Assembly: GCF_003855255.1 (NCBI RefSeq)
Contig: NZ_CP034072.1
Location: forward strand, 3,028,627-3,092,626
Source: Mycolicibacterium nivoides
GTDB taxonomy: Bacteria > Actinomycetota > Actinomycetes > Mycobacteriales > Mycobacteriaceae
Direction of reading: 5' to 3'
Length of the DNA stretch: 64,000 nucleotides
Below the pieces are notes generated by a model. That model searched no databases. It saw nothing but the letters and a program-made list of their open reading frames with translations, and was not told the DNA's origin. Both the position numbers and the translations under genes were made by a program. Shown here one piece after another: positions 1-64,000 of this stretch. Position 1 is the stretch's first letter. Each line of letters begins with the position of its first letter.

Positions 1-77
1 CACCTCCCGGAGTGCGCTTCAGGGCCCTGACGGGCGGTTTTCCCCCGAATTGGGGGACGACGGGAGGCTGCCGCGCC

Positions 78-83
78 CATAAT
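78..83 (+). promoter_or_regulatory. -10-like element upstream of the DyP operon
   Basis: CATAAT lies 10 bases before the ATG at 93. There is no Shine-Dalgarno sequence between it and the start. Transcription would begin about at the start codon, so a leaderless mRNA is plausible, which is common in mycobacteria. No clear -35 box is seen. A CCCCC-GAATT-GGGGG hairpin at about 43-57 precedes it and may end an upstream transcript. Confidence 0.35.
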
Positions 84-92
84 CTCGTTGCC

Positions 93-656
93 ATGGCGCA
101 CAACGGAAACAACGATTGGACCCAGCCCGCAGCTCTCGCCATCCCCAAGGAGGGCTACTTCGAACTGACCCGGGGACGGTACGGCCCGGTCTTTCCCCGC
201 ACCCCCGCGTGCTACGGCTTCAACATCATCGCCAAGGTGAAGGAGGGCCGCGAGGAGGCCATCCGGGCCTACGGCAAGCAGCTCGAGGCAGCGGTCGCCG
301 CGCAGCCCGACGTGCTCGCCCCGCTGAAGCTGCACTACCTGCGCTGGCAGCTGTTCGACGTCGGCTCCGGACTGCATTTCCAGTACCAGGGCATCTTCGA
401 CACCGACTTCGACAAGTACACCGAGGACGCCGTCAAACTGTTCAGCTCGACGGGCATCACCACAGCGTTCGTCAACCTTGAGGGCTTCCCGGAGGACTGG
501 AAGACCAACCCCGAAGCGTTCATCATGTTCGTCCGCAACCACCAGGTGCCCAGCTTCCTGGAGTATGGCGAGTACCCGTACGTGACATCCGAGGAGGTCA
601 AGAAGGCGTTGCGGCTCAAGGCCGCGTTCTCCGACATGTTGGACCAAATGCAATGA
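93..656 (+). CDS. Conserved hypothetical protein, first gene of DyP operon
   Basis: This 187-residue soluble protein has no signal peptide and no membrane segment. I do not recognise its family. The reading frame is open upstream to position 12, but the ATG at 93 fits better because a -10-like element sits just before it and the upstream residues look non-coding. The stop overlaps the DyP start as ATGA (653-656), so the two genes are translationally coupled and probably serve one process. The protein is rich in aromatic residues. A ferredoxin-like alpha/beta barrel of the kind seen in EthD or chlorite-dismutase-like proteins would fit its size, but no motif proves it. Confidence 0.75.
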   Translation: MAHNGNNDWTQPAALAIPKEGYFELTRGRYGPVFPRTPACYGFNIIAKVKEGREEAIRAYGKQLEAAVAAQPDVLAPLKLHYLRWQLFDVGSGLHFQYQGIFDTDFDKYTEDAVKLFSSTGITTAFVNLEGFPEDWKTNPEAFIMFVRNHQVPSFLEYGEYPYVTSEEVKKALRLKAAFSDMLDQMQ

Positions 657-1990
657 CGGACCTCGAATTCGACGATATCCAGCACATCATGCTGACCGGG
701 ACGCCCCACTTGACCGGCCGGTACGAGTTCCTGTCCTTCGACACCCCCGAAGCCGGGCGAGCCTGGCTGGCCGAGATGGTTCCCCTCGTGCAGTCGGCCA
801 CCGACGTGCGCGAGACGGTGAACGTCTTCAAGCGTTGGGTCAACCTGGCCTTCACGTGGAATGGGTTGCGCGCGTTGGGAGTTGACGAGGATTCACTGGC
901 GTCGTTCCCGGACGAGTTCCGGGAGGGCATGGCGTCGCGCGCCGACATCCTCGGGGACACCGGCGCGGCCGCACCTGAACACTGGATGGGCGGGCTCGCG
1001 GGCGACGATCTGCACGCGATCGTCATCCTGTTCGCCCGGGACGAGGAGGAACGCGTCCGGTGCGTCGGCGAGCACGATGCGCTGCTGGCCCGCTGCCCCG
1101 GGGTGCGGTCGCTTTCGCATCTGGATCTGGCCGCCACCGCCCCGTTCGAGTACGACCACGATCACTTCGGGTACCGCGACCCGGTATCTCAGCCGCAGAT
1201 GAAGGGTTCCGGCGAGGAGCTGATACCCGGTTCGGGCGGGGCGCTCGCACCAGGTGAGTTCCTCCTCGGCTATCCGGACGAGGACGGGCTGGTGTCGAAC
1301 CAGCCCACACCCGAGGTGCTTTCGCGCAACGGTAGCTACATGGCCTACCGCAGGTTGGAGGAGCATGTCGGGACCTTCCGCGACTACCTGAAGCAGAATG
1401 CCGAGGGCGCCGAGGGCGAGGAGCTACTGGCCGCCAAGTTCATGGGACGCTGGCGCAGTGGTGCACCGTTGGTGCTGGCACCCGAACACGACGATCCGGA
1501 ACTGGGCGCGGATCCGATGCGCAACAACGATTTCGACTACGGCCAGATGGATCCGCACGGCTACGCCTGTCCGCTGGGCTCCCACGCCCGCAGGCTGAAC
1601 CCACGCGATACCGAACCGAACCCGAACCGGCGCAGGATGATCCGGCGCAGCGGCACCTACGGGCCTGCGCTGCCCGAGGGCGTCGCAGACGACGGGATCG
1701 AACGCGGTGTCGGGATGTTCCTGATCTGCGCCAGCCTGGTCCGTCAGTTCGAGTTCGCCCAGAACGTCTGGATCAACGACAAGTCGTTCAAGGATCTCGG
1801 CAACGACCACGACCCCATCTGCGGCACCCAGGACGGCACGCTGGACTTCAAGATTCCGAAGCGGCCGATCCGCAAAGTACACAAGGGATTACCCGCATTC
1901 ACCACGCTGCGCGGCGGGGCGTACTTCTTCCTGCCCGGCCTGAACGCGCTGCGTTACCTCAAGACCCTTGGAACAAAGGAGGCAGCATGA
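653..1990 (+). CDS. DyP-type (dye-decolourising) haem peroxidase
   Basis: Haem peroxidase of the DyP superfamily, 445 residues, close to the long (D-type-like) members. The family oxidises bulky phenols and dyes with hydrogen peroxide. The proximal haem histidine is H311 in CPLGSHARRLNPRD, the typical setting for these enzymes. The distal motif usually written GXXDG appears as GYRDPVSQP, with catalytic Asp at D176 and proline where the second glycine is expected. The distal arginine is R420 in LRGGAYFFLP near the C-terminus. No signal peptide is visible, so it is likely cytosolic. It overlaps its neighbours on both sides by ATGA, in an operon with two unknown proteins and a carrier. The G-to-P change could alter distal-pocket geometry. 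Confidence 0.9.
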   Translation: MTDLEFDDIQHIMLTGTPHLTGRYEFLSFDTPEAGRAWLAEMVPLVQSATDVRETVNVFKRWVNLAFTWNGLRALGVDEDSLASFPDEFREGMASRADILGDTGAAAPEHWMGGLAGDDLHAIVILFARDEEERVRCVGEHDALLARCPGVRSLSHLDLAATAPFEYDHDHFGYRDPVSQPQMKGSGEELIPGSGGALAPGEFLLGYPDEDGLVSNQPTPEVLSRNGSYMAYRRLEEHVGTFRDYLKQNAEGAEGEELLAAKFMGRWRSGAPLVLAPEHDDPELGADPMRNNDFDYGQMDPHGYACPLGSHARRLNPRDTEPNPNRRRMIRRSGTYGPALPEGVADDGIERGVGMFLICASLVRQFEFAQNVWINDKSFKDLGNDHDPICGTQDGTLDFKIPKRPIRKVHKGLPAFTTLRGGAYFFLPGLNALRYLKTLGTKEAA

Positions 1991-2994
1991 GCTCATACGC
2001 TCGCACCTACAACCAGGCCCACATCGCCCGGCCGCGCAACGGCAAGCGACGCGTCAGCATCTACTGGTCGTGGAGCTACCCCTGGGAGGTCCAGCGCGAC
2101 CCGGCAGAGCTGTACAACCGGTTCTCCACCGTCACCGAGGTACGCCTGGCCACCTGGCCTGCCTACGAGACGCCCGAATACAGCCCCAAGGAGTTCCTGC
2201 AGGGCATCGACGGGACGCTGGAACTGTTCCACCGCTCGTCCCTGGCATTCCAGGATGTCGCCGGCGAAGCGACCGGGCATCCGGTGGCGGTGTTCCAGCG
2301 GGTCGATCAGGCCGGGTACCGGTTGCCGATCGATGAACGCATCCTGGACGACACCGACACCCTGATGATCTTCGGCCTGGACCATCTGCTCGGCGACGAG
2401 GCCGCGACGGAAGACGAGATCGCCGCGATCCAGCAGTGGTTGAAGCGCGAGGGCACCTGCCTGATGCTGGCACCGCATCACGACGTCGGGTTCACCGACG
2501 ACAAGGAACAGCAGCAGATGGAGTACCTGCACCACGGTGATCCGCTGACACCGCGGATCCAGCGCTTCAGCGGCTACGCGCGGTCACTGCTGACCGGACT
2601 GAACATCCCGGTGCACAACACCTGGGGTCTGCGTCCGGCCACGGTCGAGGGCACCAGGCAGATCGTGCCGCTCACCCGATTCCACGATCTGGATTCCGCC
2701 GGCCTGCTGAAGGACGTCACGACGCTGGCCTTGCATCCGCACCTGCCGCACTATGAGCTGACCGCGCCCGAGGGGCCGGATCTCAGGGTGCTGGGCCGGC
2801 AGTTGATCGACCAGACCCGGCCGCATCCGTTCACATTGGCGGGCAACACCGAGTTCAACGCGTTGATCCACATGCCGCCGTCCGGTGACCGCGCCGGTGA
2901 CATCGTGCTGGTCGACTCCACCCACTTCACGACGCTGTTCGGCGCCAGTGACAGCCTGAAGTCCTTCTGGCGCAACCTGGTGACGATGGCCTGA
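1987..2994 (+). CDS. Conserved hypothetical protein, third gene of DyP operon
   Basis: Soluble protein of 335 residues whose start overlaps the DyP stop (ATGA). No family is recognised with certainty. The central part (about 115-165) reads like a Rossmann or GATase1-like fold: a beta strand TLMIFGLDHLL, a helix EDEIAAIQQWLKREGTCLML, then APHHDVG. This resembles proteins in which a 'room-for-a-glutamine-amidotransferase' domain has lost its nucleophile, but that is only an impression. Histidine-rich stretches (HPHLPHYEL, APHHD) could bind a metal. No signal peptide. Linkage to DyP suggests a role with the peroxidase or its substrate. Confidence 0.75.
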   Translation: MSSYARTYNQAHIARPRNGKRRVSIYWSWSYPWEVQRDPAELYNRFSTVTEVRLATWPAYETPEYSPKEFLQGIDGTLELFHRSSLAFQDVAGEATGHPVAVFQRVDQAGYRLPIDERILDDTDTLMIFGLDHLLGDEAATEDEIAAIQQWLKREGTCLMLAPHHDVGFTDDKEQQQMEYLHHGDPLTPRIQRFSGYARSLLTGLNIPVHNTWGLRPATVEGTRQIVPLTRFHDLDSAGLLKDVTTLALHPHLPHYELTAPEGPDLRVLGRQLIDQTRPHPFTLAGNTEFNALIHMPPSGDRAGDIVLVDSTHFTTLFGASDSLKSFWRNLVTMA

Positions 2995-3836
2995 TGGGGG
3001 CAGGTATGAACGATCTCCTCCTGCGTGGTTCGAACATCGCCGTTGTCTTCTTCGTCGTGTCGAGCACACTGGCGGTGGGTCTTGGCTTGACCGTCGGCCA
3101 GATTCTGGCTCCACTCAAGAACATTCGTGTGGTGGCATTGTCCCTGGCGGCGAACTTCGTGCTGGCCCCGCTGGCCGCATTCGGACTGTGGCGGGTGTTC
3201 GACCTGGACGACCCGCTCGGGATCGGGTTGCTGTTGTGCGGGCTCGCGGCCGGCGCACCGTTCCTGATCAAGCTCGCCGAGTTCGCGAAGGCCGATATGG
3301 CCTTCGCGGTGGGCCTGATGGTGCTGCTGATGGTGGTCACCGTGGGATACGTGCCGCTGATCCTGCCGATCTTCGTCTCGGGCACCGCGGTCAACCCCGC
3401 CCAGATCGCGATGTCCCTCGTGGTGCTGATGCTCATCCCGCTGGCCGCGGGCCTGCTACTGCGGGCCCGCGGACCCGGTGTGGCCGCCCGCCTCCAGCCC
3501 GTGATCGCGAAGGTCTCCACCGTCAGCATGATCCTGGTGATCGCGTTCACGATCGCCGCCCATTTCAACAGCGTGCTTTCGGTTTTCGGCACGTTCGGCA
3601 TCCTGGCGGCCGTCATCTACACGGTGATCTGCGCCGGGATCGGTTGGCTCATGGGCGGTCCCGGGACACGGGAGGTGCTGGCGCTGGGGACCGCTCAGCG
3701 CAACGCCGCAGCGGCGTTCGTGGTCGCAGGCCAGAACTTCGACGATCCCAAGGTGGTCGTGATGATCACCGTCGTGCTGATCGCCGAGTTTCTGATGCTG
3801 TTGCCGTTCGCGCGGCGGCTCGCGCGGACTCGCTGA
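2994..3836 (+). CDS. Bile acid:sodium symporter (BASS) family membrane protein
   Basis: Integral membrane protein of 280 residues with about eight to nine hydrophobic helices, similar to BASS/SBF carriers that move organic anions with sodium. Recognisable elements are the GLGLTVGQ segment near the N-terminus, the long glycine-rich helices, and ALGTAQRNAAAAFVVAGQNF late in the protein, which is the crossing helix region containing the family's QRN-type motif. It starts at ATG 2994 in a TGATG overlap with the previous stop; ATG 3006, preceded by GGGGG, is an equally good start. As last gene of the DyP operon it may import a substrate or export a product of the peroxidase. Its 3' end overlaps the convergent LuxR-type gene by 71 bases. 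Confidence 0.85.
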   Translation: MGAGMNDLLLRGSNIAVVFFVVSSTLAVGLGLTVGQILAPLKNIRVVALSLAANFVLAPLAAFGLWRVFDLDDPLGIGLLLCGLAAGAPFLIKLAEFAKADMAFAVGLMVLLMVVTVGYVPLILPIFVSGTAVNPAQIAMSLVVLMLIPLAAGLLLRARGPGVAARLQPVIAKVSTVSMILVIAFTIAAHFNSVLSVFGTFGILAAVIYTVICAGIGWLMGGPGTREVLALGTAQRNAAAAFVVAGQNFDDPKVVVMITVVLIAEFLMLLPFARRLARTR

Positions 3837-6030
3837 GCAGCCCGAGCCGGCCGGCCTCGGCCACCGCCGCGGCGCGCGAGGCGACGGCGAGCTTCCGGTA
3901 GATCGACGTGGCCTGGCTCTTCACGGTTTCCCGGCCCAGGATCAGCTCGTCGGCAATGCGCTGCAGAGACAGATGGGTCGCCAGGTAGGGCAACAGCCGC
4001 AGCTCCGCCGCCGTCAGCGACGACCGTGCACCGCGGGCCGTGCGGGCTGCCGACAGGGTTCGGATGCGGTCCAGCCATTGCCCGACGCCGACCGCCTCGG
4101 TTTCACGCCGGTGGGCGCGTTGCGCCTCGACCAGGTGACGGTCGCACAGTTCGGTGTCGTCGATCTCCACAGCGGCACCGGCGACCAGCACGTGGGCCAT
4201 CAGGGCGGTGCGGGCGGACAGATCGCCCAGCCGGTCGACGAGCCGCTCGGTCGCGCTGACCGCCGAGCGCGCTCCGGCCACGTCGCCGCGCCGGGCCCGG
4301 ACCAGCGCATCGACCGCGTAGACCACCACCATCGGGACCATGTCGGACAGGTCCCGTGAGTCGACGATCGAACGCGCGGACGCGGTGTGCTCGACGGCGG
4401 CCGACAGGTCACCGTCGAGCAGGTCCAGCGCGGCGAGATGTGCCAGCGCGGCGGCCTGGAATCCGGGCAGGTCTTCGGTCACCGGCAGCGCGGATTCCAG
4501 GGTGGCCCGCGCCTGCGCGGCTTCGCCGAGCATGGACAGCGCGGTGCCCTTCATGGTGGTGGCCGCCCCCCACCACGGATTCACCAGGTGATCGCCTGCG
4601 CTACGAACTGTTTCGGCATGACGGATGACCTCCCCCACGCCCCCGACACCGATCAGTGAACCGATCAGCGCGGCAGCCACCTCGACCGAAGGGGTGCCGT
4701 CGGAAAGCGGTTCACCGCCGTCCGCCGCGCTCGCGGTCAGCAACGACCGCTGGATCAACTCGGCGTCACCGTTCATCACGCCCAGCCACGCCCGCGCGAT
4801 CGCCGCGTCGGGGTAGTCGGCGAAGGTCTGCTCGTCGATCAGGCTGAGCCGCCGGGCCAGCACACCGACGCGGCCGTCGAAACCCAACCGGACGGCGTCC
4901 ATGCCCACCAGCGCGGCCGCCTGAGCGCGGTCGTCGGCGGCCAGCGCCTGGGTCAACGCGCCGTCGACGTCACCGGCCTGGGCCAGCCGATCCGCCGCCC
5001 TCGCAGCCAGCTCCCGAAACCGGTCCGGATCGCGGTCGCGCAATCGGGCGCGCAACAGATCGCCGAACAACTGGTGATAGCGGTACCAGACACCTTGGGC
5101 GTCAAGGGAAACCAGAAACATGTTGCCCGAGTGGGTGATTGCGTCGAGCATCGCAGCCGAATCGGTACGTCCCAGCAACGCGTCGAGCTCGTCGGCGCAA
5201 AAGCGGTCCAGGACCGCTGATTCCGTCAGAAACGTGACGGTGTCGGGTTCGAGCTGACTGAGCACCTCTTCGACCAGATAGTCGGCCACCAGCCGGTGCC
5301 TGCCGGTCACGGCCTCAGCGGGTGCGCCATCGCGCAGCGCCAACGCCGCCATGACCACGCCGGCCGCCCAGCCCTCACATTTGTCGAGAACGCGTGCGAT
5401 CGTGGCCTTGTCCATGCCGGCGCCGAGGGCCGCGAATGCGGCCGTACCTTCGGGCCCGGACAGCTTCAGCTCCGGAATTCCGATCTCGACGACATAGCCC
5501 TGCAGTCGGCGTCGCGCCAGATCGAGCGCGGGCAGCTGCCTGCCGATCAGCGCCAGCGTCGTCGAATTCGGAGCCAGGTCCACCACTGCGCGCAGGGTGT
5601 CGACGGCCGCGCTCGCCGACAACTCGTGAACGTCGTCGAGCACCAGGACGACGGGCCCGCAGCTCTCGAGGGCCCGGACGAACGCCGACACCAGTTGGGT
5701 TTCGGCGCGGCCCGCGCCCTGCAGGTACTGCAGCACCGCCGGGTCGATGGGCCTGATCTGGTTCAGCGCCGTGGCGAGATGCAGCAACAGATGCGCGGGG
5801 TCGTTGTCGAGGTTGTCCAGCCGCGCCCAGGCGAACAGGCGTTCGTCGGCGTCGTCCCACTGCACCACCGCAGTGGTCTTGCCGTATCCCGCGGGCGCGG
5901 CGATCACCACCAGACCGGTGCGATCCCGCAGCACACGGGCGATTCCGGGGCGGGGAACACCGGCGCGCGCGGTGGCCGGCCGTCCGACGGTCGCCACCGG
6001 GATGTGCGCCGGCCAGGATCCTGCTCCCAC
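3766..6030 (-). CDS. LuxR-family STAND ATPase transcriptional regulator (MalT-like)
   Basis: Large regulator of 754 residues. An N-terminal P-loop NTPase module has Walker A APAGYGKTT (45-53) and Walker B PVVLVLDDVH (126-135). A long alpha-helical, TPR-like middle follows (about 300-660), then a C-terminal LuxR/GerE helix-turn-helix containing LTAAELRLLPYLATHLS and RETVKSQATSIYRKL. Proteins of this build switch by ATP or ADP binding plus a small ligand and then activate transcription. The start is GTG 6030 with AGGA eight bases upstream. The gene converges on the DyP operon and overlaps its last gene by 71 bases, so it may act on that operon, though orientation alone does not show this. Confidence 0.88.
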   Translation of the reverse strand: MGAGSWPAHIPVATVGRPATARAGVPRPGIARVLRDRTGLVVIAAPAGYGKTTAVVQWDDADERLFAWARLDNLDNDPAHLLLHLATALNQIRPIDPAVLQYLQGAGRAETQLVSAFVRALESCGPVVLVLDDVHELSASAAVDTLRAVVDLAPNSTTLALIGRQLPALDLARRRLQGYVVEIGIPELKLSGPEGTAAFAALGAGMDKATIARVLDKCEGWAAGVVMAALALRDGAPAEAVTGRHRLVADYLVEEVLSQLEPDTVTFLTESAVLDRFCADELDALLGRTDSAAMLDAITHSGNMFLVSLDAQGVWYRYHQLFGDLLRARLRDRDPDRFRELAARAADRLAQAGDVDGALTQALAADDRAQAAALVGMDAVRLGFDGRVGVLARRLSLIDEQTFADYPDAAIARAWLGVMNGDAELIQRSLLTASAADGGEPLSDGTPSVEVAAALIGSLIGVGGVGEVIRHAETVRSAGDHLVNPWWGAATTMKGTALSMLGEAAQARATLESALPVTEDLPGFQAAALAHLAALDLLDGDLSAAVEHTASARSIVDSRDLSDMVPMVVVYAVDALVRARRGDVAGARSAVSATERLVDRLGDLSARTALMAHVLVAGAAVEIDDTELCDRHLVEAQRAHRRETEAVGVGQWLDRIRTLSAARTARGARSSLTAAELRLLPYLATHLSLQRIADELILGRETVKSQATSIYRKLAVASRAAAVAEAGRLGLLSESARAAARTATASETRRSARR

Positions 6031-6151
6031 TTTCGCATCCTAGGCCAGACGAGATCCCGCAGGTTCGAACGCGATCTCGTTGTCCCGGGGTGGTCGGGAT
6101 CGATCATCGTCGCAACCTGACCGATGGGTACAGCGGTGGCATCCTGGCAAG

Positions 6152-6835
6152 GTGGGACTGATCATCCGGCTGGTGGAACTGCTGATCATCCTCGTCCCGG
6201 TGATCGGCGTGATCGTGGCGGCGATGAAAGGGCTGGGAGCGGTTCGCGGCCGAGGAATCGAATCCGCCGCCGACACAGGTGTGGATCCTGGGCCCGATCG
6301 GTCCCCCGCGAACGAATCGGGTCGGTGGCGAGCGATCCGCCGCACCATCGAAGAACACGATCGGACCGACACCCGGTGGTTGGAATACGAGCTCGATCTG
6401 GTGAAGCTGCTGAACTACCCGCTGATGACCGATATGCGCGAGCCGGTAACCCAGCAGTTCCACCGCGCGAAGCTGCGGGCAGATCTGCTCAGACCGATCG
6501 CCGCGGAAGCCCTCGTCAACGACCGCGACGGCTTTGTCGAATACCGCGAGGCGGTCGAGGACTACGCATCGGCGTTTCACGTCGCCGAAAACGAGGCCAT
6601 CCGGACGCGGCGCCGCCACTTCTCCGAGGCCGAACAGCAGCGGGTCAGCCGTGCCCAGAGCATGTTGCTGGTGGCTTCGGACACCACCGCAACTCCGCAG
6701 GAACGCGCGCGGGCATACAGCCTGGCTCGACGAGAGCTCGACGGCCTCATGGTGTTGCCCGAGCGAACCCTGGCGCAGATCGAACGCGGGATATCGGGAG
6801 AGCTTGAGGGCGGCGGGGCGAACGCCACGGAATGA
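6152..6835 (+). CDS. Conserved hypothetical protein with N-terminal membrane anchor
   Basis: The frame is open from 6080, but the GTG at 6152 starts directly at a single hydrophobic helix (LIIRLVELLIILVPVIGVIVAAM) and is the better start, giving 227 residues. The remainder is hydrophilic and mostly helical with many Arg and Glu residues (for example RTRRRHFSEAEQQRVSRAQ), so it is likely a membrane-tethered cytosolic coiled-coil-type domain. No family is recognised. It is divergent from the LuxR-type gene, separated by about 120 bases. Confidence 0.7.
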   Translation: MGLIIRLVELLIILVPVIGVIVAAMKGLGAVRGRGIESAADTGVDPGPDRSPANESGRWRAIRRTIEEHDRTDTRWLEYELDLVKLLNYPLMTDMREPVTQQFHRAKLRADLLRPIAAEALVNDRDGFVEYREAVEDYASAFHVAENEAIRTRRRHFSEAEQQRVSRAQSMLLVASDTTATPQERARAYSLARRELDGLMVLPERTLAQIERGISGELEGGGANATE

Positions 6836-6924
6836 GCGCCGCTTTCACCTCCCCGGCTTCTCCTCGGTGAGGCTTGAAAGCCTGGTTACACCACCGATTT
6901 ACCCAAATCTGCCTGAGCCACCCG

Positions 6925-7602
6925 TCAGAAGTGCCAGCGGGTGGTCTTGACGCGTTCCTGAAACGCCTCGAGTGCCGCCAGGTCCTTCTTCATCAGCGGC
7001 TTGTTGACCTTCTCGGTGAAGAAGTCGATCAGCGGACCGGCGAAGAAAGCGGTCATCACGGTCCCGATGCCGACCTGTCCGTGGAATGCCAACGCCAGCG
7101 CGACGAACAAGAGGTCCTGGGCCACCCGCACCGCCCGGTACGGCAGGCGCGTGTGATCGACGATGATCGGGGCGATCGCGTCGTACGGGGCATTGCCCAG
7201 CGCGGCGGTCATGTACATCGACGCACCGGCGGCGAACAACGTGATCCCGACGAGGAACATCACGGTCTGCACCAGCCGGGTCGGCTCGCTGGGGACCATG
7301 GGGCCCAACAGGGCCGAGAACCATTGGACGAAGTACCCGGTCATCACCATGTTGATGACCGAGCCGATCCCGATGTACATGCGACCGAAGAAGAAAACCG
7401 GGATCAGCAGCACCGCATTGCTGATCAGCTGGTACGTGCCGAGGTCGAGACCGATCGTGTTGCTGATGCCGATGTTGGCCGCGGTGTAGGGATCCACGCC
7501 GACCTGCGCCACGCGCAACACGGCCGACCCGAAGCCCAGGACAGCCACACCCACGAGCGCCCAGAACGACCGCCGCCAGTAGTGCATGTTCTGACTACCC
7601 AC
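6925..7602 (-). CDS. YczE/YyaS/YitT-type integral membrane protein
   Basis: Membrane protein of 225 residues with about five hydrophobic helices. The motifs GVDPYTAANIGIS near the N-terminus and ALGNAPYDAIAPI in the centre are characteristic of the YczE/YitT-like family, whose members have unknown or proposed transport or regulatory roles. A basic, soluble C-terminal tail (VNKPLMKKDLAALEAFQERVKTTRW) would face the cytosol. It stands alone. A long hairpin lies upstream between it and the preceding gene, so it probably has its own promoter. Confidence 0.82.
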   Translation of the reverse strand: MGSQNMHYWRRSFWALVGVAVLGFGSAVLRVAQVGVDPYTAANIGISNTIGLDLGTYQLISNAVLLIPVFFFGRMYIGIGSVINMVMTGYFVQWFSALLGPMVPSEPTRLVQTVMFLVGITLFAAGASMYMTAALGNAPYDAIAPIIVDHTRLPYRAVRVAQDLLFVALALAFHGQVGIGTVMTAFFAGPLIDFFTEKVNKPLMKKDLAALEAFQERVKTTRWHF

Positions 7603-7767
7603 AACCCACGACTATGACAGAGCTAGGTAGTCGTCGAACGCGGCGCGCCGGAAACAGGTCGTTCTCCTGCTGTTCGCGCTCGGTGCCGGCGCCGACGAAC
7701 TGGACTGACTGCCAATCAATTTCGAGGCACCCGTTCCGGCGGGCTGACCATTGCGGGGTTCGGCGCT

Positions 7768-7826
7768 TTGAGATTGCGTACAGGGCTGTGATCCGGCAGG
7801 GATCACGACCCTGTACGCAATCTCAA
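7768..7826. terminator. Long near-perfect inverted repeat (terminator-type hairpin)
   Basis: Two 27-base arms (7768-7794 and 7800-7826) pair at 25 of 27 positions around the 5-base loop GGCAG. The arms begin TTGAGATTGCGTACAGGG and end CCCTGTACGCAATCTCAA. The hairpin starts 19 bases after the stop of the exported-protein gene ending at 7845 (minus strand) and precedes the membrane-protein gene starting at 7602. Transcription termination is its most likely role; there is no U-tract, as is usual in mycobacteria. Confidence 0.7.
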
Positions 7827-7844
7827 CGCATCAGCACTGGCGTT

Positions 7845-8267
7845 CTAGGAGAGCTTCGTCAAGGTGAACGAGAATCGCTCACTGCGCTCGGCCGGGCCAC
7901 AGTCGCTCTTCTCCCAGGTCGCGTAGCCATTGCCGGTCAGTGTCGCGTCGTCCCAGGAGAGCGTGCGTGAGGCGGCGAGCGGGGTGCCCTCGCAGGTCCC
8001 CGCGTCGGGCCAGGGGCTCACCATCGTCCAACGGCCGCTGTCCAGGTGGGCCTGGCCGCCATACGGCGCCCAGGTCGCGCCACCGGTGGCCGACACGTCG
8101 GCGCATCCCGCGCCACAGGAGGTGACGGTCCAGGTGCTCCACGTCGACGGACCGTCATGGTCATAGCGATAGGTGCCGTTGAGCTCTTCGGCGGCGGCCG
8201 GGCCCGCGAAACCGACAGCCGTCCCGGCGAGAACCATCGCCGGAATAAGGCCCATGACAAGTCTCAC
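7845..8267 (-). CDS. Exported hypothetical protein
   Basis: Small secreted protein of 140 residues. A Sec signal peptide (MRLVMGLIPAMVLAGTAVGFAGPAAA, cleavage near residue 26) is followed by a 114-residue beta-rich domain with many Trp, Thr and Gly and four cysteines (CGAGC, TCEG, DCGP) that could form two disulfides outside the cell. Comparable short exported proteins are frequent in mycobacteria and have no assigned function. The large hairpin just downstream likely ends its transcript. Confidence 0.78.
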   Translation of the reverse strand: MRLVMGLIPAMVLAGTAVGFAGPAAAEELNGTYRYDHDGPSTWSTWTVTSCGAGCADVSATGGATWAPYGGQAHLDSGRWTMVSPWPDAGTCEGTPLAASRTLSWDDATLTGNGYATWEKSDCGPAERSERFSFTLTKLS

Positions 8268-8444
8268 GATCGCACTCCTGAAGTCGCCCCGACCCGGTGT
8301 CCATAAATTGACGCGCAGAGCATCTCACACGAACACGCCTCGGGGACAGCAGGATTGGCCGGGGCATCCGCCACGGAAGGTGCCGCACTTAGCTGGCGGG
8401 TCACGACTGCCACCTGTACCGGCGGGCGGACCCGCCCCTGGCAG

Positions 8445-8735
8445 TTAGCGGGATTCGACCTCGAACTCGACCAACCCGGCGGTGCGGGCGTTGACGACGA
8501 CGTGTTCCCAGCTGATCACCGCGGCCGCGATCACAGTGATGGCGGTCGCGAAACCGGCGAGTGAGGCCAGCGCCGTCGCCCACTGCCCGTCGGTGGCGAC
8601 ACTGAGCAGGAGAGCGATGACCGCGCCGGCGAGTACGAGTCCGGCGGCCGGCACGCTCAGCGGCCAGTCGCGACGCCGGATACCGGACGCGGAGTGCGTG
8701 CTCGCCCGGCGTGATGATTCGATCGGCGTGGTCAT
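8445..8735 (-). CDS. Small two-helix membrane protein
   Basis: A 96-residue protein starting at ATG 8735; GTG 8744 would add three residues. A basic N-terminus (SSRRAS, RRRD) is followed by two hydrophobic helices, about 30-50 and 55-80, and a short acidic tail (EFEVESR). No family is recognised. It has the layout of many small mycobacterial membrane proteins. It is divergent from the GH16 gene, with about 130 bases between the starts. Confidence 0.65.
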   Translation of the reverse strand: MTTPIESSRRASTHSASGIRRRDWPLSVPAAGLVLAGAVIALLLSVATDGQWATALASLAGFATAITVIAAAVISWEHVVVNARTAGLVEFEVESR

Positions 8736-8866
8736 ACAACCCACTGTCCCCGCGCTGGCTGAGCAGGGATGAAGCGTTTCCTATGGAAATGATCTGAACC
8801 GAACTGCCCGCTGGCAAAACCGCTCGATCCCTACTTGCGCATGCTGCACCGCTATCGTGGTCCAAC

Positions 8867-9706
8867 ATGGCCAACTTGGATCGTCGAAAAATGATGATGT
8901 TGTCAGGTCTGGGCGTGATGGCGGCGGCACTGCCCGCCCCGCAGGCCCAGGCACTCCCGACCAAGCCCCAGACACCGCCCGTTCCGGCGCCCTCAGCGCC
9001 GCAAGCTGCGACGAACTACGTGTTCGCCGACGAATTCGACGGGGCAGCGGGCTCCGCGCCGAATGCGTCGAAGTGGACCATCGCGAAGGCCCGCGAGACC
9101 ATCAAAGACCCCACCTACTGGGAGCAGCCCGGCCGCATCGGCCAGTACCGCGACGACCGCAAGAACGCGTTCCTCGACGGCAAGGGGAACCTGGTCATCC
9201 GGGCCACCAAGGAAGGCGACGCCTATTACGGCGCCAAGCTGGCCAGCGTGTGGGAGGGCGGTGCCGGCCACACCTGGGAGGCGCGGATCAAGTTCAACTG
9301 CCTGACCGCGGGCGCATGGCCGGCCTTCTGGCTGGGCACCCTGGGCGAGGGTGAGCTCGACATCGTCGAGTGGTACGGCAACGGCAAATGGCCGTCGGCC
9401 ACCACCGTGCACGCCAAGTCCAACGGCGGCGAGTGGGAGACCCACAACATCGCCGTCGACACCGGCTGGCACACCTGGCGTACCCAGTGGGACGCCAACG
9501 GCGCCCGGTTCTGGCAGGACTACACCGAAGGCGCGAAGCCCTACTTCGAGGTTTCGGCGAGCCAGCTCCCCGACTGGCCGTTCAGCCAGCCCGGTTACAC
9601 GATGTTCGTGGTCTTGAACCTCGCGGTCGCGGGCTCTGGCGGAGAAGACCCCAGCGGCGGGACCTACCCTGCCGACATGCTCGTGGATTACGTGCGCGTC
9701 TGGTAG
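8867..9706 (+). CDS. Secreted glycoside hydrolase family 16 (beta-glucanase type)
   Basis: A 279-residue exported enzyme. The N-terminus has a twin-arginine-like signal (DRRKMMMLSG followed by a hydrophobic stretch and AQA), then a proline-rich linker and a GH16 jelly-roll domain from about residue 48. The catalytic signature is ELDIVE: nucleophile E163, helper D165 and acid/base E168. The family cleaves beta-1,3 or mixed-linkage beta-glucans and related polymers, here outside the cell. Aromatic residues typical of a sugar cleft are abundant (TWEARIKFNC, WPAFWLG, WHTWRTQW). It stands alone and ends close to the convergent fadD gene. Confidence 0.9.
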   Translation: MANLDRRKMMMLSGLGVMAAALPAPQAQALPTKPQTPPVPAPSAPQAATNYVFADEFDGAAGSAPNASKWTIAKARETIKDPTYWEQPGRIGQYRDDRKNAFLDGKGNLVIRATKEGDAYYGAKLASVWEGGAGHTWEARIKFNCLTAGAWPAFWLGTLGEGELDIVEWYGNGKWPSATTVHAKSNGGEWETHNIAVDTGWHTWRTQWDANGARFWQDYTEGAKPYFEVSASQLPDWPFSQPGYTMFVVLNLAVAGSGGEDPSGGTYPADMLVDYVRVW

Positions 9707-9717
9707 CCGGCCTCCGG

Positions 9718-11379
9718 TCAGGTATCGACCTTCATCTCGACCAACACCCGGCGCAGCAGCTTGCCGGTGGCGTTCCTGGGTAGTTCGTCGATGAACACGA
9801 CGTCGCGGGGCACCTTGTGGCGCGCCAGGTTCTCTTTGACGTGCTGCTTGATGTCTGCGGGGTCCTGCGCCGCACCGGGCTCGGAAACAATGAAGGCGCG
9901 CAACCGCTTTCCGAACTCGACGTCGTCGACACCCACGACAGCCACCTCGGCGACGTCGGCGCGTTGCTCCAACAGGTTCTCCACTTCCTGCGGGAAGACG
10001 TTCTCACCGCCGGAGACGATCATGTCGTCGTCGCGCCCCTCGACGAACAGCAGCCCGTCGTCGTCGAAGTGGCCCATGTCGCCGCTGGACATGTAGCCGT
10101 CGATGATCTGCTTGTTGCGGCCATCGGTGTAGCCCTGGAACGGCGCGCCGTTGCGGACGAAGATTCGACCGCGACGGTTGCGGCCCTCAATGCGCTGGTC
10201 GTTCTCGTCGTAGAGCACCACCTCGCAGGTGACCGGCGCGCGGCCCGCGGTGCCGGGTGCGGCGCGGAGCTCGGCAGGGGTGGCGACGGAGGCGATGGCG
10301 CACTCGGTCGAGCCGTACATGTTGTAGAGAACATCGCCGAACGTGTCCTGCACCCGCGTGGACAGCTCAGGGCTCAGGGCCGACCCGGCGATCAGGATCA
10401 CCTTCAGCGACGACGTGTCGTACCGGGCGATGACGTCGGGGCCGAGTTCGACCATCCGGTGCAGCATCGTCGGGACCGCCACCAGCATGTCGGCCCGGTG
10501 TTCGGCGATGAGTTTCAGTGTGCCCTCGGCATTGAACCGCCTGGCAGTCACGATCTTGTTGCCCAATGCCGCGCCGACCCCGTAAGTGGCCCACCCCGTG
10601 CTGTGGAAGATCGGTGAGACGATGACCATGGTTCCCTTGCGGGGGAATGGAATTCGGTCGATTATCTGCGCCGTCGCCAGTGGAGACACCGCACCGCGCG
10701 GCGCCCCCTTGGGTAGGCCGGTCGTACCGCTGGTCAGGATGACCGAGCCGCCGACCTTCGCTGGCGGGGGAAGTGGCGCAGTGGAATTCGTGGTGACGAT
10801 GGCATCGAGCGTCTGCGCTCCCGCGGGTAGCTCGGCGCCGTCATCCACCCAGGTGAGCACGCGGGGCAGATCGGCGGGCAACGCGTCGAGCAGACCGAGG
10901 AACTCACTGTCGTGCAGCATCACGTCGACCTTCTCGCGGTCGCAGACCTGAGCGAACTGAGGTTTGGCGAACCCGGTGTTCATCAGCACCATCCGGGCGC
11001 CGAGCTTGCCACACGCGGCCATCGCGAGAGCCAGACCGCGGTGGTCGCGGCACAGCACGCCGACGACCGATCCCGCCGTGACGCCGAGAGACTGCAGGCC
11101 ACGCGCCAATGCCCACGATTGATCGTCGACCTGCTGATACGTCAACTGCCCGCGCTCATCGACGATCGCCGGCAAGGTCGGATACCTGTGGCCACCCTGG
11201 ATCGCCATCGTCGCCTGAGGTCCGTAAACGGGCGCGAGTTTCGCAGCCCGAACCGTCGACTTCAGATCTTTCAGGTCGATGATGCCGGTGTCGGTGAGCC
11301 GCTTGACCGCGTGCACCGACTCGGTCACTTGTTGCAGGGTGCGTCGAATACCGGTCAGTCCAGCCGCCATGCGGCCCAT
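9718..11379 (-). CDS. FadD-type fatty acyl-CoA/AMP ligase
   Basis: A 553-residue member of the ANL adenylating superfamily. The P-loop-like AMP-binding motif is TSGTTGLPKG, the aromatic adenine-binding motif is YNMYGSTE, the hinge region is SGDMGHFDDDGLLFVEGRDDDMI, and the catalytic lysine lies in PRNATGKLLRRVL near the C-terminus. It should activate a fatty acid or aromatic acid to its acyl-adenylate and CoA ester. The length and the N-terminal LTDTGIIDLKDL segment resemble the mycobacterial FadD12-like group, but the substrate cannot be read from sequence. Start ATG 11379 or ATG 11370. It stands alone. Confidence 0.88.
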   Translation of the reverse strand: MGRMAAGLTGIRRTLQQVTESVHAVKRLTDTGIIDLKDLKSTVRAAKLAPVYGPQATMAIQGGHRYPTLPAIVDERGQLTYQQVDDQSWALARGLQSLGVTAGSVVGVLCRDHRGLALAMAACGKLGARMVLMNTGFAKPQFAQVCDREKVDVMLHDSEFLGLLDALPADLPRVLTWVDDGAELPAGAQTLDAIVTTNSTAPLPPPAKVGGSVILTSGTTGLPKGAPRGAVSPLATAQIIDRIPFPRKGTMVIVSPIFHSTGWATYGVGAALGNKIVTARRFNAEGTLKLIAEHRADMLVAVPTMLHRMVELGPDVIARYDTSSLKVILIAGSALSPELSTRVQDTFGDVLYNMYGSTECAIASVATPAELRAAPGTAGRAPVTCEVVLYDENDQRIEGRNRRGRIFVRNGAPFQGYTDGRNKQIIDGYMSSGDMGHFDDDGLLFVEGRDDDMIVSGGENVFPQEVENLLEQRADVAEVAVVGVDDVEFGKRLRAFIVSEPGAAQDPADIKQHVKENLARHKVPRDVVFIDELPRNATGKLLRRVLVEMKVDT

Positions 11380-11420
11380 TGTGTCGTCTGGACCGACAGC
11401 TCAGCGGGATATTGCGCGGA

Positions 11421-11488
11421 TCGGCTACAGCCGGCCCGCGGCATAGGCCGCCGGTCGGCTACAGCCGGCCCGCAGCATAGGCCGCCGC
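11421..11488. repeat. 34-bp tandem duplication at the end of a cutinase pseudogene
   Basis: Positions 11421-11454 and 11455-11488 are two adjacent copies of a 34-base unit that begins TCGGCTACAGCCGGCCCGC. They differ at two positions. Each copy encodes, on the minus strand, the last residues of a cutinase (AAYAAGRL-stop). Because 34 is not a multiple of three, the copies lie in different frames. Confidence 0.9.
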
Positions 11489-11790
11489 ATCCTCGACCCG
11501 CCCGGTCTGGATGTAGGCGTTGTGTGCGCGCATATCCAGCCACCTTCAAAACAGATCGGATCGTCCGGCACACACATGTCGATCATCTTTCCAGCGTAGA
11601 GCGGGCCGATCGCGGGAAGCGGGCCAGGCGACAGGACTTCGGCGAAAAGCGTTCTGGGACCGCCGAAGTCGGCCACCGCCGCGACGTGGCCACTGATCTC
11701 AGGCGGGAGATCCGCGCTGGCCATATCGATGGCGGCACCCAGCGAGCGCCCGCCGATCCTCGAACGGAGCGAATCGACGAACGAGATGGA
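11459..11790 (-). pseudogene. Cutinase-family esterase, degraded
   Basis: Remnant of a secreted cutinase. Recognisable pieces are FVDSLRSRIGGRSLG, GHVAAVADFGGPRT and PDDPICFEGGW, followed in another frame by MRAHNAYIQTGRVEDAAAYAAGRL-stop (written here in two overlapping parts: MRAHNAYIQTG and RVEDAAAYAAGRL). A single-base deletion turned the expected GAT after GGW into AT, shifting the frame. About 60 residues are missing between GGRSLG and AAIDM, including the catalytic serine of the GYSQG motif, and the signal peptide and VVFARGT region are gone. A 34-base tandem duplication follows. It cannot make an active enzyme. An intact paralogue lies at 28256-28888. Confidence 0.85.
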
Positions 11791-11953
11791 CCGGCTCTGA
11801 AGCTCTTCGGGCTCGGAAACGTATAGATGGACACCCCGCGACATCAACGATTCGTAAGTATTCGGTTGGCGCAGGTGCGGTGGCCGGCGGTGGAACATTA
11901 CGTTGGCCTCGACCGGTGTTGGTTGCCGATGGATGTCACACAAGGATCCGAAG

Positions 11954-12154
11954 ATGAGCTGTTCGACCCGCATGAGGAACATCATTGCGTTCTTGAGAGC
12001 CGGCTACCCGGCCGACGCTGCGCCCACCGGGCACATTGCACTACTTGCTCTGTGCCCACGCCGGATCACCGATGCCGAGATCGCCGGCATGGAGCTGCCG
12101 ACACTGGAGCAGATCGCGCTCGTCCGGCAGCGGGTCAACGCCGGGGTCGGCTAG
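11954..12154 (+). CDS. DUF3349-like small protein
   Basis: A 66-residue protein. The segment IIAFLRAGYPADAAPTGHIALLALCPRRITDAEIA follows the pattern of DUF3349 proteins, a short helical actinobacterial family of unknown function in which FLRxGYP and a later LLALLRRxLTDxE motif are typical (only parts are quoted here: FLRAGYP and LLALCPRRITDAEI). The start at ATG 11954 has AAGGA seven bases upstream. Its stop overlaps the convergent kup gene. It sits beside the cutinase relic, so the region may have been rearranged. Confidence 0.6.
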   Translation: MSCSTRMRNIIAFLRAGYPADAAPTGHIALLALCPRRITDAEIAGMELPTLEQIALVRQRVNAGVG

Positions 12155-14112
12155 ACCTCCATACGTGAACCGATGATGACGGTGCGATCCGGAGGCAGGC
12201 TGAAGTACCCTGCCGCATCGGCCGTCACGAGCGAGGTGGCGATGAAAAGACGCTTGCGCCAAGGGACCATGTTGGGTTCGGTTCCCGGGACGAGGTCGAG
12301 GTCGAGGTGCGACAGAAAGTACGATGCCCCGTCGAGATCGATGCCGCCCTCGGTCTCCTCGGCGGGCACCAGCTTGAGCGCGGCCGGAACGTCCGGCCGC
12401 TCCATGTAGCCCGCGTGGATCGTGACGTGCAGGATGCCGTCGTCACGGTAACCGAGGTCGTCCACCGTTATCCGGTTCTCATCAGACACGCGCGGAACGG
12501 GTGCCGTCTCCACCGACGCGATCAGGACATGTTCGTGCACGACGTGGTTGTGTTCGACATTGGCGCGCATGGCCAGCGGCACCGTGTCGTCGCCGCGATT
12601 GAGAAACACTGCCGTTCCGGGTATCCGGGTCAGCGTCGGACGCTGTTGGGCGATGTCGCTGACGAACGGGCGCAGCGGGCCTTCGATCTCGCGGCGGGAG
12701 GCGGTCACCACTGCTCTGCCGCGCTGCCACGTGGTCATGACGACGAAGGCGGCGACGGCGATGACGAGCGGCAGCCAGGCTCCGTGCACGAGTTTCGTGA
12801 GGTTGGCGGCGAAGAACAGCAGGTCGACCGCCAGCAAGGCCCCGCCGCCGAGCACCAGCACCCACAGCGGCCACCGCCACTGCTGCCGGGCCAGGTACAG
12901 GAACAGCACCGTGGTGATGGTGATGGTGCCGACGACCGCCATGCCGAACGCGTAGGCAAGTGCCGCAGAGGATTCGAATGCGAACACCAGCGTGAGCACC
13001 GACAACATGAGCATCCAGTTGATCCACGGCACATAGATCTGGCCGATCGTAGACGCCGAGGTGTGGGTAATACGCAGCCGCGGCAGGTATCCGAGTTGCA
13101 CCGCCTGCGAGACCACCGAGAACGCGCCGGTGATCACCGCCTGCGAAGCGATGACGGTTGCCGCCGTCGCCAACACCACCATCGGGATTTGCGCCCATTC
13201 CGGGGTGAGGAGGAAGAACGGTGCGCTCGACTTCGTCTCGTCGGCCAGGATCAGTGCGCCCTGCCCGAAGTAGTTCAATGTGCAGGCCGGCAACACCAGA
13301 CCCAGCCACCCGATGGTGATGGCGCGCCGCCCGAAATGGCCCATGTCGGCATAGAGCGCCTCCGCGCCGGTCACCGAGAGCACGATCGCGGCGAGCGCGA
13401 AGAAGGCGATGTGAAAGTTCCCTGCCAGGAACGTAATTGCGTACGACGGGGAAAGCGCGGCCAGAATTCCGGGGTTGGCGACGATCCCGGCGACACCGCA
13501 CGCGCCGATCGCGGTGAACCACGCGATCATCACCGGCCCGAAGAACCGGCCGACCACGGCTGTCCCTTGGCGCTGAACGAGAAACAACCCGACGATGATC
13601 ACCGCGGTGATCGGTACCACCCAGGCTTCGAGCCCGGGTTCGACGACCTTCAGTCCCTCGACGGCCGACAGCACCGAAATGGCCGGGGTGATCATCGAGT
13701 CACCGAAGAACAGTGCCGCCCCGAACAATCCGAGTGCGGCCAGCAGCATCGCGGTGCGTCGGCCCCGAGTCCCGCTGCCGCGGCGCAGCAGCGTGATCAA
13801 CGCCATGATGCCGCCCTCACCGTGGTTGTCGGCGCGCATCACAAGAGTGACGTAGGTCAGGGTGACGATCAGCATCACCGACCAGAAGATCAACGAGACG
13901 ACCCCGTAGACGTTGGCGTCGTTCAGCGGCACCGGGTGTGGATCGGCCGGGTTGAACACCGTCTGCACGGTGTAGATGGGGCTGGTGCCGATGTCGCCGA
14001 ACACGACGCCCAACGCGCCGATGACGATCGCGGGGCGCAGCGCGTGGGCGGCGCCGTGTGAAGCACCGGCGGTCGCGGACATGGTGGGCACGAAGGTCGA
14101 CCGTCCTGTCAT
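12151..14112 (-). CDS. kup: KUP/HAK family potassium uptake protein
   Basis: A 653-residue potassium transporter with about twelve N-terminal helices (about 25-460) and a cytosolic C-terminal domain of about 190 residues. Family marks are GVVFGDIGTSPIYT at the first helix, ALFFGDSMITPAISVLSAVEG and LNYFGQGALIL. KUP proteins import K+ by proton symport. The C-terminal soluble part (RIPGTAVFLNR, IHAGYMERPDVP) matches the usual regulatory domain. It is monocistronic, convergent with the DUF3349-like gene (stops overlap), with about 115 bases to the AraC gene. The organism thus has both Kup and Kdp potassium uptake within 40 kb. Confidence 0.95.
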   Translation of the reverse strand: MTGRSTFVPTMSATAGASHGAAHALRPAIVIGALGVVFGDIGTSPIYTVQTVFNPADPHPVPLNDANVYGVVSLIFWSVMLIVTLTYVTLVMRADNHGEGGIMALITLLRRGSGTRGRRTAMLLAALGLFGAALFFGDSMITPAISVLSAVEGLKVVEPGLEAWVVPITAVIIVGLFLVQRQGTAVVGRFFGPVMIAWFTAIGACGVAGIVANPGILAALSPSYAITFLAGNFHIAFFALAAIVLSVTGAEALYADMGHFGRRAITIGWLGLVLPACTLNYFGQGALILADETKSSAPFFLLTPEWAQIPMVVLATAATVIASQAVITGAFSVVSQAVQLGYLPRLRITHTSASTIGQIYVPWINWMLMLSVLTLVFAFESSAALAYAFGMAVVGTITITTVLFLYLARQQWRWPLWVLVLGGGALLAVDLLFFAANLTKLVHGAWLPLVIAVAAFVVMTTWQRGRAVVTASRREIEGPLRPFVSDIAQQRPTLTRIPGTAVFLNRGDDTVPLAMRANVEHNHVVHEHVLIASVETAPVPRVSDENRITVDDLGYRDDGILHVTIHAGYMERPDVPAALKLVPAEETEGGIDLDGASYFLSHLDLDLVPGTEPNMVPWRKRLFIATSLVTADAAGYFSLPPDRTVIIGSRMEV

Positions 14113-14228
14113 GAAGTGGCTGGATTCGGATGCTTCCGCTGATTGTGCATCCAGACCCTGGGATCGTGCTCAGGTATGGGCGCCTCGGTATCCCCGCTCA
14201 CTGCGAGAACGCGGTGTTGGTGCAACGG

Positions 14229-15239
14229 TTAAGCGCCGCTGCGGGTGTGGCGGTACGCGGTGGGGGTGGTGTTGAACCAGCGTTTGCAGGACCGGGTGAG
14301 CACGCTGTGTTCGGAGTAGCCGAGGTGGCTGCATATCTGGTGCAGGCTCAGATCGGTGTCGAACAGCAGCCGGTGGGCGATGTCGCGGCGGGTCTGATCG
14401 AGCAGTTCGGCGAACGTGGTGCCTTCGGCTGCCAGGCGGCGGCGCAGTGTTTTGGGGTGCAGGCCGAACTGGCGCGCGACGACCTCGGCAGTGAGGTTTC
14501 TGGTGGGGAGCATCTGGCGGATGATGCTGCTCACGGTGTCGGCCAGGCCGCGGGTGTCCTGGCCCAGGGTGGTGGACAGGTAGTTCAGCGCGAGTTGGTG
14601 GGCGACGGGATCGTGGGCAAGGGGCCGTTGCAGATCGGTTGCGCGCACGGTGAACCCGGCGATCGGCTCATTGAAGTGCGGTGGGCAGCCAAAATAGCTG
14701 CGGTAGTCGGCTTTGGTGCCCAGCGCCGGGTGGGGCAGGTGTACGGCCACAGGCCGGTAGGTGGTGCCCAGAAACAGATGCAGCGCACGCAGCGTGACAC
14801 CGAGGGCCAGTTCGATCGCCTGTGCTTGCGGGGGTCGCGGGGTGAGCAGGAAATCAAATTCGAACCGGCCCAGCGCAGGATCGGGGTGGGGACTGATGCG
14901 GGTAGCGATACCGGGACTGTAGGCACCCACATAGGTGTCGAGGATGACGAACGCGTCGGTGACGGTGGCCGCGGTGCGGGCCGCGACACCAACCGGGCCC
15001 AGAATGTCGATGCTTTGGCGCAGCGCGAGCCGGCGACCGAAGTCCGCCATGTTGAGGATTACGGCCGCATCCTCGACGGCGGCAATGGCGTTGCGCAGCG
15101 GGATGTAACGATCACGCTGCCCAATGTCACCGGGGTCGAGGTTGGCCAGTTCCAGCATCGCGGCGGGGTCGCCTCCCGAGGCGCTCACGAATGGCAGAAA
15201 CCCGGTCAGTGACGAGCCCCGGACCAACAGCATGTCCAT
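14229..15239 (-). CDS. AraC-family transcriptional regulator
   Basis: A 336-residue regulator. The N-terminal two thirds resemble the arabinose-binding-type sensor domain of the AraC group that includes OruR/Rv1395-like proteins (VRGSSLTGF, MADFGRRLALRQS). The C-terminal HTH pair is RNLTAEVVARQFGLHPKTLRRRL and DTDLSLHQICSHLGYSEHSVLTRSCKRWF, the second carrying the family's signature spacing. The frame is open to TTG 15293, but ATG 15239 gives the family-typical N-terminus (MDMLLVRGSS). It is divergent from the DUF1254 lipoprotein gene with about 160 bases between, so that gene is a likely target. Confidence 0.9.
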   Translation of the reverse strand: MDMLLVRGSSLTGFLPFVSASGGDPAAMLELANLDPGDIGQRDRYIPLRNAIAAVEDAAVILNMADFGRRLALRQSIDILGPVGVAARTAATVTDAFVILDTYVGAYSPGIATRISPHPDPALGRFEFDFLLTPRPPQAQAIELALGVTLRALHLFLGTTYRPVAVHLPHPALGTKADYRSYFGCPPHFNEPIAGFTVRATDLQRPLAHDPVAHQLALNYLSTTLGQDTRGLADTVSSIIRQMLPTRNLTAEVVARQFGLHPKTLRRRLAAEGTTFAELLDQTRRDIAHRLLFDTDLSLHQICSHLGYSEHSVLTRSCKRWFNTTPTAYRHTRSGA

Positions 15240-15400
15240 CACAGTCAAGAAGATGTCCAGAAATGTCAAGACGGCGCGGGCGGTGTGCAGCAAAGATGGT
15301 CGGGGCCCGGTTCACCGCCGACGGTGACATGGGGACGGGCCGGTGGTGTTTTGGCGCGCCCAGTGGTCTGCGCCGAGCGGTTCAGGTGAAGGGGTCCGAA

Positions 15401-16843
15401 TTGAAGGTTTCTGGTTCATGGTGGCGGTGGTCGAGTGTGGTTGCCGCCGTGGCGGTCTCAGCAGCGATGACGGCATGCAGCGGTGGTGACGGATCCGGCA
15501 CGCCTGACACGACCGGCGAGGTCAGCCTGGAGCAGGTCCGCGAAATCGCGAAACAGGCCTACATTTACGGCTTCCCTATGGTGGACAACTACCGGGTGCA
15601 GTACTCCTATTTCGCCGACCAGCAGAATCCGAACTACAAGGGCGCTTGGAACCAGGTCCACAATGTCGCCCGGGTCGCCACCCCCGCTGACACCGCGATC
15701 CAGACGCCCAACTCCGACACGCCCTATTCCTTCATCGGCGCCGACCTGCGGGCCGAGCCGCTGGTGCTCACCATCCCGCCGATCGAGGCCGGCCGTTACT
15801 TCTCCGTGCAGTTCATCGACGCCTACACCTACAACTTCGCCTATGTGGGGAGCCGCGCCACCGGCAACGGCGGCGGCAAATATCTGCTCGCCGGGCCGGG
15901 CTGGCACGGCGAGAAACCTGCCGGCATCACCGAAGTCGTCCAGTCCGACACCGACTTCGCGTTCGTTGCCTACCGCACCCAGCTCTTCAGTCCCGACGAT
16001 CTCGACAACGTCAAAAAGATCCAGGCCGGCTACCAGGTTCAACCCTTGTCGGCGTTCCTGAACCAGCCGCCACCGGCAGCACCACCGGCGATCGACTTCA
16101 TCAAACCTCTTACACCCGACCAAGAGAAGACCTCACCGGAGTTCTTCGACATCCTGAACTTCACCCTGCGCTACGCCCCAATACTGCCGTCGGAGAAGGA
16201 ACTGCGAGCCCGGTTCGCCACCATTGGCATCGGAGGTGAGGCCACCTTCAATCCCGACACGCTGACACCCGATATGCGTACCGCCATCGAGGGCGGAATG
16301 GCCGACGCCTGGGCAGAATTCAACACACTGCAGAAAGACAAGCTCAACACCGGGCAGGTGACCACGGCTGATCTGTTCGGCAGCCCTGAGGAACTCGGCG
16401 ACAACTACTTGTACCGGATGGCCGGCGCAGTGCTCGGGATCTACGGCAACAGCAAGCAGGAAGCGATCTACCCGTACTTCGCCACCGACTCCGACGGGGC
16501 ACCGCTGAACGGGACCAACAACTACACCTACCGGTTCGCGCCCGGACAGCTGCCACCGGTCAAGGCGTTCTGGTCGCTGACCATGTATCGGCTGCCCGAA
16601 ATCCTGCTGGTGGCCAACCCGATCAACCGGTACCTGATCAACTCGGCGATGCTGCCCAACCTCAAAGCCGACCCCGACGGCGGCTACACCCTCTACATCC
16701 AGCACACATCACCCGGCCCGGACAAGGAATCCAACTGGCTGCCCGCACCCCAAGGTCCGTTCAGCCTCGTCGAGCGGTTGTACTGGCCCGAAGAGGCCGC
16801 GCTCAACGGCACCTGGCAGGCACCCAAACCGCAGAAGACGTAG
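15401..16843 (+). CDS. DUF1254/DUF1214 lipoprotein
   Basis: An exported protein of about 480 residues. The N-terminus has a basic start, a hydrophobic segment and a lipobox ending MTAC, so it should be lipid-anchored to the outer face of the membrane. The DUF1254 domain (TPNSDTPYSFIGADLRAEPL, GRYFSVQFIDAYTYNFAYVG) is followed by DUF1214 (FWSLTMYRLPEILLVANP, YTLYIQHTSPGPD). The function of this family is unknown; it is common in mycobacteria and occurs near oxidative metabolism genes. I chose TTG 15401 because AAGGGG lies six bases upstream; GTG 15386 is an alternative. It is divergent from an AraC regulator that probably controls it. Confidence 0.85.
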   Translation: MKVSGSWWRWSSVVAAVAVSAAMTACSGGDGSGTPDTTGEVSLEQVREIAKQAYIYGFPMVDNYRVQYSYFADQQNPNYKGAWNQVHNVARVATPADTAIQTPNSDTPYSFIGADLRAEPLVLTIPPIEAGRYFSVQFIDAYTYNFAYVGSRATGNGGGKYLLAGPGWHGEKPAGITEVVQSDTDFAFVAYRTQLFSPDDLDNVKKIQAGYQVQPLSAFLNQPPPAAPPAIDFIKPLTPDQEKTSPEFFDILNFTLRYAPILPSEKELRARFATIGIGGEATFNPDTLTPDMRTAIEGGMADAWAEFNTLQKDKLNTGQVTTADLFGSPEELGDNYLYRMAGAVLGIYGNSKQEAIYPYFATDSDGAPLNGTNNYTYRFAPGQLPPVKAFWSLTMYRLPEILLVANPINRYLINSAMLPNLKADPDGGYTLYIQHTSPGPDKESNWLPAPQGPFSLVERLYWPEEAALNGTWQAPKPQKT

Positions 16844-16853
16844 AACCGGGCCG

Positions 16854-18002
16854 CTACGGCGCAGCCTGAGGCGTCACCAGGAATTTCTCGCCGGTGGCCT
16901 TCTTCAGGTAGCTGTTGAACGCGTCGGGCTTCAGCAGGCCGGCCAGTGAGACCTCCTGGGTGTAGGTGCTCGCGAACGTCGTGGTGAGCTCCGCGGCGAC
17001 GCGGGCGCGCAGCCTCGCGATGGTCTCCGGGCCCGCACCGGCGAGAAATGGCGTCAGCAGCCAGCCGCCCACACCCCAGGCCATACCGAAATTTCTGGTG
17101 AGGACGGTGGGGCTGGTGTCGAGGCTGCCGTAGATGTACACCTGCTTGTGCACGGACGACCCGTATCGGGAGTATTGCGCAGCGGTCGCGCTGGCCGCCT
17201 GCTCCATGCCGTTGAGGATCTGGCTGGCCAACGTGCCACCGCCGGTGGCGTCGAACGCCAGCGTCGCCGACGTCGCTTTGAGCGCCTCGACGAGATCGGC
17301 CTCGAACGACGGGGACGCCGAGTTGCAGACGTGGACCGCCCCCAGCCCACGCAGTATCTCTTCCTGTTCGGCCTTGCGGACGATGTTGACCAGCGGTACC
17401 CCATCGGCGAGGCACGCCTTGACGAGCATCTGGCCCAGATTCGACGCCGCCGCCGTGTGCACCAGAGCCGAATGTTCTTCGCGGCGCATGGTTTCCAACA
17501 TCCCCAGCGCCGTCAGCGGGTTGACGAACGACGATGCGCCTTCCTTCGCCGTGGCGCCGTCGGGCAGCACCAGGCACGCCGCCGCATTGACCACGCGGTA
17601 CTGCGAGTACATCGCGCCGCCTGCGATCCCGACCGTCTTGCCGAGCAGCGCCTGCGCCGCCGGCGACGACCCCGCCGCCACCACGGTGCCCGCGCCCTCG
17701 TTGCCGACCGGAAGCGAGGCTCCGATGCGGGCCGACAGACCGGCCAGCGCCCCTTCCCGCAGCGGTGCGGTGACCACGGGACGTTCCGGCGTGCCCGTGA
17801 CCGTCGCTGCCGACATGTCGGCGACGCTGGGAATCAGCAGGCCCAGGTCCGACGGGTTGACCGGCGATGCTTCGACCCGGACCACGACTTCATCGGCCGC
17901 CGGGGTCGGAACCTCGACCTCGTGCAGCGACAACTCGAGCTTGCCGTCCTCTGTCACCAGCGACCGCAATTCCAGAGCGGTCTTGGGTAGTGCCTCAGTC
18001 AT
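16854..18002 (-). CDS. Zinc-independent MDR-type quinone oxidoreductase/dehydrogenase
   Basis: A 382-residue medium-chain dehydrogenase/reductase. The N-terminal GroES-like domain includes VVVRVEASPVNPSDLGLL, and the Rossmann domain follows (HTAAASNLGQMLVKACLADGVPLVNIVRKAEQEE, quoted in part: AAASNLGQMLVKACLADG). The cysteines and histidines of zinc ADHs are not apparent, which fits quinone-oxidoreductase-like members that reduce quinones or enones with NADPH. It converges with the DUF1254 gene, whose stop is only about ten bases away. ATG start at 18002. Confidence 0.82.
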   Translation of the reverse strand: MTEALPKTALELRSLVTEDGKLELSLHEVEVPTPAADEVVVRVEASPVNPSDLGLLIPSVADMSAATVTGTPERPVVTAPLREGALAGLSARIGASLPVGNEGAGTVVAAGSSPAAQALLGKTVGIAGGAMYSQYRVVNAAACLVLPDGATAKEGASSFVNPLTALGMLETMRREEHSALVHTAAASNLGQMLVKACLADGVPLVNIVRKAEQEEILRGLGAVHVCNSASPSFEADLVEALKATSATLAFDATGGGTLASQILNGMEQAASATAAQYSRYGSSVHKQVYIYGSLDTSPTVLTRNFGMAWGVGGWLLTPFLAGAGPETIARLRARVAAELTTTFASTYTQEVSLAGLLKPDAFNSYLKKATGEKFLVTPQAAP

Positions 18003-18047
18003 GTCTGAACACTACGTCGCTGGCGGCGGGCTGCGCCCGGTGTTCAC

Positions 18048-18911
18048 TCAGCGGTAGGCGGCCAGGCCGTCAGCAAGTTCTTCCTCGTCGCCGTCGCGGA
18101 TCGCGTAGAGGGCTTGCTGCAGAGCGAACGTGTCGCGGATCGGGGCAATGCGGTCAGGGAGTGCCCGGTTTGACGAATTGTGCAGGGCAAGTACTCGCTC
18201 TAGGAATTCGCGACCGTAGCTGGCACTGATCGCCGCGAAGTCCTCGGCTTGGTCGCTGAGGGCTACATCGTCCCAGTCGAGGACTCCAGACAGATGTGGC
18301 AGGCCATCCCGCCACTCCCACAACACATTCTCAGCACCGAGGTCACCGTGGACGACTGCGTGGGTGAGATGGGGAAGGTTGTCGAGCGCTGCGAGTTCCC
18401 GCTCGGCCCGCAGACGGCCGTCGTGGGACATGAGCTGGAACAGCTCCGCGCGGACGCTCTCCGCGAATTCGCGCCATCGGACTTCCGGGGCCGCAGGAAG
18501 CTCCGCGCGTACCGTCTCGTTGGCGCCGACTCGGGCCAGAGCAGATAGCAATGTGGCGTACTGTTCGGCCACGGTTTCGGCCACCCGGTCATCATCGAGT
18601 GCGTCGTTTTCGAGCGGTTCCCCGGGAATTCTGCTGAGCAGCAGGAATGGCGTCTCATCGCTGCCATACGCACCGTCCTGGAGGAGAGGCTCAGGTGTGC
18701 GAAAACCGAGGTCGAGGCCGGCGAGCGTGCGTAGTGAGGTCACCCGCCCGGGCAACCGGTCAGCTGCTGCGCGAGTGCGAGCAAGGCACACGACGCGATC
18801 TGATCCGATGACCACGGTGTGGAATTGCCCTTGACGTACGAAAAGGTCGTCGAGACGGTCGTCGGGCAGCAGACGGCTCAATAGAGTGCGGTGTGCCGCA
18901 ACGACGCTCAT
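18048..18911 (-). CDS. Aminoglycoside/macrolide phosphotransferase-family kinase
   Basis: A 287-residue protein-kinase-fold small-molecule phosphotransferase. The catalytic loop is HGDLGAENVL with catalytic D190 and metal-binding N195, and the DFG-equivalent is LDWDD with D212. The N-lobe (GQFHTVVIGSDRVVCLART) carries the nucleotide-binding strands. Family members phosphorylate aminoglycosides, macrolides, homoserine or other small alcohols, and the substrate here is unknown. It stands alone on the minus strand. Being chromosomal and not linked to mobile sequence, it may be a housekeeping kinase and not a resistance gene. Confidence 0.82.
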   Translation of the reverse strand: MSVVAAHRTLLSRLLPDDRLDDLFVRQGQFHTVVIGSDRVVCLARTRAAADRLPGRVTSLRTLAGLDLGFRTPEPLLQDGAYGSDETPFLLLSRIPGEPLENDALDDDRVAETVAEQYATLLSALARVGANETVRAELPAAPEVRWREFAESVRAELFQLMSHDGRLRAERELAALDNLPHLTHAVVHGDLGAENVLWEWRDGLPHLSGVLDWDDVALSDQAEDFAAISASYGREFLERVLALHNSSNRALPDRIAPIRDTFALQQALYAIRDGDEEELADGLAAYR

Positions 18912-18959
18912 GCGTCCTATGGTTTCACCCCGCGGACGTAGCGGACGTCTACGCAGTGG

Positions 18960-20849
18960 TCAGCTGGGCGAGCATGTGCCCCCGGTGAACAGCTCGCAGG
19001 TGGTCTGCAACCCGTTGAGTACGCCGGCCGGAATCGCGGAGACGAAGTCGGTCAGGCTGACGGCGTGCAGTGAGGTGAGATCCGTGGCCTTCTGCGTGCC
19101 GATCAGCACCGCCACGGCGTCGCCTCGGGATGTGGTGATGGTGAATGAGTCGTCGCCGTCTCCGTATTGCCCCGCGCAGTCGGCTTGGCAGGCCCCGGTG
19201 GCGGGATCGATCTTTTCGTCGAACATGTCGTTGATCCACCCGGCGGACAGTTCGCGAACGGCCAGCGGGTTCTGCGGCTGCGGGAATCCGGCGATGGCAT
19301 AGGCGGCGACCTGGATCAGCGGGTTGCCGCCCTGCATCGGGTCCATGTGCACACCGCCTTCGAGGACGACGCCGGTGAACTGGCCCGGCCGCGCCTCCGT
19401 CAGCTGGTCGTTGACGTCGCTGAACACGTTGAGGAAGTTCAGCGGGGCGCCGATCTCGTAGATCGGGATGTAGTCATTGGGATCGTCGTCGCTGGGGTCG
19501 GCGGTCCCGTTCGTTTCCAGCTCTTCGAGCCGGTCCATGGCGTCGGGGATGATCGAGCCCATCGGCACCGCGTCGTAAATCACCACGCCGGCAAGGTCGT
19601 TGGGCGCATCTAGGCCCTGCTCGCCCCGGCGGCTCAGCCCCTCGGCGTAGTACCCGGCGACCCCCGGTGCGAACCCGCCGCCCAGCGAGTGCCCGACCAG
19701 GACGAACTGCGTCGGCACGTCGAGATTCTCCGTGCGGCCGGCCTTCAGCTCGGCGGTGTCCATGCTGGCGTTGAGCGCCGTGCGGTCGGGATCGAGGAAC
19801 AACTGCGCGACCGCCTCGTGCAGATTGTCGCCGCCGAGCCACATGCCGTCTTCCTCGAACGGGTTCGACGTGAAGGTGGTGGTGACGACGATGCTGTTGG
19901 TCGTGTGGGCCAGATACGACGCGGTGTAGCTGTAGAGCGGTCCGTTCGCGAGGAAGCCGTGCTGCAGGTAGATCATCCGGGTCGGTGGCTCACCGTTCGC
20001 GGATGTGGGGAAATACCAGTTGGATTCGACCTCGTGGCCTTCGGAGATGACCAGGGTGGACGTGCTGACCTCGACGGAGTCGCGCAGTTCCGGCGGGACC
20101 ACCGGGTCCCCGCCGACGGCGCGTTCGAGAGTGGCCAGGGTGTCGAAGATGGCGCCACTGATCACCGACAACGGCTTGGGATAGTTCTGCGGCTCGGGAT
20201 TGAGTGTCAGGGCGCCGAGGCTGCGGATCACGACGTGAATCGCCTCGACCGGGTCGTTCTGCCGGGCCGCGGTTGCCGCGGCGAGGCCGTCGGGGCGGGC
20301 GTCGGCTTGGCCCGGGTCGGCCGGCGCCGTGGCGTTGCGCAATGTCCCAATCAGGCTGTTACGCAGTTCAGTTGCCGACTTCGGTCGCAATGCCGGGGCG
20401 TTCACGCCGTCACGCGGCCCCGCAAGGACCGACCGGATGCTGATCGGTGGCCGGACCCGGATCTCAGCCGTGCGCGCCGTCTTCTCGGTGACGCTGCGGG
20501 TCGCGTCGTCGACGATGTCGCGGGTGGCGTCGCCCACGTCGCGTACCGCTTTCCGAACTTCGCGGACCGAGTCCCGAATCGCGGTGCGAGCCTTCTCCGG
20601 ACCTGTCTTCTTGGCCTTCGTGTCGGTAGCCGTGACACCTGAGACTTCGGACTTCGGCTGCTGTTTCGCCGAGCGCGCTTTCCGGTGCTGAGACTGTGGC
20701 TTTGCGTCGTTCTGCGTGGTCGACGGCTTCGCGTCCTGCTTCGACGCGCCGCCCTCCTCGGCGTTGGCGGTTCCCGCCCCGGCGAGTACGGCCGCCGATA
20801 CTCCGGCCGTGAATACTCCGGCACCCACCCACGCCGCGACACGCGTCAT
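18960..20849 (-). CDS. Secreted alpha/beta hydrolase with long charged linker
   Basis: A 629-residue exported protein. Signal peptide (about 1-30, ending TANA) is followed by a low-complexity region (31-75) rich in Lys, Gln and Ser, then an amphipathic helical stretch with repeated VREVRKAVRDVGDATRD-type heptads (about 88-120). The hydrolase domain contains the nucleophile elbow GHSLGG with S388 and the oxyanion strand YLQHGFLANG. A D and H for the triad are present later (NVFSDVND, GGVHMDP), though their roles are inferred. Similar proteins recur in mycobacteria as putative cell-envelope esterases or lipases. The C-terminus has four cysteines (ACQADCAG, TCELFTGGTC). Confidence 0.8.
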   Translation of the reverse strand: MTRVAAWVGAGVFTAGVSAAVLAGAGTANAEEGGASKQDAKPSTTQNDAKPQSQHRKARSAKQQPKSEVSGVTATDTKAKKTGPEKARTAIRDSVREVRKAVRDVGDATRDIVDDATRSVTEKTARTAEIRVRPPISIRSVLAGPRDGVNAPALRPKSATELRNSLIGTLRNATAPADPGQADARPDGLAAATAARQNDPVEAIHVVIRSLGALTLNPEPQNYPKPLSVISGAIFDTLATLERAVGGDPVVPPELRDSVEVSTSTLVISEGHEVESNWYFPTSANGEPPTRMIYLQHGFLANGPLYSYTASYLAHTTNSIVVTTTFTSNPFEEDGMWLGGDNLHEAVAQLFLDPDRTALNASMDTAELKAGRTENLDVPTQFVLVGHSLGGGFAPGVAGYYAEGLSRRGEQGLDAPNDLAGVVIYDAVPMGSIIPDAMDRLEELETNGTADPSDDDPNDYIPIYEIGAPLNFLNVFSDVNDQLTEARPGQFTGVVLEGGVHMDPMQGGNPLIQVAAYAIAGFPQPQNPLAVRELSAGWINDMFDEKIDPATGACQADCAGQYGDGDDSFTITTSRGDAVAVLIGTQKATDLTSLHAVSLTDFVSAIPAGVLNGLQTTCELFTGGTCSPS

Positions 20850-20964
20850 TATTCGCCCCCCGTTACATCGAATCCGACCTTTGTCACGCTAGCGGGGGTC
20901 GGCGCTTCGTCGGACGGGATTCGACGAGATGGCGGAAATGATCAGTCCAGCCGTTGTGCGAGCC

Positions 20965-21408
20965 CTAGCCGAGTTCGAGGGATTCGCGCGACATCCGGAA
21001 GAAGTGTCCGGTGCCGGTGTCCGTGCAGGTGACGCCCGCGGGTTGCGACTCACACTTCATCGGTCCGGCCGAACGCGTCTGGCCGTAGGCCAGCGTGGGC
21101 ATTCCGGTGTCGAAGATGGTGTCGCCGTGGCAGTGCACCTCGGGAGCGCTGCCCGGTTTCAGGCTGACGCGGTCGCCCCAGTCCAGGTGGCAGTTCGCCG
21201 GTTTGGCCGGCGGGATGTAGGTGTGGTCGCGGATCTCGCAGACGACGCCGTTGCTGCCGTCGAAGCCGTTCGGGACCAGGCACCAGATGTTGCCCGAGGG
21301 GGTGACGAACTTGGGCGGTGGCGGGCAGGCGTATGCGGTCGCAGGAAGAGCGATGACGGCCGCCGCCGCGGCGACGAACGGGATGAGGTGACGCTGGATT
21401 GTGCTCAT
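20965..21408 (-). CDS. Exported small protein, DUF6636-like
   Basis: The frame opens at 21471, but ATG 21408 (MSTIQRHLIPFV) directly starts a Sec signal peptide (cleavage after TAYA, about residue 27) and gives 147 residues. The mature part contains TPSGNIWCLVPNG, GVVCEIRDHTY and AGVTCTDTGTGHFFRMSRE, a pattern of SPSGNIxC and VxCEI seen in secreted actinobacterial proteins annotated DUF6636. Six cysteines suggest disulfides. Function unknown. Confidence 0.75.
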   Translation of the reverse strand: MSTIQRHLIPFVAAAAAVIALPATAYACPPPPKFVTPSGNIWCLVPNGFDGSNGVVCEIRDHTYIPPAKPANCHLDWGDRVSLKPGSAPEVHCHGDTIFDTGMPTLAYGQTRSAGPMKCESQPAGVTCTDTGTGHFFRMSRESLELG

Positions 21409-21443
21409 AGTCTTGAGCATGTGGGGCCGGCCTTGCGGAATTC

Positions 21444-22220
21444 TCAATGGACTCTGGCGGGGAGCGGGCATGTTGTGGCGGTCAGTTCCACTCCCCAGGC
21501 GAGCGCCGCACCGCGCCGCATGGCCTCGGTATCGCCGCTGGTCAGATAGGCCCTCGGAGCCACCGGACCGGCCTGGGCGGCGGGATGGCGCGCGGCGATC
21601 GCGGCGGCCAGCCGCTCAACCGGGTCGATCAGCGTGGTGTTGGGCAAGGCATCGGCGAACCAGTCGCTGACGGCTGGATAGTGGGTGCACGCCAAGACCA
21701 CGGCTTGGGCCCGTTGTAGCGGGGCGACGATTCGGCGCAGGTCGGCGACGAACCCCGGTGAGCCGGTGCTACCTGCCTCGATGTGCGCCGACAACGGTTG
21801 GGCCACCCGGGACAGCACCTCACGTCCGGGCCGGGCCAGCCCGCGCCGGTAGCAGCCGCTGGCGATGGTGCGTCGCCCGCCGACGATGCCGACGGGTCCC
21901 CGGAGGTGATCGGGCACCGACGCCAGGCCGTGACTGATGATGCCCTCCACCGGCACCGGCGCCTGGCTCAGGCGCGGGGCGACGGTGCTCGCCGCATTGC
22001 AGGCCAGCACCGCCTCGGTAGCGCCCCTACGGGCGAGCTCGGACACCACGTCGTAGAGCCGGGCCGTCAGGTCCGCGCTGCGCATCCGGCCGTAGGGCAT
22101 GGCCCCGGCATCCGACCAGTACAGCACCGGCAATCCCGGTGCGCGCCGGTCCAGTTCACGCACCAGCCCGATGCCTCCGATGCCCCAGTCGACGATGCCG
22201 AGGCACGCCGTCGGCGTCAT
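21444..22220 (-). CDS. Aspartate/glutamate racemase family protein
   Basis: A 258-residue enzyme of the cofactor-independent Asp/Glu racemase superfamily. Two catalytic cysteines are present, C74 in LACNAAST and C178 in LACTHYP, and the N-terminal Asp loop is IVDWGIGGIG, with tryptophan in place of the serine usual in MurI (FDSGVGG). AMPYG matches the ALPYG motif of glutamate racemases. It starts in an ATGA overlap with the stop of the upstream three-domain fusion gene, so the two proteins are co-translated. Given this partner and the altered motif, it is probably not the housekeeping MurI but a specialised racemase or isomerase. A C-terminal motif GDTEAMRRGA is typical of MurI. Confidence 0.85.
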   Translation of the reverse strand: MTPTACLGIVDWGIGGIGLVRELDRRAPGLPVLYWSDAGAMPYGRMRSADLTARLYDVVSELARRGATEAVLACNAASTVAPRLSQAPVPVEGIISHGLASVPDHLRGPVGIVGGRRTIASGCYRRGLARPGREVLSRVAQPLSAHIEAGSTGSPGFVADLRRIVAPLQRAQAVVLACTHYPAVSDWFADALPNTTLIDPVERLAAAIAARHPAAQAGPVAPRAYLTSGDTEAMRRGAALAWGVELTATTCPLPARVH

Positions 22221-24145
22221 GGGTAGGTGAGCGGGGCCGTGAGCCCCTTGTCGAGCGGTCCGGAGTCGAACGCCATCACGCGCTGTGACGGTGTCGCGGT
22301 CAGTAGCCGGAGCCGCGTACCGGGGAACCGGCTGGCGAAGTACCAGCGATACTCGTGTTCAGCACGGATCGGGTTGTGCCGCAGCATCTCGCGCCATGCC
22401 GGGTGGCTGGTCAACGCCGTCAGGTCGGCGGCGAACTGTGGCCGGGCCCGACGCGTGCGCACATGCTCGAACGCTGACCGGGCCAGCACCGGGAGTTCGC
22501 GAACCCGCACCGGATGCTCGACCATGTCCACCACCCAGAGCCGCCCGCCGGGCGCCAACACCCGGCGGATCTCGGCCATCACCGGATCCCAATCCAGGTA
22601 CCGGAACGACAGAAAGCAGATCACCACGTCGACGTGATCGTCGGGGATGTCCAGCTGTGGACCGTCGACAGCGGTGAACCGCAGCCGGGAACGATGCCGG
22701 CCACGGTTGCGCGCCTGGGCGAGCATGCCCGAGGAGATGTCCACGCCGATGCCGAAGTCGAGCGCGCCGTCGTCGTCCAATGCACGCAGCAACGCACCAG
22801 TGCCACAGCCGATTTCAAGTACCCGCAGCCCCCGGCCGAGTTCGTCCCGGGCATGTGCGGCACGTTCGGACACCCACCGCCACTCGGCGCCGCGCACCCT
22901 GATGTCGGCGTAGGCACGGTCGTAGAGCTCGGCCACCGGATCGTACGAGCCGACAGAACCGGCGGGGTCGGGCATGCTGAGTACCGGCGGCTGCGCTGCC
23001 GCTCCGAGGTACTTGCGCGCGGCGCCGAGCGGCCCGTGCGACTTCCGTCCCGGCGTGTCGATCAGGTAGAGATCGGCGCGGGACATCGGGCGGCGCCCCG
23101 CCCAAGAAAACCGGTCCTTACGCGCCGACACCGTGGTGTAGTTGCGGTTCCCGAACGCGGGCACACCGAACACGTTGGCGAAGAACGGTGCGAACCAGCG
23201 CGCGGTGCGGCAGGCATGGAAGTAGGCCTGCCCGGTAGCAGTGAAAGGGATTGCCATCGAGCGCCATTCGTGCGGCGAGAACTGCTCGGGCCAGCCGGTC
23301 GATCCGAACATCGGGCCATACATTCCGGAATGGCTGATGAGATGCAACTGATCGATCACGCGGCCTGTCTCGGCCATTCGGGCGAGTTCCGCGACGAACT
23401 CCGCCTTGTGGTGCAGGCCCGACACCTTGACCTCGGCATCGGGATGGGCGGCCGCCAGCTCACGCGCCATCGTCGCGGCGGCCACCGCGAACTCGGCCGA
23501 TCCACCCCGGTAGTGCGTGGTGTGGGCCACCCAGATCACCGGTGTAGCAAGCGTTTCAGGGGATATCTGGGTGAACGGAATACGCGGGTGCTGCTCTTGC
23601 GGGATCCAGGCACCGTAGTTGCCGACCAACTCCAACATCTCGGAGCGATCCACATCGAACACCCTCATGCTGGTGGCAGGCGGGCTGTAGAAATGCAGGG
23701 TCAATCCCCCATCCAGGCCGGCCATATCGTGGATCACCTCGCTGGTGATGCTCGTGACCTCGCCGGCGTGGTGCTCGGTGCTGCTGGTGACCGTCAACCG
23801 TGGACCGTTCCAGTCGAACCGCCGCTCCTCGAACCGGCCGTCCAGGGCGATGACGAAACCGCCTGCCCCGCCGTGATCGTGAGGTGCGCAGCGTTGCCCT
23901 GGTCGCCACCGGGCCAGCATGATCTCGACTTCGTCGTCGACGCGCAAGATCGTCCGGGAGTACGGCTCACCGTCATTCGGGTCGGTCGCCCTCTTGTCCA
24001 GTGCCGGCTTCGCACGGGCCACCCGAGCCAACAGTTCGGGTCCGGGGACCTCTCCCCTGACCGCGACGCCGGCCAATGTATCCAGCAGCGAATCGAGCCC
24101 GGCGGCGTCGTCGTGCCGGGCGGGCAGGTGCGAAATGGTGGTCAT
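22217..24145 (-). CDS. Three-domain fusion: CDO-type cupin, caspase-like domain, SAM methyltransferase
   Basis: A 642-residue multidomain protein. Residues about 60-160 form a cysteine-dioxygenase-type cupin with probable iron ligands H89 and H91 (APHDHGG) and H139 (EVIHDMAG). Residues about 200-380 contain LHLISHSGMYGP (H272) and YFHACRTARWF (C312), the His-Cys spacing and surroundings of caspase-fold (clan CD, CHAT/DUF4347-like) domains. Residues about 395-642 are a class I methyltransferase with VLEIGCGTGALL (443-453), VDISSGML and a post-motif-II loop. No signal peptide. It is co-translated with an Asp/Glu racemase. Domain identity of the cupin and methyltransferase is good; the caspase-like call is inference from two motifs. 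The start is ATG 24145; it is divergent from the BTAD-FHA regulator. Confidence 0.82.
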   Translation of the reverse strand: MTTISHLPARHDDAAGLDSLLDTLAGVAVRGEVPGPELLARVARAKPALDKRATDPNDGEPYSRTILRVDDEVEIMLARWRPGQRCAPHDHGGAGGFVIALDGRFEERRFDWNGPRLTVTSSTEHHAGEVTSITSEVIHDMAGLDGGLTLHFYSPPATSMRVFDVDRSEMLELVGNYGAWIPQEQHPRIPFTQISPETLATPVIWVAHTTHYRGGSAEFAVAAATMARELAAAHPDAEVKVSGLHHKAEFVAELARMAETGRVIDQLHLISHSGMYGPMFGSTGWPEQFSPHEWRSMAIPFTATGQAYFHACRTARWFAPFFANVFGVPAFGNRNYTTVSARKDRFSWAGRRPMSRADLYLIDTPGRKSHGPLGAARKYLGAAAQPPVLSMPDPAGSVGSYDPVAELYDRAYADIRVRGAEWRWVSERAAHARDELGRGLRVLEIGCGTGALLRALDDDGALDFGIGVDISSGMLAQARNRGRHRSRLRFTAVDGPQLDIPDDHVDVVICFLSFRYLDWDPVMAEIRRVLAPGGRLWVVDMVEHPVRVRELPVLARSAFEHVRTRRARPQFAADLTALTSHPAWREMLRHNPIRAEHEYRWYFASRFPGTRLRLLTATPSQRVMAFDSGPLDKGLTAPLTYP

Positions 24146-24255
24146 GCCGGAACGATGACGCCGACACCTTGCAGGATTCTCAACGGATCCTTGCGGTAGC
24201 GCCGCCTAGCGTCACAATGGGATGCGGACCGCGCCGAACACCGGGAAGGCTTGTG

Positions 24256-25389
24256 ATGAGCAGTACTCGTCTCGGGTTCGGTCTGCTGGGTCCGCTGCAG
24301 GTCTCCGTGAACGACGCGCCTGTCGCTCTGGGTACGCCCAAACAGCGCGCGGTGCTGGCATTCCTGCTGATCAACCGTAATCGGGCGATCAGCACCGAAT
24401 CGCTGATCGACGCTGTCTGGGACGGCGAGCCGGTGCCAGCGGCCCGCGCCACCATCCACACGCACGTCTCCAACTTGCGTCGCCTGCTCGGCAGTGGTGA
24501 GCCGGAGACACCCGCAGCGCTTGTCAAAGCGGCTCCCGGTTATCGGCTCAACGTGGCTGCCGGCAGTTGCGATCTGGACCGGTTCATCGCCGAGAAGAGT
24601 GCCGGGATCAACGCTGCCGCAGCCGGTCGGTTCGAGGCAGCCGGCACGCACCTGGCCGCAGCGTTGGCCCAATGGCGCGGCGACGTCCTCGAAGATCTGC
24701 GCGGATTCCGATTCGCCGATACCTTCGCCGCGGCCTTGGCCGAGGACCACGTGCTGGTACACACCAGCCGCGCTGAGGCCGAGATCGCCTGCGGGCGCGC
24801 CGCAACCGTCATCGCCGACCTGGAAGATCTCGCCACCAAGCATCCGTACCGCGAACCCGTGTGGGCTCAACTCATCACCGCCTACTACCTCGCGGAGCGG
24901 CAGTCCGATGCGCTCCAGGCCTACCGGCGCGTCAAATCGGTACTGGCCGAAGACCTCGGCATCGACCCCGGACCCACCCTCAGTGCGCTGCATGCGCGGA
25001 TCCTGCGTCAGGAGCGCCTCGATATCCGGCAGGCCGCCATGGCCACCGCGGCGCGCACCGTGAGCGCCGGACGCACCGCCGCCAGTCGAGGTGCGACGGC
25101 CGCCGCGCTGCGCGACGCCGACGGACGCCGATACCCGTTGAAGCCGAACGTCACCCGGATCGGCCGGTTACCCGACAACGACATCGTGCTCGATGACGCC
25201 GAGATCAGCCGCCACCATGCCGTGATCATCGACACCGGAAGCAGTTTCGTCATCACCGATCTGCAGTCGGCGAACGGCGTGCAGGTGCGGCAGGAACGTA
25301 TCCACCCCAGTGCCACCGTCGGCGACGGCGACCACATCCGCATCTGCAGCCGCGAGTTCACCTTCGAACTTCAAAGCGCTGCGCCGTGA
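24256..25389 (+). CDS. BTAD-FHA (EmbR-type) transcriptional regulator
   Basis: A 377-residue regulator with three parts: an N-terminal OmpR-like winged helix (GTPKQRAVLAFLLINRNRAIS, AARATIHTHVSNLRRLLG), a BTAD helical domain (about 100-250), and a C-terminal FHA phosphothreonine-binding domain (TRIGRLPDNDIVLDDAEISRHHAVI, quoted in parts). This is the layout of EmbR, which binds phospho-threonine made by a Ser/Thr kinase and then activates target genes. The start at ATG 24256 has GGGAAGG six bases upstream. The stop overlaps the next gene (GTGA), and a receptor kinase lies just beyond, so a kinase-regulator-envelope-enzyme circuit is likely. Confidence 0.88.
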   Translation: MSSTRLGFGLLGPLQVSVNDAPVALGTPKQRAVLAFLLINRNRAISTESLIDAVWDGEPVPAARATIHTHVSNLRRLLGSGEPETPAALVKAAPGYRLNVAAGSCDLDRFIAEKSAGINAAAAGRFEAAGTHLAAALAQWRGDVLEDLRGFRFADTFAAALAEDHVLVHTSRAEAEIACGRAATVIADLEDLATKHPYREPVWAQLITAYYLAERQSDALQAYRRVKSVLAEDLGIDPGPTLSALHARILRQERLDIRQAAMATAARTVSAGRTAASRGATAAALRDADGRRYPLKPNVTRIGRLPDNDIVLDDAEISRHHAVIIDTGSSFVITDLQSANGVQVRQERIHPSATVGDGDHIRICSREFTFELQSAAP

Positions 25390-26243
25390 CATCCATTCGC
25401 AGCGGCCGGGTGTGGGCCCTCATCGCCGTCTTCGCCGCGATCGCGCTCGCCGCGGGGGTGATCATCGGGACTCACCTCGGTTCACGCGGGTCCGCACCGG
25501 AACGCTCCACGGCTGCCACGTCACTGGCCGCGGAGTTCGCCCGGCTGCAGCCCCAGTTACATGCCGTGGCGGGCATCGCGCTCAGCGGGGTCGGACCCGG
25601 ACAGGAGCCGATGACCTTGGGCGAGTGGCAGAGCGGCCCCGCCTGGTCGACGATCAAGGTGCCGTTGATCATCGCCGCGCTCCGTGAGGAGGAGCCCCCG
25701 CGGGTCACCGAGCCCATGACTGCGGCCATTACCGAATCCGACAATGCCGCAGCGGAATCGATCTGGGAGAGCCTGGGCTCGCCGGCCGAGGCCGCAAGTA
25801 AGGTCGAAAACGTGCTGCGGCAGGCCGGTGATCCCACAATCGTCCAATCGCAACGGGTGCGCCCGGAGTTCAGCGCCTCGGGGCAGACCGACTGGCCGCT
25901 CACGGATCAGGTGAAGTTCACCTCGGTTGCCGTGTGCGACAACGAGAACGATCCGGTATTCGACCTCATGGGACGGGTCGAACCCGATCAACGGTGGGGC
26001 ATCGGCACGATTGCCGACAGCCGACTCAAAGGTGGCTGGGGACCGTCACCCACAGGTGGGTATCTGGTTCGCCAGATCGGTGTCCTGACCACCCCGACGG
26101 GAATGGTGGCCGTGGCGTTGGCGGCGCTGCCGGATTCGGGGAAGTTCGAGGACGGAACCGCCGCGCTTACGCGGATGGCCACTTGGCTGCGTGAACGTCT
26201 GGGTGCCCTGCCGACGGGACACTGCCCGGCTCACCAGAGATAG
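25386..26243 (+). CDS. Membrane-anchored serine hydrolase, class A beta-lactamase-like
   Basis: A 285-residue protein starting at GTG in a GTGA overlap with the BTAD-FHA gene. One N-terminal helix (about 10-32) anchors an extracytoplasmic domain with penicillin-recognising motifs: S88-T-I-K91, S118-D119-N120 and K215-G-G. The Glu of class A beta-lactamases (E166 motif) is not evident, so it may be a DD-peptidase-like or non-hydrolytic relative and not a resistance enzyme. It is co-transcribed with the regulator and converges with the kinase gene (13-base overlap), suggesting control of cell-wall metabolism. Confidence 0.82.
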   Translation: MTSIRSGRVWALIAVFAAIALAAGVIIGTHLGSRGSAPERSTAATSLAAEFARLQPQLHAVAGIALSGVGPGQEPMTLGEWQSGPAWSTIKVPLIIAALREEEPPRVTEPMTAAITESDNAAAESIWESLGSPAEAASKVENVLRQAGDPTIVQSQRVRPEFSASGQTDWPLTDQVKFTSVAVCDNENDPVFDLMGRVEPDQRWGIGTIADSRLKGGWGPSPTGGYLVRQIGVLTTPTGMVAVALAALPDSGKFEDGTAALTRMATWLRERLGALPTGHCPAHQR

Positions 26244-27670
26244 ACACGGGCATTCTTGCCGCCCGTGCAGGTGATCCAGCTGTCACCCGGAGACTGCTGA
26301 CAGTGCATCAGGAAGTTGGAGCCGTCGCACAAGGCGCCGGGCACCTTGCCGCAATCCACGGCGCCCGGCGCCGACACCGCGCGCGGCAGCGGGCTCGCGT
26401 TGCCGTATTCGGCCCAGTACGACGTCAGCACGCTGTTGGTGAAAAGGCATGAGGTTTCCGCGGTTCCGCGTCCGGCGCGGCTGCCGAATCCCGTGCCGGT
26501 GGTCACCGCGAAACCGTCGTCGCACGACTGGTGCAGGCTGCTCTGATCCGGTCCGGTGACCAGGGGCGGCAACGGGCCCCCGCCGTGCGCCGGGTCTCCC
26601 GCCGACGCCGTGGCCGGTGTATCCGCGGGCTGGCCCGCGTTCTTGACGAGCATGCCGATGACCACGCCGATGCCACCGAGGATCAGCGCGGCGGCTACCG
26701 CGATGACGGTCGGCAGCACCCAACCGCGCCTGCGCGGTTCGGACTCTGCGTGAACCGGTGTGGGGTGGTCGGGCACCGGACTGTAGACGGGCGCGGCAAG
26801 CGTCGCCGCGACGCTCGGAGCCGGGTGCGTTGCGGTCGCCGGTGCCGAACCGGCCTGCAGCGCCCGCTGCGCGGCACGCCCCAATCCGCCTGCGGTTCCG
26901 TACCGGTCGTCGGGGTCCTTGGCCATGCCCCGCGTGATCACATCGTCGAAAGTCGCGGGTACGGCAGGATTCGTCGTGCTGGGTCGCGGAGGCGGTACGG
27001 AGATATGGGCGGCGAGCACGCTTTCCAGATCGTCACCGGGAAACGGCACATGGCCGGTCAACGATTCGTACAGCACACAGGCCAGCGAGTACGAATCGAC
27101 CGCGGATGTCACCGTCTTTCCGGTGAACCGTTCGGGCGCCATGTAATTCAGGGTGCCGATGCGGCTTCCCTCGGTAGTCAGGTGGCTGTCCCCCTCGCTC
27201 TCCGCGATGCCGAAGTCGACCAGGTAGGCGAAATCGGCTGGGGTGACGATGATGTTCTGCGGCTTGATGTCACGATGGATCAAACCGGCGGCGTGTGCCG
27301 CGTCGAGCGCAGCAGCGACCTGGGTGACGATGGCCACCGCCCGGGCCGGCGCGAGCGGTCCGTCGGCGATCAGATCCGACAGCGTTGCGCCCTGCACCAG
27401 ACGCATGTCGATGTACAGGTTGCCGTCGATCTCGCCCCAGTCGTGGATGGGGATGACATGCGGCTCCTGCAGGACCGCGGCGGCGTGGGATTCGCGTTGG
27501 AATCGGGTCCGAAACGTGGTGTCGTGTGAGTACTGGTCGGCGAGAATCTTCAGGGCGACGGTGCGGTTCTTGTCGTTGTCGAAGGCCTCGTATACCTCCC
27601 CCATTCCGCCCCTGCCGAGTAGGCGCGTGATGGAGTACTTACCGAACGTCGTGCCGACGCGCGAGTCCAC
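26231..27670 (-). CDS. Receptor Ser/Thr protein kinase (PknF/PknE/PknH-type)
   Basis: A 479-residue transmembrane kinase. Kinase domain about 10-270: glycine loop LGRGGMGEVYEA, lysine K41 (ALKIL), catalytic HRDIKPQN with D134, DFG 152-154, activation segment and APE 178-180. A Pro/Ala-rich juxtamembrane linker (about 272-312) leads to one TM helix (317-342) and a 137-residue extracellular domain with six cysteines (SCDDG, SCLF, DCGK, LCDG, HCQQ, TCTG), a layout seen in mycobacterial Pkn sensors of the PknF/PknE/PknH type. It likely phosphorylates the nearby BTAD-FHA regulator, as PknH does EmbR, but this is inferred from proximity. ATG start 27670. Confidence 0.9.
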   Translation of the reverse strand: MDSRVGTTFGKYSITRLLGRGGMGEVYEAFDNDKNRTVALKILADQYSHDTTFRTRFQRESHAAAVLQEPHVIPIHDWGEIDGNLYIDMRLVQGATLSDLIADGPLAPARAVAIVTQVAAALDAAHAAGLIHRDIKPQNIIVTPADFAYLVDFGIAESEGDSHLTTEGSRIGTLNYMAPERFTGKTVTSAVDSYSLACVLYESLTGHVPFPGDDLESVLAAHISVPPPRPSTTNPAVPATFDDVITRGMAKDPDDRYGTAGGLGRAAQRALQAGSAPATATHPAPSVAATLAAPVYSPVPDHPTPVHAESEPRRRGWVLPTVIAVAAALILGGIGVVIGMLVKNAGQPADTPATASAGDPAHGGGPLPPLVTGPDQSSLHQSCDDGFAVTTGTGFGSRAGRGTAETSCLFTNSVLTSYWAEYGNASPLPRAVSAPGAVDCGKVPGALCDGSNFLMHCQQSPGDSWITCTGGKNARVYLW

Positions 27671-27755
27671 TGCCGATCCCCCTGGTCGTTCGTTATAGAC
27701 GCAGTATCGCCTGCACGGCCACGCGATGCAGATGATTGCCGACCTTGCGGCCCGG

Positions 27756-28214
27756 TCAGGGGCTCCCGATCGCGGGCACTGTGTCGGGCGGGCCCTTTGG
27801 CCGTTGGTACCCGGGGCAGGCTATCTCGATCTTGACCTGGCGCCATCCCGGCCCCTCCTCGGCAGGCATCCGTCCACTGATCGTGTAGACGTCGTCGACC
27901 TTGATGGCCGTCATTTCCTGCGAGTCCTGGGTGAAGCCACTGCCTTCGGGGAGATGAAAGCCCGCCGCCGTGACGACCAGGCGGTGTGTCGTCGCCAGCA
28001 TCACCCGGACGCTGCGTCGGTGATTGGTCGCCGACGGCGAGGCATAGATCAGCAGATTGCCGTCGGGAAACCTGGTGCAGGTGACATGCGCGGCCAGGGT
28101 GTGCACGTCACCGTCCAACACGATCGAGACGTCGGACGTCCCGCCACCCGACGCGCACCCGGCCACGAGTGTTATCGCAGCTACCGGCGCCGCGACACCG
28201 ACGACGGCACGCAT
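27756..28214 (-). CDS. LpqH/19-kDa-antigen-like lipoprotein
   Basis: The true start is ATG 28214 (152 residues), because a classic lipoprotein signal (VVGVAAPVAAITLVAGC) follows directly; the upstream extension is non-coding. After the lipidated cysteine comes the GGGTSDVSIVLDGDVHTLAAHVTC region, and a second cysteine, EIACPG, near the end. This resembles the mycobacterial 19-kDa lipoprotein antigen family (PF05481), lipid-anchored and exported. It lies in a cluster with cutinase and CDP-diacylglycerol hydrolase genes, all exported. Confidence 0.78.
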   Translation of the reverse strand: MRAVVGVAAPVAAITLVAGCASGGGTSDVSIVLDGDVHTLAAHVTCTRFPDGNLLIYASPSATNHRRSVRVMLATTHRLVVTAAGFHLPEGSGFTQDSQEMTAIKVDDVYTISGRMPAEEGPGWRQVKIEIACPGYQRPKGPPDTVPAIGSP

Positions 28215-28255
28215 GTGTGCAGTATGAACCGGTGATTGCGCCGGAGCGACCGGAA

Positions 28256-28888
28256 CTAGAGTCGGCCGGCGGCGAAATCGGCTGCCTGCGCGACCTTTCC
28301 GGACTGCACATACGACACGTGCGCACCCATGTCCCAGCCACCTTCCCAACAGATCGGGTCAGCTTCGTTGCACTGGTCGATCGAGTTGGCGGCGTACTGC
28401 GGCGCCAGCGTCGGCAGCGGCATCCCGGAAGCCAGGAGGCCCGAGAAGCTGGTGCGCGGCGTACCGAACAGCGCGGTGGCCGCCACGTGATCGGCGGTCT
28501 GGGGAGACGCTGCGGTGGTGGCCTGCTCGATGACGGCCGCGCCCTGCGAGTAGCCGCCCAGCACCATCTTCGTGTTCGGGCAACTGGCCGCGATGGACTC
28601 GATCAGCGACCGCGCCGCGTCGGTGCCGGCCGGGGTGCTGTTGTGGAAGTCGTTGTTGGCCGGGTAGTCCACCGCAGTTCCGTCGACGGTGCGCGGTGCC
28701 ACCCGGGCCCGCAGGTCGTCGACGAACGGACCGCCGACGCTGCCCAGGCCAGGCGGTTCATTGGTGCCGCGGGCGAACACCACCTGAACATCGGGGCACG
28801 GCGCCGCCGCGGCCGGCGCGGCTGTAGCCATAGGGACAGCTGCGGCGAATGCCGCCAAGGCCAGGATCAAAGCAGGCTTGCTGGTCAT
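28256..28888 (-). CDS. Secreted cutinase-family esterase
   Basis: A 210-residue secreted alpha/beta hydrolase. Signal peptide about 1-29 (ends PAAAA), then CPDVQVVFARGTNEPPG (opening strand), the nucleophile elbow GGYSQGAAV with S114, and the acid/base pair D177 (EADPICWEGGW) and H190 (DMGAH). Cysteines C31, C103, C173 and C180 fit the two family disulfides. Mycobacterial members hydrolyse esters and lipids, including mycolates in some cases. It lies just upstream of the lipoprotein gene on the same strand with about 40 bases between them. It is the intact counterpart of the pseudogene at 11459-11790. Confidence 0.93.
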   Translation of the reverse strand: MTSKPALILALAAFAAAVPMATAAPAAAAPCPDVQVVFARGTNEPPGLGSVGGPFVDDLRARVAPRTVDGTAVDYPANNDFHNSTPAGTDAARSLIESIAASCPNTKMVLGGYSQGAAVIEQATTAASPQTADHVAATALFGTPRTSFSGLLASGMPLPTLAPQYAANSIDQCNEADPICWEGGWDMGAHVSYVQSGKVAQAADFAAGRL

Positions 28889-29037
28889 ACCGATCGATCG
28901 TAGGACCGCAGGCGCCGTTCCCCCGATCGGTGGACACGCGATTCCGACGATTCATGGCCTGACCAGCGGACAGACGTGGCGGCTCCCAGCCGGGATGGTG
29001 TTTTCAACACACCAACACCGATCGAGGGGAACACCAC

Positions 29038-29901
29038 ATGACCACCAACACCACCAACCGCATCGGCTACTTCCGCCGCGCCGCACTCATCGCCGCAGCG
29101 GTGGCCGTACCGGCAATCGGAATCGCCGGCGCGCCGACCGCCAGCGCTCAGGCCGCCGATTTCGGTCCGTGCGGAAACGTGCACGACAACGTCGACCTCT
29201 GGAAGGACGTCAAATACGCCACGCCAGCACACAAGGACGGCGCCATCGACGTCGTGTTCCCCGGCGGGGACAAATCCCGCGGCTACGCGGTCCGGCAGGG
29301 ACACAAGCCGGCCCAGCTCACCGACCTGCTGGTGATCCCGACGGCCCGCGAGACCGGCATCGAGTGCGACAACCTGACGGAAGCCGGCGCTCCCCACTAC
29401 TTCAAGGACGCCTTCGAGCAGGCCAGCATCCTGCCGCCAGGCAACCAGGGCCAGGCTCCGGACTGGGCACTGGGCATCAACTCCGCCGACAACCGCGGCC
29501 AGGATCAGCTGCACATCCACGTGACCCTGCTCGACCCCACCGCCCGCGCCGACATCGACCAGGCCGTCAAGAACCACAAGGTCACCAAGGATGAGAAGGC
29601 CTGGAAGACCTCGGTGATCGGGGTGCGTGGCCACACCGAGAAGGGCCCGATCGAGACGAGCCCCCGCGGCTACCGGGCCTGGAACACCGACAACATGGAC
29701 CAGAACTACTTTGCCGCGCTGAACACCCAGATCGTCGCGCCGCTGAAGAAGGCGGGCGCCGACGTGGGCATGAACAACGAGACCCTGCTGATCACCAAGA
29801 ACCACCAGGGACCCGGGTTCATCGTGCTCGCCAGCGACGAGAAGTCCGGCATGACTCCGTTCGGCGTCAACAACATCGAGCGGCTGCTCGACAAGGGCTG
29901 A
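29038..29901 (+). CDS. Exported CDP-diacylglycerol pyrophosphatase (Cdh-like)
   Basis: A 287-residue exported protein. The signal peptide ends near residue 38 (TASAQA). The core motif is QDQLHIHV with H159 and H161, a HIT-like histidine pair typical of Cdh (PF02611), together with APDWALGINS upstream. Cdh splits CDP-diacylglycerol to phosphatidic acid and CMP. Its location outside the membrane follows from the signal peptide. It has a good ribosome binding site (GAGGGG about 10 bases before ATG 29038). It is the last chromosomal gene before the tRNA-Leu island. Confidence 0.88.
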   Translation: MTTNTTNRIGYFRRAALIAAAVAVPAIGIAGAPTASAQAADFGPCGNVHDNVDLWKDVKYATPAHKDGAIDVVFPGGDKSRGYAVRQGHKPAQLTDLLVIPTARETGIECDNLTEAGAPHYFKDAFEQASILPPGNQGQAPDWALGINSADNRGQDQLHIHVTLLDPTARADIDQAVKNHKVTKDEKAWKTSVIGVRGHTEKGPIETSPRGYRAWNTDNMDQNYFAALNTQIVAPLKKAGADVGMNNETLLITKNHQGPGFIVLASDEKSGMTPFGVNNIERLLDKG

Positions 29902-29960
29902 CGCTGCCCCCAAGCCCAACGGTCACCCGAGCACGGGTGGCCGTTGATGTTGGATCGGTG

Positions 29961-30003
29961 CCCCAGTCGGACTCGAACCGACACTGTGCGGATTTTAAGT
30001 CCG
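29961..30003. repeat. Left attachment-site repeat (copy of tRNA-Leu 3' half)
   Basis: A 43-base sequence starting CCCCAGTCGGACTCGAACCG and ending GATTTTAAGTCCG, identical to 35851-35893. It covers the T-arm, variable loop and anticodon arm of the tRNA. Beyond base 30003 the two copies diverge at once. One C less in the acceptor run (four C and not five) shows it is not a functional tRNA end. Confidence 0.93.
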
Positions 30004-30193
30004 AGATTGGTGGCGTTTGTCCACACTGAACACATGCTTATCGAGCCACTGAACTGACCCGACTCGGAGCCGCGTGCATACATCCCGCTTACAGACATGC
30101 CTCACGCGGGAATATGGGGGTCGGCTGAGCAGACATCTCGAATCCGGTGAAGAAATCCAACAGGTTTCGACGCACGCCCGTGACAAGATCACT

Positions 30194-30207
30194 TAGTTGA
30201 TCAACTA
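30194..30207. promoter_or_regulatory. 14-bp perfect palindrome upstream of island gene
   Basis: TAGTTGATCAACTA is a perfect 14-base palindrome about 40 bases before the proposed start at 30246. It sits in the AT-rich stretch where a promoter would be expected. It could be the operator of a dimeric repressor, perhaps the winged-helix-type product of the gene itself. No experimental support. Confidence 0.4.
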
Positions 30208-30245
30208 GATTGCGGGGGTCAGGCTCGGGTGATGGGAAAGACGCT

Positions 30246-31553
30246 TTGGTAGCGCCGCAGCGAGATGACACGAAGCGGCTCGGGCGCGCAGTGGTGTTTG
30301 TGCACCAGCACGACCACCGAATCACAAACCCGCTAATCCGGGCAGAGGTCGAGGTACTGCTGCTTACGGGTAAGGCCATGGATTTCGCTGCCAGGCTGAA
30401 AGGTCACCAGGATTTCGTGACCCTCTCTGACGAGCTCGTTCGTCGATATGCCGCATATGCGGGATTGGGAAATCTTGAGCTGATGAACACCGTTCTACCG
30501 GCTCTCAAACGGGCGGACCTCATTGACTACCAGCTCGCGGACGGGCAAATCACGCATCTCGATGAGTACGTCGGCATCTCAGCTACCGTTGTTGAGCAAA
30601 CAGTTGCCGTGTTGAATGCGTTGTCACCTCGACGCTCAGATCTTGCGTTCCTGCACTCAGTGGAAGTTGGTGCCATAGCACCACTCGCCGAAAGCCAGCA
30701 CCTCGAGCAGATTGTTGCGCGTGGTTTCTCCGATGAGGAAGCCGCAGGGGCGCTGCAGCTTTCCCGAGCGGTAGGGCTCAACCTGGATGCACCGTCACAA
30801 GAGCTCAACGAGACAGTGGTGTACAGCCCGTACGTCTGGGGCACTAAACAACTCTCGCTCGCTAAGTTCCTACATAACCTCCCGCCGAATGAACGCGACG
30901 CGCTGCTCGGCATGAGCGAACAAGTGCTGTCCACTCCTGGCCTGCACATATCAAAATTGGCCGCCTCGAGCGCAATCGTCAGGAGCGCACAAAGTGCAGG
31001 CTTGATCCAAGTGGCGTCTGTGCGGACGTCGACGGGTGCAAGCTCAAGCTATGCGTTCTCCCCTCTCCTAGAAACCGAGGACAACACATGCACCACCACT
31101 GAGGCGTTCCACATGCGCAAGCTCTTCGTAGCGCACATCCTCTTCGGCCATGAGAAGTCCCGACCCGGTCTAGGGAACATCGCGAGTCCGAGTGTGTTGG
31201 TTAGTTCGCTCATCAACCGTGGTCGGGTGGGGCCGGCGACGAACATCGGGACCGACTATCACCTGCTGGAGGCCGCTGGCGTCGTCGCTGTGGAACCTGT
31301 TGGTAACCGGGCCTTCCTGCGACTGGTGAAGCCTGAGATCGCCGAGGCAGGGCTCGACTGGATTCGCAAGATTACGGACCCGACTGGTACTGCTGATCTC
31401 ACACTCTCGCAACGACCCGCTGAGTTCGTAAGTCCTGAGGATGCACGTCGGGTCGATGTTTCTTGGGCCTCCCACGAGATAATGGTGTCCTCGATCAACG
31501 AACTTCGGAAGGAAATGCAGCGTGCCGCCCGCCGCGAAGACCCCTGGAATTGA
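30246..31553 (+). CDS. Island protein with winged-helix-like repeats, nuclease partner
   Basis: A protein of 435 residues from TTG 30246 (GGGAAAG five bases upstream); TTG 30210 would add twelve. No family is recognised. Three segments have the helix-helix-wing rhythm of winged-helix domains: LMNTVLPALKRADLIDYQLADGQITHLD, IVRSAQSAGLIQVASVRTSTGASSSYAF and LINRGRVGPATNIGTDYHLLEAAGVVAVE (quoted in shortened form: LPALKRADLIDYQL, QSAGLIQVASVRTSTG, YHLLEAAGVVAVEPVG). This suggests DNA binding, but only by pattern. No signal peptide or TM helix. It overlaps the next gene by 32 bases, so the two are translationally coupled. It lies in a tRNA-bounded island, where defence genes are common. Confidence 0.7.
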   Translation: MVAPQRDDTKRLGRAVVFVHQHDHRITNPLIRAEVEVLLLTGKAMDFAARLKGHQDFVTLSDELVRRYAAYAGLGNLELMNTVLPALKRADLIDYQLADGQITHLDEYVGISATVVEQTVAVLNALSPRRSDLAFLHSVEVGAIAPLAESQHLEQIVARGFSDEEAAGALQLSRAVGLNLDAPSQELNETVVYSPYVWGTKQLSLAKFLHNLPPNERDALLGMSEQVLSTPGLHISKLAASSAIVRSAQSAGLIQVASVRTSTGASSSYAFSPLLETEDNTCTTTEAFHMRKLFVAHILFGHEKSRPGLGNIASPSVLVSSLINRGRVGPATNIGTDYHLLEAAGVVAVEPVGNRAFLRLVKPEIAEAGLDWIRKITDPTGTADLTLSQRPAEFVSPEDARRVDVSWASHEIMVSSINELRKEMQRAARREDPWN

Positions 31554-33177
31554 CGCTGGAACTCAAGCTGAGGTCCGGGTAGCGCAAGCTTGGTTCTGGG
31601 ACGGCTGCTACGTACGCCGGGGCGTCGATCTACAGCATCGGTTCGGAGCCGACGTCTCGCTGGTGACGGATCTAGATGTCCTCTGCATCGCCTTCGACGA
31701 TTCACTAGTCGCCCACAAGTACATCGGTGAAGTTAAGACCGGAACCTCGAAGAGCACTCCGAGACCCCTTGATCGAGCGCTATGGATTCGCGGACTGCGC
31801 GAGGTTGTCGGCGCTGAAGCCAGCGAAGTCACAACCGCGCTCCGGGTCTCGAACGTGGTCCGCGACGTCTGCAACCGCCTCGGGACCACCATCCAGCACC
31901 TAGATGATCTGCAGAAGCGCGAAATGCGCTTGCGCATCAGCGAAGTTGCGGACATGGGCTCTCAGGGCGAAACCGTTGCCCTGCTGCGCGCCGAGGTTGC
32001 CTCCTTTGTCAAGTCCGATGCAATCTTGGAACGAGGCTACTGGTTCCTAGTCTCCGAAGTATGGTTTCTGGAACCGTTTGATGCGCTGAAACGCACCCTC
32101 GGGTTGATACGTCAACTGAGCAAAGCATGGCCGCCGGAAACTGATCGAGTAGCGAACCGTGTTGCGCGTTGGTTCTTTGCTGAGGCGATTTCAATCGCAA
32201 CGGTGAACATCGCACTAGTGGCACGCAAAGCCGTCACGATGGACCCAAAGTCCTTTGCGGACACCGCAACGGCACAGCTGTCGTCGGGCGACATCCCCTT
32301 CCACTCGATGCGCGCATTGTCTGACCGCGTAGACGAGTACGTCGGCAAGTTACTCGCTTCCGTAGATGCTCCAGCAGACATGCTGGCGAGCGCAATCGGC
32401 GCGTTCCTTCCTTCGCCACCCAGCTACGCAGAACCCCTGCTCGAACTGATCATGAGACTTGCAGCTGAGGCATCGATCACGGCACGCCTACCCAGACAAC
32501 TGGATTTGATTCTGTTCGAACGCCTAGTCCACCAACGACAACTAGCGCCCGCACTCTATCCACGATTGAACCTAACGCCGTCAACCGAACGAATGATGCG
32601 GTTGGTCGCGGCATTTTTACGGGGGCAGTTCAGCATCCCCGAACCGGTGGATAAAGCTTTGACGTCATCTCTAGCCCCTTCCCCTTCAAAGCCACCGTCA
32701 TCGAAGACTGACCCCACATCACCTGATGTCCCTCGGAGCGAGGAGCCAGCCGCGCAAGGCCCCCCATCCGCGGCAACCACGACTACCTCCGCCCCTGAGC
32801 CGGCCAAGCGCGAAAGCTCCTCCGATACCGATCAAATCGGCGTGCTGCCACGGGTCGAGGGGGTGGGTTCACCTCCGCTTCGTCAGAACGGCAGTCAAAC
32901 TCAGACGCGACGGTGGCAGTTAGTACTTGAAAACCAAACTGACAGCCCCGTGACAGACGTGACATTTCACTATGAGGACGCTAACGGTCAGCAAGTACTG
33001 GAGTTCGACGTGCTTGCCGGAAAACACCACAGCATCGATCTCCTCGCCCCCCACGAATCGGTCGAATTTCCGCTCCTCCAAGTGTTCGGCTCCCCGCGGT
33101 CGGCGATCTGTGCCGTCGAGTGGTCCGATAAGGAAGGGCAACGACACGCTTCCCGGGTCACCGTCCAGGTCCCCTAG
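31522..33177 (+). CDS. Island protein with PD-(D/E)XK nuclease-like N-terminus
   Basis: A 551-residue protein starting at GTG 31522 with GGAAGGA eight bases upstream, overlapping the previous gene. The first 110 residues show the PD-(D/E)XK nuclease order: a helix with E17 (TQAEVRVAQAWF), D52 in TDLDVLCIAF, and E70-x-K72 in YIGEVKTG, as in restriction-type endonucleases. A helical middle (about 120-375) follows, then a Pro/Ser/Thr-rich linker (about 378-465) and a C-terminal beta domain (about 465-551; WQLVLENQTDSPVTDVTF) like an immunoglobulin-type sandwich. No signal peptide. The overlap with a winged-helix-like gene in a tRNA island suggests a DNA-targeting defence or restriction system. 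Overall architecture not recognised. Confidence 0.72.
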   Translation: MPPAAKTPGIDAGTQAEVRVAQAWFWDGCYVRRGVDLQHRFGADVSLVTDLDVLCIAFDDSLVAHKYIGEVKTGTSKSTPRPLDRALWIRGLREVVGAEASEVTTALRVSNVVRDVCNRLGTTIQHLDDLQKREMRLRISEVADMGSQGETVALLRAEVASFVKSDAILERGYWFLVSEVWFLEPFDALKRTLGLIRQLSKAWPPETDRVANRVARWFFAEAISIATVNIALVARKAVTMDPKSFADTATAQLSSGDIPFHSMRALSDRVDEYVGKLLASVDAPADMLASAIGAFLPSPPSYAEPLLELIMRLAAEASITARLPRQLDLILFERLVHQRQLAPALYPRLNLTPSTERMMRLVAAFLRGQFSIPEPVDKALTSSLAPSPSKPPSSKTDPTSPDVPRSEEPAAQGPPSAATTTTSAPEPAKRESSSDTDQIGVLPRVEGVGSPPLRQNGSQTQTRRWQLVLENQTDSPVTDVTFHYEDANGQQVLEFDVLAGKHHSIDLLAPHESVEFPLLQVFGSPRSAICAVEWSDKEGQRHASRVTVQVP

Positions 33178-33794
33178 ATCGGTGAAACTGCGAACCACAC
33201 GTCATCCGATTTTCAACTCTCGGACAACGGACGTTAAAGGGTGGCGCGGCTAACGCCCAGTGCATCGGAGACCACGGGCGTCAGCTCACCGTTTCCCCGC
33301 GTCCAGGAAGGCAGCGTGACTGGTGACGGTTCGCTCACGGCACCGAAGATTACAACCTTCTTACATTCGTCAGCCGGGGACAGCTAAAAACATGCACTGA
33401 CTTGGTGCCCCCAGTCGGACTCGAACCGAAACTTGGCGGATTTGAAGTTGACCCTGTACGCTTTGCCCCGATTTCAGCAAACCCCTATCGGCGCAGGTAG
33501 CAACATCGCGTGATCTACGAACCATGCTGTGTACCGACCGATTTCGGATGACTGATGGTGTTTGTTGGCGGTAGCGAGCTGCGTTCTGTCGGTCCCCTGG
33601 TGCTGGTGCTGGGGTAGTGCTGGGGCGAAATCGGCCCGCACAGCGAACGCCGCAGGTCTGGCACGTTCGATGCATTGGCTACCAAACCGCGCAAGCGCTG
33701 GGGTGAGACGGCAAACGCCGTGAGAGTAGGTTAGCTGGGCGTTTCGCTAGGTAAATCAGCCGAAATTTCCGAGCGTGCCAGTACTGTCCACGCC
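33178..33794. other. Gene-poor junction in the middle of the island
   Basis: This 617-base stretch holds no convincing gene. It contains the decayed attachment repeat at 33409-33448 and, on the minus strand at 33234-33338, a 34-codon frame from GTG with the ending SDALGVSRATL-stop, which looks like the recognition-helix end of a lost helix-turn-helix protein. It probably marks the scar between two insertions. The rest shows no structure I can name. Confidence 0.5.
33409..33448. repeat. Decayed internal attachment-site repeat
   Basis: Matches 35851-35890 of the tRNA-Leu gene at 36 of 40 positions, then diverges. The T-arm half (CCCCAGTCGGACTCGAACCG) is perfect; all four changes lie in the variable and anticodon part. 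It is preceded by GGTG, as is the left copy. It is best read as an old att site of an earlier insertion. Confidence 0.8.
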
Positions 33795-34769
33795 GTGGGA
33801 ATCTGGAAGACCTATCGAACCTTCAGCACAGCGGTGCAGTGGCTTCTCGGGCTGTCGTTCGTTCTGGGTTGCGTTGCGCTGGCGGTTGGCGTGCGTATCG
33901 ACGTCATGCGGCCCGCGTGGTGGGCAAATCTCTCATTCACACAAAACGTCGCAGCATCACTGGTCGGATTCCTAATTGGCGTTCCAGTTGCACTCACCGG
34001 ACTGGCTGCGTTTACAGCAGACCGCGAACACCGGATCGAACTCGCCAGGGTCGAAGCTCTCTCACATACGACGTGGGCGAGATTTCGCGAGGCTATATCG
34101 GAGTTCTGTAATCAAAACCGCCGTGACGCCCTGGCGGAAACGGTACCCGAACTGGATAAAAGCAAACGGGCCGTCTCCGAACTCTTGGAAGCAAATCTAA
34201 CCAAATACCAAACGGCTACACATCCAAAAAATGAGCACTTCCCAGAATTCGGTGCCGAATACGTAACAACGCGTAATGCATTCGAAAGAAATTACTACAA
34301 GGTTACCCGAAGTATCGGCACCACCTCGGAGATCGAGCTGGGATGGAGCAGGGTGCTTGCGACATGGACTGAGCTAGATGGGTACGTAAAGAATCAGCGC
34401 AGCAAAGTGGGATTGCCCTGGCTCATCGATGAAATCGACACAGATATACGCAACCGGATCACTGGCCGAGAAAATCCTATGAATGAGTTTCTACGCGTAC
34501 ACGAATACGACGCCGGCGGTGCCGAAAAGACCAGCATGGGTGAATTTCTTCGAAACATTAATGACTCCGGCGAACCGAATACAAATGACGCTGACAAATT
34601 TGGAACCTGGCTTGTACTCATGTCGGTAATGTTCAGCGATAAACACGTCTCCGATTACGGCAAGCTAGCCAATGCCGCGCTAACCGACCTTTCCGGATTA
34701 CTGAGCGCATTTCAGCGGGCCAACGATGCGGGTTGGCCTAGCGCAATTCCAACCCTGGCGGGCTCATGA
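33795..34769 (+). CDS. Island two-TM membrane protein
   Basis: A 324-residue protein from GTG 33795. Two N-terminal hydrophobic helices (about 14-34 and 50-73) are followed by a 250-residue soluble, helical domain rich in charged residues and carrying no recognised motif. Its DNA is clearly more AT-rich than the chromosome around it, with runs such as AAATCTAACCAAATACC. It overlaps the next gene by ATGA. The layout, a short two-helix membrane anchor plus a cytosolic sensor-like part, is frequent among effectors of defence systems, but homology is not shown. No good ribosome binding site is seen. Confidence 0.72.
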   Translation: MGIWKTYRTFSTAVQWLLGLSFVLGCVALAVGVRIDVMRPAWWANLSFTQNVAASLVGFLIGVPVALTGLAAFTADREHRIELARVEALSHTTWARFREAISEFCNQNRRDALAETVPELDKSKRAVSELLEANLTKYQTATHPKNEHFPEFGAEYVTTRNAFERNYYKVTRSIGTTSEIELGWSRVLATWTELDGYVKNQRSKVGLPWLIDEIDTDIRNRITGRENPMNEFLRVHEYDAGGAEKTSMGEFLRNINDSGEPNTNDADKFGTWLVLMSVMFSDKHVSDYGKLANAALTDLSGLLSAFQRANDAGWPSAIPTLAGS

Positions 34770-35509
34770 GCATCCTAGCCACGGTAGAACCGTGGCTAAA
34801 GGGTGCGATCGGACCGGTCGTCGGTTACGTGCTCGGCGTGGCAACTCCCTACGGGCGTCGGTTTCTACGCACGGCGAGAAGACAACCCGACCTACAAATT
34901 CACGTCGAGCACGATCCGGCCATCATTTTCGCGAATGCCCCTCGAAATACGGTCGGATGCCCGATGTTCGTTCCCGGCTCAACCGTCAGCTTGAATCCTG
35001 GTGATACCCAAGACGCATTCGCGATTCGGCAATGGGCACTTGAGCACGACGGGTTTCCTGCCATAACCGACTCCGTAGAGGTGACCCTTACCGCGTGGGA
35101 AAAGCTCGATGTGGTCGTGGACGCTGTAACGATCAATTGCCGCCAGATACCGATTCCTGACGGCATCGTTGTCATGGCACCCGTTGGCGGTGCGGATATC
35201 CATCGAAAGCGGCTCAACGTAGAACTGGCGGCGCATGGGGCACGCGCTGAATACGTTCCTCTCAACGATGATTCGACCAATTTCTCGTTCAAGCTTGGTA
35301 GCGGAGATACAGCGAAAATCTACTTGAACGTGTCGGCCGCGAAGTGGAGCAGTGAAAGTGAACGTGGTTACGAATGGACTGCCGATCTACATCTGCTGGT
35401 CAACAACAAGCGCAAAACAATTACCGTTGGCGATAACGGCACGCCATTTGAATTCGCTCGGCGGGACGCCGGGCCGATGACGCTGTGGAACGGCAGTGAA
35501 TGGCAGTAG
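34766..35509 (+). CDS. Island protein with membrane-proximal N-terminus and beta-rich domain
   Basis: A 247-residue protein whose start overlaps the previous stop (ATGA), so the two are co-translated. The N-terminus (LKGAIGPVVGYVLGVATPYG) is a short, weakly hydrophobic segment that may associate with the membrane. It is followed by a basic patch (RRFLRTARRQ) and a beta-rich domain of about 200 residues with alternating hydrophobic strands. No catalytic motif is evident. It forms a two-gene module with the two-TM protein; their joint job is unknown, with conflict or phage defence the most likely context. Confidence 0.7.
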   Translation: MSILATVEPWLKGAIGPVVGYVLGVATPYGRRFLRTARRQPDLQIHVEHDPAIIFANAPRNTVGCPMFVPGSTVSLNPGDTQDAFAIRQWALEHDGFPAITDSVEVTLTAWEKLDVVVDAVTINCRQIPIPDGIVVMAPVGGADIHRKRLNVELAAHGARAEYVPLNDDSTNFSFKLGSGDTAKIYLNVSAAKWSSESERGYEWTADLHLLVNNKRKTITVGDNGTPFEFARRDAGPMTLWNGSEWQ

Positions 35510-35685
35510 CCTGCCGCCCCAATCCCTAGCCAGTGGGTTGGCCAGCGGTACCACGTTCGTGATCGATTTCGGTTCTGGCGCGGGGTTTTCCGATTCGGCT
35601 GCCTCGCCCTCAATCAGGTCTGAATACACCATGAGCGTCACGGTGTGATCGGGGTGCCCAGCCACTGCGACACCGTGCGGAAATC
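35510..35685 (-). pseudogene. Tyrosine recombinase (integrase) C-terminal remnant
   Basis: Reading leftwards, 35685-35656 encodes DFRTVSQWLG and, after loss of one base, the next frame gives HPDHTVTLMVYSDLIEGEA. Together this is the integrase end motif (WLGH...T...VYxDL), with the nucleophilic tyrosine codon at 35624-35626. Everything upstream of DFRTV is lost, so no active protein is made. Its place beside the attachment site in the tRNA gene is where an integrase gene normally sits. Confidence 0.8.
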
Positions 35686-35847
35686 GGTACCCGAACCCAA
35701 CCACGTGTAGACACAGCCAAGGCGACGCGCTCAAGGCAGCTGCCGACAGTTTCGGGCGGGTTGTAACAATCGGTGACACCGACACCGACACCGGCGCTGG
35801 CGGCTGACCTCAAACCACCGAAATAGTCTCTACCAGTGCTTTTACAG

Positions 35848-35921
35848 TGCCCCCAGTCGGACTCGAACCGACACTGTGCGGATTTTAAGTCCGCTGCCTC
35901 TGCCAATTGGGCTATGGGGGC
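35848..35921 (-). tRNA. tRNA-Leu (anticodon UAA)
   Basis: A 74-base tRNA. The acceptor stem pairs GCCCCCA (5', 35921-35915) with TGGGGGC, discriminator A at 35848. The anticodon stem-loop is GCGGA-CTTAAAA-TCCGC, anticodon TAA. The T-arm is GTCGG-TTCGAGT-CCGAC. CCA is not encoded. The variable loop has only five bases, short for a leucine tRNA, which normally carries a long arm; the anticodon still decodes UUA. It is the integration site of the neighbouring island. Confidence 0.9.
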
Positions 35922-36032
35922 GTCGCACGAGAGCATATTTCAGGTCGATTCGCCGTCATCGGACCGCCCTCCCGAGCACATCATCCGGGGGCGAACCGGC
36001 GCAGACCGAACGCCCGAGAACCGAGCTGCAGA

Positions 36033-37055
36033 TCAACCGACCTCGACAACGACCTTGCCGAACGGGCCGCGATCGAGATTGTCCAGCGCCGCCGGCAGAT
36101 CATCGAACCTATGGCGCGCACCGACCACGGGTTTCGTCCCCGTGCTGTCGATGGCGCTGACCAGGTCGCTCAGTGCACGGCGATGCCCCGTGCCGATGCC
36201 GTGAATCGTGATGTCTTTCATCAGGATTGGCATGACCGGCGTCGAGACCTCGAACCCGTCGAGCGCGCCGATGAGATGGATGTGGCCACCGACCGCGGCG
36301 ACTTGCGCGGCCTTGCCGAGATGAGCGCCCCCGACGAGCTCCAGCACATGGTCCACACCGCGGTCGCCCGTGATGGCGAGGATGGTTTCGGCCCAGTCCG
36401 CGCTCCGCCGATCCACGACGTGGTCTGCGCCCAGTTGGGTGACGCGGTCCAGTTTGTCCGCACTGCCCGACACGATGACCTCGGCGCCGTGCATCTTCGC
36501 GATCTGAAGTCCGAACAGCGCGACGCCACCGGTACCTTCGACCAGCACGACCTCACCGGCCCGCACGTGCCCGCGTTCGACCAGCGCGAACCACGCCGTG
36601 AGCCCGGCCACCGGCAGCGTGCTGGCTTCTGCCGGCGACAGGGTCCTGGGAGCCCGGACCACCCAATCCTGGGGAAGCACTACGCATTCGGCGAGCACCC
36701 CGGGGTAGAAACCGCCGAGCGTCCAATACGAGGGCGTCCGCGCGTCACCCGCCCGGGCACCGTCGATCCAGTCCGGGGTGAACACCGAGATCACCTGATC
36801 GTCGACGGCGAATCGGGTCACCGAATCTCCGACCGCGACGACGGTCCCGGCGAGATCGGACCCCGGCGTGAAGGGGAATTCCAGTGGCAGGCCGCGCCCG
36901 GTTTCGATCACCATCTTGTCGCGATGGTTCAACGCAACCGCGGCCACCTTGATCAGGACGTCGCCGGGGCCCGGTTGCGGGATGGCCACCTCACGCAACC
37001 AGAGCGCGTCTCGGCCGATTCCATCCATCTCCCAGCGGCGCATGATTTCAGCCAT
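36033..37055 (-). CDS. MDR-type NAD(P)-dependent alcohol dehydrogenase/quinone reductase
   Basis: A 340-residue oxidoreductase (start ATG 37055; an in-frame upstream extension is unlikely). The GroES-like domain shows VLIKVAAVALNHRDKMV and FTPGSDLAGTVVAVGDSV; the Rossmann fold shows VEGTGGVALFGLQIAKMHGAEVI. The active-site zinc Cys of classical ADHs is absent at the usual place (NHRD in its stead), so it acts more like zinc-free quinone or enone reductases. It is divergent from the deazaflavin-type gene, with an inverted repeat in the 140-base gap. Confidence 0.85.
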   Translation of the reverse strand: MAEIMRRWEMDGIGRDALWLREVAIPQPGPGDVLIKVAAVALNHRDKMVIETGRGLPLEFPFTPGSDLAGTVVAVGDSVTRFAVDDQVISVFTPDWIDGARAGDARTPSYWTLGGFYPGVLAECVVLPQDWVVRAPRTLSPAEASTLPVAGLTAWFALVERGHVRAGEVVLVEGTGGVALFGLQIAKMHGAEVIVSGSADKLDRVTQLGADHVVDRRSADWAETILAITGDRGVDHVLELVGGAHLGKAAQVAAVGGHIHLIGALDGFEVSTPVMPILMKDITIHGIGTGHRRALSDLVSAIDSTGTKPVVGARHRFDDLPAALDNLDRGPFGKVVVEVG

Positions 37056-37160
37056 GCGGTGCTGCAACCAGGCCGGACAGACGCATATTCCCCGGGGATG
37101 CCGGGCCGACCGGCGGAACTACGACCCGCGCTGAGGGGGTTGCGCAGATTTGGTTGAATG

Positions 37161-37178
37161 TGTCCCAGGGGTGGGACA
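37161..37178. promoter_or_regulatory. Perfect inverted repeat, probable operator
   Basis: TGTCCCA-GGGG-TGGGACA has two perfect 7-base arms around 4 bases. It lies 16 bases before the ATG at 37195 and in the divergent interval with the oxidoreductase gene starting at 37055. The size and symmetry suit a dimeric TetR- or MarR-type repressor, but no regulator gene is next to it. Confidence 0.5.
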
Positions 37179-37194
37179 GCGACGGGGGCCGCAC

Positions 37195-37608
37195 ATGCCA
37201 AGCAGTATCGCCAATTCGATTGCCGTAGTTGCCGAATGGATCGCGGCAGCGCTCGGACCACGGGCGATGCGGGTGATCGCCCACATCAACAAGTACGTCA
37301 CCAATCCGCTGCAGCGGCTCTGGGCACCATGGTTGCCCTACATGGCGGTCATCGAGCACACCGGCCGGAAGTCGGGCAAGCCGTACCGGACCCCGGTCAT
37401 GGCGTTCGTCGACAGCAAGTCCGTCTCGGTAGTGCTGAACTACGGCGAGCACTCCGATTGGGTGCGCAATGTCCGGGCCGCCCGATCGGCCCAACTAGTG
37501 CATCGCGGCAGGCACTACCAACTGAGCAATCCCCGCATCATCCCGGCCACTGACCAGAAGGCGCGGTTGGTCGCCACCCTGACACCGGTTTCTACGCCTG
37601 GGTCGTGA
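37195..37608 (+). CDS. Deazaflavin-dependent nitroreductase-family (DDN-like) protein
   Basis: A 137-residue protein of the F420-dependent nitroreductase/DDN superfamily. The core motif is IEHTGRKSGKPYRTPVM (binding the F420 tail), then VVLNYGEHSDWVRNVRAA, typical of this split-barrel group. The start is ATG 37195, with GGGGG about nine bases upstream. Members use reduced F420 to reduce quinones or nitro-compounds. The short C-terminus lacks the final residues common in related proteins. It is divergent from an MDR oxidoreductase, sharing the operator-like repeat at 37161-37178. Confidence 0.85.
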   Translation: MPSSIANSIAVVAEWIAAALGPRAMRVIAHINKYVTNPLQRLWAPWLPYMAVIEHTGRKSGKPYRTPVMAFVDSKSVSVVLNYGEHSDWVRNVRAARSAQLVHRGRHYQLSNPRIIPATDQKARLVATLTPVSTPGS

Positions 37609-37795
37609 AAATCGGGGCAGCACGGCCCTGGTGTCGAAAGCGGCGCCGTGGCCATGGTGGAAGCCCGCTCTGACTGCTCGATGCCACCGAGCGTGCGCAA
37701 AACGCGCCGAGTCGGGGCAGCAGCCCGCACGTTCGCCCAGATAGGCAACAGCACCCGGCGTAGGCTGCGCATATCCCGACTCCCGGGAGGCTGCG

Positions 37796-38499
<704 letters not shown>

Positions 38500-38503
<4 letters not shown>

Positions 38504-40989
38504 AACTCGCGGCCGCGGCGAGTCGGCTCCGAGTGTTCAGCCTGCGCGAACTCACCGTGCACCGGCGGCGCACCCTTGCCTCGATCGCCGTAATGGCCGT
38601 GTCGGCAATGTATCTCGTCACGATCCTCGGCATCTTCGGGTCGATCACCGGATCGGTCAACCGGCTCGCCGACGGTGTCGCCGGCATCGCCGCGCTCGAA
38701 GTATCGGGAGTCACCGACGCGGGATTCCCCGACGCCGTCCTGGCCGACGTCGCCAACGTTCCCGGCGTCGCGACCGCCGCACCGATGATCCGGATGACCA
38801 CGCCCACCGCCACCGAAACGGTCCTGCTGTTCGGCGCCGACGACCGCAGCCGCGCCTTGGAAGGCGCGCTGAAAGATGCCGTCGGAGTGGAGGTCCAATC
38901 CCCGACGGCACAGGAGGGCGTCCGCGTCGGACCCGCCGTCGGCCACGCGAAAGGCGAGACGTTCCAGCTCGGCTCGGGATCGGTGACCGTCGCCGAGGTC
39001 CTGGAGGGCAAGCAACTCGCCGACCTCAACGGCGGTCACTACGTGCTGGCCCCACTTCCGTTGGCGCAGAGCGTGACCGGACGCCTCGGCCAGCTCGACT
39101 CGATCCTGATCACCACCACCCCGGACGCCGATCTCAACACGGTGCGCGAGCAGGTCACCGCGGCCGTGAACGGCAGGGCCATCGTCGCCGCGCCGAGCTT
39201 GCGGGCCGCCCGGGCCGGTGACGGGGTCAAGTTGATGAACTACATGGCGCTCATGGGCGCGGCGGTCGCGTTGGTGGTCGGCGCGTTCCTGATCTACACG
39301 ACGATGACCATGGCGATCGCCCAACGCCGCCCGGTCATCTCGATGCTGCGTGCGATCGGCGGCCGGCGCGCGACCATTGTCCGCGACATGCTCGCCGAGG
39401 CCGCGATCCTCGGGCTGATCGGCGGCACCATCGGGTCGCTGCTGGGAATAGCACTGGGCCGCATGGCGATCGGCCGGCTGCCACCGACGGTGACGCAGGG
39501 TCTCGAGGCCCGCATCGAATACTGGTTGCCCAGCTACGCGATCCCGGTCGCCGTCGCGGCCACCGCACTGACGAGCGTGGCGGCGTCGGCGATGGCCGCC
39601 CGCCAGGTGTACAAGGTCTCACCGATCGAGGCGCTGGCCCCGGTCGGAGTGTCGGCCGCGGACAACGTGCCGCGCTGGCTGCGCATCGCTACCGGAATCG
39701 CCGCGGTGGCCGTGCTCGCGGCGTCGATCCTGGTGGTGTTCTACCTGCCGGGCTCCATGGCGTTCGTCGCGATCGCCGCCCTGTTCACCGCGCAGATCGC
39801 GCTCGGTTTCGCGCTGGCCGGGCCCATCGTCAAGGCCACCGCCGCGGTGGCGCGCCTGTTCGGCTCGGCCGGTGCCCTGGCGGCGGCGACGGTGGAACGC
39901 GCCCCACGGCGCGTGTGGGCCACCGTGATGACCGTGCTGATCGCCGTCGTCACGACCGTGGTGATCACCGGGACCAACAACGACATGATCCGGTCGGCGC
40001 GCGACGTCTTCGCACCGGTCGCCGACGTCGACGTCTGGGTGAGCGCCAATTCACCCGACCAGTACCCCACCGACCTTCTGCCGCAAGGCCTTACCGACAA
40101 GGTCACCGAGGTGCCCGGGGTCGGGCACGTCACCGAAGGTTCCCTGGGCTTCGCCGTCGTCGGCGGCACCCGCGTCATGCTCGACGGGTTCGCCCCCGGC
40201 AGCCACGACGCCCTCTTCCGCGCCCTCGACGACCGGGTCCGCAACGACGTGCTCGCCGGCCACGGCGTCGTGCTCTCGCAGAACCTGGGCAAGACCCTGG
40301 ATGTCCAGGCGGGCGACCAACTGGAGTTGCAGACGCCGCACGGCCCGCAGCGGACAACCGTGTTGGCCCTGGTGCCGTACTTCTCCACGGTGATCGGCAC
40401 CGTCGGGATGGGCCTCGATCAGATGCGCGCCTGGTTCGACCGGCCCGGCGCGACCACCCTCCAGGTCACCGCGGCCAGGGGCACCGACCCCAACCGCCTG
40501 CTGGCCAACATCCGCCATGTGGTGCCCGCGCCGAACCATACTTATGACGGCCGCACCGCGCTGGCCGGTCTCGAAGCGCCCCTGCACCAGAGCATGCTGA
40601 TCGCCAACGCCGTGTGGATCATCGTGGTGTTCGTCGCCGCCGTGGCGCTGCTGAACACACTGACGCTGTCGGTGCTGGAACGGCGGCGCGAGATCGGGGT
40701 GCTGCGCGCGATGGGATCCAGCCGCCGCTACACACTGGCCATGGTGCTGGCCGAGGCCGCGGCCATCGGCATCGTCGGCGGTGTCCTGGGGCTGATCGTC
40801 GGGCTGGTCGATCAGTGGCTGTTCAGCCTCGTCAGCGGAGACATCATGAATTTCAACGTCACGTTCCGGCCGAGTGCGATGGCGCTGGTCTTCACTCTCG
40901 GCGCACTGGCGATCAGCCTGCTGGGCTCGCTGCCGCCGGCACGACGCGCGGCGCGACTCAACATCATCGAGGCCGTCAGCGTCGAATAG
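38500..40989 (+). CDS. ABC transporter permease with two FtsX-like domains
   Basis: An 829-residue permease starting at GTG in a GTGA overlap with the ATPase gene. It has one TM helix near the N-terminus (about 25-50), a large extracytoplasmic domain, a set of three helices (about 248-385), two central helices, a second extracytoplasmic domain and three final helices (about 700-820), so it is a tandem duplication of the MacB/FtsX module. FtsX motifs [23 protein letters not shown] and [18 protein letters not shown] appear at the two conserved loops (quoted in part: [23 protein letters not shown]). Its last 14 bases overlap the convergent methyltransferase gene. Confidence 0.92.
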
Positions 40990-41599
40990 TCGCGACTCCC
41001 TGCAGATGTGGCGTACACGGAGGCGGCACCAGCGTCCGCCGGGTACTGCGCAGCCCGCTGGTGTCGAACCCGGCCGCGGCGATGGCGTCGACGGTACGGC
41101 GGTTCGGCTCACAGCCCGATGACAACCACGCCCACGGCCTGGCGATCAGATCCTGGAACCGCCCCATCAAGCCCTCACCGCGCACATGCTCGAGCACGAC
41201 CAACCGCCCATCGGGGGTCAGCACGCGCCGGATCTCGGCGAGCGTGGCGGGCACATCATCAACCGAGCACAACACCAGACCAACATGAACCGAGTCGAAA
41301 CTGCTGTCCGGGAACGGAATCGATTCGCCCGCCCCGGCGACGACATCGACGTCGACACCGTTGCGACGGGCCAGCGCACTGGCCATCCGCCGCATCGCGG
41401 GATCGGGCTCCACCGCCGCGACGGACGTCACCGCGTCGGGTAGGAACAACAGATCGGTTCCCGGCCCGACCCCGATCATCAGCAACCGGCCGGTCGCATG
41501 ACTCATCGCCGACCGGCGGTATCGCCGGTAGAACAGCCTGTCGAATATCGGCATACCGAGCCGATACACGTACGGGAACAACGGGTTACGGTGCCTCAA
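40976..41599 (-). CDS. Class I SAM-dependent methyltransferase
   Basis: A 207-residue methyltransferase with SAM motif I LLMIGVGPGTDLLFLPD (about 39-55), motif II VEPDPAMRRMA and the post-motif region FPDSSFDSVHVGLVLCSVDD (UbiE/COQ5-type). The start is TTG 41599, overlapping the stop of the DUF4389 gene as TTGA; the methyltransferase is third in the operon. The frame upstream of TTG reads a spurious extension through the DUF4389 gene and was not used. Substrate unknown. Confidence 0.85.
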   Translation of the reverse strand: MRHRNPLFPYVYRLGMPIFDRLFYRRYRRSAMSHATGRLLMIGVGPGTDLLFLPDAVTSVAAVEPDPAMRRMASALARRNGVDVDVVAGAGESIPFPDSSFDSVHVGLVLCSVDDVPATLAEIRRVLTPDGRLVVLEHVRGEGLMGRFQDLIARPWAWLSSGCEPNRRTVDAIAAAGFDTSGLRSTRRTLVPPPCTPHLQGVATIRR

Positions 41600-42189
41600 T
41601 CCGAGCCCCCCAGATCCATTCGGAACGGTGGATACTCGTCGGTCATCAGCGAGACGTACGCGGCGACCCGGTAGCGCCACCGCACCATTCCCATCAGGAA
41701 GTCGAACATGCTCTGCGAGACCGTCCCCCGGACCAGCAGCCGCACCGCGGAGATGACGCAAAGTACTTGCAGGGGGGCCTCCATCGCCCAGCACATGATG
41801 ATCTGCGGCAGCGCCAGCAGCCACGACTTCACCAGCACCGGCCATCTCGAAAGTTGTTCGGGATAGTCGACCTGGAGGTCGCCCGGATAGTCGGCCTGGG
41901 GTTTGAGGGTGAACGGCGGGTACTGGTCGGTGGTGTTCATCGGGAACCGGTAATTCATCACCCGCCACGACCAGCGCAGCACCCCGACGTTGAAATCGAA
42001 CAGAGGCCGCGGATACCGGCCGGTGAACAGGATCGCGATACCCGCGGCGAGCACCACCAGCGGGTACACCAGGTAGAGGCCGATGAGGATCGGGTAGTGC
42101 GGCACGGCCAGCACGCACCATTTGACGAGCCACAGGCGGTTCGACGGCGCGTCGATCGCGCCCCGCACCCGTACGGGCTCAGCGGGCAT
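41596..42189 (-). CDS. DUF4389 membrane protein
   Basis: A 197-residue membrane protein starting at ATG 42189 (GTG 42198 also possible). It has two similar halves, each with a hydrophobic segment followed by an amphipathic motif: LFDFNVGVLRWSWRVMNYRFP...DQYPPFTL and MFDFLMGMVRWRYRVAAYVSL...DEYPPFRM (quoted in part: FDFNVGVLRWSWRV, FDFLMGMVRWRYRV). This internal repeat is typical of DUF4389 proteins. The stop and the methyltransferase start overlap. Function unknown; it lies between a monooxygenase and a methyltransferase. Confidence 0.85.
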   Translation of the reverse strand: MPAEPVRVRGAIDAPSNRLWLVKWCVLAVPHYPILIGLYLVYPLVVLAAGIAILFTGRYPRPLFDFNVGVLRWSWRVMNYRFPMNTTDQYPPFTLKPQADYPGDLQVDYPEQLSRWPVLVKSWLLALPQIIMCWAMEAPLQVLCVISAVRLLVRGTVSQSMFDFLMGMVRWRYRVAAYVSLMTDEYPPFRMDLGGSD

Positions 42190-43432
42190 GTTCGTCACTG
42201 CCGGACGTCGTCGCCCCGGCGAGGTCCCGACTGATACCCGCGGCCATCCGGCGGTGGCTCACCACCCGCAGGAACGTCGCCAGCACCCAGGTCATCAGCC
42301 GGTCCGGGACCATCGCGGCGGGCCGCAGCACCGCCTCACCGTGCGACACCTGCAGCGAGGCCACCCGGGATACCGCCGCGACGCGGCGTCGGCGGGTCTT
42401 CTCGTACCAGCGGAGCGCTCCGGACAGGTCGCCGTCGGGGCTGTGGCGGAAATCCGAGATCGCCTTGCACAGCACCATGGTGTCGAGCAGTGCCTGGTTG
42501 GTTCCCTGCGCCAGCGTCGGCGGCATCGTGTGCGCCGCATCGCCCAACAACGTGAGCGCGCCGTGGCCCGGCCCCGGAATGGGATGACGGAAATGCGGGT
42601 AGGGCGAACGCGCGAGGTCAGCGTCGGTCAATGTGGCGAGTACTTGGTCGACCAGCTCGGACCAGCCGGTGAAATTGGCGCGGATCACGTCGATCGGGCG
42701 CTCTGGCCTGACAAAGTCCGGCGACCACGGCAGATCGAACCACCACTGCACCTCGGTGCCTCCGGCCGGCCACAGGCCGAGGTTCCCGTGCTCGCCGACG
42801 ATGACGAAAGCGACGTGGCGATCGGCCCCGTCCGGAAGCCTGGCCAGTCCTTGCCAGCTACACCAGCCCGTCGGCTCTGCATGCTGTGCGCCGACGATCT
42901 CGCGGACCGTGGAGTGCAGGCCGTCCGCGCCGATCACCAGATCACCCTCCGCACAACGGCCGTCGGCGAAATCGAGGCGAATCCCACGACCACCGTCCTC
43001 GACGCCGACCACTTGCGTGTTGCACCGAATCCGTTCAGCCGGAAAACCTTCCAGCAGTCGTTCGAGCAGAATCCGGCGCGGGACCATCCGGACCGGAGCA
43101 CCCATCCGGCTCACGATCGCCGTCACGTCGAGAGTGGTCATCGGGCGTCCCGTCGACGTCACCACCCGCACCGTCGACAGCTCCTGGCCGGCGCCGTCCA
43201 TAGCGACGCCGAGTTGCCGCAGCACAGTTTCGCCGTTCGACCAGATGGTGACGGCGCCGCCGCCGGCCCGCACATCGGGGCGCTGCTCGAACACCGTGAC
43301 GTCATGGCCGTCCCGCAGCAATCCCCGGGCGATAGAGATGCCACCCACCCCGGCGCCGACAACCAGGATCCGCAGCGACCGTTTCGGCGCTGGCTGGACG
43401 TAGTGCCGGCTCTGGGGCCGTATTGAGCCCAC
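42179..43432 (-). CDS. FAD-dependent monooxygenase (PHBH-type)
   Basis: A 417-residue flavoprotein hydroxylase. FAD-binding motif GAGVGGISIARGL (about 26-38), DG motif VIGADGLHSTVRE, and GD motif LTLLGDAAHTMPP mark the group A aromatic hydroxylases. The N-terminus is preceded by a short positively charged stretch (MGSIRPQSRHYVQPAPKRS) that may not be translated; the Rossmann strand begins at about residue 20. It starts a three-gene operon (monooxygenase, DUF4389, methyltransferase), which could decorate a hydrophobic natural product or quinone. Confidence 0.85.
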   Translation of the reverse strand: MGSIRPQSRHYVQPAPKRSLRILVVGAGVGGISIARGLLRDGHDVTVFEQRPDVRAGGGAVTIWSNGETVLRQLGVAMDGAGQELSTVRVVTSTGRPMTTLDVTAIVSRMGAPVRMVPRRILLERLLEGFPAERIRCNTQVVGVEDGGRGIRLDFADGRCAEGDLVIGADGLHSTVREIVGAQHAEPTGWCSWQGLARLPDGADRHVAFVIVGEHGNLGLWPAGGTEVQWWFDLPWSPDFVRPERPIDVIRANFTGWSELVDQVLATLTDADLARSPYPHFRHPIPGPGHGALTLLGDAAHTMPPTLAQGTNQALLDTMVLCKAISDFRHSPDGDLSGALRWYEKTRRRRVAAVSRVASLQVSHGEAVLRPAAMVPDRLMTWVLATFLRVVSHRRMAAGISRDLAGATTSGSDEHAR

Positions 43433-43502
43433 GGCTCAATTTATGTCGGGTCCGGGGCCGCTGTACAGGTTTGTGCGGTACCGGCCTACCGGGGTCGCCC
43501 CG

Positions 43503-44219
43503 CTAAGCCGAGACGACCACCACCGGGCGCGGGAAACTCAGCGTCGCGCACGCATCGTCGAGTGTCATCTCAATGGCCTGCCCGAGTTCGGACAGATCCT
43601 CAGGACCTGTGCTGAAGTCGAACCCGCCGCCGCCGATCCACACCCGAGTGAGCACCACGGCGTGCCGGCGTCGAACATCAGCCATCTCCGCGATCAGGTC
43701 ACCGACCATCTCCGGAAATCCGGTGAAACAGTCCTTACCCGAATCGATTTCGCGATACAGGCCGACGAGATCGAGCCGAGGACCGTTCAGGACCGCGGCC
43801 ACCGCGTCGACAGCGCTCGCACCGAGGACGACCCGCTGCCGCCGGTGCCGCACGGCACAGGAAACCAGCAGGTGAACCTGCTCGACACTGTTGGCCACCA
43901 CCCGCCCCACCCCGAGATTGGCGCTACAGAACACCAGTTCGTCAGCGCTGAACCCATCGGCATGCACCACCAATCGCATCGGATGGATGCCCGTCCCGAT
44001 CGCGGTCGCCAGGTCCCCGCTGCTGCGCACCTCGACGGTCAACCCGTGATCGCGGGCCCATTTGGCCACGTTGTTGTCTCGAAGCGCCCTGGCGGGCAGG
44101 GCCAGCTCGACGGGATCAAGCGACCGGCACCACGTGGCGCACCGGTGCATCGCCTCGTGCTCGGGCGATCGCGGCAGCATCGCCGTCGATGTGGACCACA
44201 ACCCAGTCGTCAGTGTCAC
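43503..44219 (-). CDS. LysA-like barrel-only protein 3
   Basis: A 238-residue protein from GTG 44219 with GAAGAGG about six bases upstream; upstream frame is not used. It resembles the TIM-barrel half of type III PLP decarboxylases such as LysA: VAKWARDHGLTVEVRSSGDLATAIGTGI, LGVGRVVANSVEQVHLL and LDLVGLYREIDSGKD. The family's lysine (YASKA segment) is replaced by LPARALRD here, so it probably does not bind PLP covalently. The C-terminal beta-barrel domain of LysA is absent. It is the last of three tandem paralogues behind an orphan kdpA. Function unknown. Confidence 0.7.
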   Translation of the reverse strand: MTLTTGLWSTSTAMLPRSPEHEAMHRCATWCRSLDPVELALPARALRDNNVAKWARDHGLTVEVRSSGDLATAIGTGIHPMRLVVHADGFSADELVFCSANLGVGRVVANSVEQVHLLVSCAVRHRRQRVVLGASAVDAVAAVLNGPRLDLVGLYREIDSGKDCFTGFPEMVGDLIAEMADVRRRHAVVLTRVWIGGGGFDFSTGPEDLSELGQAIEMTLDDACATLSFPRPVVVVSA

Positions 44220-44338
44220 CAGAACCTCTTCTTCACCGCGCCGCGGCCGGATGCCGCATGCGCCTGCTTCGAGCCTTCCGCTGTCACGACGGGTGGACCA
44301 GGATATTTGCGGTGTCTTGATGCGACCGGATGAAACAT

Positions 44339-45067
44339 TCACGCTGCGTTGACATCTCGTGGCAACAATGCGTGTACAGACGGGGCGACGGTCAGCGCCG
44401 GCCGGGGGAAGCGGTAGCGCGCGCATTGCTCCTCAAGGACGTCACCGAGCGCGCCGGCGACTCGGCGCAGTGCCCACGGATGCAGACCGAACAGGCCACC
44501 GTCCATGCCCGCCAGGCTGATTCGGCTCAGCAGCACCGAATGGCTACGCCGGATCATGGCCATGTCAGCGAGCGCCGACCGCAGCGCCCCGAGCCCGATC
44601 GGATCATGCGCCGGGTCCGCCGCACAGTGCAGACCGACGGGGTCGAGCGCACGGTGCCTCAGCACCTCGGCCACCACAGCGGGCATTCCAGCGTCCGCAC
44701 ACACAAACACATGCTCAAGCCGGCGCGCGCCGCGGGCGAGGGCTGCGGCCTGCTCACCGGAGTCCACGACAAGCCGCGAGACCTGCCCCATACCGGCGCT
44801 CGCGAGCGCGGCGGCGTTGCGCGGGTGCATCACGAGTTGCGCCGACCGGATACCTGATGCCAGTGCCAGGTTGAGCTCCGCGGCGGTCACGACATCGACG
44901 GTGACACGGTGGCGGCGCATCCAGGCCGCGGCCGGTTCCACGTCGAGCAACTCAGCGGGGTAGCTCACCGAGAATCCTCTGAAAGCGCTGCGCCACACCG
45001 CGCAGCGCCTCAGTACAACCGCCTCGTCCAGCAACCCCCTGGGGCGCTCGACGTAACTGGTGGTCAC
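44339..45067 (-). CDS. LysA-like barrel-only protein 2
   Basis: A 242-residue paralogue of its two neighbours. Segments AAAWMRRHRVTVDVVTAAELNLALASGI, MGQVSRLVVDSGEQAAALA and LDPVGLHCAADPAHD align with the LysA barrel (quoted in part). It is more diverged than the others, with MHPRNAAAL in place of the phosphate-binding strand. The lysine of the PLP Schiff base is missing. It overlaps the upstream paralogue by ATGA (45064-45067). No catalytic residues are obvious, so an enzyme function is doubtful; a binding or regulatory role is possible. Confidence 0.7.
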   Translation of the reverse strand: MTTSYVERPRGLLDEAVVLRRCAVWRSAFRGFSVSYPAELLDVEPAAAWMRRHRVTVDVVTAAELNLALASGIRSAQLVMHPRNAAALASAGMGQVSRLVVDSGEQAAALARGARRLEHVFVCADAGMPAVVAEVLRHRALDPVGLHCAADPAHDPIGLGALRSALADMAMIRRSHSVLLSRISLAGMDGGLFGLHPWALRRVAGALGDVLEEQCARYRFPRPALTVAPSVHALLPRDVNAA

Positions 45068-45972
45068 GCGGCGTTCCGTCCACCGACCGCGACGGGGGCG
45101 GACAGAACCACCAACGGTCTCGGGAATCTCAGCGTCCCGCAGGCATCGTCGAGCGACTCATCGATCTCAGCGGCGATCCGTCGCCATTCGGCCGTCCACG
45201 TCGCGGGTGGGACGATTCGCCCGCAGCCCAGCCCGAGGCGAGTGAGCAGAACACCGTGGTCGTGCCGGACCTGGGTCATTTCGGCGATCATCTGACCGAT
45301 AGCGGCCGGATAGCTGATGAAGTCGTCATCACCGGTGCCGATGTCGCAGTGCAGCCCAACCAGATTCAGCCGGTCATGCCCGATCACTGCTGCCATCGCG
45401 ACATCCGCCTCGGTGCTGTCGAATCTGAAGCCGCGCGGAGCGGACCCGGTCAACGCGCGCATGGTCACGCTCGCGTCGGACATTCGGATGGCGACGTCCT
45501 GCTGTTGCACGACAACCGATCTCAGGATCTCAATCTGCTGAACCGTTCCGGTCACGATATGGCCGAACCCGAGTTCGGCCGCCGCACGCAACTCTGATTC
45601 ACGCAGCCCATCGGCGAAGACCGTGACGTGAGAGAGCGGAATGCTCGCCGCAACCACGCCCGCGATGTCGGCTCCTGAGCGAACATCGACGCTGACCTGC
45701 TGATCCCTGGCCCACTTCGCCAACGCGCGGTTGCCGAGCACCGCGGCGGGCAGGGGCACCTCAGCCGCCCGGAATGTCCTGCGGTAGTCCTGGTAACGCA
45801 TCAGATCCTCGCCCCATGGCTCGCCCACTGGACTTCGGACGGCCTCAGTTGCAATCGCGGCCGCGCGGGCGCGCGGTGTCTGTGCGGACAACACGTGCAT
45901 CAGGAAATCCGAGAGAGTCACCGGGAACTTGTTCTTCCTCAAACGCGGCCCTGGCCCGCTGCCAGTGGCCAT
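45064..45972 (-). CDS. LysA-like barrel-only protein 1
   Basis: A 302-residue protein from ATG 45972 (GTG 45999 or GTG 45921 are alternatives). After an N-terminal extension (about 1-70) comes the LysA-type barrel: AVLGNRALAKWARDQQVSVDVRSGADIAGVV, ELGFGHIVTGTVQQIEIL, DRLNLVGLHCDIGTGDDDF and HGVLLTRLGLGCG (quoted in part). In LysA the first element reads YASKAF with the PLP lysine; here it is LPAAVLG. HIGS is changed to CDIG. It is the first of three co-directional paralogues, 88 bases behind the orphan kdpA. Confidence 0.72.
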   Translation of the reverse strand: MATGSGPGPRLRKNKFPVTLSDFLMHVLSAQTPRARAAAIATEAVRSPVGEPWGEDLMRYQDYRRTFRAAEVPLPAAVLGNRALAKWARDQQVSVDVRSGADIAGVVAASIPLSHVTVFADGLRESELRAAAELGFGHIVTGTVQQIEILRSVVVQQQDVAIRMSDASVTMRALTGSAPRGFRFDSTEADVAMAAVIGHDRLNLVGLHCDIGTGDDDFISYPAAIGQMIAEMTQVRHDHGVLLTRLGLGCGRIVPPATWTAEWRRIAAEIDESLDDACGTLRFPRPLVVLSAPVAVGGRNAA

Positions 45973-46060
45973 CCTTTGACGATCCCGCAGCAGGAGCACC
46001 GGCCACGAGGGCCTTAGCGGTCTCTTGACACCGTGCGGCCCAACCTTGACGCGGCCTTGA

Positions 46061-47770
46061 TCACTGAAGCGCGTCCGCGATCGGGCCGACCACCAGAACG
46101 GGCAGGTACTCCAGGCCGATGAGGAGCAGGGTCGAGGCCAGTGTCAGCACGACGAAGGTCGGCGTGTGGGTCTTCAGCGTGCCGGCGGTGACGACACCGG
46201 GCCGCTGGGCGGCGAAAGTACCGGCGAGGGCCAGGACCGCGATGATCGGCAGGAAGCGGCCGATCACCATCGCGATCGCCAACGCGACGTTGAACCAGGT
46301 GGTGTTCCCGCTGAACCCGGCGAAGCCACTGCCGTTGTTGGCCGCTGAACTGGTGAACGCGTACAGCGCCTCGGAGAGCCCATGCGGCCCGGAGTTGAGC
46401 ATCGCCGCGCGCTGTCCGGGCAGCGCCATGGCGATCGCCGTGCCGACCAGGACCGCGATCGGCAGCGCCAGGAGGTAGAGGCTGACCAGCTTCATGTGCC
46501 GGGCCTGCAGCCGCTGTTTGAGGTACTCGGGCGTCGTCCCAACCATCAGCCCGCCCAGGAACACCGCCAGCAGCACCATCATCACCAGGCCGTACAGGCC
46601 ACTGCCGGCACCGCCGGGGGCCACCTCGCCGAACATCATGTTCAGCATCAGCACCGCGCCGCCGAGGCTGGCGAAACTGTCGTACGACGAGTTCGCCGCA
46701 CCGTCACCGGACGCGGTGGCCGCCTGACCGAACACCGCGCTCCCGGGCACACCGAATCGCATTTCGGTGCCTTCCACCGGTGCACCGACGGCGTGGACGA
46801 CGGTGCCGTGCGGCACCGACGTCGCCGCGACGAGGGCCACCGTCGCCAGGATGTACAGCGATGCGACGACGGCGACGAGCGCCCACCCCTGCCTGCGGTC
46901 CCCGACCATCACGCCGAAGGTCCGCAGGAAGACCACCGGGATCAACAGCATCGCAACGATTTCCACGACGTTGGTCAACGGTGTCGGGTTCTCGAAGGGA
47001 TGCGCACTGTTGACGTTGAAGGCGCCGCCACCGTCGCCCGACATCAACTTGATCGACTCCCACGTGGCCACCGGACCACCGAGCAACGTCTGGCTGCCGC
47101 CGGCGATCGTCGAAACGCCCTGGGCACCATGGATGTTGTTGACTACACCGAGGGCCAGCAGGATCAACGTGACGATCACCGACAGCGGCAGCAGGATCCG
47201 GACCACGGTGCGCACCAGATCCACCCAGAAGTTGCCGATCTCCTGGTTCTGATAACGTGCCAGCCCGCGGATCAATACCACCGCAACGCACATGCCGACC
47301 GCAAGGCTCGCGAAGGCCTGCACCCCGAGGCCGGCCACCAGCCCGACGTGACCGAGAGTCGCCTCGCCCGGGTAGTTCTGCCAACTGGTATTGGTCGTAA
47401 ACGATATTGCGGTATTGAACGCTAATGCCGGCGTCATGCCTTTATGGCCCCACGGTTCGGGCAAATACACCTGCAAAAGCAACAGCCCGTACAGGGCCAG
47501 AACACTGACCGCTGAGAATGCCAGGATCGCGCTCAGGTAGCCCGTCCAACGTTGCTGGCTATCCGACTGCACCCCGACCAGACGGTAGATCACCCGCTCC
47601 ACCCGCCAATCGGTGCGTGCGGTGTAGACGGCCGCCAGGTAGTTACCCAGCGGGACATGCAGAAATAGAACGAGGACAGCGATCGCGACCAGCTGGCCCA
47701 AGGCCGCCGTTCCCCACAGCGATGGATTGTCGATGGCTCCAGCTCCTTCACGCGCCGACACTCTCGGCAC
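46061..47770 (-). CDS. kdpA: Orphan second KdpA, altered selectivity-filter residues
   Basis: A KdpA paralogue of about 569 residues with the usual ten or so helices, but without kdpB or kdpC on its strand. Filter elements differ from the canonical KdpA 400 bases away: TNTSWQ (S129) for TNTNWQ, SGDGGGAFN for GTNGGGFYN, and SAANNGSGF for AANNNGSAF; the third, GEVAPGGAGSGLYG, is near-normal. The frame begins at GTG 47770, but a strong AAGGAGCTGG at about 47730 suggests that translation may start further in. It runs divergent from kdpF-A-B-C-D-E and is followed by three LysA-like genes on the same strand. Confidence 0.85.
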   Translation of the reverse strand: MPRVSAREGAGAIDNPSLWGTAALGQLVAIAVLVLFLHVPLGNYLAAVYTARTDWRVERVIYRLVGVQSDSQQRWTGYLSAILAFSAVSVLALYGLLLLQVYLPEPWGHKGMTPALAFNTAISFTTNTSWQNYPGEATLGHVGLVAGLGVQAFASLAVGMCVAVVLIRGLARYQNQEIGNFWVDLVRTVVRILLPLSVIVTLILLALGVVNNIHGAQGVSTIAGGSQTLLGGPVATWESIKLMSGDGGGAFNVNSAHPFENPTPLTNVVEIVAMLLIPVVFLRTFGVMVGDRRQGWALVAVVASLYILATVALVAATSVPHGTVVHAVGAPVEGTEMRFGVPGSAVFGQAATASGDGAANSSYDSFASLGGAVLMLNMMFGEVAPGGAGSGLYGLVMMVLLAVFLGGLMVGTTPEYLKQRLQARHMKLVSLYLLALPIAVLVGTAIAMALPGQRAAMLNSGPHGLSEALYAFTSSAANNGSGFAGFSGNTTWFNVALAIAMVIGRFLPIIAVLALAGTFAAQRPGVVTAGTLKTHTPTFVVLTLASTLLLIGLEYLPVLVVGPIADALQ

Positions 47771-47846
47771 ACGGTAGGAATCAGCGCGGCGAGAATTCGA
47801 CGGCGATTACGCATTTCCTACGCCACAACCAGGCGCTGTTGACACC

Positions 47847-47934
47847 ATCTTTACGCCGCTGACGAGGGCCTCCAGGGGCCCCGGGAAAGAACCCGTAAAG
47901 GTCCGGCAGCCGAGCGTAAAGAAGACATAAAGAT
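47847..47934. promoter_or_regulatory. Phased TAAAG repeats in kdp divergent promoter, candidate KdpE sites
   Basis: CGTAAAG at 47894-47900 and again at 47915-47921 (21 bases apart) and CATAAAG at 47926-47932 (11 bases on), with the inverted CTTTACG at 47849-47855. Spacing by one and two helical turns puts all on one face of the DNA, as OmpR-family response regulators such as KdpE need. They lie between the divergent kdpA paralogue and the kdpF operon, at 80-165 bases from the 27-codon micro-ORF. TTGACA at 47839-47844 is a possible -35 box. Role inferred. Confidence 0.5.
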
Positions 47935-48012
47935 CGTCGCCGGCCACCCGCAGCAGACGGACGCTTGATCAGTCGCCGAGATCCGGCGGCCCGAAAAGGT
48001 GTTGGAGAACCC

Positions 48013-48096
48013 ATGTCCGTAGTGGTGTTCATCGTGCTGACAGTGGCGATCTTTGCGCTGCTGGGCCTGGTGCAGAAGTTGGTCGAGGGACTGTGA
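48013..48096 (+). CDS. 27-residue single-helix membrane micro-protein upstream of kdpF
   Basis: ATG 48013 with GGAG five bases upstream encodes 27 residues: a hydrophobic stretch ([18 protein letters not shown]) followed by QKLVEGL. It overlaps kdpF by GTGA (48093-48096), so it is translationally coupled to the operon. It is not KdpF itself but could be a second small subunit of the pump or a regulator of it. Too short for routine gene finding. Confidence 0.7.
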
Positions 48097-48182
48097 GCTA
48101 CGAAAACGTCGTCGGCCTGGGCCTGGCGATCCTCATCGCGCTGTTTCTCTTCGCGGCGCTGCTGTTTCCGGAGAGGTTCTAG
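48093..48182 (+). CDS. kdpF: KdpF, small subunit of potassium-transporting ATPase
   Basis: A 29-residue single-helix peptide starting at GTG 48093 in a GTGA overlap with the previous micro-[22 protein letters not shown] is the membrane helix and the end FPERF matches the conserved KdpF tail (LFPERF/RPERF). KdpF stabilises the KdpFABC complex. Its stop TAG overlaps the kdpA start codon by one base (TAGTG). Confidence 0.85.
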
Positions 48183-49852
48183 TGACTACTACAACCGCGG
48201 GGATCGTTTTCCTCGTCGTCCTCATCGTCGCGGTGGCGGCTGTGCACGTGCCGCTCGGCGACTACATGTACCGCGTCTACACGACCGAGAAGCACTCACG
48301 TGTCGAACGGCTCATCTACCGGCTGATCGGCGCCGATCCGAAGGCCGAGCAGACCTGGGGTGCCTATGCCCGCAGCGTGCTGGCCTTCTCCGCGATCAGC
48401 GTCCTGTTCCTGTTCGTCTTGCAGCTGGTGCAGGGCAAATTGCCGCTGCACCTGAACGATCCGGGAACCCCGATGACACCGGCGCTGGCCTGGAACACCG
48501 CCATCAGCTTCGTGACCAACACGAACTGGCAGGCCTATTCGGGTGAGAGCACCCAGGGCCACCTGGTCCAGATGGCCGGCCTGGCGGTGCAGAACTTCGT
48601 CTCGGCCGCGGTCGGCATGGCCGTGGCGATGGCCTTCGTACGTGGCCTGGTCCGGCGCAACACCGGCGATCTCGGCAACTTCTGGGTCGACCTGGTGCGC
48701 GGCAATCTCCGTATCCTGCTGCCCATTTCGATCGTCGGCGCGCTGATCCTGCTCGGCGGCGGCGCGATCCAGAACTTCGCGCTGCACAGCGAGGTCGTCA
48801 ACACGCTCGTCGGCGGGACACAGACCATCCCGGGCGGTCCGGTCGCCAGCCAGGAGGTCATCAAGCTGCTCGGCACCAACGGCGGTGGCTTCTACAACGC
48901 CAACTCCGCGCACCCGTTCGAGAACCCCACCACCTGGACCAACTGGGTGGAGATCTTCCTGATCCTGATGATCCCGTTCTCGCTGCCACGGACATTCGGC
49001 CGCATGGTCGGCAGCGTGAAGCAGGGCTACGCGATCGCCGCGGCGATGGCCGTGATCGCCACCGTCAGCGTCAGCCTGATGATGCTGTTCCAGCTGCAAG
49101 CCCATGGCACCGTCCCCACCGCCGCCGGCGCCGCGATGGAAGGCGTCGAACAGCGGTTCGGTATCGCCAACTCGGCGGTGTTCGCGGATGCGACGACGCT
49201 GACATCGACCGGCGCGGTGGACTCGTTCCACGATTCGTACACCAGCCTCGGCGGCATGATCACGATGTTCAACATGCAGCTCGGTGAGGTGGCTCCCGGC
49301 GGCGTCGGCTCCGGCCTGTACGGCATGCTGGTGCTGGCGATCATCACGGTGTTCGTCGCGGGCCTGATGGTCGGCCGCACGCCGGAATACCTCGGCAAGA
49401 AGATCACCCCCCGTGAGATCAAGCTCGCCGCAACGTATTTCCTGATCACTCCGTTGCTGGTGCTGACCGGCACCGCGGTGGCGATGGCCATGCCGGGTCA
49501 ACGGGCGGGCATGCTCAACACCGGGCCGCACGGCCTGTCGGAAGTGCTGTACGCCTTCACGTCAGCCGCCAACAACAACGGTTCCGCCTTCGCCGGCATC
49601 AGCGTCAACACCGAGTGGTACAACACCGCCCTCGGACTTGCGATGGTGTTCGGCCGGTTCCTGCCGATCATCTTCGTGCTGGCACTGGCCGGATCACTGG
49701 CCAAACAGGGCAAGACGCCCGAGTCCATCGGCACACTCCCCACCCATCGGCCCCAGTTCGTCGGCATGGTCGCCGGCGTCACGCTGATCCTGGTCGCCCT
49801 CACCTTCTTGCCCATGCTTGCGCTCGGGCCCCTTGCTGAAGGAATTCACTGA
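48182..49852 (+). CDS. kdpA: KdpA, potassium channel-like subunit of the Kdp pump
   Basis: A 556-residue channel-like subunit that selects and passes K+ in KdpFABC. Start is GTG 48182, coupled to kdpF by TAGTG. The four filter elements are TNTNWQ (T112-Q117), [23 protein letters not shown] and [11 protein letters not shown], all as in active KdpA proteins. [10 protein letters not shown] and [17 protein letters not shown] are further family marks. The frame is open upstream to 48053, but that part is kdpF in another frame. The stop TGA overlaps the kdpB ATG. Confidence 0.96.
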
Positions 49853-51999
49853 TGTCAGTACCTACTCTCGATTCACCGTCGTCCGCACAGCCGAAACCCG
49901 GTAGTTCCAACCGAATCAAGGGCGGCCTGCTGGACCCGAAGATGCTGTGGAAATCGACGCCCGATGCGCTGCGCAAGCTCGACCCGCGCACGCTGTGGCG
50001 CAACCCCGTCATGTTCATCGTCGAGATCGGCGCGGTCTGGAGCACCATCCTGGCCGTGCTCAACCCGTCCTGGTTCTCCGGGCTGATCGTCATCTGGCTC
50101 TGGCTGACGGTGGTCTTCGCCAACCTGGCCGAAGCCGTCGCCGAGGGACGCGGCAAGGCCCAGGCCGAGTCGCTGCGCAAGACCAAGACGTCCACCATGG
50201 CCCGCCGCCTGACCGGCTGGGCCCCGGGCGTCCCGGGACAGGAAGAAGAGGTCGCCGCACCGCTGCTGCAGCAGGGTGACGTTGTCGTGGTCGAGGCCGG
50301 CCAGGTCATCCCCGGAGACGGTGATGTCGTGGAAGGCATTGCCTCGGTGGACGAGTCGGCGATCACCGGTGAATCAGCACCCGTCATCCGGGAGTCCGGT
50401 GGCGATCGGAGCGCGGTCACCGGCGGCACCACCGTGCTCAGCGACCGCATCGTCGTGCAGATCACCCAGAAGCCCGGTGAGAGCTTCATCGACCGGATGA
50501 TCAACCTGGTCGAGGGCGCCAACCGGCAGAAGACCCCCAACGAGATCGCACTCAACATCCTGCTGTCCTCGTTGACGATCATCTTCGTCTTCGCCGTCGC
50601 GACCCTGCAGCCGCTGGCCATCTTCTCCAAGGCCAACAACCCGGGTGTCGCAGACACCCTGGCGCTCAACGGAAACGGCATCTCGGGCATCGTCATGGTG
50701 TCGCTGCTGGTGTGCCTGATCCCCACCACCATCGGCGCCCTGCTCTCGGCGATCGGCATCGCCGGCATGGACCGGCTGGTGCAGCGCAACGTGCTGGCCA
50801 TGTCCGGCCGCGCCGTCGAGGCAGCCGGGGACGTCAACACCCTGCTGCTCGACAAGACCGGGACCATCACGCTCGGCAACCGTCAGGCCGCCGCGTTCGT
50901 ACCGCTGTCGGGCATCACCGAAGATCAACTCGCCGATGCCGCACAGCTGTCCAGCCTGGCCGACGAGACCCCCGAGGGTCGGTCCATCGTGGTGTTCGCC
51001 AAACAGCAGTACGGTCTGCGGGGCCGCACCCCCGGCGAACTCGACAAGGCGCACTGGGTGGAGTTCAGTGCCAACACCCGGATGTCCGGCGTCGACCTCT
51101 CCGGCGACCACCGGCTGCGCAAGGGCGCGGCGGGCGCGGTGGCCGAGTGGGTGCGATCCGAAGGCGGCCTGGTACCAACCGAACTCGGCGACATCGTGGA
51201 CGGGATCTCCGCGGCCGGCGGCACACCGCTGGTGGTCGGGCATGTCTTCGACGGAATTGCCGAAGTGCTCGGTGTCATCCATCTCAAGGACGTCGTCAAG
51301 CAGGGCATGCGGGAACGCTTCGACGAGATGCGCCGGATGGGCATCCGCACCGTGATGATCACCGGCGACAATCCGTTGACCGCCAAGGCCATCGCCGACG
51401 AGGCCGGGGTGGACGACTTCCTCGCCGAGGCCACGCCCGAGGACAAGATGGCGCTGATCAAGAAGGAGCAGGCCGGCGGCAAGCTCGTCGCGATGACCGG
51501 TGACGGCACCAACGACGCGCCCGCCCTGGCCCAGGCCGACGTCGGTGTCGCGATGAACAGCGGGACCTCGGCGGCCAAAGAGGCCGGCAACATGGTCGAT
51601 CTCGACTCCGACCCGACCAAGCTCATCGAGATCGTCGAGATCGGCAAGCAGCTGCTGATCACCCGCGGGGCGTTGACCACGTTCTCCATCGCCAACGACA
51701 TCGCGAAGTACTTCGCGATCATCCCGGCGTTGTTCGTGGCCCTGTTCCCCGGCCTGGACCTGCTGAACATCATGCGGCTGCACAGCCCGCAATCGGCGAT
51801 CCTGTCCGCGGTGATCTTCAACGCGATCATCATCGTGGCGCTGATCCCGTTGGCGCTCAAGGGTGTCCGATACACCCCGAGCAGCGCGTCCAAACTGTTG
51901 AGCCGCAATCTGTACGTCTACGGCCTCGGCGGCATCGTCGCGCCCTTCATCGGCATCAAGCTGATCGACCTCGTCGTCCAACTCTTCCCGGGAATGTGA
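49852..51999 (+). CDS. kdpB: KdpB, P-type ATPase subunit of the Kdp pump
   Basis: A 715-residue P-type ATPase. The phosphorylated Asp is D334 in [17 protein letters not shown] is present ([11 protein letters not shown]), the hinge motif is [18 protein letters not shown], and the nucleotide-binding domain holds the KGAAG segment. N-terminal residues 1-50 are soluble and proline-rich. It hydrolyses ATP to drive K+ through KdpA into the cell. It is coupled to kdpA (TGATG) and followed by kdpC one base after its stop. Confidence 0.97.
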
Positions 52000-52000
52000 C

Positions 52001-52861
52001 ATGAAATTCTCCAACCTGCTCCGCCAACATGCAGCCGCCCTGCGGGCCCTGCTGGTGCTCACCGTGATCCTGGGCATCGGGTATCCGGTCTTCATCTGGC
52101 TGGTGGCCCAGATCCCCGGTCTGCGCGACAAGGCCGACGGATCGCTGATCGAGGTGAACGGAAAGCCGGTGGGCAGCAGCCTGATCGGTCAGTCCTTCAC
52201 CGATGCCGACGGCAATCCCCTGCCGCGCTACTTCCAGAGCCGCCCGTCGGCCGCCGGTGACGGCTACGACCCCATGGCCACCAGCGCGAGCAACCTCGGG
52301 CCGGAAAGCGTTGTCGACACTCCGGACAAGCCGAGTCTGCTCACCCTGGTGTGCTCACGCAGCGCCGCGGTCGGAGAGCTCGACGGCGTCGACGGCGCCC
52401 GCCCGTTCTGCACCGGAGACGGTGTCGGTGCGGTGCTGTCGGTGATCGGGCCACGGGATGCCCGCGGAAACGTCATCCACCCGACCAAGGTGGTCAGCGT
52501 CAACCAGCCGTGCGACACCACGAAGACGCCGTTCATCAACACCTATGAAGGCGTGCGGGTCGAATGTGCAAAGGCGGGCGAGGACTACAGCACCGGCCTG
52601 ATCGTGCCGATCCGCGGCAGCGCTCCCGCAGACCCTGCGGTGCCCGCCGACGCGGTGACCGCCAGCGGCAGCGGACTGGACCCGCACATCTCGTTGGCCT
52701 ACGCGGATCTGCAGGTCAACCGGGTGGCCAAGGCCCGCGGTCTCAACCCCGAACTGGTGCGCTCCATGGTGGCCCAGCACACCGACGGACGCACCCTGGG
52801 CTTCTTCGGCGAACCGCGGGTCAACGTGTTGGAACTCAACATCGCCCTCGACTCGCTGTAG
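52001..52861 (+). CDS. kdpC: KdpC with four-cysteine insertion
   Basis: A 286-residue subunit, longer than the about 190-220 residues usual for KdpC. One TM helix (about 13-36) holds an extracytoplasmic domain with YFQSRPSAAGDGYDPMATSASNLGP and VPADAVTASGSGLDPHIS, quoted in part, which are the conserved flanks. Between them, residues about 110-210 form an insertion with cysteines C118, C137, C171 and C189 that could make two disulfides on the outer face. KdpC is thought to help KdpB capture ATP or stabilise the complex. The insertion's role is unknown. Confidence 0.93.
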   Translation: MKFSNLLRQHAAALRALLVLTVILGIGYPVFIWLVAQIPGLRDKADGSLIEVNGKPVGSSLIGQSFTDADGNPLPRYFQSRPSAAGDGYDPMATSASNLGPESVVDTPDKPSLLTLVCSRSAAVGELDGVDGARPFCTGDGVGAVLSVIGPRDARGNVIHPTKVVSVNQPCDTTKTPFINTYEGVRVECAKAGEDYSTGLIVPIRGSAPADPAVPADAVTASGSGLDPHISLAYADLQVNRVAKARGLNPELVRSMVAQHTDGRTLGFFGEPRVNVLELNIALDSL

Positions 52862-52880
52862 GCACGAGGATGATGGTCTT

Positions 52881-55418
52881 GTGAGTACGTCGGCGCCGAA
52901 CCCCACCAAACGCGGTGAGCTGCGCATATATCTGGGTGCGGCTCCCGGCGTGGGCAAGACCTACGCGATGCTCGGTGAGGCGCACCGCAGGCTCGAACGC
53001 GGCACCGACCTGGTTGCCGCGGTGGTCGAGACGCACGGGCGCAAGAAAACCGCCGACCTGCTCGACGGCATCGAGACCATCCCGCCGCGCTACGTCGAGT
53101 ACCGGGGAGGCAGCTTCCCCGAACTCGACGTGGCCGCGGTGCTGGCCCGCAATCCCCAGGTGGTGCTGGTCGACGAACTCGCCCACACCAACACCCCGGG
53201 CAGCAAGAACCCCAAGCGCTGGCAGGACGTCGAGGAACTGCTCGAAGCCGGGATCACCGTGATATCAACGGTCAACGTCCAGCACCTGGAAAGCCTCAAC
53301 GACGTGGTCACCCAGATCACCGGAATCGAGCAGCAGGAGAAGGTTCCCGACGAGGTGGTCCGGGCGGCCGACCAGATCGAGTTGGTCGACATCACCCCGG
53401 AGGCGCTGCGCCGCAGGCTGTCCCACGGCAACGTGTACGCGCCGGAGCGCGTCGACGCCGCACTGTCGAACTACTTCCGGCGCGGAAACCTCACCGCACT
53501 GCGCGAACTGGCCCTGCTGTGGCTGGCCGACCAGGTCGACGCCGCACTGGCCAAATACCGTGCCGACAACAAGATCACCGACACCTGGGAGGCCCGCGAG
53601 CGCGTGGTGGTCGCCGTCACCGGCGGCGCCGAGTCGGAAACCCTGGTGCGCAGGGCATCCCGCATCGCGTCGAAATCCAGCGCCGAACTGATGGTGGTGC
53701 ACGTCGTTCGCGGGGACGGCCTGTCAGGGGTTTCGGCACCGCAGATGGGCAAGGTGCGCGAGCTGGCCACCAGCCTCGGGGCCACTGTGCACACCGTCGT
53801 CGGCGACGACGTCCCCACCGCGCTCTTGGATTTCGCCCGCGAGCGCAATGCCACCCAGCTGGTGCTGGGCACGTCGAGGCGGTCCCGCTGGGCCCGGATG
53901 TTCGACGAGGGCATCGGCGCGGTCGTGGTGCAGCATTCCGGCAAGATCGACGTGCACATGGTGACCCATGAGCAGGCCCGTCGCGGCTTCGGCTGGTCGA
54001 CGGCCACACCCCGGCAGCGCCACATCGCTTCCTGGCTCGCCAGCCTGGTGGTTCCGTCGGCGATCTGCCTGGCGATCGTGACCCTGCTGGACCCGTATCT
54101 GGGGGTCAGCGGCGAGAGCGCCCTGTTCTTCATCGGCGTGCTGATCGTCGCGCTGCTCGGTGGCGTTGCCCCCGCCGGACTCTCGGCGCTGCTGTCCGGG
54201 CTGTTGCTCAACTACTTCCTGGTCGACCCGCGCCACACATTCACCATCGCCGAACCCGACAGTGCGGTCACCGTCGTCGTGCTCCTGTTGGTCGCGGTGG
54301 CGGTCGCGGCGCTGGTCGACGGTGCCGCCAGCCGGGCACGCGAAGCCAGGAAGGCCTCCCAGGAAGCCGAGCTGCTGACCTTGTTCGCCGGGTCGGTGCT
54401 GCGCGGTGCGGATCTGACCACCCTGTTGGAACGGTTGCGGGAGACGTACTCCCAACGGGCGGTGAGCCTACTGAGGGAACGCAACGGCACCGCCGACATC
54501 GTGGCCTGCGTGGGCACCAAGCCGTGCGCAGACGTGGACACCGCTGACACCGCGATCGAAGTCGGGGACGACGAATTCTGGCTGCTGATGGCCGGACGGA
54601 AACTGGCCGCGCGCGATCGCCGCGTGCTGAGCGCCGTCGCGAAACAGGCTGCCGGGCTGGTCAAACAGCGCGAGCTCACCGAGGAAGCCGGCAAGGCCGC
54701 CGCCATCGCGCAGGCCGATGAACTGCGCCGCTCGCTGCTGTCGGCGGTCAGCCATGACCTGCGCACCCCGCTGGCCGCGGCCAAGGCTGCCGCCTCGAGC
54801 CTGCGCAGCGAGGACATCGACTTCTCGGCCGAGGACACCGCCGAACTGCTGGCCACCATCGAGGAATCCATCGACGCGCTCACGGCGCTCGTCGGCAACC
54901 TGCTCGACTCGTCCCGGCTGTCGGCCGGGGTGGTCCGCCCCGAGCTGCGCCGGGTGTACCTGGAGGAGACGACGCAGCGTGCTCTGCTGGGAATCAGCAG
55001 GGGCGCCACCGGATTCACCCGCGAGGGCCTGGACCGGGTCAAGGTCGACGTCGGCGATGCGGTGGCGATGGCCGACGCTGGGCTGCTCGAGCGGGTGCTG
55101 GCCAACCTGATCGACAACGCGCTGCGGTACGCGCCCGGCGGTCCCATCCGGGTGAGTGCCGGGCAGGTGGCCGACCGGGTGCTGATCGCGGTGATCGACG
55201 AAGGGCCCGGGGTGCCACGCGGGGTTGAGGAACAACTCTTCGCCCCCTTCCAGCGACTCGGCGATCACGACACCAGCATCGGCGTCGGGCTGGGCCTGTC
55301 CGTTGCCCGCGGCTTCGTCGAAGCCATGGGCGGGACCATCTCGGCGACCGACACCCCCGGCGGTGGCCTGACCGTCGAAATCGACCTTGCTGCACCGCCA
55401 AAGGACGAACCGGCATGA
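52881..55418 (+). CDS. kdpD: KdpD, sensor histidine kinase for potassium and turgor
   Basis: An 845-residue kinase. The N-terminal KdpD domain has a Walker A APGVGKTYAML and a DELAHTN Walker B region; a universal-stress-like domain follows (about 245-365); four TM helices at about 385-480; then the kinase core with phosphorylated H625 (SAVSHDLRTPL), an N-box (NLIDNALRYA) and G-boxes (DEGPGVPRG, GVGLGLSVARG). Start GTG 52881. It is followed by kdpE in an ATGA overlap. It senses low K+ or osmotic stress and phosphorylates KdpE. Confidence 0.96.
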   Translation: MSTSAPNPTKRGELRIYLGAAPGVGKTYAMLGEAHRRLERGTDLVAAVVETHGRKKTADLLDGIETIPPRYVEYRGGSFPELDVAAVLARNPQVVLVDELAHTNTPGSKNPKRWQDVEELLEAGITVISTVNVQHLESLNDVVTQITGIEQQEKVPDEVVRAADQIELVDITPEALRRRLSHGNVYAPERVDAALSNYFRRGNLTALRELALLWLADQVDAALAKYRADNKITDTWEARERVVVAVTGGAESETLVRRASRIASKSSAELMVVHVVRGDGLSGVSAPQMGKVRELATSLGATVHTVVGDDVPTALLDFARERNATQLVLGTSRRSRWARMFDEGIGAVVVQHSGKIDVHMVTHEQARRGFGWSTATPRQRHIASWLASLVVPSAICLAIVTLLDPYLGVSGESALFFIGVLIVALLGGVAPAGLSALLSGLLLNYFLVDPRHTFTIAEPDSAVTVVVLLLVAVAVAALVDGAASRAREARKASQEAELLTLFAGSVLRGADLTTLLERLRETYSQRAVSLLRERNGTADIVACVGTKPCADVDTADTAIEVGDDEFWLLMAGRKLAARDRRVLSAVAKQAAGLVKQRELTEEAGKAAAIAQADELRRSLLSAVSHDLRTPLAAAKAAASSLRSEDIDFSAEDTAELLATIEESIDALTALVGNLLDSSRLSAGVVRPELRRVYLEETTQRALLGISRGATGFTREGLDRVKVDVGDAVAMADAGLLERVLANLIDNALRYAPGGPIRVSAGQVADRVLIAVIDEGPGVPRGVEEQLFAPFQRLGDHDTSIGVGLGLSVARGFVEAMGGTISATDTPGGGLTVEIDLAAPPKDEPA

Positions 55419-56116
55419 CACCTACCAACGCCATCAAAACCCGGGTCCTTGTGATCGACGACGAACCGCAGATCCTTCGCGCGCTGCGGATCAACCTGTC
55501 CGTGCGCGGCTACGAGGTCGACACCGCCACCAACGGCGGCCAGGGACTGCGGGCCGCCGCCGATCACCGCCCCGACGTGATCGTGCTCGACCTCGGCCTG
55601 CCCGACATGTCCGGCATCGAGGTGCTCGCCGGACTTCGCGGTTGGCTGTCGGCGCCGGTGATCGTGCTCTCGGCCCGCACCGACTCGTCCGACAAGGTCG
55701 AGGCGCTCGACGCGGGGGCCGATGACTACGTCACCAAACCCTTTGGCATGGACGAGTTCCTGGCCCGGCTGCGCGCTGCGGTGCGCCGCGGTGCGGCGGC
55801 TTCCGAAACGGACGAGCCCGTCATCGAGACCTCGTCGTTCACCGTCGACCTCGCCGCCAAGAAGGTGACCAAGAACAACCACGAGGTGCACCTGACCCCC
55901 ACCGAGTGGGGCATGCTGGAGATGCTGGTGCGCAACCGCGGCAAGCTGGTGGGCCGCGAAGAGCTGCTGCGCGAGGTGTGGGGACCGGCCTACGCGAAGG
56001 AAACCCATTATCTGCGGGTCTATCTGGCGCAGCTGCGTCGCAAGCTCGAGGACGACCCGTCACGCCCGGTCCACCTGCTGACCGAGGCGGGGATGGGGTA
56101 CCGCTTCCAGGAGTAA
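55415..56116 (+). CDS. kdpE: KdpE, OmpR-family response regulator
   Basis: A 233-residue response regulator. The receiver domain has acidic residues DDE (15-17), phosphorylated D59 (VLDLGLPD), Thr/Ser SART and K (YVTKPFG), followed by a winged-helix DNA-binding domain (LTPTEWGMLEMLVRNRGKLVG, KETHYLRVYLAQLRRKL, quoted in part). It should activate the kdp operon; the TAAAG repeats before kdpF are candidate sites. It ends 11 bases before a large hairpin. Confidence 0.96.
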   Translation: MTPTNAIKTRVLVIDDEPQILRALRINLSVRGYEVDTATNGGQGLRAAADHRPDVIVLDLGLPDMSGIEVLAGLRGWLSAPVIVLSARTDSSDKVEALDAGADDYVTKPFGMDEFLARLRAAVRRGAAASETDEPVIETSSFTVDLAAKKVTKNNHEVHLTPTEWGMLEMLVRNRGKLVGREELLREVWGPAYAKETHYLRVYLAQLRRKLEDDPSRPVHLLTEAGMGYRFQE

Positions 56117-56126
56117 CCTCTTGCGC

Positions 56127-56184
56127 CGAGCAGACGCAAAACTGCCCCCTTTTGCGTGAAAAGGGGCAGTTTTGCGTCTGCTCG
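56127..56184. terminator. Long hairpin between convergent genes, GAGCAGACG family
   Basis: Arms 56127-56148 and 56163-56184 are perfect 22-base complements beginning CGAGCAGACGCAAAACTG; four more A-T pairs extend the stem around a bulged C and a GCGTG loop. It sits between the kdpE stop (56116) and the stop of the oxidoreductase remnant (56187), so it can end transcription from both sides. It shares its outer GAGCAGACG core with the hairpin at 59410-59494. Confidence 0.8.
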
Positions 56185-56186
56185 CG

Positions 56187-56702
56187 CTAGGTGGTGACCA
56201 GCACCGGCAAACGCTGCCATCCGGCCGGCTCCCCGACTTTCGCCCGCGAACCCACGGTCAACGCCAGGACCAGCGTCGAGATGAGAGCACCGCGGATCTG
56301 CTCCCACTGCTCGAAGAGCGCGTACCAACGCAGGCCGTCACCGACCTGGCGGCGCTCCAATTCCGCAACCGTGCGGTCGATCTCGCGATAGATCACCGGG
56401 GCATCGTCATCATCGGGCGAACGGGGGTGACCGACCACCGCGGGAGCGTGAGTCCACCGCAGCCCGTGGTCCTCTAGATGCAGCGCGGCCAGCGCAGGCG
56501 AAACCACGGACAACGGGTAGAAGGCGCTGTAGAGGTCGCTGACATACCCCGGGAAGAGTTCGGCGCTCTTCACCGCACCGCCGGGCACCGACTGGGCTTC
56601 GAGCACCATCACGTCCCAGCCCGCATCGGCCAGCATCGCCGCGGCAACCAGGCCGTTGTGACCGGCACCGATCACCACCGCATCGGCATTGTCTGTGCTC
56701 AT
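56187..56702 (-). pseudogene. Truncated CrtI-type FAD oxidoreductase
   Basis: An N-terminal fragment of a phytoene-desaturase-like oxidoreductase: 171 residues from ATG 56702 where the family usually has about 500. The dinucleotide-binding motif AVVIGAGHNGLVAAAMLADAGWDVMVLEA and PGGAVKSAELFPGYVSDLYSAFYPL are intact (quoted in part: VVIGAGHNGLVAAAML, PGGAVKSAELFPG). The C-terminus after about residue 120 (LFEQWEQIRGALISTL then SRAKVGEPAGWQRLPVLVTT) breaks off and joins an unrelated-looking tail ending three bases before the hairpin at 56127-56184. It lacks the substrate domain and is probably non-functional. It is coupled to the SRPBCC gene by ATGA. Confidence 0.72.
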
Positions 56703-57172
56703 TGCGGCTCGGTGCGGCGTTCGGCCAACGCCACCAATCGTTCGGTGCATTCGCGATTGCGGGGATAGGCGACCGCCAACGCCAGCCGGCGCGGCACCCA
56801 GTTCAGCGGACCGCCTACCGGAACCTCCGCCATCTCGATGCGCGATCCCGAAGAGGTGTCACTGAGCCGCAAAGCAATTCGTGCCAGTCCGAAGGGTCTG
56901 GCCTTGGCCAGCAACACCAGTTCCTCACCCGGCGTGCAGGACTCGACGACGGTCTCATCGTTGAGCGCCATCGGCCAGATGCCGATTGTGTGGTGAATCA
57001 CACTGCCGGGGGCCGGCCAATTCGGATCGACCGCACGCATCCGGGTATTGCCCACCACCCACTGCGAGTACGTCCACCCGTCGGCGATGACGTCCCACAC
57101 CTGCTTGCGGGTCGCAGTCGTATCGCGCTTGACGGTGAGGGAACTGTCCACTGCAACCGAGGTTGAGTTCAT
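56699..57172 (-). CDS. SRPBCC-family (START-like) protein
   Basis: A 157-residue protein from ATG 57172 with AAGGA about nine bases upstream; the frame extends to 57229 but without a good start. The RDTTATRKQVWDVIADGWTYSQWVVG opening helix-strand and GSRIEMAEVP strands fit the SRPBCC/polyketide-cyclase-like fold, which binds hydrophobic ligands in a helix-grip cavity. It precedes the truncated oxidoreductase in an ATGA overlap, so the pair was probably once a lipid or carotenoid-like redox module. Confidence 0.8.
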   Translation of the reverse strand: MNSTSVAVDSSLTVKRDTTATRKQVWDVIADGWTYSQWVVGNTRMRAVDPNWPAPGSVIHHTIGIWPMALNDETVVESCTPGEELVLLAKARPFGLARIALRLSDTSSGSRIEMAEVPVGGPLNWVPRRLALAVAYPRNRECTERLVALAERRTEPQ

Positions 57173-57480
57173 GTCACACGATCCTTTCGAATCAGGTTCG
57201 TCCCGGAGGGTCCGGAAATCAGCCGGCATGGCACTGCACCGAATCCGGATGGCACCCGGTCAGCCAGGCCGATGGCCTGGGATAGAACGGACTCGGCTAG
57301 TACCTCGCCGACCCCTCATGAGCGCCTCATCTCGTGCCCGGCGGGACGCGATTCGATCCCAGCGTCACCATGGCGAACATGCGAACGGTCGTGCTTCAAC
57401 CATGGTCATTGGGCTACCCGGCGGTGCCCGAATCAAACGTGGCTGCCGTCCGCAGACAAAAGGCCACCGCTTGTCGATCA

Positions 57481-57529
57481 TTTGCGGGGTTGTGCCGAGT
57501 TTGCGAGTGACGCAGATTACGGTTTGCGC
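57481..57529 (+). promoter_or_regulatory. Three TTTGCG direct repeats before the propionyl-CoA synthetase gene
   Basis: TTTGCGG at 57481, TTTGCGA at 57500 and TTTGCGC at 57523, the last ending two bases before ATG 57531. They lie in the 358-base divergent interval between the SRPBCC gene and this gene; nothing else notable is seen in that interval. TTTGC-type boxes are the targets of the PrpR/RamB regulators of propionate and acetate metabolism, so they may be such sites. This is inference from similarity and position. Confidence 0.35.
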
Positions 57530-57530
57530 T

Positions 57531-59402
<1,872 letters not shown>

Positions 59403-59409
59403 TTCTTCC

Positions 59410-59494
59410 CGCGAGCAGACGTGAATGTACCCGACACGCCGGTGTTTTCGGTACATTCACTGGGGACCCTCCCGCTTGCGGGGGACTGCTCGCG
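59410..59494. terminator. Compound hairpin between prpE and ctpJ, GAGCAGACG family
   Basis: Outer arms CGCGAGCAG (59410-59418) and CTGCTCGCG (59486-59494) enclose two inner hairpins: GTGAATGTACC/GGTACATTCAC (59421-59431 and 59450-59460, with ACAC/GTGT nested inside) and CCCGC-TT-GCGGG at about 59471-59482. The element fits exactly between the stops of two convergent genes (59402 and 59495). Its outer box matches the hairpin after kdpE. Confidence 0.8.
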
Positions 59495-61450
59495 CTAGGG
59501 AAGCCGGGGCCAGGCGCGGTTGCGCAGCAGCCGCAACCCGTTGAGGGCGACCAGGATGGTCGAGCCCTCGTGACCGGCAACGCCCAGCGGTAACGGCAAG
59601 TGTCCGAACAGGTCCCAGGTCACCAGGACGGTGATGACGGTGCCCGCGATGACCAGGTTGGCGATGACCAGCCGCCGGGCCCGCTTGGACAGCGCGACCA
59701 CAGAGGCGATCGCCGAGAGGTCATCGCCGACGGTGACGACGTCGGCGGTGTCGACGGTGAGATCGGCACCGCTGCGCCCCATCGCCATCGACGAATGCGC
59801 GGACGCCATGGCCGGCGCGTCGTTGACCCCGTCGCCCACCATGAGAACCCGACGCCCACCGGATTCCAGTTCCCGGACCGCGGTGGCCTTGTCTTCGGGC
59901 AGCAGTCCGGCCCGCACATCCTCGATGCCCAGCTGCCCGGCCAGTTGCGCTGCCGCGGCATGGTTGTCACCGGTGAGCAGCACGGGCGAGCATCCGGTAA
60001 GGGACCGAAGCGCCCGCACGGCGGCGGTCGCGCCCGGGCGGGCCTGGTCACGCAGCCCCAGCACCCCGATGGCGTGGCCGTCGACGGTCACGACGACGGC
60101 GGTCGCCCCGGTCCCCTCGATCTCGGCCACCGCCGCTATCGCCGGGCCCGCATACGCCGCGGGGCTGAGTACCTCGACCGGGCGCCGGTCGACGGTCGCC
60201 CGGACCCCGCGGCCCGCGCAGGCGGTGAAGCCGGTGGCCTCGGGCACCGCGACGGCGCGGGATGCCGCCTCGGCGACGATGGCCCGCCCGATCGGGTGCT
60301 CACTGAATTGTTCTGCGGCAGCGGCGGTTGCGAGGACCCGGTCGGACTCCACCTCGCCGAGGGGCACCACGTCCGATACCCGCGGAGCGCCGGTGGTCAG
60401 TGTTCCGGTCTTGTCGAGCACGACGACGTCGGTGTCGGCCAGCCGCTCCATGGCGACCGCGGATTTCACCAGCACGCCGCGCCGGCTGGCATTGGCTATC
60501 GCGCACAGCAGGGGCGGCATGGTGGCGAGCACGACCGCGCATGGCGAGGCGACGATCATGAAAGTCATGGCGCGCAACAGAGTTGAGCGCAGATCGGCGC
60601 CCAGCGCCAGCGGCACCGCGAACAGCGCCAGGGTCGCGACCACCACGACCACCGAATAGCGCTGCTCGACCTTCTCGATGAACAGCTGCGTTTTGGCCTT
60701 GGTCGCCGAGGCCGCGGCGACGGCCGCGACGATGCGGGCCATCACCGTGCTCGACGGATCCCGAGTGACCGTTACCTGCAGCGCCCCAGCAGTGTTGAGC
60801 GTCCCGGCGAAGACGTCGTCACCCACCTGTTTGACGACGGGCAGCGGTTCACCGGTGATCGAGGACTGGTCGACGTCGGAGGACCCACCGGTCACGGTGC
60901 CATCAGCCGAGATCCGCTCCCCGGGCCGGATGAGGATGCGGTCGCCGGGCCGCAGCGACTCTGCGGCGACGGTGCGCTGGGTGCCGTCGTCCTCGAACAA
61001 TGTCGCATCGGGCGGGGCCAGGTCGAGCAACCCGCGCACCGAACGTTCCGTGCGAGCGGTGGCCACATCCTCCAGCGCGCCTGACGTCGCGAAGATGACG
61101 ATCAACAGTGCGCCGTCGAATACCTGCCCGATGGATGCCGCACCGATCGCCGCCAGGATCATCAGCAGGTCGACATCGAGCGTGCGGTCACGCAGTGCCC
61201 GCACGCTCGACACCGCGGATTGCCAACCGCCTGCGAGATAGCACGCGAGATACAGCGTCCACCACAGCGGTTGTGGCGCATCGGCCAACTGCACAACCAC
61301 GCCGCAGAGCATCAACCCCAGTGCCGCGACGGCCCAGCGCACCGAGTCCAGAGACCAGATCCACGTGCCGATCCGGCGCGCACCGCCGGGCCGGGCGGTG
61401 CCGTCATGGCCCTCACGCACCGGCAACCGGTCGGCCGACAGAGCGGTCAT
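59495..61450 (-). CDS. ctpJ: CtpJ, P1B-4-type metal-exporting ATPase
   Basis: A 651-residue heavy-metal P-type ATPase from ATG 61450 (GGGAGG about nine bases upstream). The phosphorylated Asp is D346 (VVLDKTGTLTTG), the metal-site motif is SPC at 302-304, and near the C-terminus HEGSTILVALNGLRLL is the P1B-4 signature. No N-terminal CxxC domain is present. P1B-4 pumps export Co, Ni, Zn or Fe. It is divergent from nmtR, as in M. tuberculosis (nmtR next to ctpJ), so NmtR should repress it in the absence of Ni/Co. Confidence 0.92.
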   Translation of the reverse strand: MTALSADRLPVREGHDGTARPGGARRIGTWIWSLDSVRWAVAALGLMLCGVVVQLADAPQPLWWTLYLACYLAGGWQSAVSSVRALRDRTLDVDLLMILAAIGAASIGQVFDGALLIVIFATSGALEDVATARTERSVRGLLDLAPPDATLFEDDGTQRTVAAESLRPGDRILIRPGERISADGTVTGGSSDVDQSSITGEPLPVVKQVGDDVFAGTLNTAGALQVTVTRDPSSTVMARIVAAVAAASATKAKTQLFIEKVEQRYSVVVVVATLALFAVPLALGADLRSTLLRAMTFMIVASPCAVVLATMPPLLCAIANASRRGVLVKSAVAMERLADTDVVVLDKTGTLTTGAPRVSDVVPLGEVESDRVLATAAAAEQFSEHPIGRAIVAEAASRAVAVPEATGFTACAGRGVRATVDRRPVEVLSPAAYAGPAIAAVAEIEGTGATAVVVTVDGHAIGVLGLRDQARPGATAAVRALRSLTGCSPVLLTGDNHAAAAQLAGQLGIEDVRAGLLPEDKATAVRELESGGRRVLMVGDGVNDAPAMASAHSSMAMGRSGADLTVDTADVVTVGDDLSAIASVVALSKRARRLVIANLVIAGTVITVLVTWDLFGHLPLPLGVAGHEGSTILVALNGLRLLRNRAWPRLP

Positions 61451-61488
61451 CGAGTGCGCCTCCCGTTCATCCTCGCCGTACACACCTA

Positions 61489-61532
61489 AGATATTTAAAC
61501 ATGTAGAGATTGAAATGTATCACCTACATTTT
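61489..61532. promoter_or_regulatory. AT-rich divergent operator region of nmtR and ctpJ
   Basis: An unusually AT-rich block in a GC-rich genome, containing ATATTTAAACATG and GAAATGTATC around an ACAT...ATGT inverted arrangement (61499-61518). It lies in the 106-base gap between the divergent nmtR and ctpJ starts. NmtR is known to bind such AT-rich imperfect palindromes, so this is the likely operator for both promoters. Confidence 0.55.
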
Positions 61533-61556
61533 GGGCCACGTGCTTGAATGAATGCC

Positions 61557-61910
61557 ATGGGTCACGGAGTTGAGGGGCGGGCGACACCGGCAGCGTCCCT
61601 CGACGCAGCCTCGGCGGCCAAAGTTGCCGAGACCCTGCAGGCCCTGGCCTCCCCCAACCGATTGCTGATCCTGACCCGACTGCGGGAATCGCCGTGCTCG
61701 GTCACCGAACTGTCCGCGGCGGTCGGCATGGAACAGCCCGCGGTCTCCAATCAGCTCCGGCTATTGCGGGCGCTGGGACTGGTGACCGGCGACAGGTACG
61801 GCCGCAATATCGTGTACCGGCTTTACGACAGCCATGTGGCGCAACTTCTCGACGAAGCCATCTACCACATCGAGCATCTCCGACTGGGCGCCCGCGACAC
61901 CACCGCTTGA
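61557..61910 (+). CDS. nmtR: NmtR, ArsR/SmtB-family nickel/cobalt sensor
   Basis: A 117-residue metalloregulator. ATG 61557 gives the conserved N-terminus MGHGVEG, whose Gly2 and His3 are metal ligands in M. tuberculosis NmtR; the ATG nine bases earlier would block this. The HTH is SVTELSAAVGMEQPAVSNQLRLL. The alpha-5 metal site D91, H93, H104, H107 falls at exactly the numbering of the M. tuberculosis protein; H109 is replaced by Arg. It should release DNA on Ni(II) or Co(II) and derepress ctpJ. Confidence 0.94.
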   Translation: MGHGVEGRATPAASLDAASAAKVAETLQALASPNRLLILTRLRESPCSVTELSAAVGMEQPAVSNQLRLLRALGLVTGDRYGRNIVYRLYDSHVAQLLDEAIYHIEHLRLGARDTTA

Positions 61911-62130
61911 ACCCCTAAACGCGCTGCAGCCAAAGAGTTTCACGCATTGTTCACTTCAGCGGCCGACCCGAAACAAGCCTCGTGGGCAAAACTCGCGCCG
62001 TTGCCGGAATCCTTTATTTTCGCCGTGACCCGAACTATTGTGAAGTCGTTATATGTTGATGTCCGCCCAAACTCGGGAGTTTGCTGCCGGCCATACCGGC
62101 GGTACCCGAACAGTGAGGAGTTGAACAACG

Positions 62131-62229
62131 ATGCGCATGGCAACCAAGGGATCCTGCACCTGTCGCTGCAATGCCTGCGACGGTGGCCACCACTGCGGAA
62201 ACCCCCCGAACTGCAACGCGCGGCGCTGA
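62131..62229 (+). CDS. 32-residue Cys-rich peptide, metallothionein-like
   Basis: ATG 62131 with GAGGAG ten bases upstream encodes 32 residues. Six cysteines at 9, 11, 13, 16, 22 and 28 (pattern C-x-C-x-C-x2-C-x5-C-x5-C) and adjacent histidines H20 and H21 form the core (CTCRCNACDGGHHC), with Arg at the end and no hydrophobic segment. Such a peptide would chelate soft metal ions. It lies between nmtR and a ZIP transporter in a metal cluster and is followed by a hairpin. It is not MymT, whose sequence is different. Function inferred; it is missed by routine gene finders. Confidence 0.6.
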   Translation: MRMATKGSCTCRCNACDGGHHCGNPPNCNARR

Positions 62230-62236
62230 CGCCGTC

Positions 62237-62273
62237 GGTGGCCTGTCGTCCGGGCAACCGGCGACAGGTCACC
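62237..62273 (+). terminator. Hairpin after the Cys-rich peptide gene
   Basis: GGTGGCCTGTCG (62237-62248) and CGACAGGTCACC (62262-62273) pair at 11 of 12 positions around a 13-base loop, seven bases after the stop of the 32-residue peptide. It likely terminates that short transcript. Confidence 0.6.
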
Positions 62274-62441
62274 ACCCCTAACCGCTACGCCGCCTGATCA
62301 TCGGGCCATAACCTCATCGATCGCACCGATCGGTCGTGCGATTTCGCGCTGTCTCGCCTCTCAGGCCGTTCTCTCCGGCATTTTTCTCCCCGCCGCCCCC
62401 AATTTCCCGGTTCCCATCCTGCGCTGTCTTATGCTGCGGGC

Positions 62442-63146
62442 GTGCTCACCGCGCTGACCTGGGGCCTGGTCGCTGCATCCTCGCTGCTCATCGGCGCGGT
62501 CGCCGGCGTGGTCCGGGACTGGAATCAACGCCTTGTCGGCCTGGTCCTCGGATTCGGCGCCGGGGCGCTCATCTCCAGCATCTCCTTCGAACTCGCCGAG
62601 GAAGGCTTCCGGGCCAGTGGCGCCTGGGCGGTGGCCCTCGGTCTCGCGGTCGGAGCCGTGGTGTTCTATCTCGCGGACAAGGCAGTAGATCGGCTGGGCC
62701 GCAAGGGAACCCAGACCGCCGGGCTGCCCCTGCTCCTCGGCGCCCTGCTCGACGGCATTCCCGAACAGGCCGCCCTCGGCATCGGCATCGCGGCCGGAGC
62801 CGGCGTCAGCCTGGCCCTTGTGGTGTCCATCTTCGTGTCGAACCTGCCCGAATCCATCGGATCGGCCAGCGACATGAAATCCGCGGGAGAACCGGCCCGC
62901 CGGATCGTGGGCAGCTGGGCGGCGATCGCCGCACTGTGCGCGCTGGCCACCGTCGGCGGCTATCAGCTGCAGAACGTGGCCGGCGCCGAATTCCGGGGAG
63001 GCATCAACGGTTTCGCCGCCGGGGCGCTGTTGGTCATGCTGGTGGGCTCGATGATCCCGGAGGCCACCGAGAAAGCCAAGGAGAACGCCGGCCTGGCGGC
63101 CGTGCTCGGTTTCGCCGTCGCCGCGGGATTGTCGCTGGCCGGGTGA
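62442..63146 (+). CDS. ZIP-family metal transporter
   Basis: A 234-residue membrane protein with about eight helices from GTG 62442. Family marks are ISFELAEEGF, LGALLDGIPEQAALGIG (helix with the D/H-type metal ligand, here D and E), SNLPESIGSA and GSMIPEATEKA. ZIP proteins import Zn, Fe, Mn or Ni into the cytosol, but some bacterial members work in other directions. A TATGCT -10-like box ends seven bases before the start, so a leaderless transcript is possible. It is in a cluster with NmtR and CtpJ. Confidence 0.88.
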   Translation: MLTALTWGLVAASSLLIGAVAGVVRDWNQRLVGLVLGFGAGALISSISFELAEEGFRASGAWAVALGLAVGAVVFYLADKAVDRLGRKGTQTAGLPLLLGALLDGIPEQAALGIGIAAGAGVSLALVVSIFVSNLPESIGSASDMKSAGEPARRIVGSWAAIAALCALATVGGYQLQNVAGAEFRGGINGFAAGALLVMLVGSMIPEATEKAKENAGLAAVLGFAVAAGLSLAG

Positions 63147-63171
63147 ACCGGCGGCGGGTTAGGTTCGGCAG

Positions 63172-63957
63172 GTGACTGCGCAGTGGCACCTCGGGCCCGT
63201 CAGCGTCGGGGTGCACAACCTGTTCGTCGCCCTCGGGGTGTCCGCCGCGCTGCTGGTGTTCGTCCTCGAGGCCCGCCGGCGCGGTGCGGTCAACGAGCAG
63301 TCCGTGGTCGCCGCGGCCGGGGCGCTGATCGGTGGCGCGATCGGGATGAGGTTGACCGGGTGGGTACGGCACCTGGACTTCAGCGCGAATCCGACCCTGG
63401 CACAGGCCTGGCAGTTCGGCTCGCGCAGCATCCTCGGCGGACTGCTCGGCGCCTATCTCGGGGTGCTCATCGCCAAACGACTCGGCGGCTATCGCGGAAA
63501 GACCGGCGACCTGTTCGCCCCCGCGGTCGCACTCGGCATGGCGATCGGCCGCGTCGGCTGCCACCTCACCGAAGCCCCCGGCCGCCCCACCACCCTGCCG
63601 TGGGGCATCCACGCACCGGCGGACACCCCCGAGTGCCCGGGGTGCCTCACCGGCGCCGCCATGCACCCGTCGTTTCTCTACGAGATCGCCTTCCAGCTCA
63701 CCGCATTCGCCGTGCTGTTGTGGCTGCGCCCCCGCATCGGCAGGCCCGGTGAACTGTTCGTGCTCTACGTCGCCTGCTACGCGGTGTTCCGCTTCTTCGT
63801 CGAATTCGTCCGGGCGAACGAGACCGTGTGGCTGGATCTGACCCGCCCGCAATGGTTCCTGCTGCCGTCGTTGCTGATCCTGGGGTTTCGGCTGTGGTAC
63901 GGCTACCGCCGCGGGTACTATCGCAACCCAGCCCACTCTCAGGAGGTGCCCGCATGA
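63172..63957 (+). CDS. Lgt-like prolipoprotein diacylglyceryl transferase family protein
   Basis: A 261-residue membrane protein from GTG 63172 with about seven helices. Family motifs are GRVGCHLTEAPGRPTTLPWGIH, HPSFLYEIAFQL and FRFFVEFVRANE, including the catalytic-type Arg and the HPxxxYE segment (quoted in part). Compared with housekeeping Lgt, the signature reads GRVGCHLTE in place of GRxGNFxNxE, so it is a diverged paralogue whose activity is uncertain. It follows the ZIP gene with 25 bases between. Its stop overlaps the next gene (ATGA). Confidence 0.82.
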   Translation: MTAQWHLGPVSVGVHNLFVALGVSAALLVFVLEARRRGAVNEQSVVAAAGALIGGAIGMRLTGWVRHLDFSANPTLAQAWQFGSRSILGGLLGAYLGVLIAKRLGGYRGKTGDLFAPAVALGMAIGRVGCHLTEAPGRPTTLPWGIHAPADTPECPGCLTGAAMHPSFLYEIAFQLTAFAVLLWLRPRIGRPGELFVLYVACYAVFRFFVEFVRANETVWLDLTRPQWFLLPSLLILGFRLWYGYRRGYYRNPAHSQEVPA

Positions 63958-64000
63958 CGACACCGCCCGGCCCACCTGACGATACGACCCCACCCGGCGA
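63954..64000 (+). CDS. Start of a proline-rich protein, cut by the window end
   Basis: ATG 63954 overlaps the previous stop as ATGA and has AGGAGGT seven bases upstream (63941-63947), a near-perfect ribosome binding site. The first residues, MTTPPGPPDDTTPPG, are proline- and threonine-rich. It is open at the window edge. Nothing more can be said, except that it is likely co-translated with the Lgt-like gene. Confidence 0.7.
   Translation, partial: MTTPPGPPDDTTPPG

What the first reader, a model, noticed from the sequence alone, without database searches (positions are those of the whole stretch)
30246..33177. Candidate undescribed defence module: winged-helix-type protein plus PD-(D/E)XK-like nuclease
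The two genes overlap by 32 bases inside a tRNA island. The second has the catalytic order E17...D52...E70-x-K72 of PD-(D/E)XK nucleases, then a helical region, a Pro/Ser/Thr linker and a C-terminal beta sandwich. That architecture does not match any defence system I can name. The partner shows three winged-helix-like segments, suggesting DNA recognition. Restriction-like or abortive phage defence is the simplest hypothesis.
Basis: partly seen in the sequence, partly recalled or inferred. Interest (0 to 1): 0.85.

Follow-up and report, generated by a model that had tools for sequence, protein, structure and literature searches.

The report
Two-gene nuclease defence candidate, unnamed
A pair of overlapping genes, a protein with four winged-helix domains and a DNA-cutting-type enzyme, travels together through very different bacteria on mobile DNA and often sits beside known anti-virus genes, so it is probably an immune system, one for which I found no name.

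The parts
29961..30003 (.). left att-like repeat: copy of the tRNA-Leu(TAA) 3' half
   Evidence: 43-bp direct repeat, 100% identical to 35851-35893; its 24-bp core has only these two exact matches in the whole genome
30246..31553 (+). gene A, 435 aa, protein with four tandem winged helices (TTG start likely; homologues align from residue ~4-11)
   Evidence: ORF; model pLDDT 83.6, pTM 0.85; homologues
30351..30566 (+). winged helix 1 (residues 36-107)
   Evidence: order of helices and strands in the model
30633..30830 (+). winged helix 2 (residues 130-195)
30885..31058 (+). winged helix 3 (residues 214-271)
   Evidence: order of helices and strands in the model
31104..31325 (+). winged helix 4 (residues 287-360) with the signature G329....I334..D337 Y338..L341 E342..G345
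   Evidence: order of helices and strands in the model; conservation 25-26 of 26
31522..33177 (+). gene B, 551 aa, PD-(D/E)XK nuclease-type protein
   Evidence: ORF; model pLDDT 82.5, pTM 0.66; homologues
31555..31932 (+). PD-(D/E)XK domain (residues 12-137); E17 (31570-31572), D52 (31675-31677), E70 (31729-31731), K72 (31735-31737)
31969..32664 (+). helical domain (residues 150-381), inside the part that the homologues share
32689..32832 (+). disordered Pro/Ser/Thr-rich linker (residues 390-437)
   Evidence: pLDDT under 50
32839..33174 (+). C-terminal beta-sandwich domain, uncommon accessory
33409..33451 (.). internal, degenerate att-like copy of the tRNA 3' half
   Evidence: 84% to the 43-bp repeat
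33795..34769 (+). gene C, 324 aa, unknown, hydrophobic N-terminal stretches (by eye)
   Evidence: no family match above cut-off
34766..35509 (+). gene D, 247 aa, unknown
   Evidence: no family match
35847..35921 (-). intact tRNA-Leu(TAA), carries the right copy of the repeat (35851-35893)

Best explanation
A and B form a two-subunit, mobile anti-invader nuclease. B is the effector: a PD-(D/E)XK nuclease (metal-dependent by analogy) joined to a helical domain. A is the sensor: four tandem winged helices that most likely grip DNA and hold or deliver B. Neither protein has a recognised ATPase and no methylase consistently travels with the pair, so self DNA is probably spared because A recognises a feature that host DNA lacks (a modified base, a free or branched end, or another phage DNA structure) rather than an unmethylated site. 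Engagement of that feature would license B to cut the invading DNA, or all DNA. Shown here: the genes, the two folds by prediction, conservation of the active site, the fixed A-B pairing, mobile surroundings, and frequent neighbouring defence genes. Inferred: physical complex, DNA as substrate, trigger, and protection against phage or plasmids.
For: Nuclease fold and active site. Winged helices. Of the two misses, L068 has A when a wider profile is used and L024 gave nothing (its B hit is weak, E 1.1e-4, near a contig end). Pair also in L100, L101, L102 and in the three E. coli records opened (profile match). Identity matrices of A and B correlate at r 0.978 over 26 loci, maximum 0.30 in 2000 permutations. 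Defence genes within about 7 kb in 10 of the 24 loci of the neighbour set: GajA/GajB and RmrA (L001), LmuA/LmuB (L004), LmuB (L063), type I RM (L006), AbiE (L007), type II methylase plus PDC-S71 (L008), QatA (L010), RmrA (L025), pPIWI-RE (L031), TIR/PDC-S35 (L065); an 11th, L070, has a DNA methylase. Neighbours matched 237 PADLOC families (142 proteins) against 60 for 138 control proteins. Against the window's copy, A is more identical than B in 22 of 24 loci, equal in L019, lower in L070 (L004 left out, frame error there), which fits recognition of a constant feature better than a fast-changing sequence-specificity subunit.
Against: No experiment. The named defence neighbours were picked by eye before testing, and the blind PADLOC comparison counts families, not proteins, so enrichment per protein is not known. 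The control set is not clean: it has strong matches too (PD-T4-6 4.9e-216, mad6 1e-102, MkoA 4.1e-47, RT_UG29 8.3e-42). 13 of the 24 loci show no defence gene that I could name; four of the ten neighbours matched nothing, and the UvrD-like helicase of L005 (3.2e-17) was not counted. In the window itself only C and D were scanned and neither matched. Winged helices and a nuclease would also fit DNA repair or mobile-element biology. E17 is missing in 2 of 27 and K72 in 1 of 27; P0088 looks degenerate by eye.
Confidence: 0.6

Rival explanations
1. Abortive, toxin-antitoxin-like pair: A (first gene) restrains B; infection releases B, which degrades host nucleic acid and stops the cell.
For: A precedes and, in the window, overlaps B; in WonAB, a different two-gene system with a PD-(D/E)xK protein, both genes are needed, nuclease overproduction is toxic and defence is abortive (passages of PMC12137116).
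Against: A and B co-diverge and A is usually the more conserved partner, unusual for a small fast-evolving antitoxin; A is as large as the common core of B.
Confidence: 0.2
2. Plasmid or mobile-element competition or maintenance module rather than phage defence (acts on incoming or competing replicons).
For: 14 plasmid records match A, 5 typed mobilizable and 2 conjugative, some among transfer genes; E. coli copies lie in tRNA-Pro elements with a relaxase gene.
Against: Also in proviral contigs and chromosomal loci beside Gabija, Lamassu, restriction and other genes. Plasmid carriage is common for defence systems too.
Confidence: 0.12
3. Recombination or repair factor of mobile elements, with defence neighbours being incidental.
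For: Recombinase or integrase genes nearby in several loci; folds like that of B occur in many DNA enzymes.
Against: The recombinase nearby differs between contexts (Tni-type, tyrosine recombinase, 'recombinase family' proteins, tRNA integrases), and the island in this window has no integrase match. The pair therefore behaves as cargo.
Confidence: 0.06

Closest known systems
Mrr/MspJI-type modification-dependent (type IV) restriction enzymes and AF1548
CRISPR ancillary nucleases Card1/Can2/Cdn1 (and VC1899)
   Different: No CARF family matched; B starts with the nuclease and continues into a helical domain; CRISPR loci were not searched for
Shedu (SduA)
   Same: PD-(D/E)XK immune nuclease; DNA-end sensing is a plausible analogue (passages of PMC12904381)
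   Different: Shedu is described as one protein with an N-terminal clamp; no Shedu model matched
WonAB, GrwAB two-gene systems
   Same: Two co-dependent genes with a nuclease (passages of PMC12137116)
   Different: WonA is an ABC ATPase and GrwA/GrwB carry DUF262, GrwA with a His-Me nuclease; our pair has no recognised ATPase and no DUF262 match
DefensePredictor DS systems in E. coli (PMC13092281)
   Same: 13 of 31 additional validated systems carry PD-(D/E)XK domains; HTH domains are in the figure key (sections 5 and 15)
   Different: The two accessions of the NCTC9040 copy (WP_000377565, WP_000723546) do not occur in the main text; supplements could not be read and the other alleles' accessions were not looked up, so overlap is not excluded

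Membership tests
PD-(D/E)XK nuclease superfamily (protein B) | alpha-beta-beta-beta-alpha-beta core | tested here: met
PD-(D/E)XK nuclease superfamily (protein B) | conserved D ... (D/E)xK active site | tested here: met
   D52 27/27, E or D at 70 27/27, K72 26/27, E17 25/27
PD-(D/E)XK nuclease superfamily (protein B) | metal-dependent DNA or RNA cleavage | not testable with these tools
   needs purified protein
Type I/II/III restriction-modification | cognate methyltransferase in the operon | tested here: not met
   the four island ORFs A-D gave no methylase match; no methylase recurs beside the pair in the annotated plasmid loci; those seen near other copies lie with other restriction genes or are isolated
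Type IV (modification-dependent) restriction | cuts only modified DNA | not testable with these tools
   inference only
Any system in PADLOC-DB 2.0 (2023) | match to a defence model | tested here: not met
   0 families for the window's A or B at E up to 1
Known Pfam/NCBIfam/PHROG family | match above curated cut-off | tested here: not met
   only sub-threshold matches or none
Shedu | SduA-type nuclease with an N-terminal sensor in one protein | tested here: not met
   no Pfam or PADLOC match; the nuclease domain lies at the N-terminus of B
Card1/Can2 CRISPR ancillary nucleases | CARF domain fused to the nuclease | tested here: not met
   B begins with the nuclease domain at residue 12; no CARF family matched
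Integrated mobile element at a tRNA gene | flanking direct repeat of the tRNA 3' end | tested here: met
   43-bp perfect repeat
Integrated mobile element at a tRNA gene | own integrase | tested here: not met
   11 PF00589 matches in the genome, none in the island; nearest about 49 kb away; serine integrases were not searched for

The most novel reading that the evidence does not exclude
An unnamed immune nuclease that crosses phyla (Actinomycetota and Pseudomonadota shown with both genes; A alone, by protein name, in Thermosulfurimonas and Ca. Hakubella), without ATPase, methylase or guide: four tandem winged helices in A recognise one conserved non-self property of invading DNA, read through the near-invariant G-x4-I-x2-D-Y-x2-L-E-x2-G stretch of the fourth winged helix, and license the PD-(D/E)XK enzyme B. 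It spreads as a two-gene cassette that can use tRNA att repeats supplied by other elements.
Probability: 0.35. Interest if true: 0.78.

Novelty: new variant of a known kind. Interest (0 to 1): 0.62.

Why it matters
If confirmed, this is a two-subunit immune nuclease with a sensor architecture not matched by the family libraries searched here, present in 0.7-2.0% of the actinobacterial samples searched (four of the five samples include the window's own genome) and in 22 of 5,426 E. coli genomes. How a nuclease without methylase, guide RNA or ATPase tells self from non-self is an open question, and the E. coli copies make it directly testable in laboratory strains. The window also shows how such a pair can sit as integrase-less cargo between tRNA-derived repeats.

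Tried and rejected

Empty-site test: in relative G1264 (93% identical flank gene) the same place holds a 2.1-kb insert with a tyrosine-integrase-like ORF (by eye, 252 aa) and a degenerate repeat; in G1265 it holds ordinary-looking metabolic genes (by eye) without a second repeat at 30 of 43 or better. This supports an integration site but is no clean ancestral empty site.

In one search the L004 copy of A was translated in the wrong frame; corrected for the correlation and conservation counts. In the gene lists some ORFs in GC-rich flanks are spurious.

Neighbour control: test set A3 = up to six nearest ORFs within 6 kb of 24 loci (142 proteins); control A4 = 138 of 141 ORFs from 16 arbitrary regions of eight genomes, the three longest left out to fit the size limit. 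Strong control matches (PD-T4-6, mad6, MkoA, RT_UG29) were not followed up. Several tested neighbours (some outside A3) gave nothing in PADLOC: L026 13029-14075, L028 SIR2, L032 12052-14085, L005 8474-9436, L004 13927-14481.

Literature: searches showed no description of this pair in what they listed (two were on mobile elements); the library lacks most subscription papers. Seen: passages of PMC12839542, PMC12137116, PMC12904381; PMC11090510 as a listing, and a term search that gave no passage; PMC13092281 abstract and part of the introduction, passages, sections 5 and 15. That RmrA belongs to RosmerTA and Lmu to Lamassu is recalled.

Full report
What is there. The two ORFs are real and overlap by 32 nt. 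They lie in a stretch of 56-59% GC; 2-kb windows elsewhere in the window have 63-70%. At its right end is an intact tRNA-Leu(TAA) on the minus strand. A 43-bp stretch of that tRNA's 3' half is repeated perfectly at 29961-30003 and with 84% identity at 33409-33451. The 24-bp core has only the two exact matches in the 6.9-Mb genome. The segment between the repeats holds A and B, then after the middle copy two further unknown genes C and D. No tyrosine integrase is in the island: 11 PF00589 matches exist in the genome, the nearest about 49 kb away. So this is integrase-less cargo at a tRNA site, possibly two cassettes in tandem. In relative G1264 the same site carries a different 2.1-kb insert with an integrase-like ORF (by eye) and a decayed repeat, and in G1265 it carries what look like metabolic genes.

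A fixed pair. With profiles of A and B, 29 of 31 scanned sources have both genes adjacent on one strand. Two of these, L061 and L069, repeat L006 and L030, and L002 nearly repeats L001. Of the two misses, L068 has its A partner when a wider profile is used, and L024 gave nothing at that threshold (its B hit was weak and near a contig end). The pair recurs in a Mesorhizobium plasmid, in two IMG/VR contigs and in E. coli. Identity matrices of A and B over 26 loci correlate at 0.978 against a permutation maximum of 0.30; shared descent of neighbouring genes alone can give this, so it shows co-inheritance and does not prove contact. Measured against the window's copy, A is more identical than B in 22 of 24 loci, equal in one and lower in one (L004 left out).

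How common. Matches were found in 2 of 301 genomes of the window's family, 3 of 394 of its class, 7 of 396 of its phylum with the B profile and 6 of 296 of the phylum with a wider A profile, each count including the window's own genome; and in 3 of 246 in a genus that contains the S. calvus contig. The wide A profile hits 1,075 proteins among 7,999 scored candidates, of which 120 were listed, with names such as Vibrio, Shewanella, Thalassospira, Thermosulfurimonas and Ca. Hakubella; none of the 120 has a Pfam domain in the listing, and their B partners were not checked. In E. coli the pair is in 22 of 5,426 genomes, annotated as two hypothetical proteins.

Where it sits. Genes of known defence systems lie within about 7 kb in 10 of the 24 loci of the neighbour set: GajA/GajB and RmrA (L001), LmuA/LmuB (L004), LmuB (L063), type I restriction (L006), AbiEi/AbiEii (L007), type II methylase and PDC-S71 (L008), QatA (L010), RmrA (L025), pPIWI-RE (L031), TIR/PDC-S35 (L065). 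Some rest on one component of a system, and LmuA in L004 is weak (1.6e-10). These neighbours were chosen by eye before testing, so this is not a blind count; others may have been missed. The blind comparison, 142 neighbours against 138 control proteins, gave matches to 237 and 60 PADLOC families. It counts families and can overstate the difference, because one protein can match many, and the control has strong matches of its own (PD-T4-6, mad6, MkoA, RT_UG29). The Mesorhizobium pair lies 1 kb from an Eco57I-type methylase gene followed by an N-6 methylase gene. Of the 22 E. coli records three were opened: in two the pair follows an integrase beside tRNA-Pro, with ABC-three-component genes and a relaxase gene downstream, and in one it is in an ssrA island. 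The other 13 of the 24 loci show no defence gene that I could name, apart from the methylase of L070.

How it most likely works. Without ATPase, methylase or guide, the simplest model is that A senses a property of foreign DNA and directs B to cut. The slow change of A argues against a restriction specificity subunit that tracks changing sites and for a constant target such as modified bases or DNA ends. Which trigger it is, whether only invading DNA is cut, and whether the cell survives are open. I put 0.6 on a defence nuclease of this sort, 0.2 on a toxin-like abortive pair, 0.12 on a module aimed at plasmids or competing elements and 0.06 on recombination or repair.

Novelty. The fold of B is known; its pairing with a four-winged-helix partner was not found under any name in the libraries and paper searches made here. 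Two limits matter. Most subscription papers are not in the paper library. And the DefensePredictor study validated 42 E. coli systems, 13 of them with PD-(D/E)XK domains, whose gene lists are in supplements that I could not read. The main text does not contain the two accessions of the NCTC9040 copy.

Noticed in passing
window 33795-35509: Genes C (hydrophobic N-terminus by eye) and D overlap by 4 nt and form a second unknown two-gene cassette between the degenerate middle repeat and the tRNA-Leu gene; no family matches above cut-off.
   Followed up: partly
window 29961-30003, 33409-33451, 35851-35893: Three copies of the tRNA-Leu 3' half in tandem suggest accretion of two integrase-less cassettes at one tRNA site (similar in idea to cis-mobilizable elements, a recalled term).
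   Followed up: partly
L110 9692-13627 and L111 7370-11305: In these two E. coli records the pair follows an integrase beside tRNA-Pro downstream of yejM, with ABC-three-component genes and a relaxase gene further on.
   Followed up: partly
L101 9962-13267: In a proviral contig that looks Mu-like by eye the pair is followed on the same strand by a protein that looks TIR-like by eye.
   Followed up: no
L062 10532-18495 and L063 1125-8821: Five same-strand ORFs end just before the pair in two Streptomyces-genus genomes; one (L063 2954-4492) has phage-integrase domains, so this may be a Tn554-like recombinase set (the rest by eye).
   Followed up: partly
L109 5636-10736: A His-Xaa-Ser (hxsABCD) radical-SAM cluster lies just upstream of the pair in an ssrA island of E. 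coli.
   Followed up: no
L003 4139-9839: A Tni-type transposition set (TniB, TniQ and a 734-aa upstream protein) ends 0.15 kb before the pair in Actinoplanes couchii, so the pair may be transposon cargo.
   Followed up: partly
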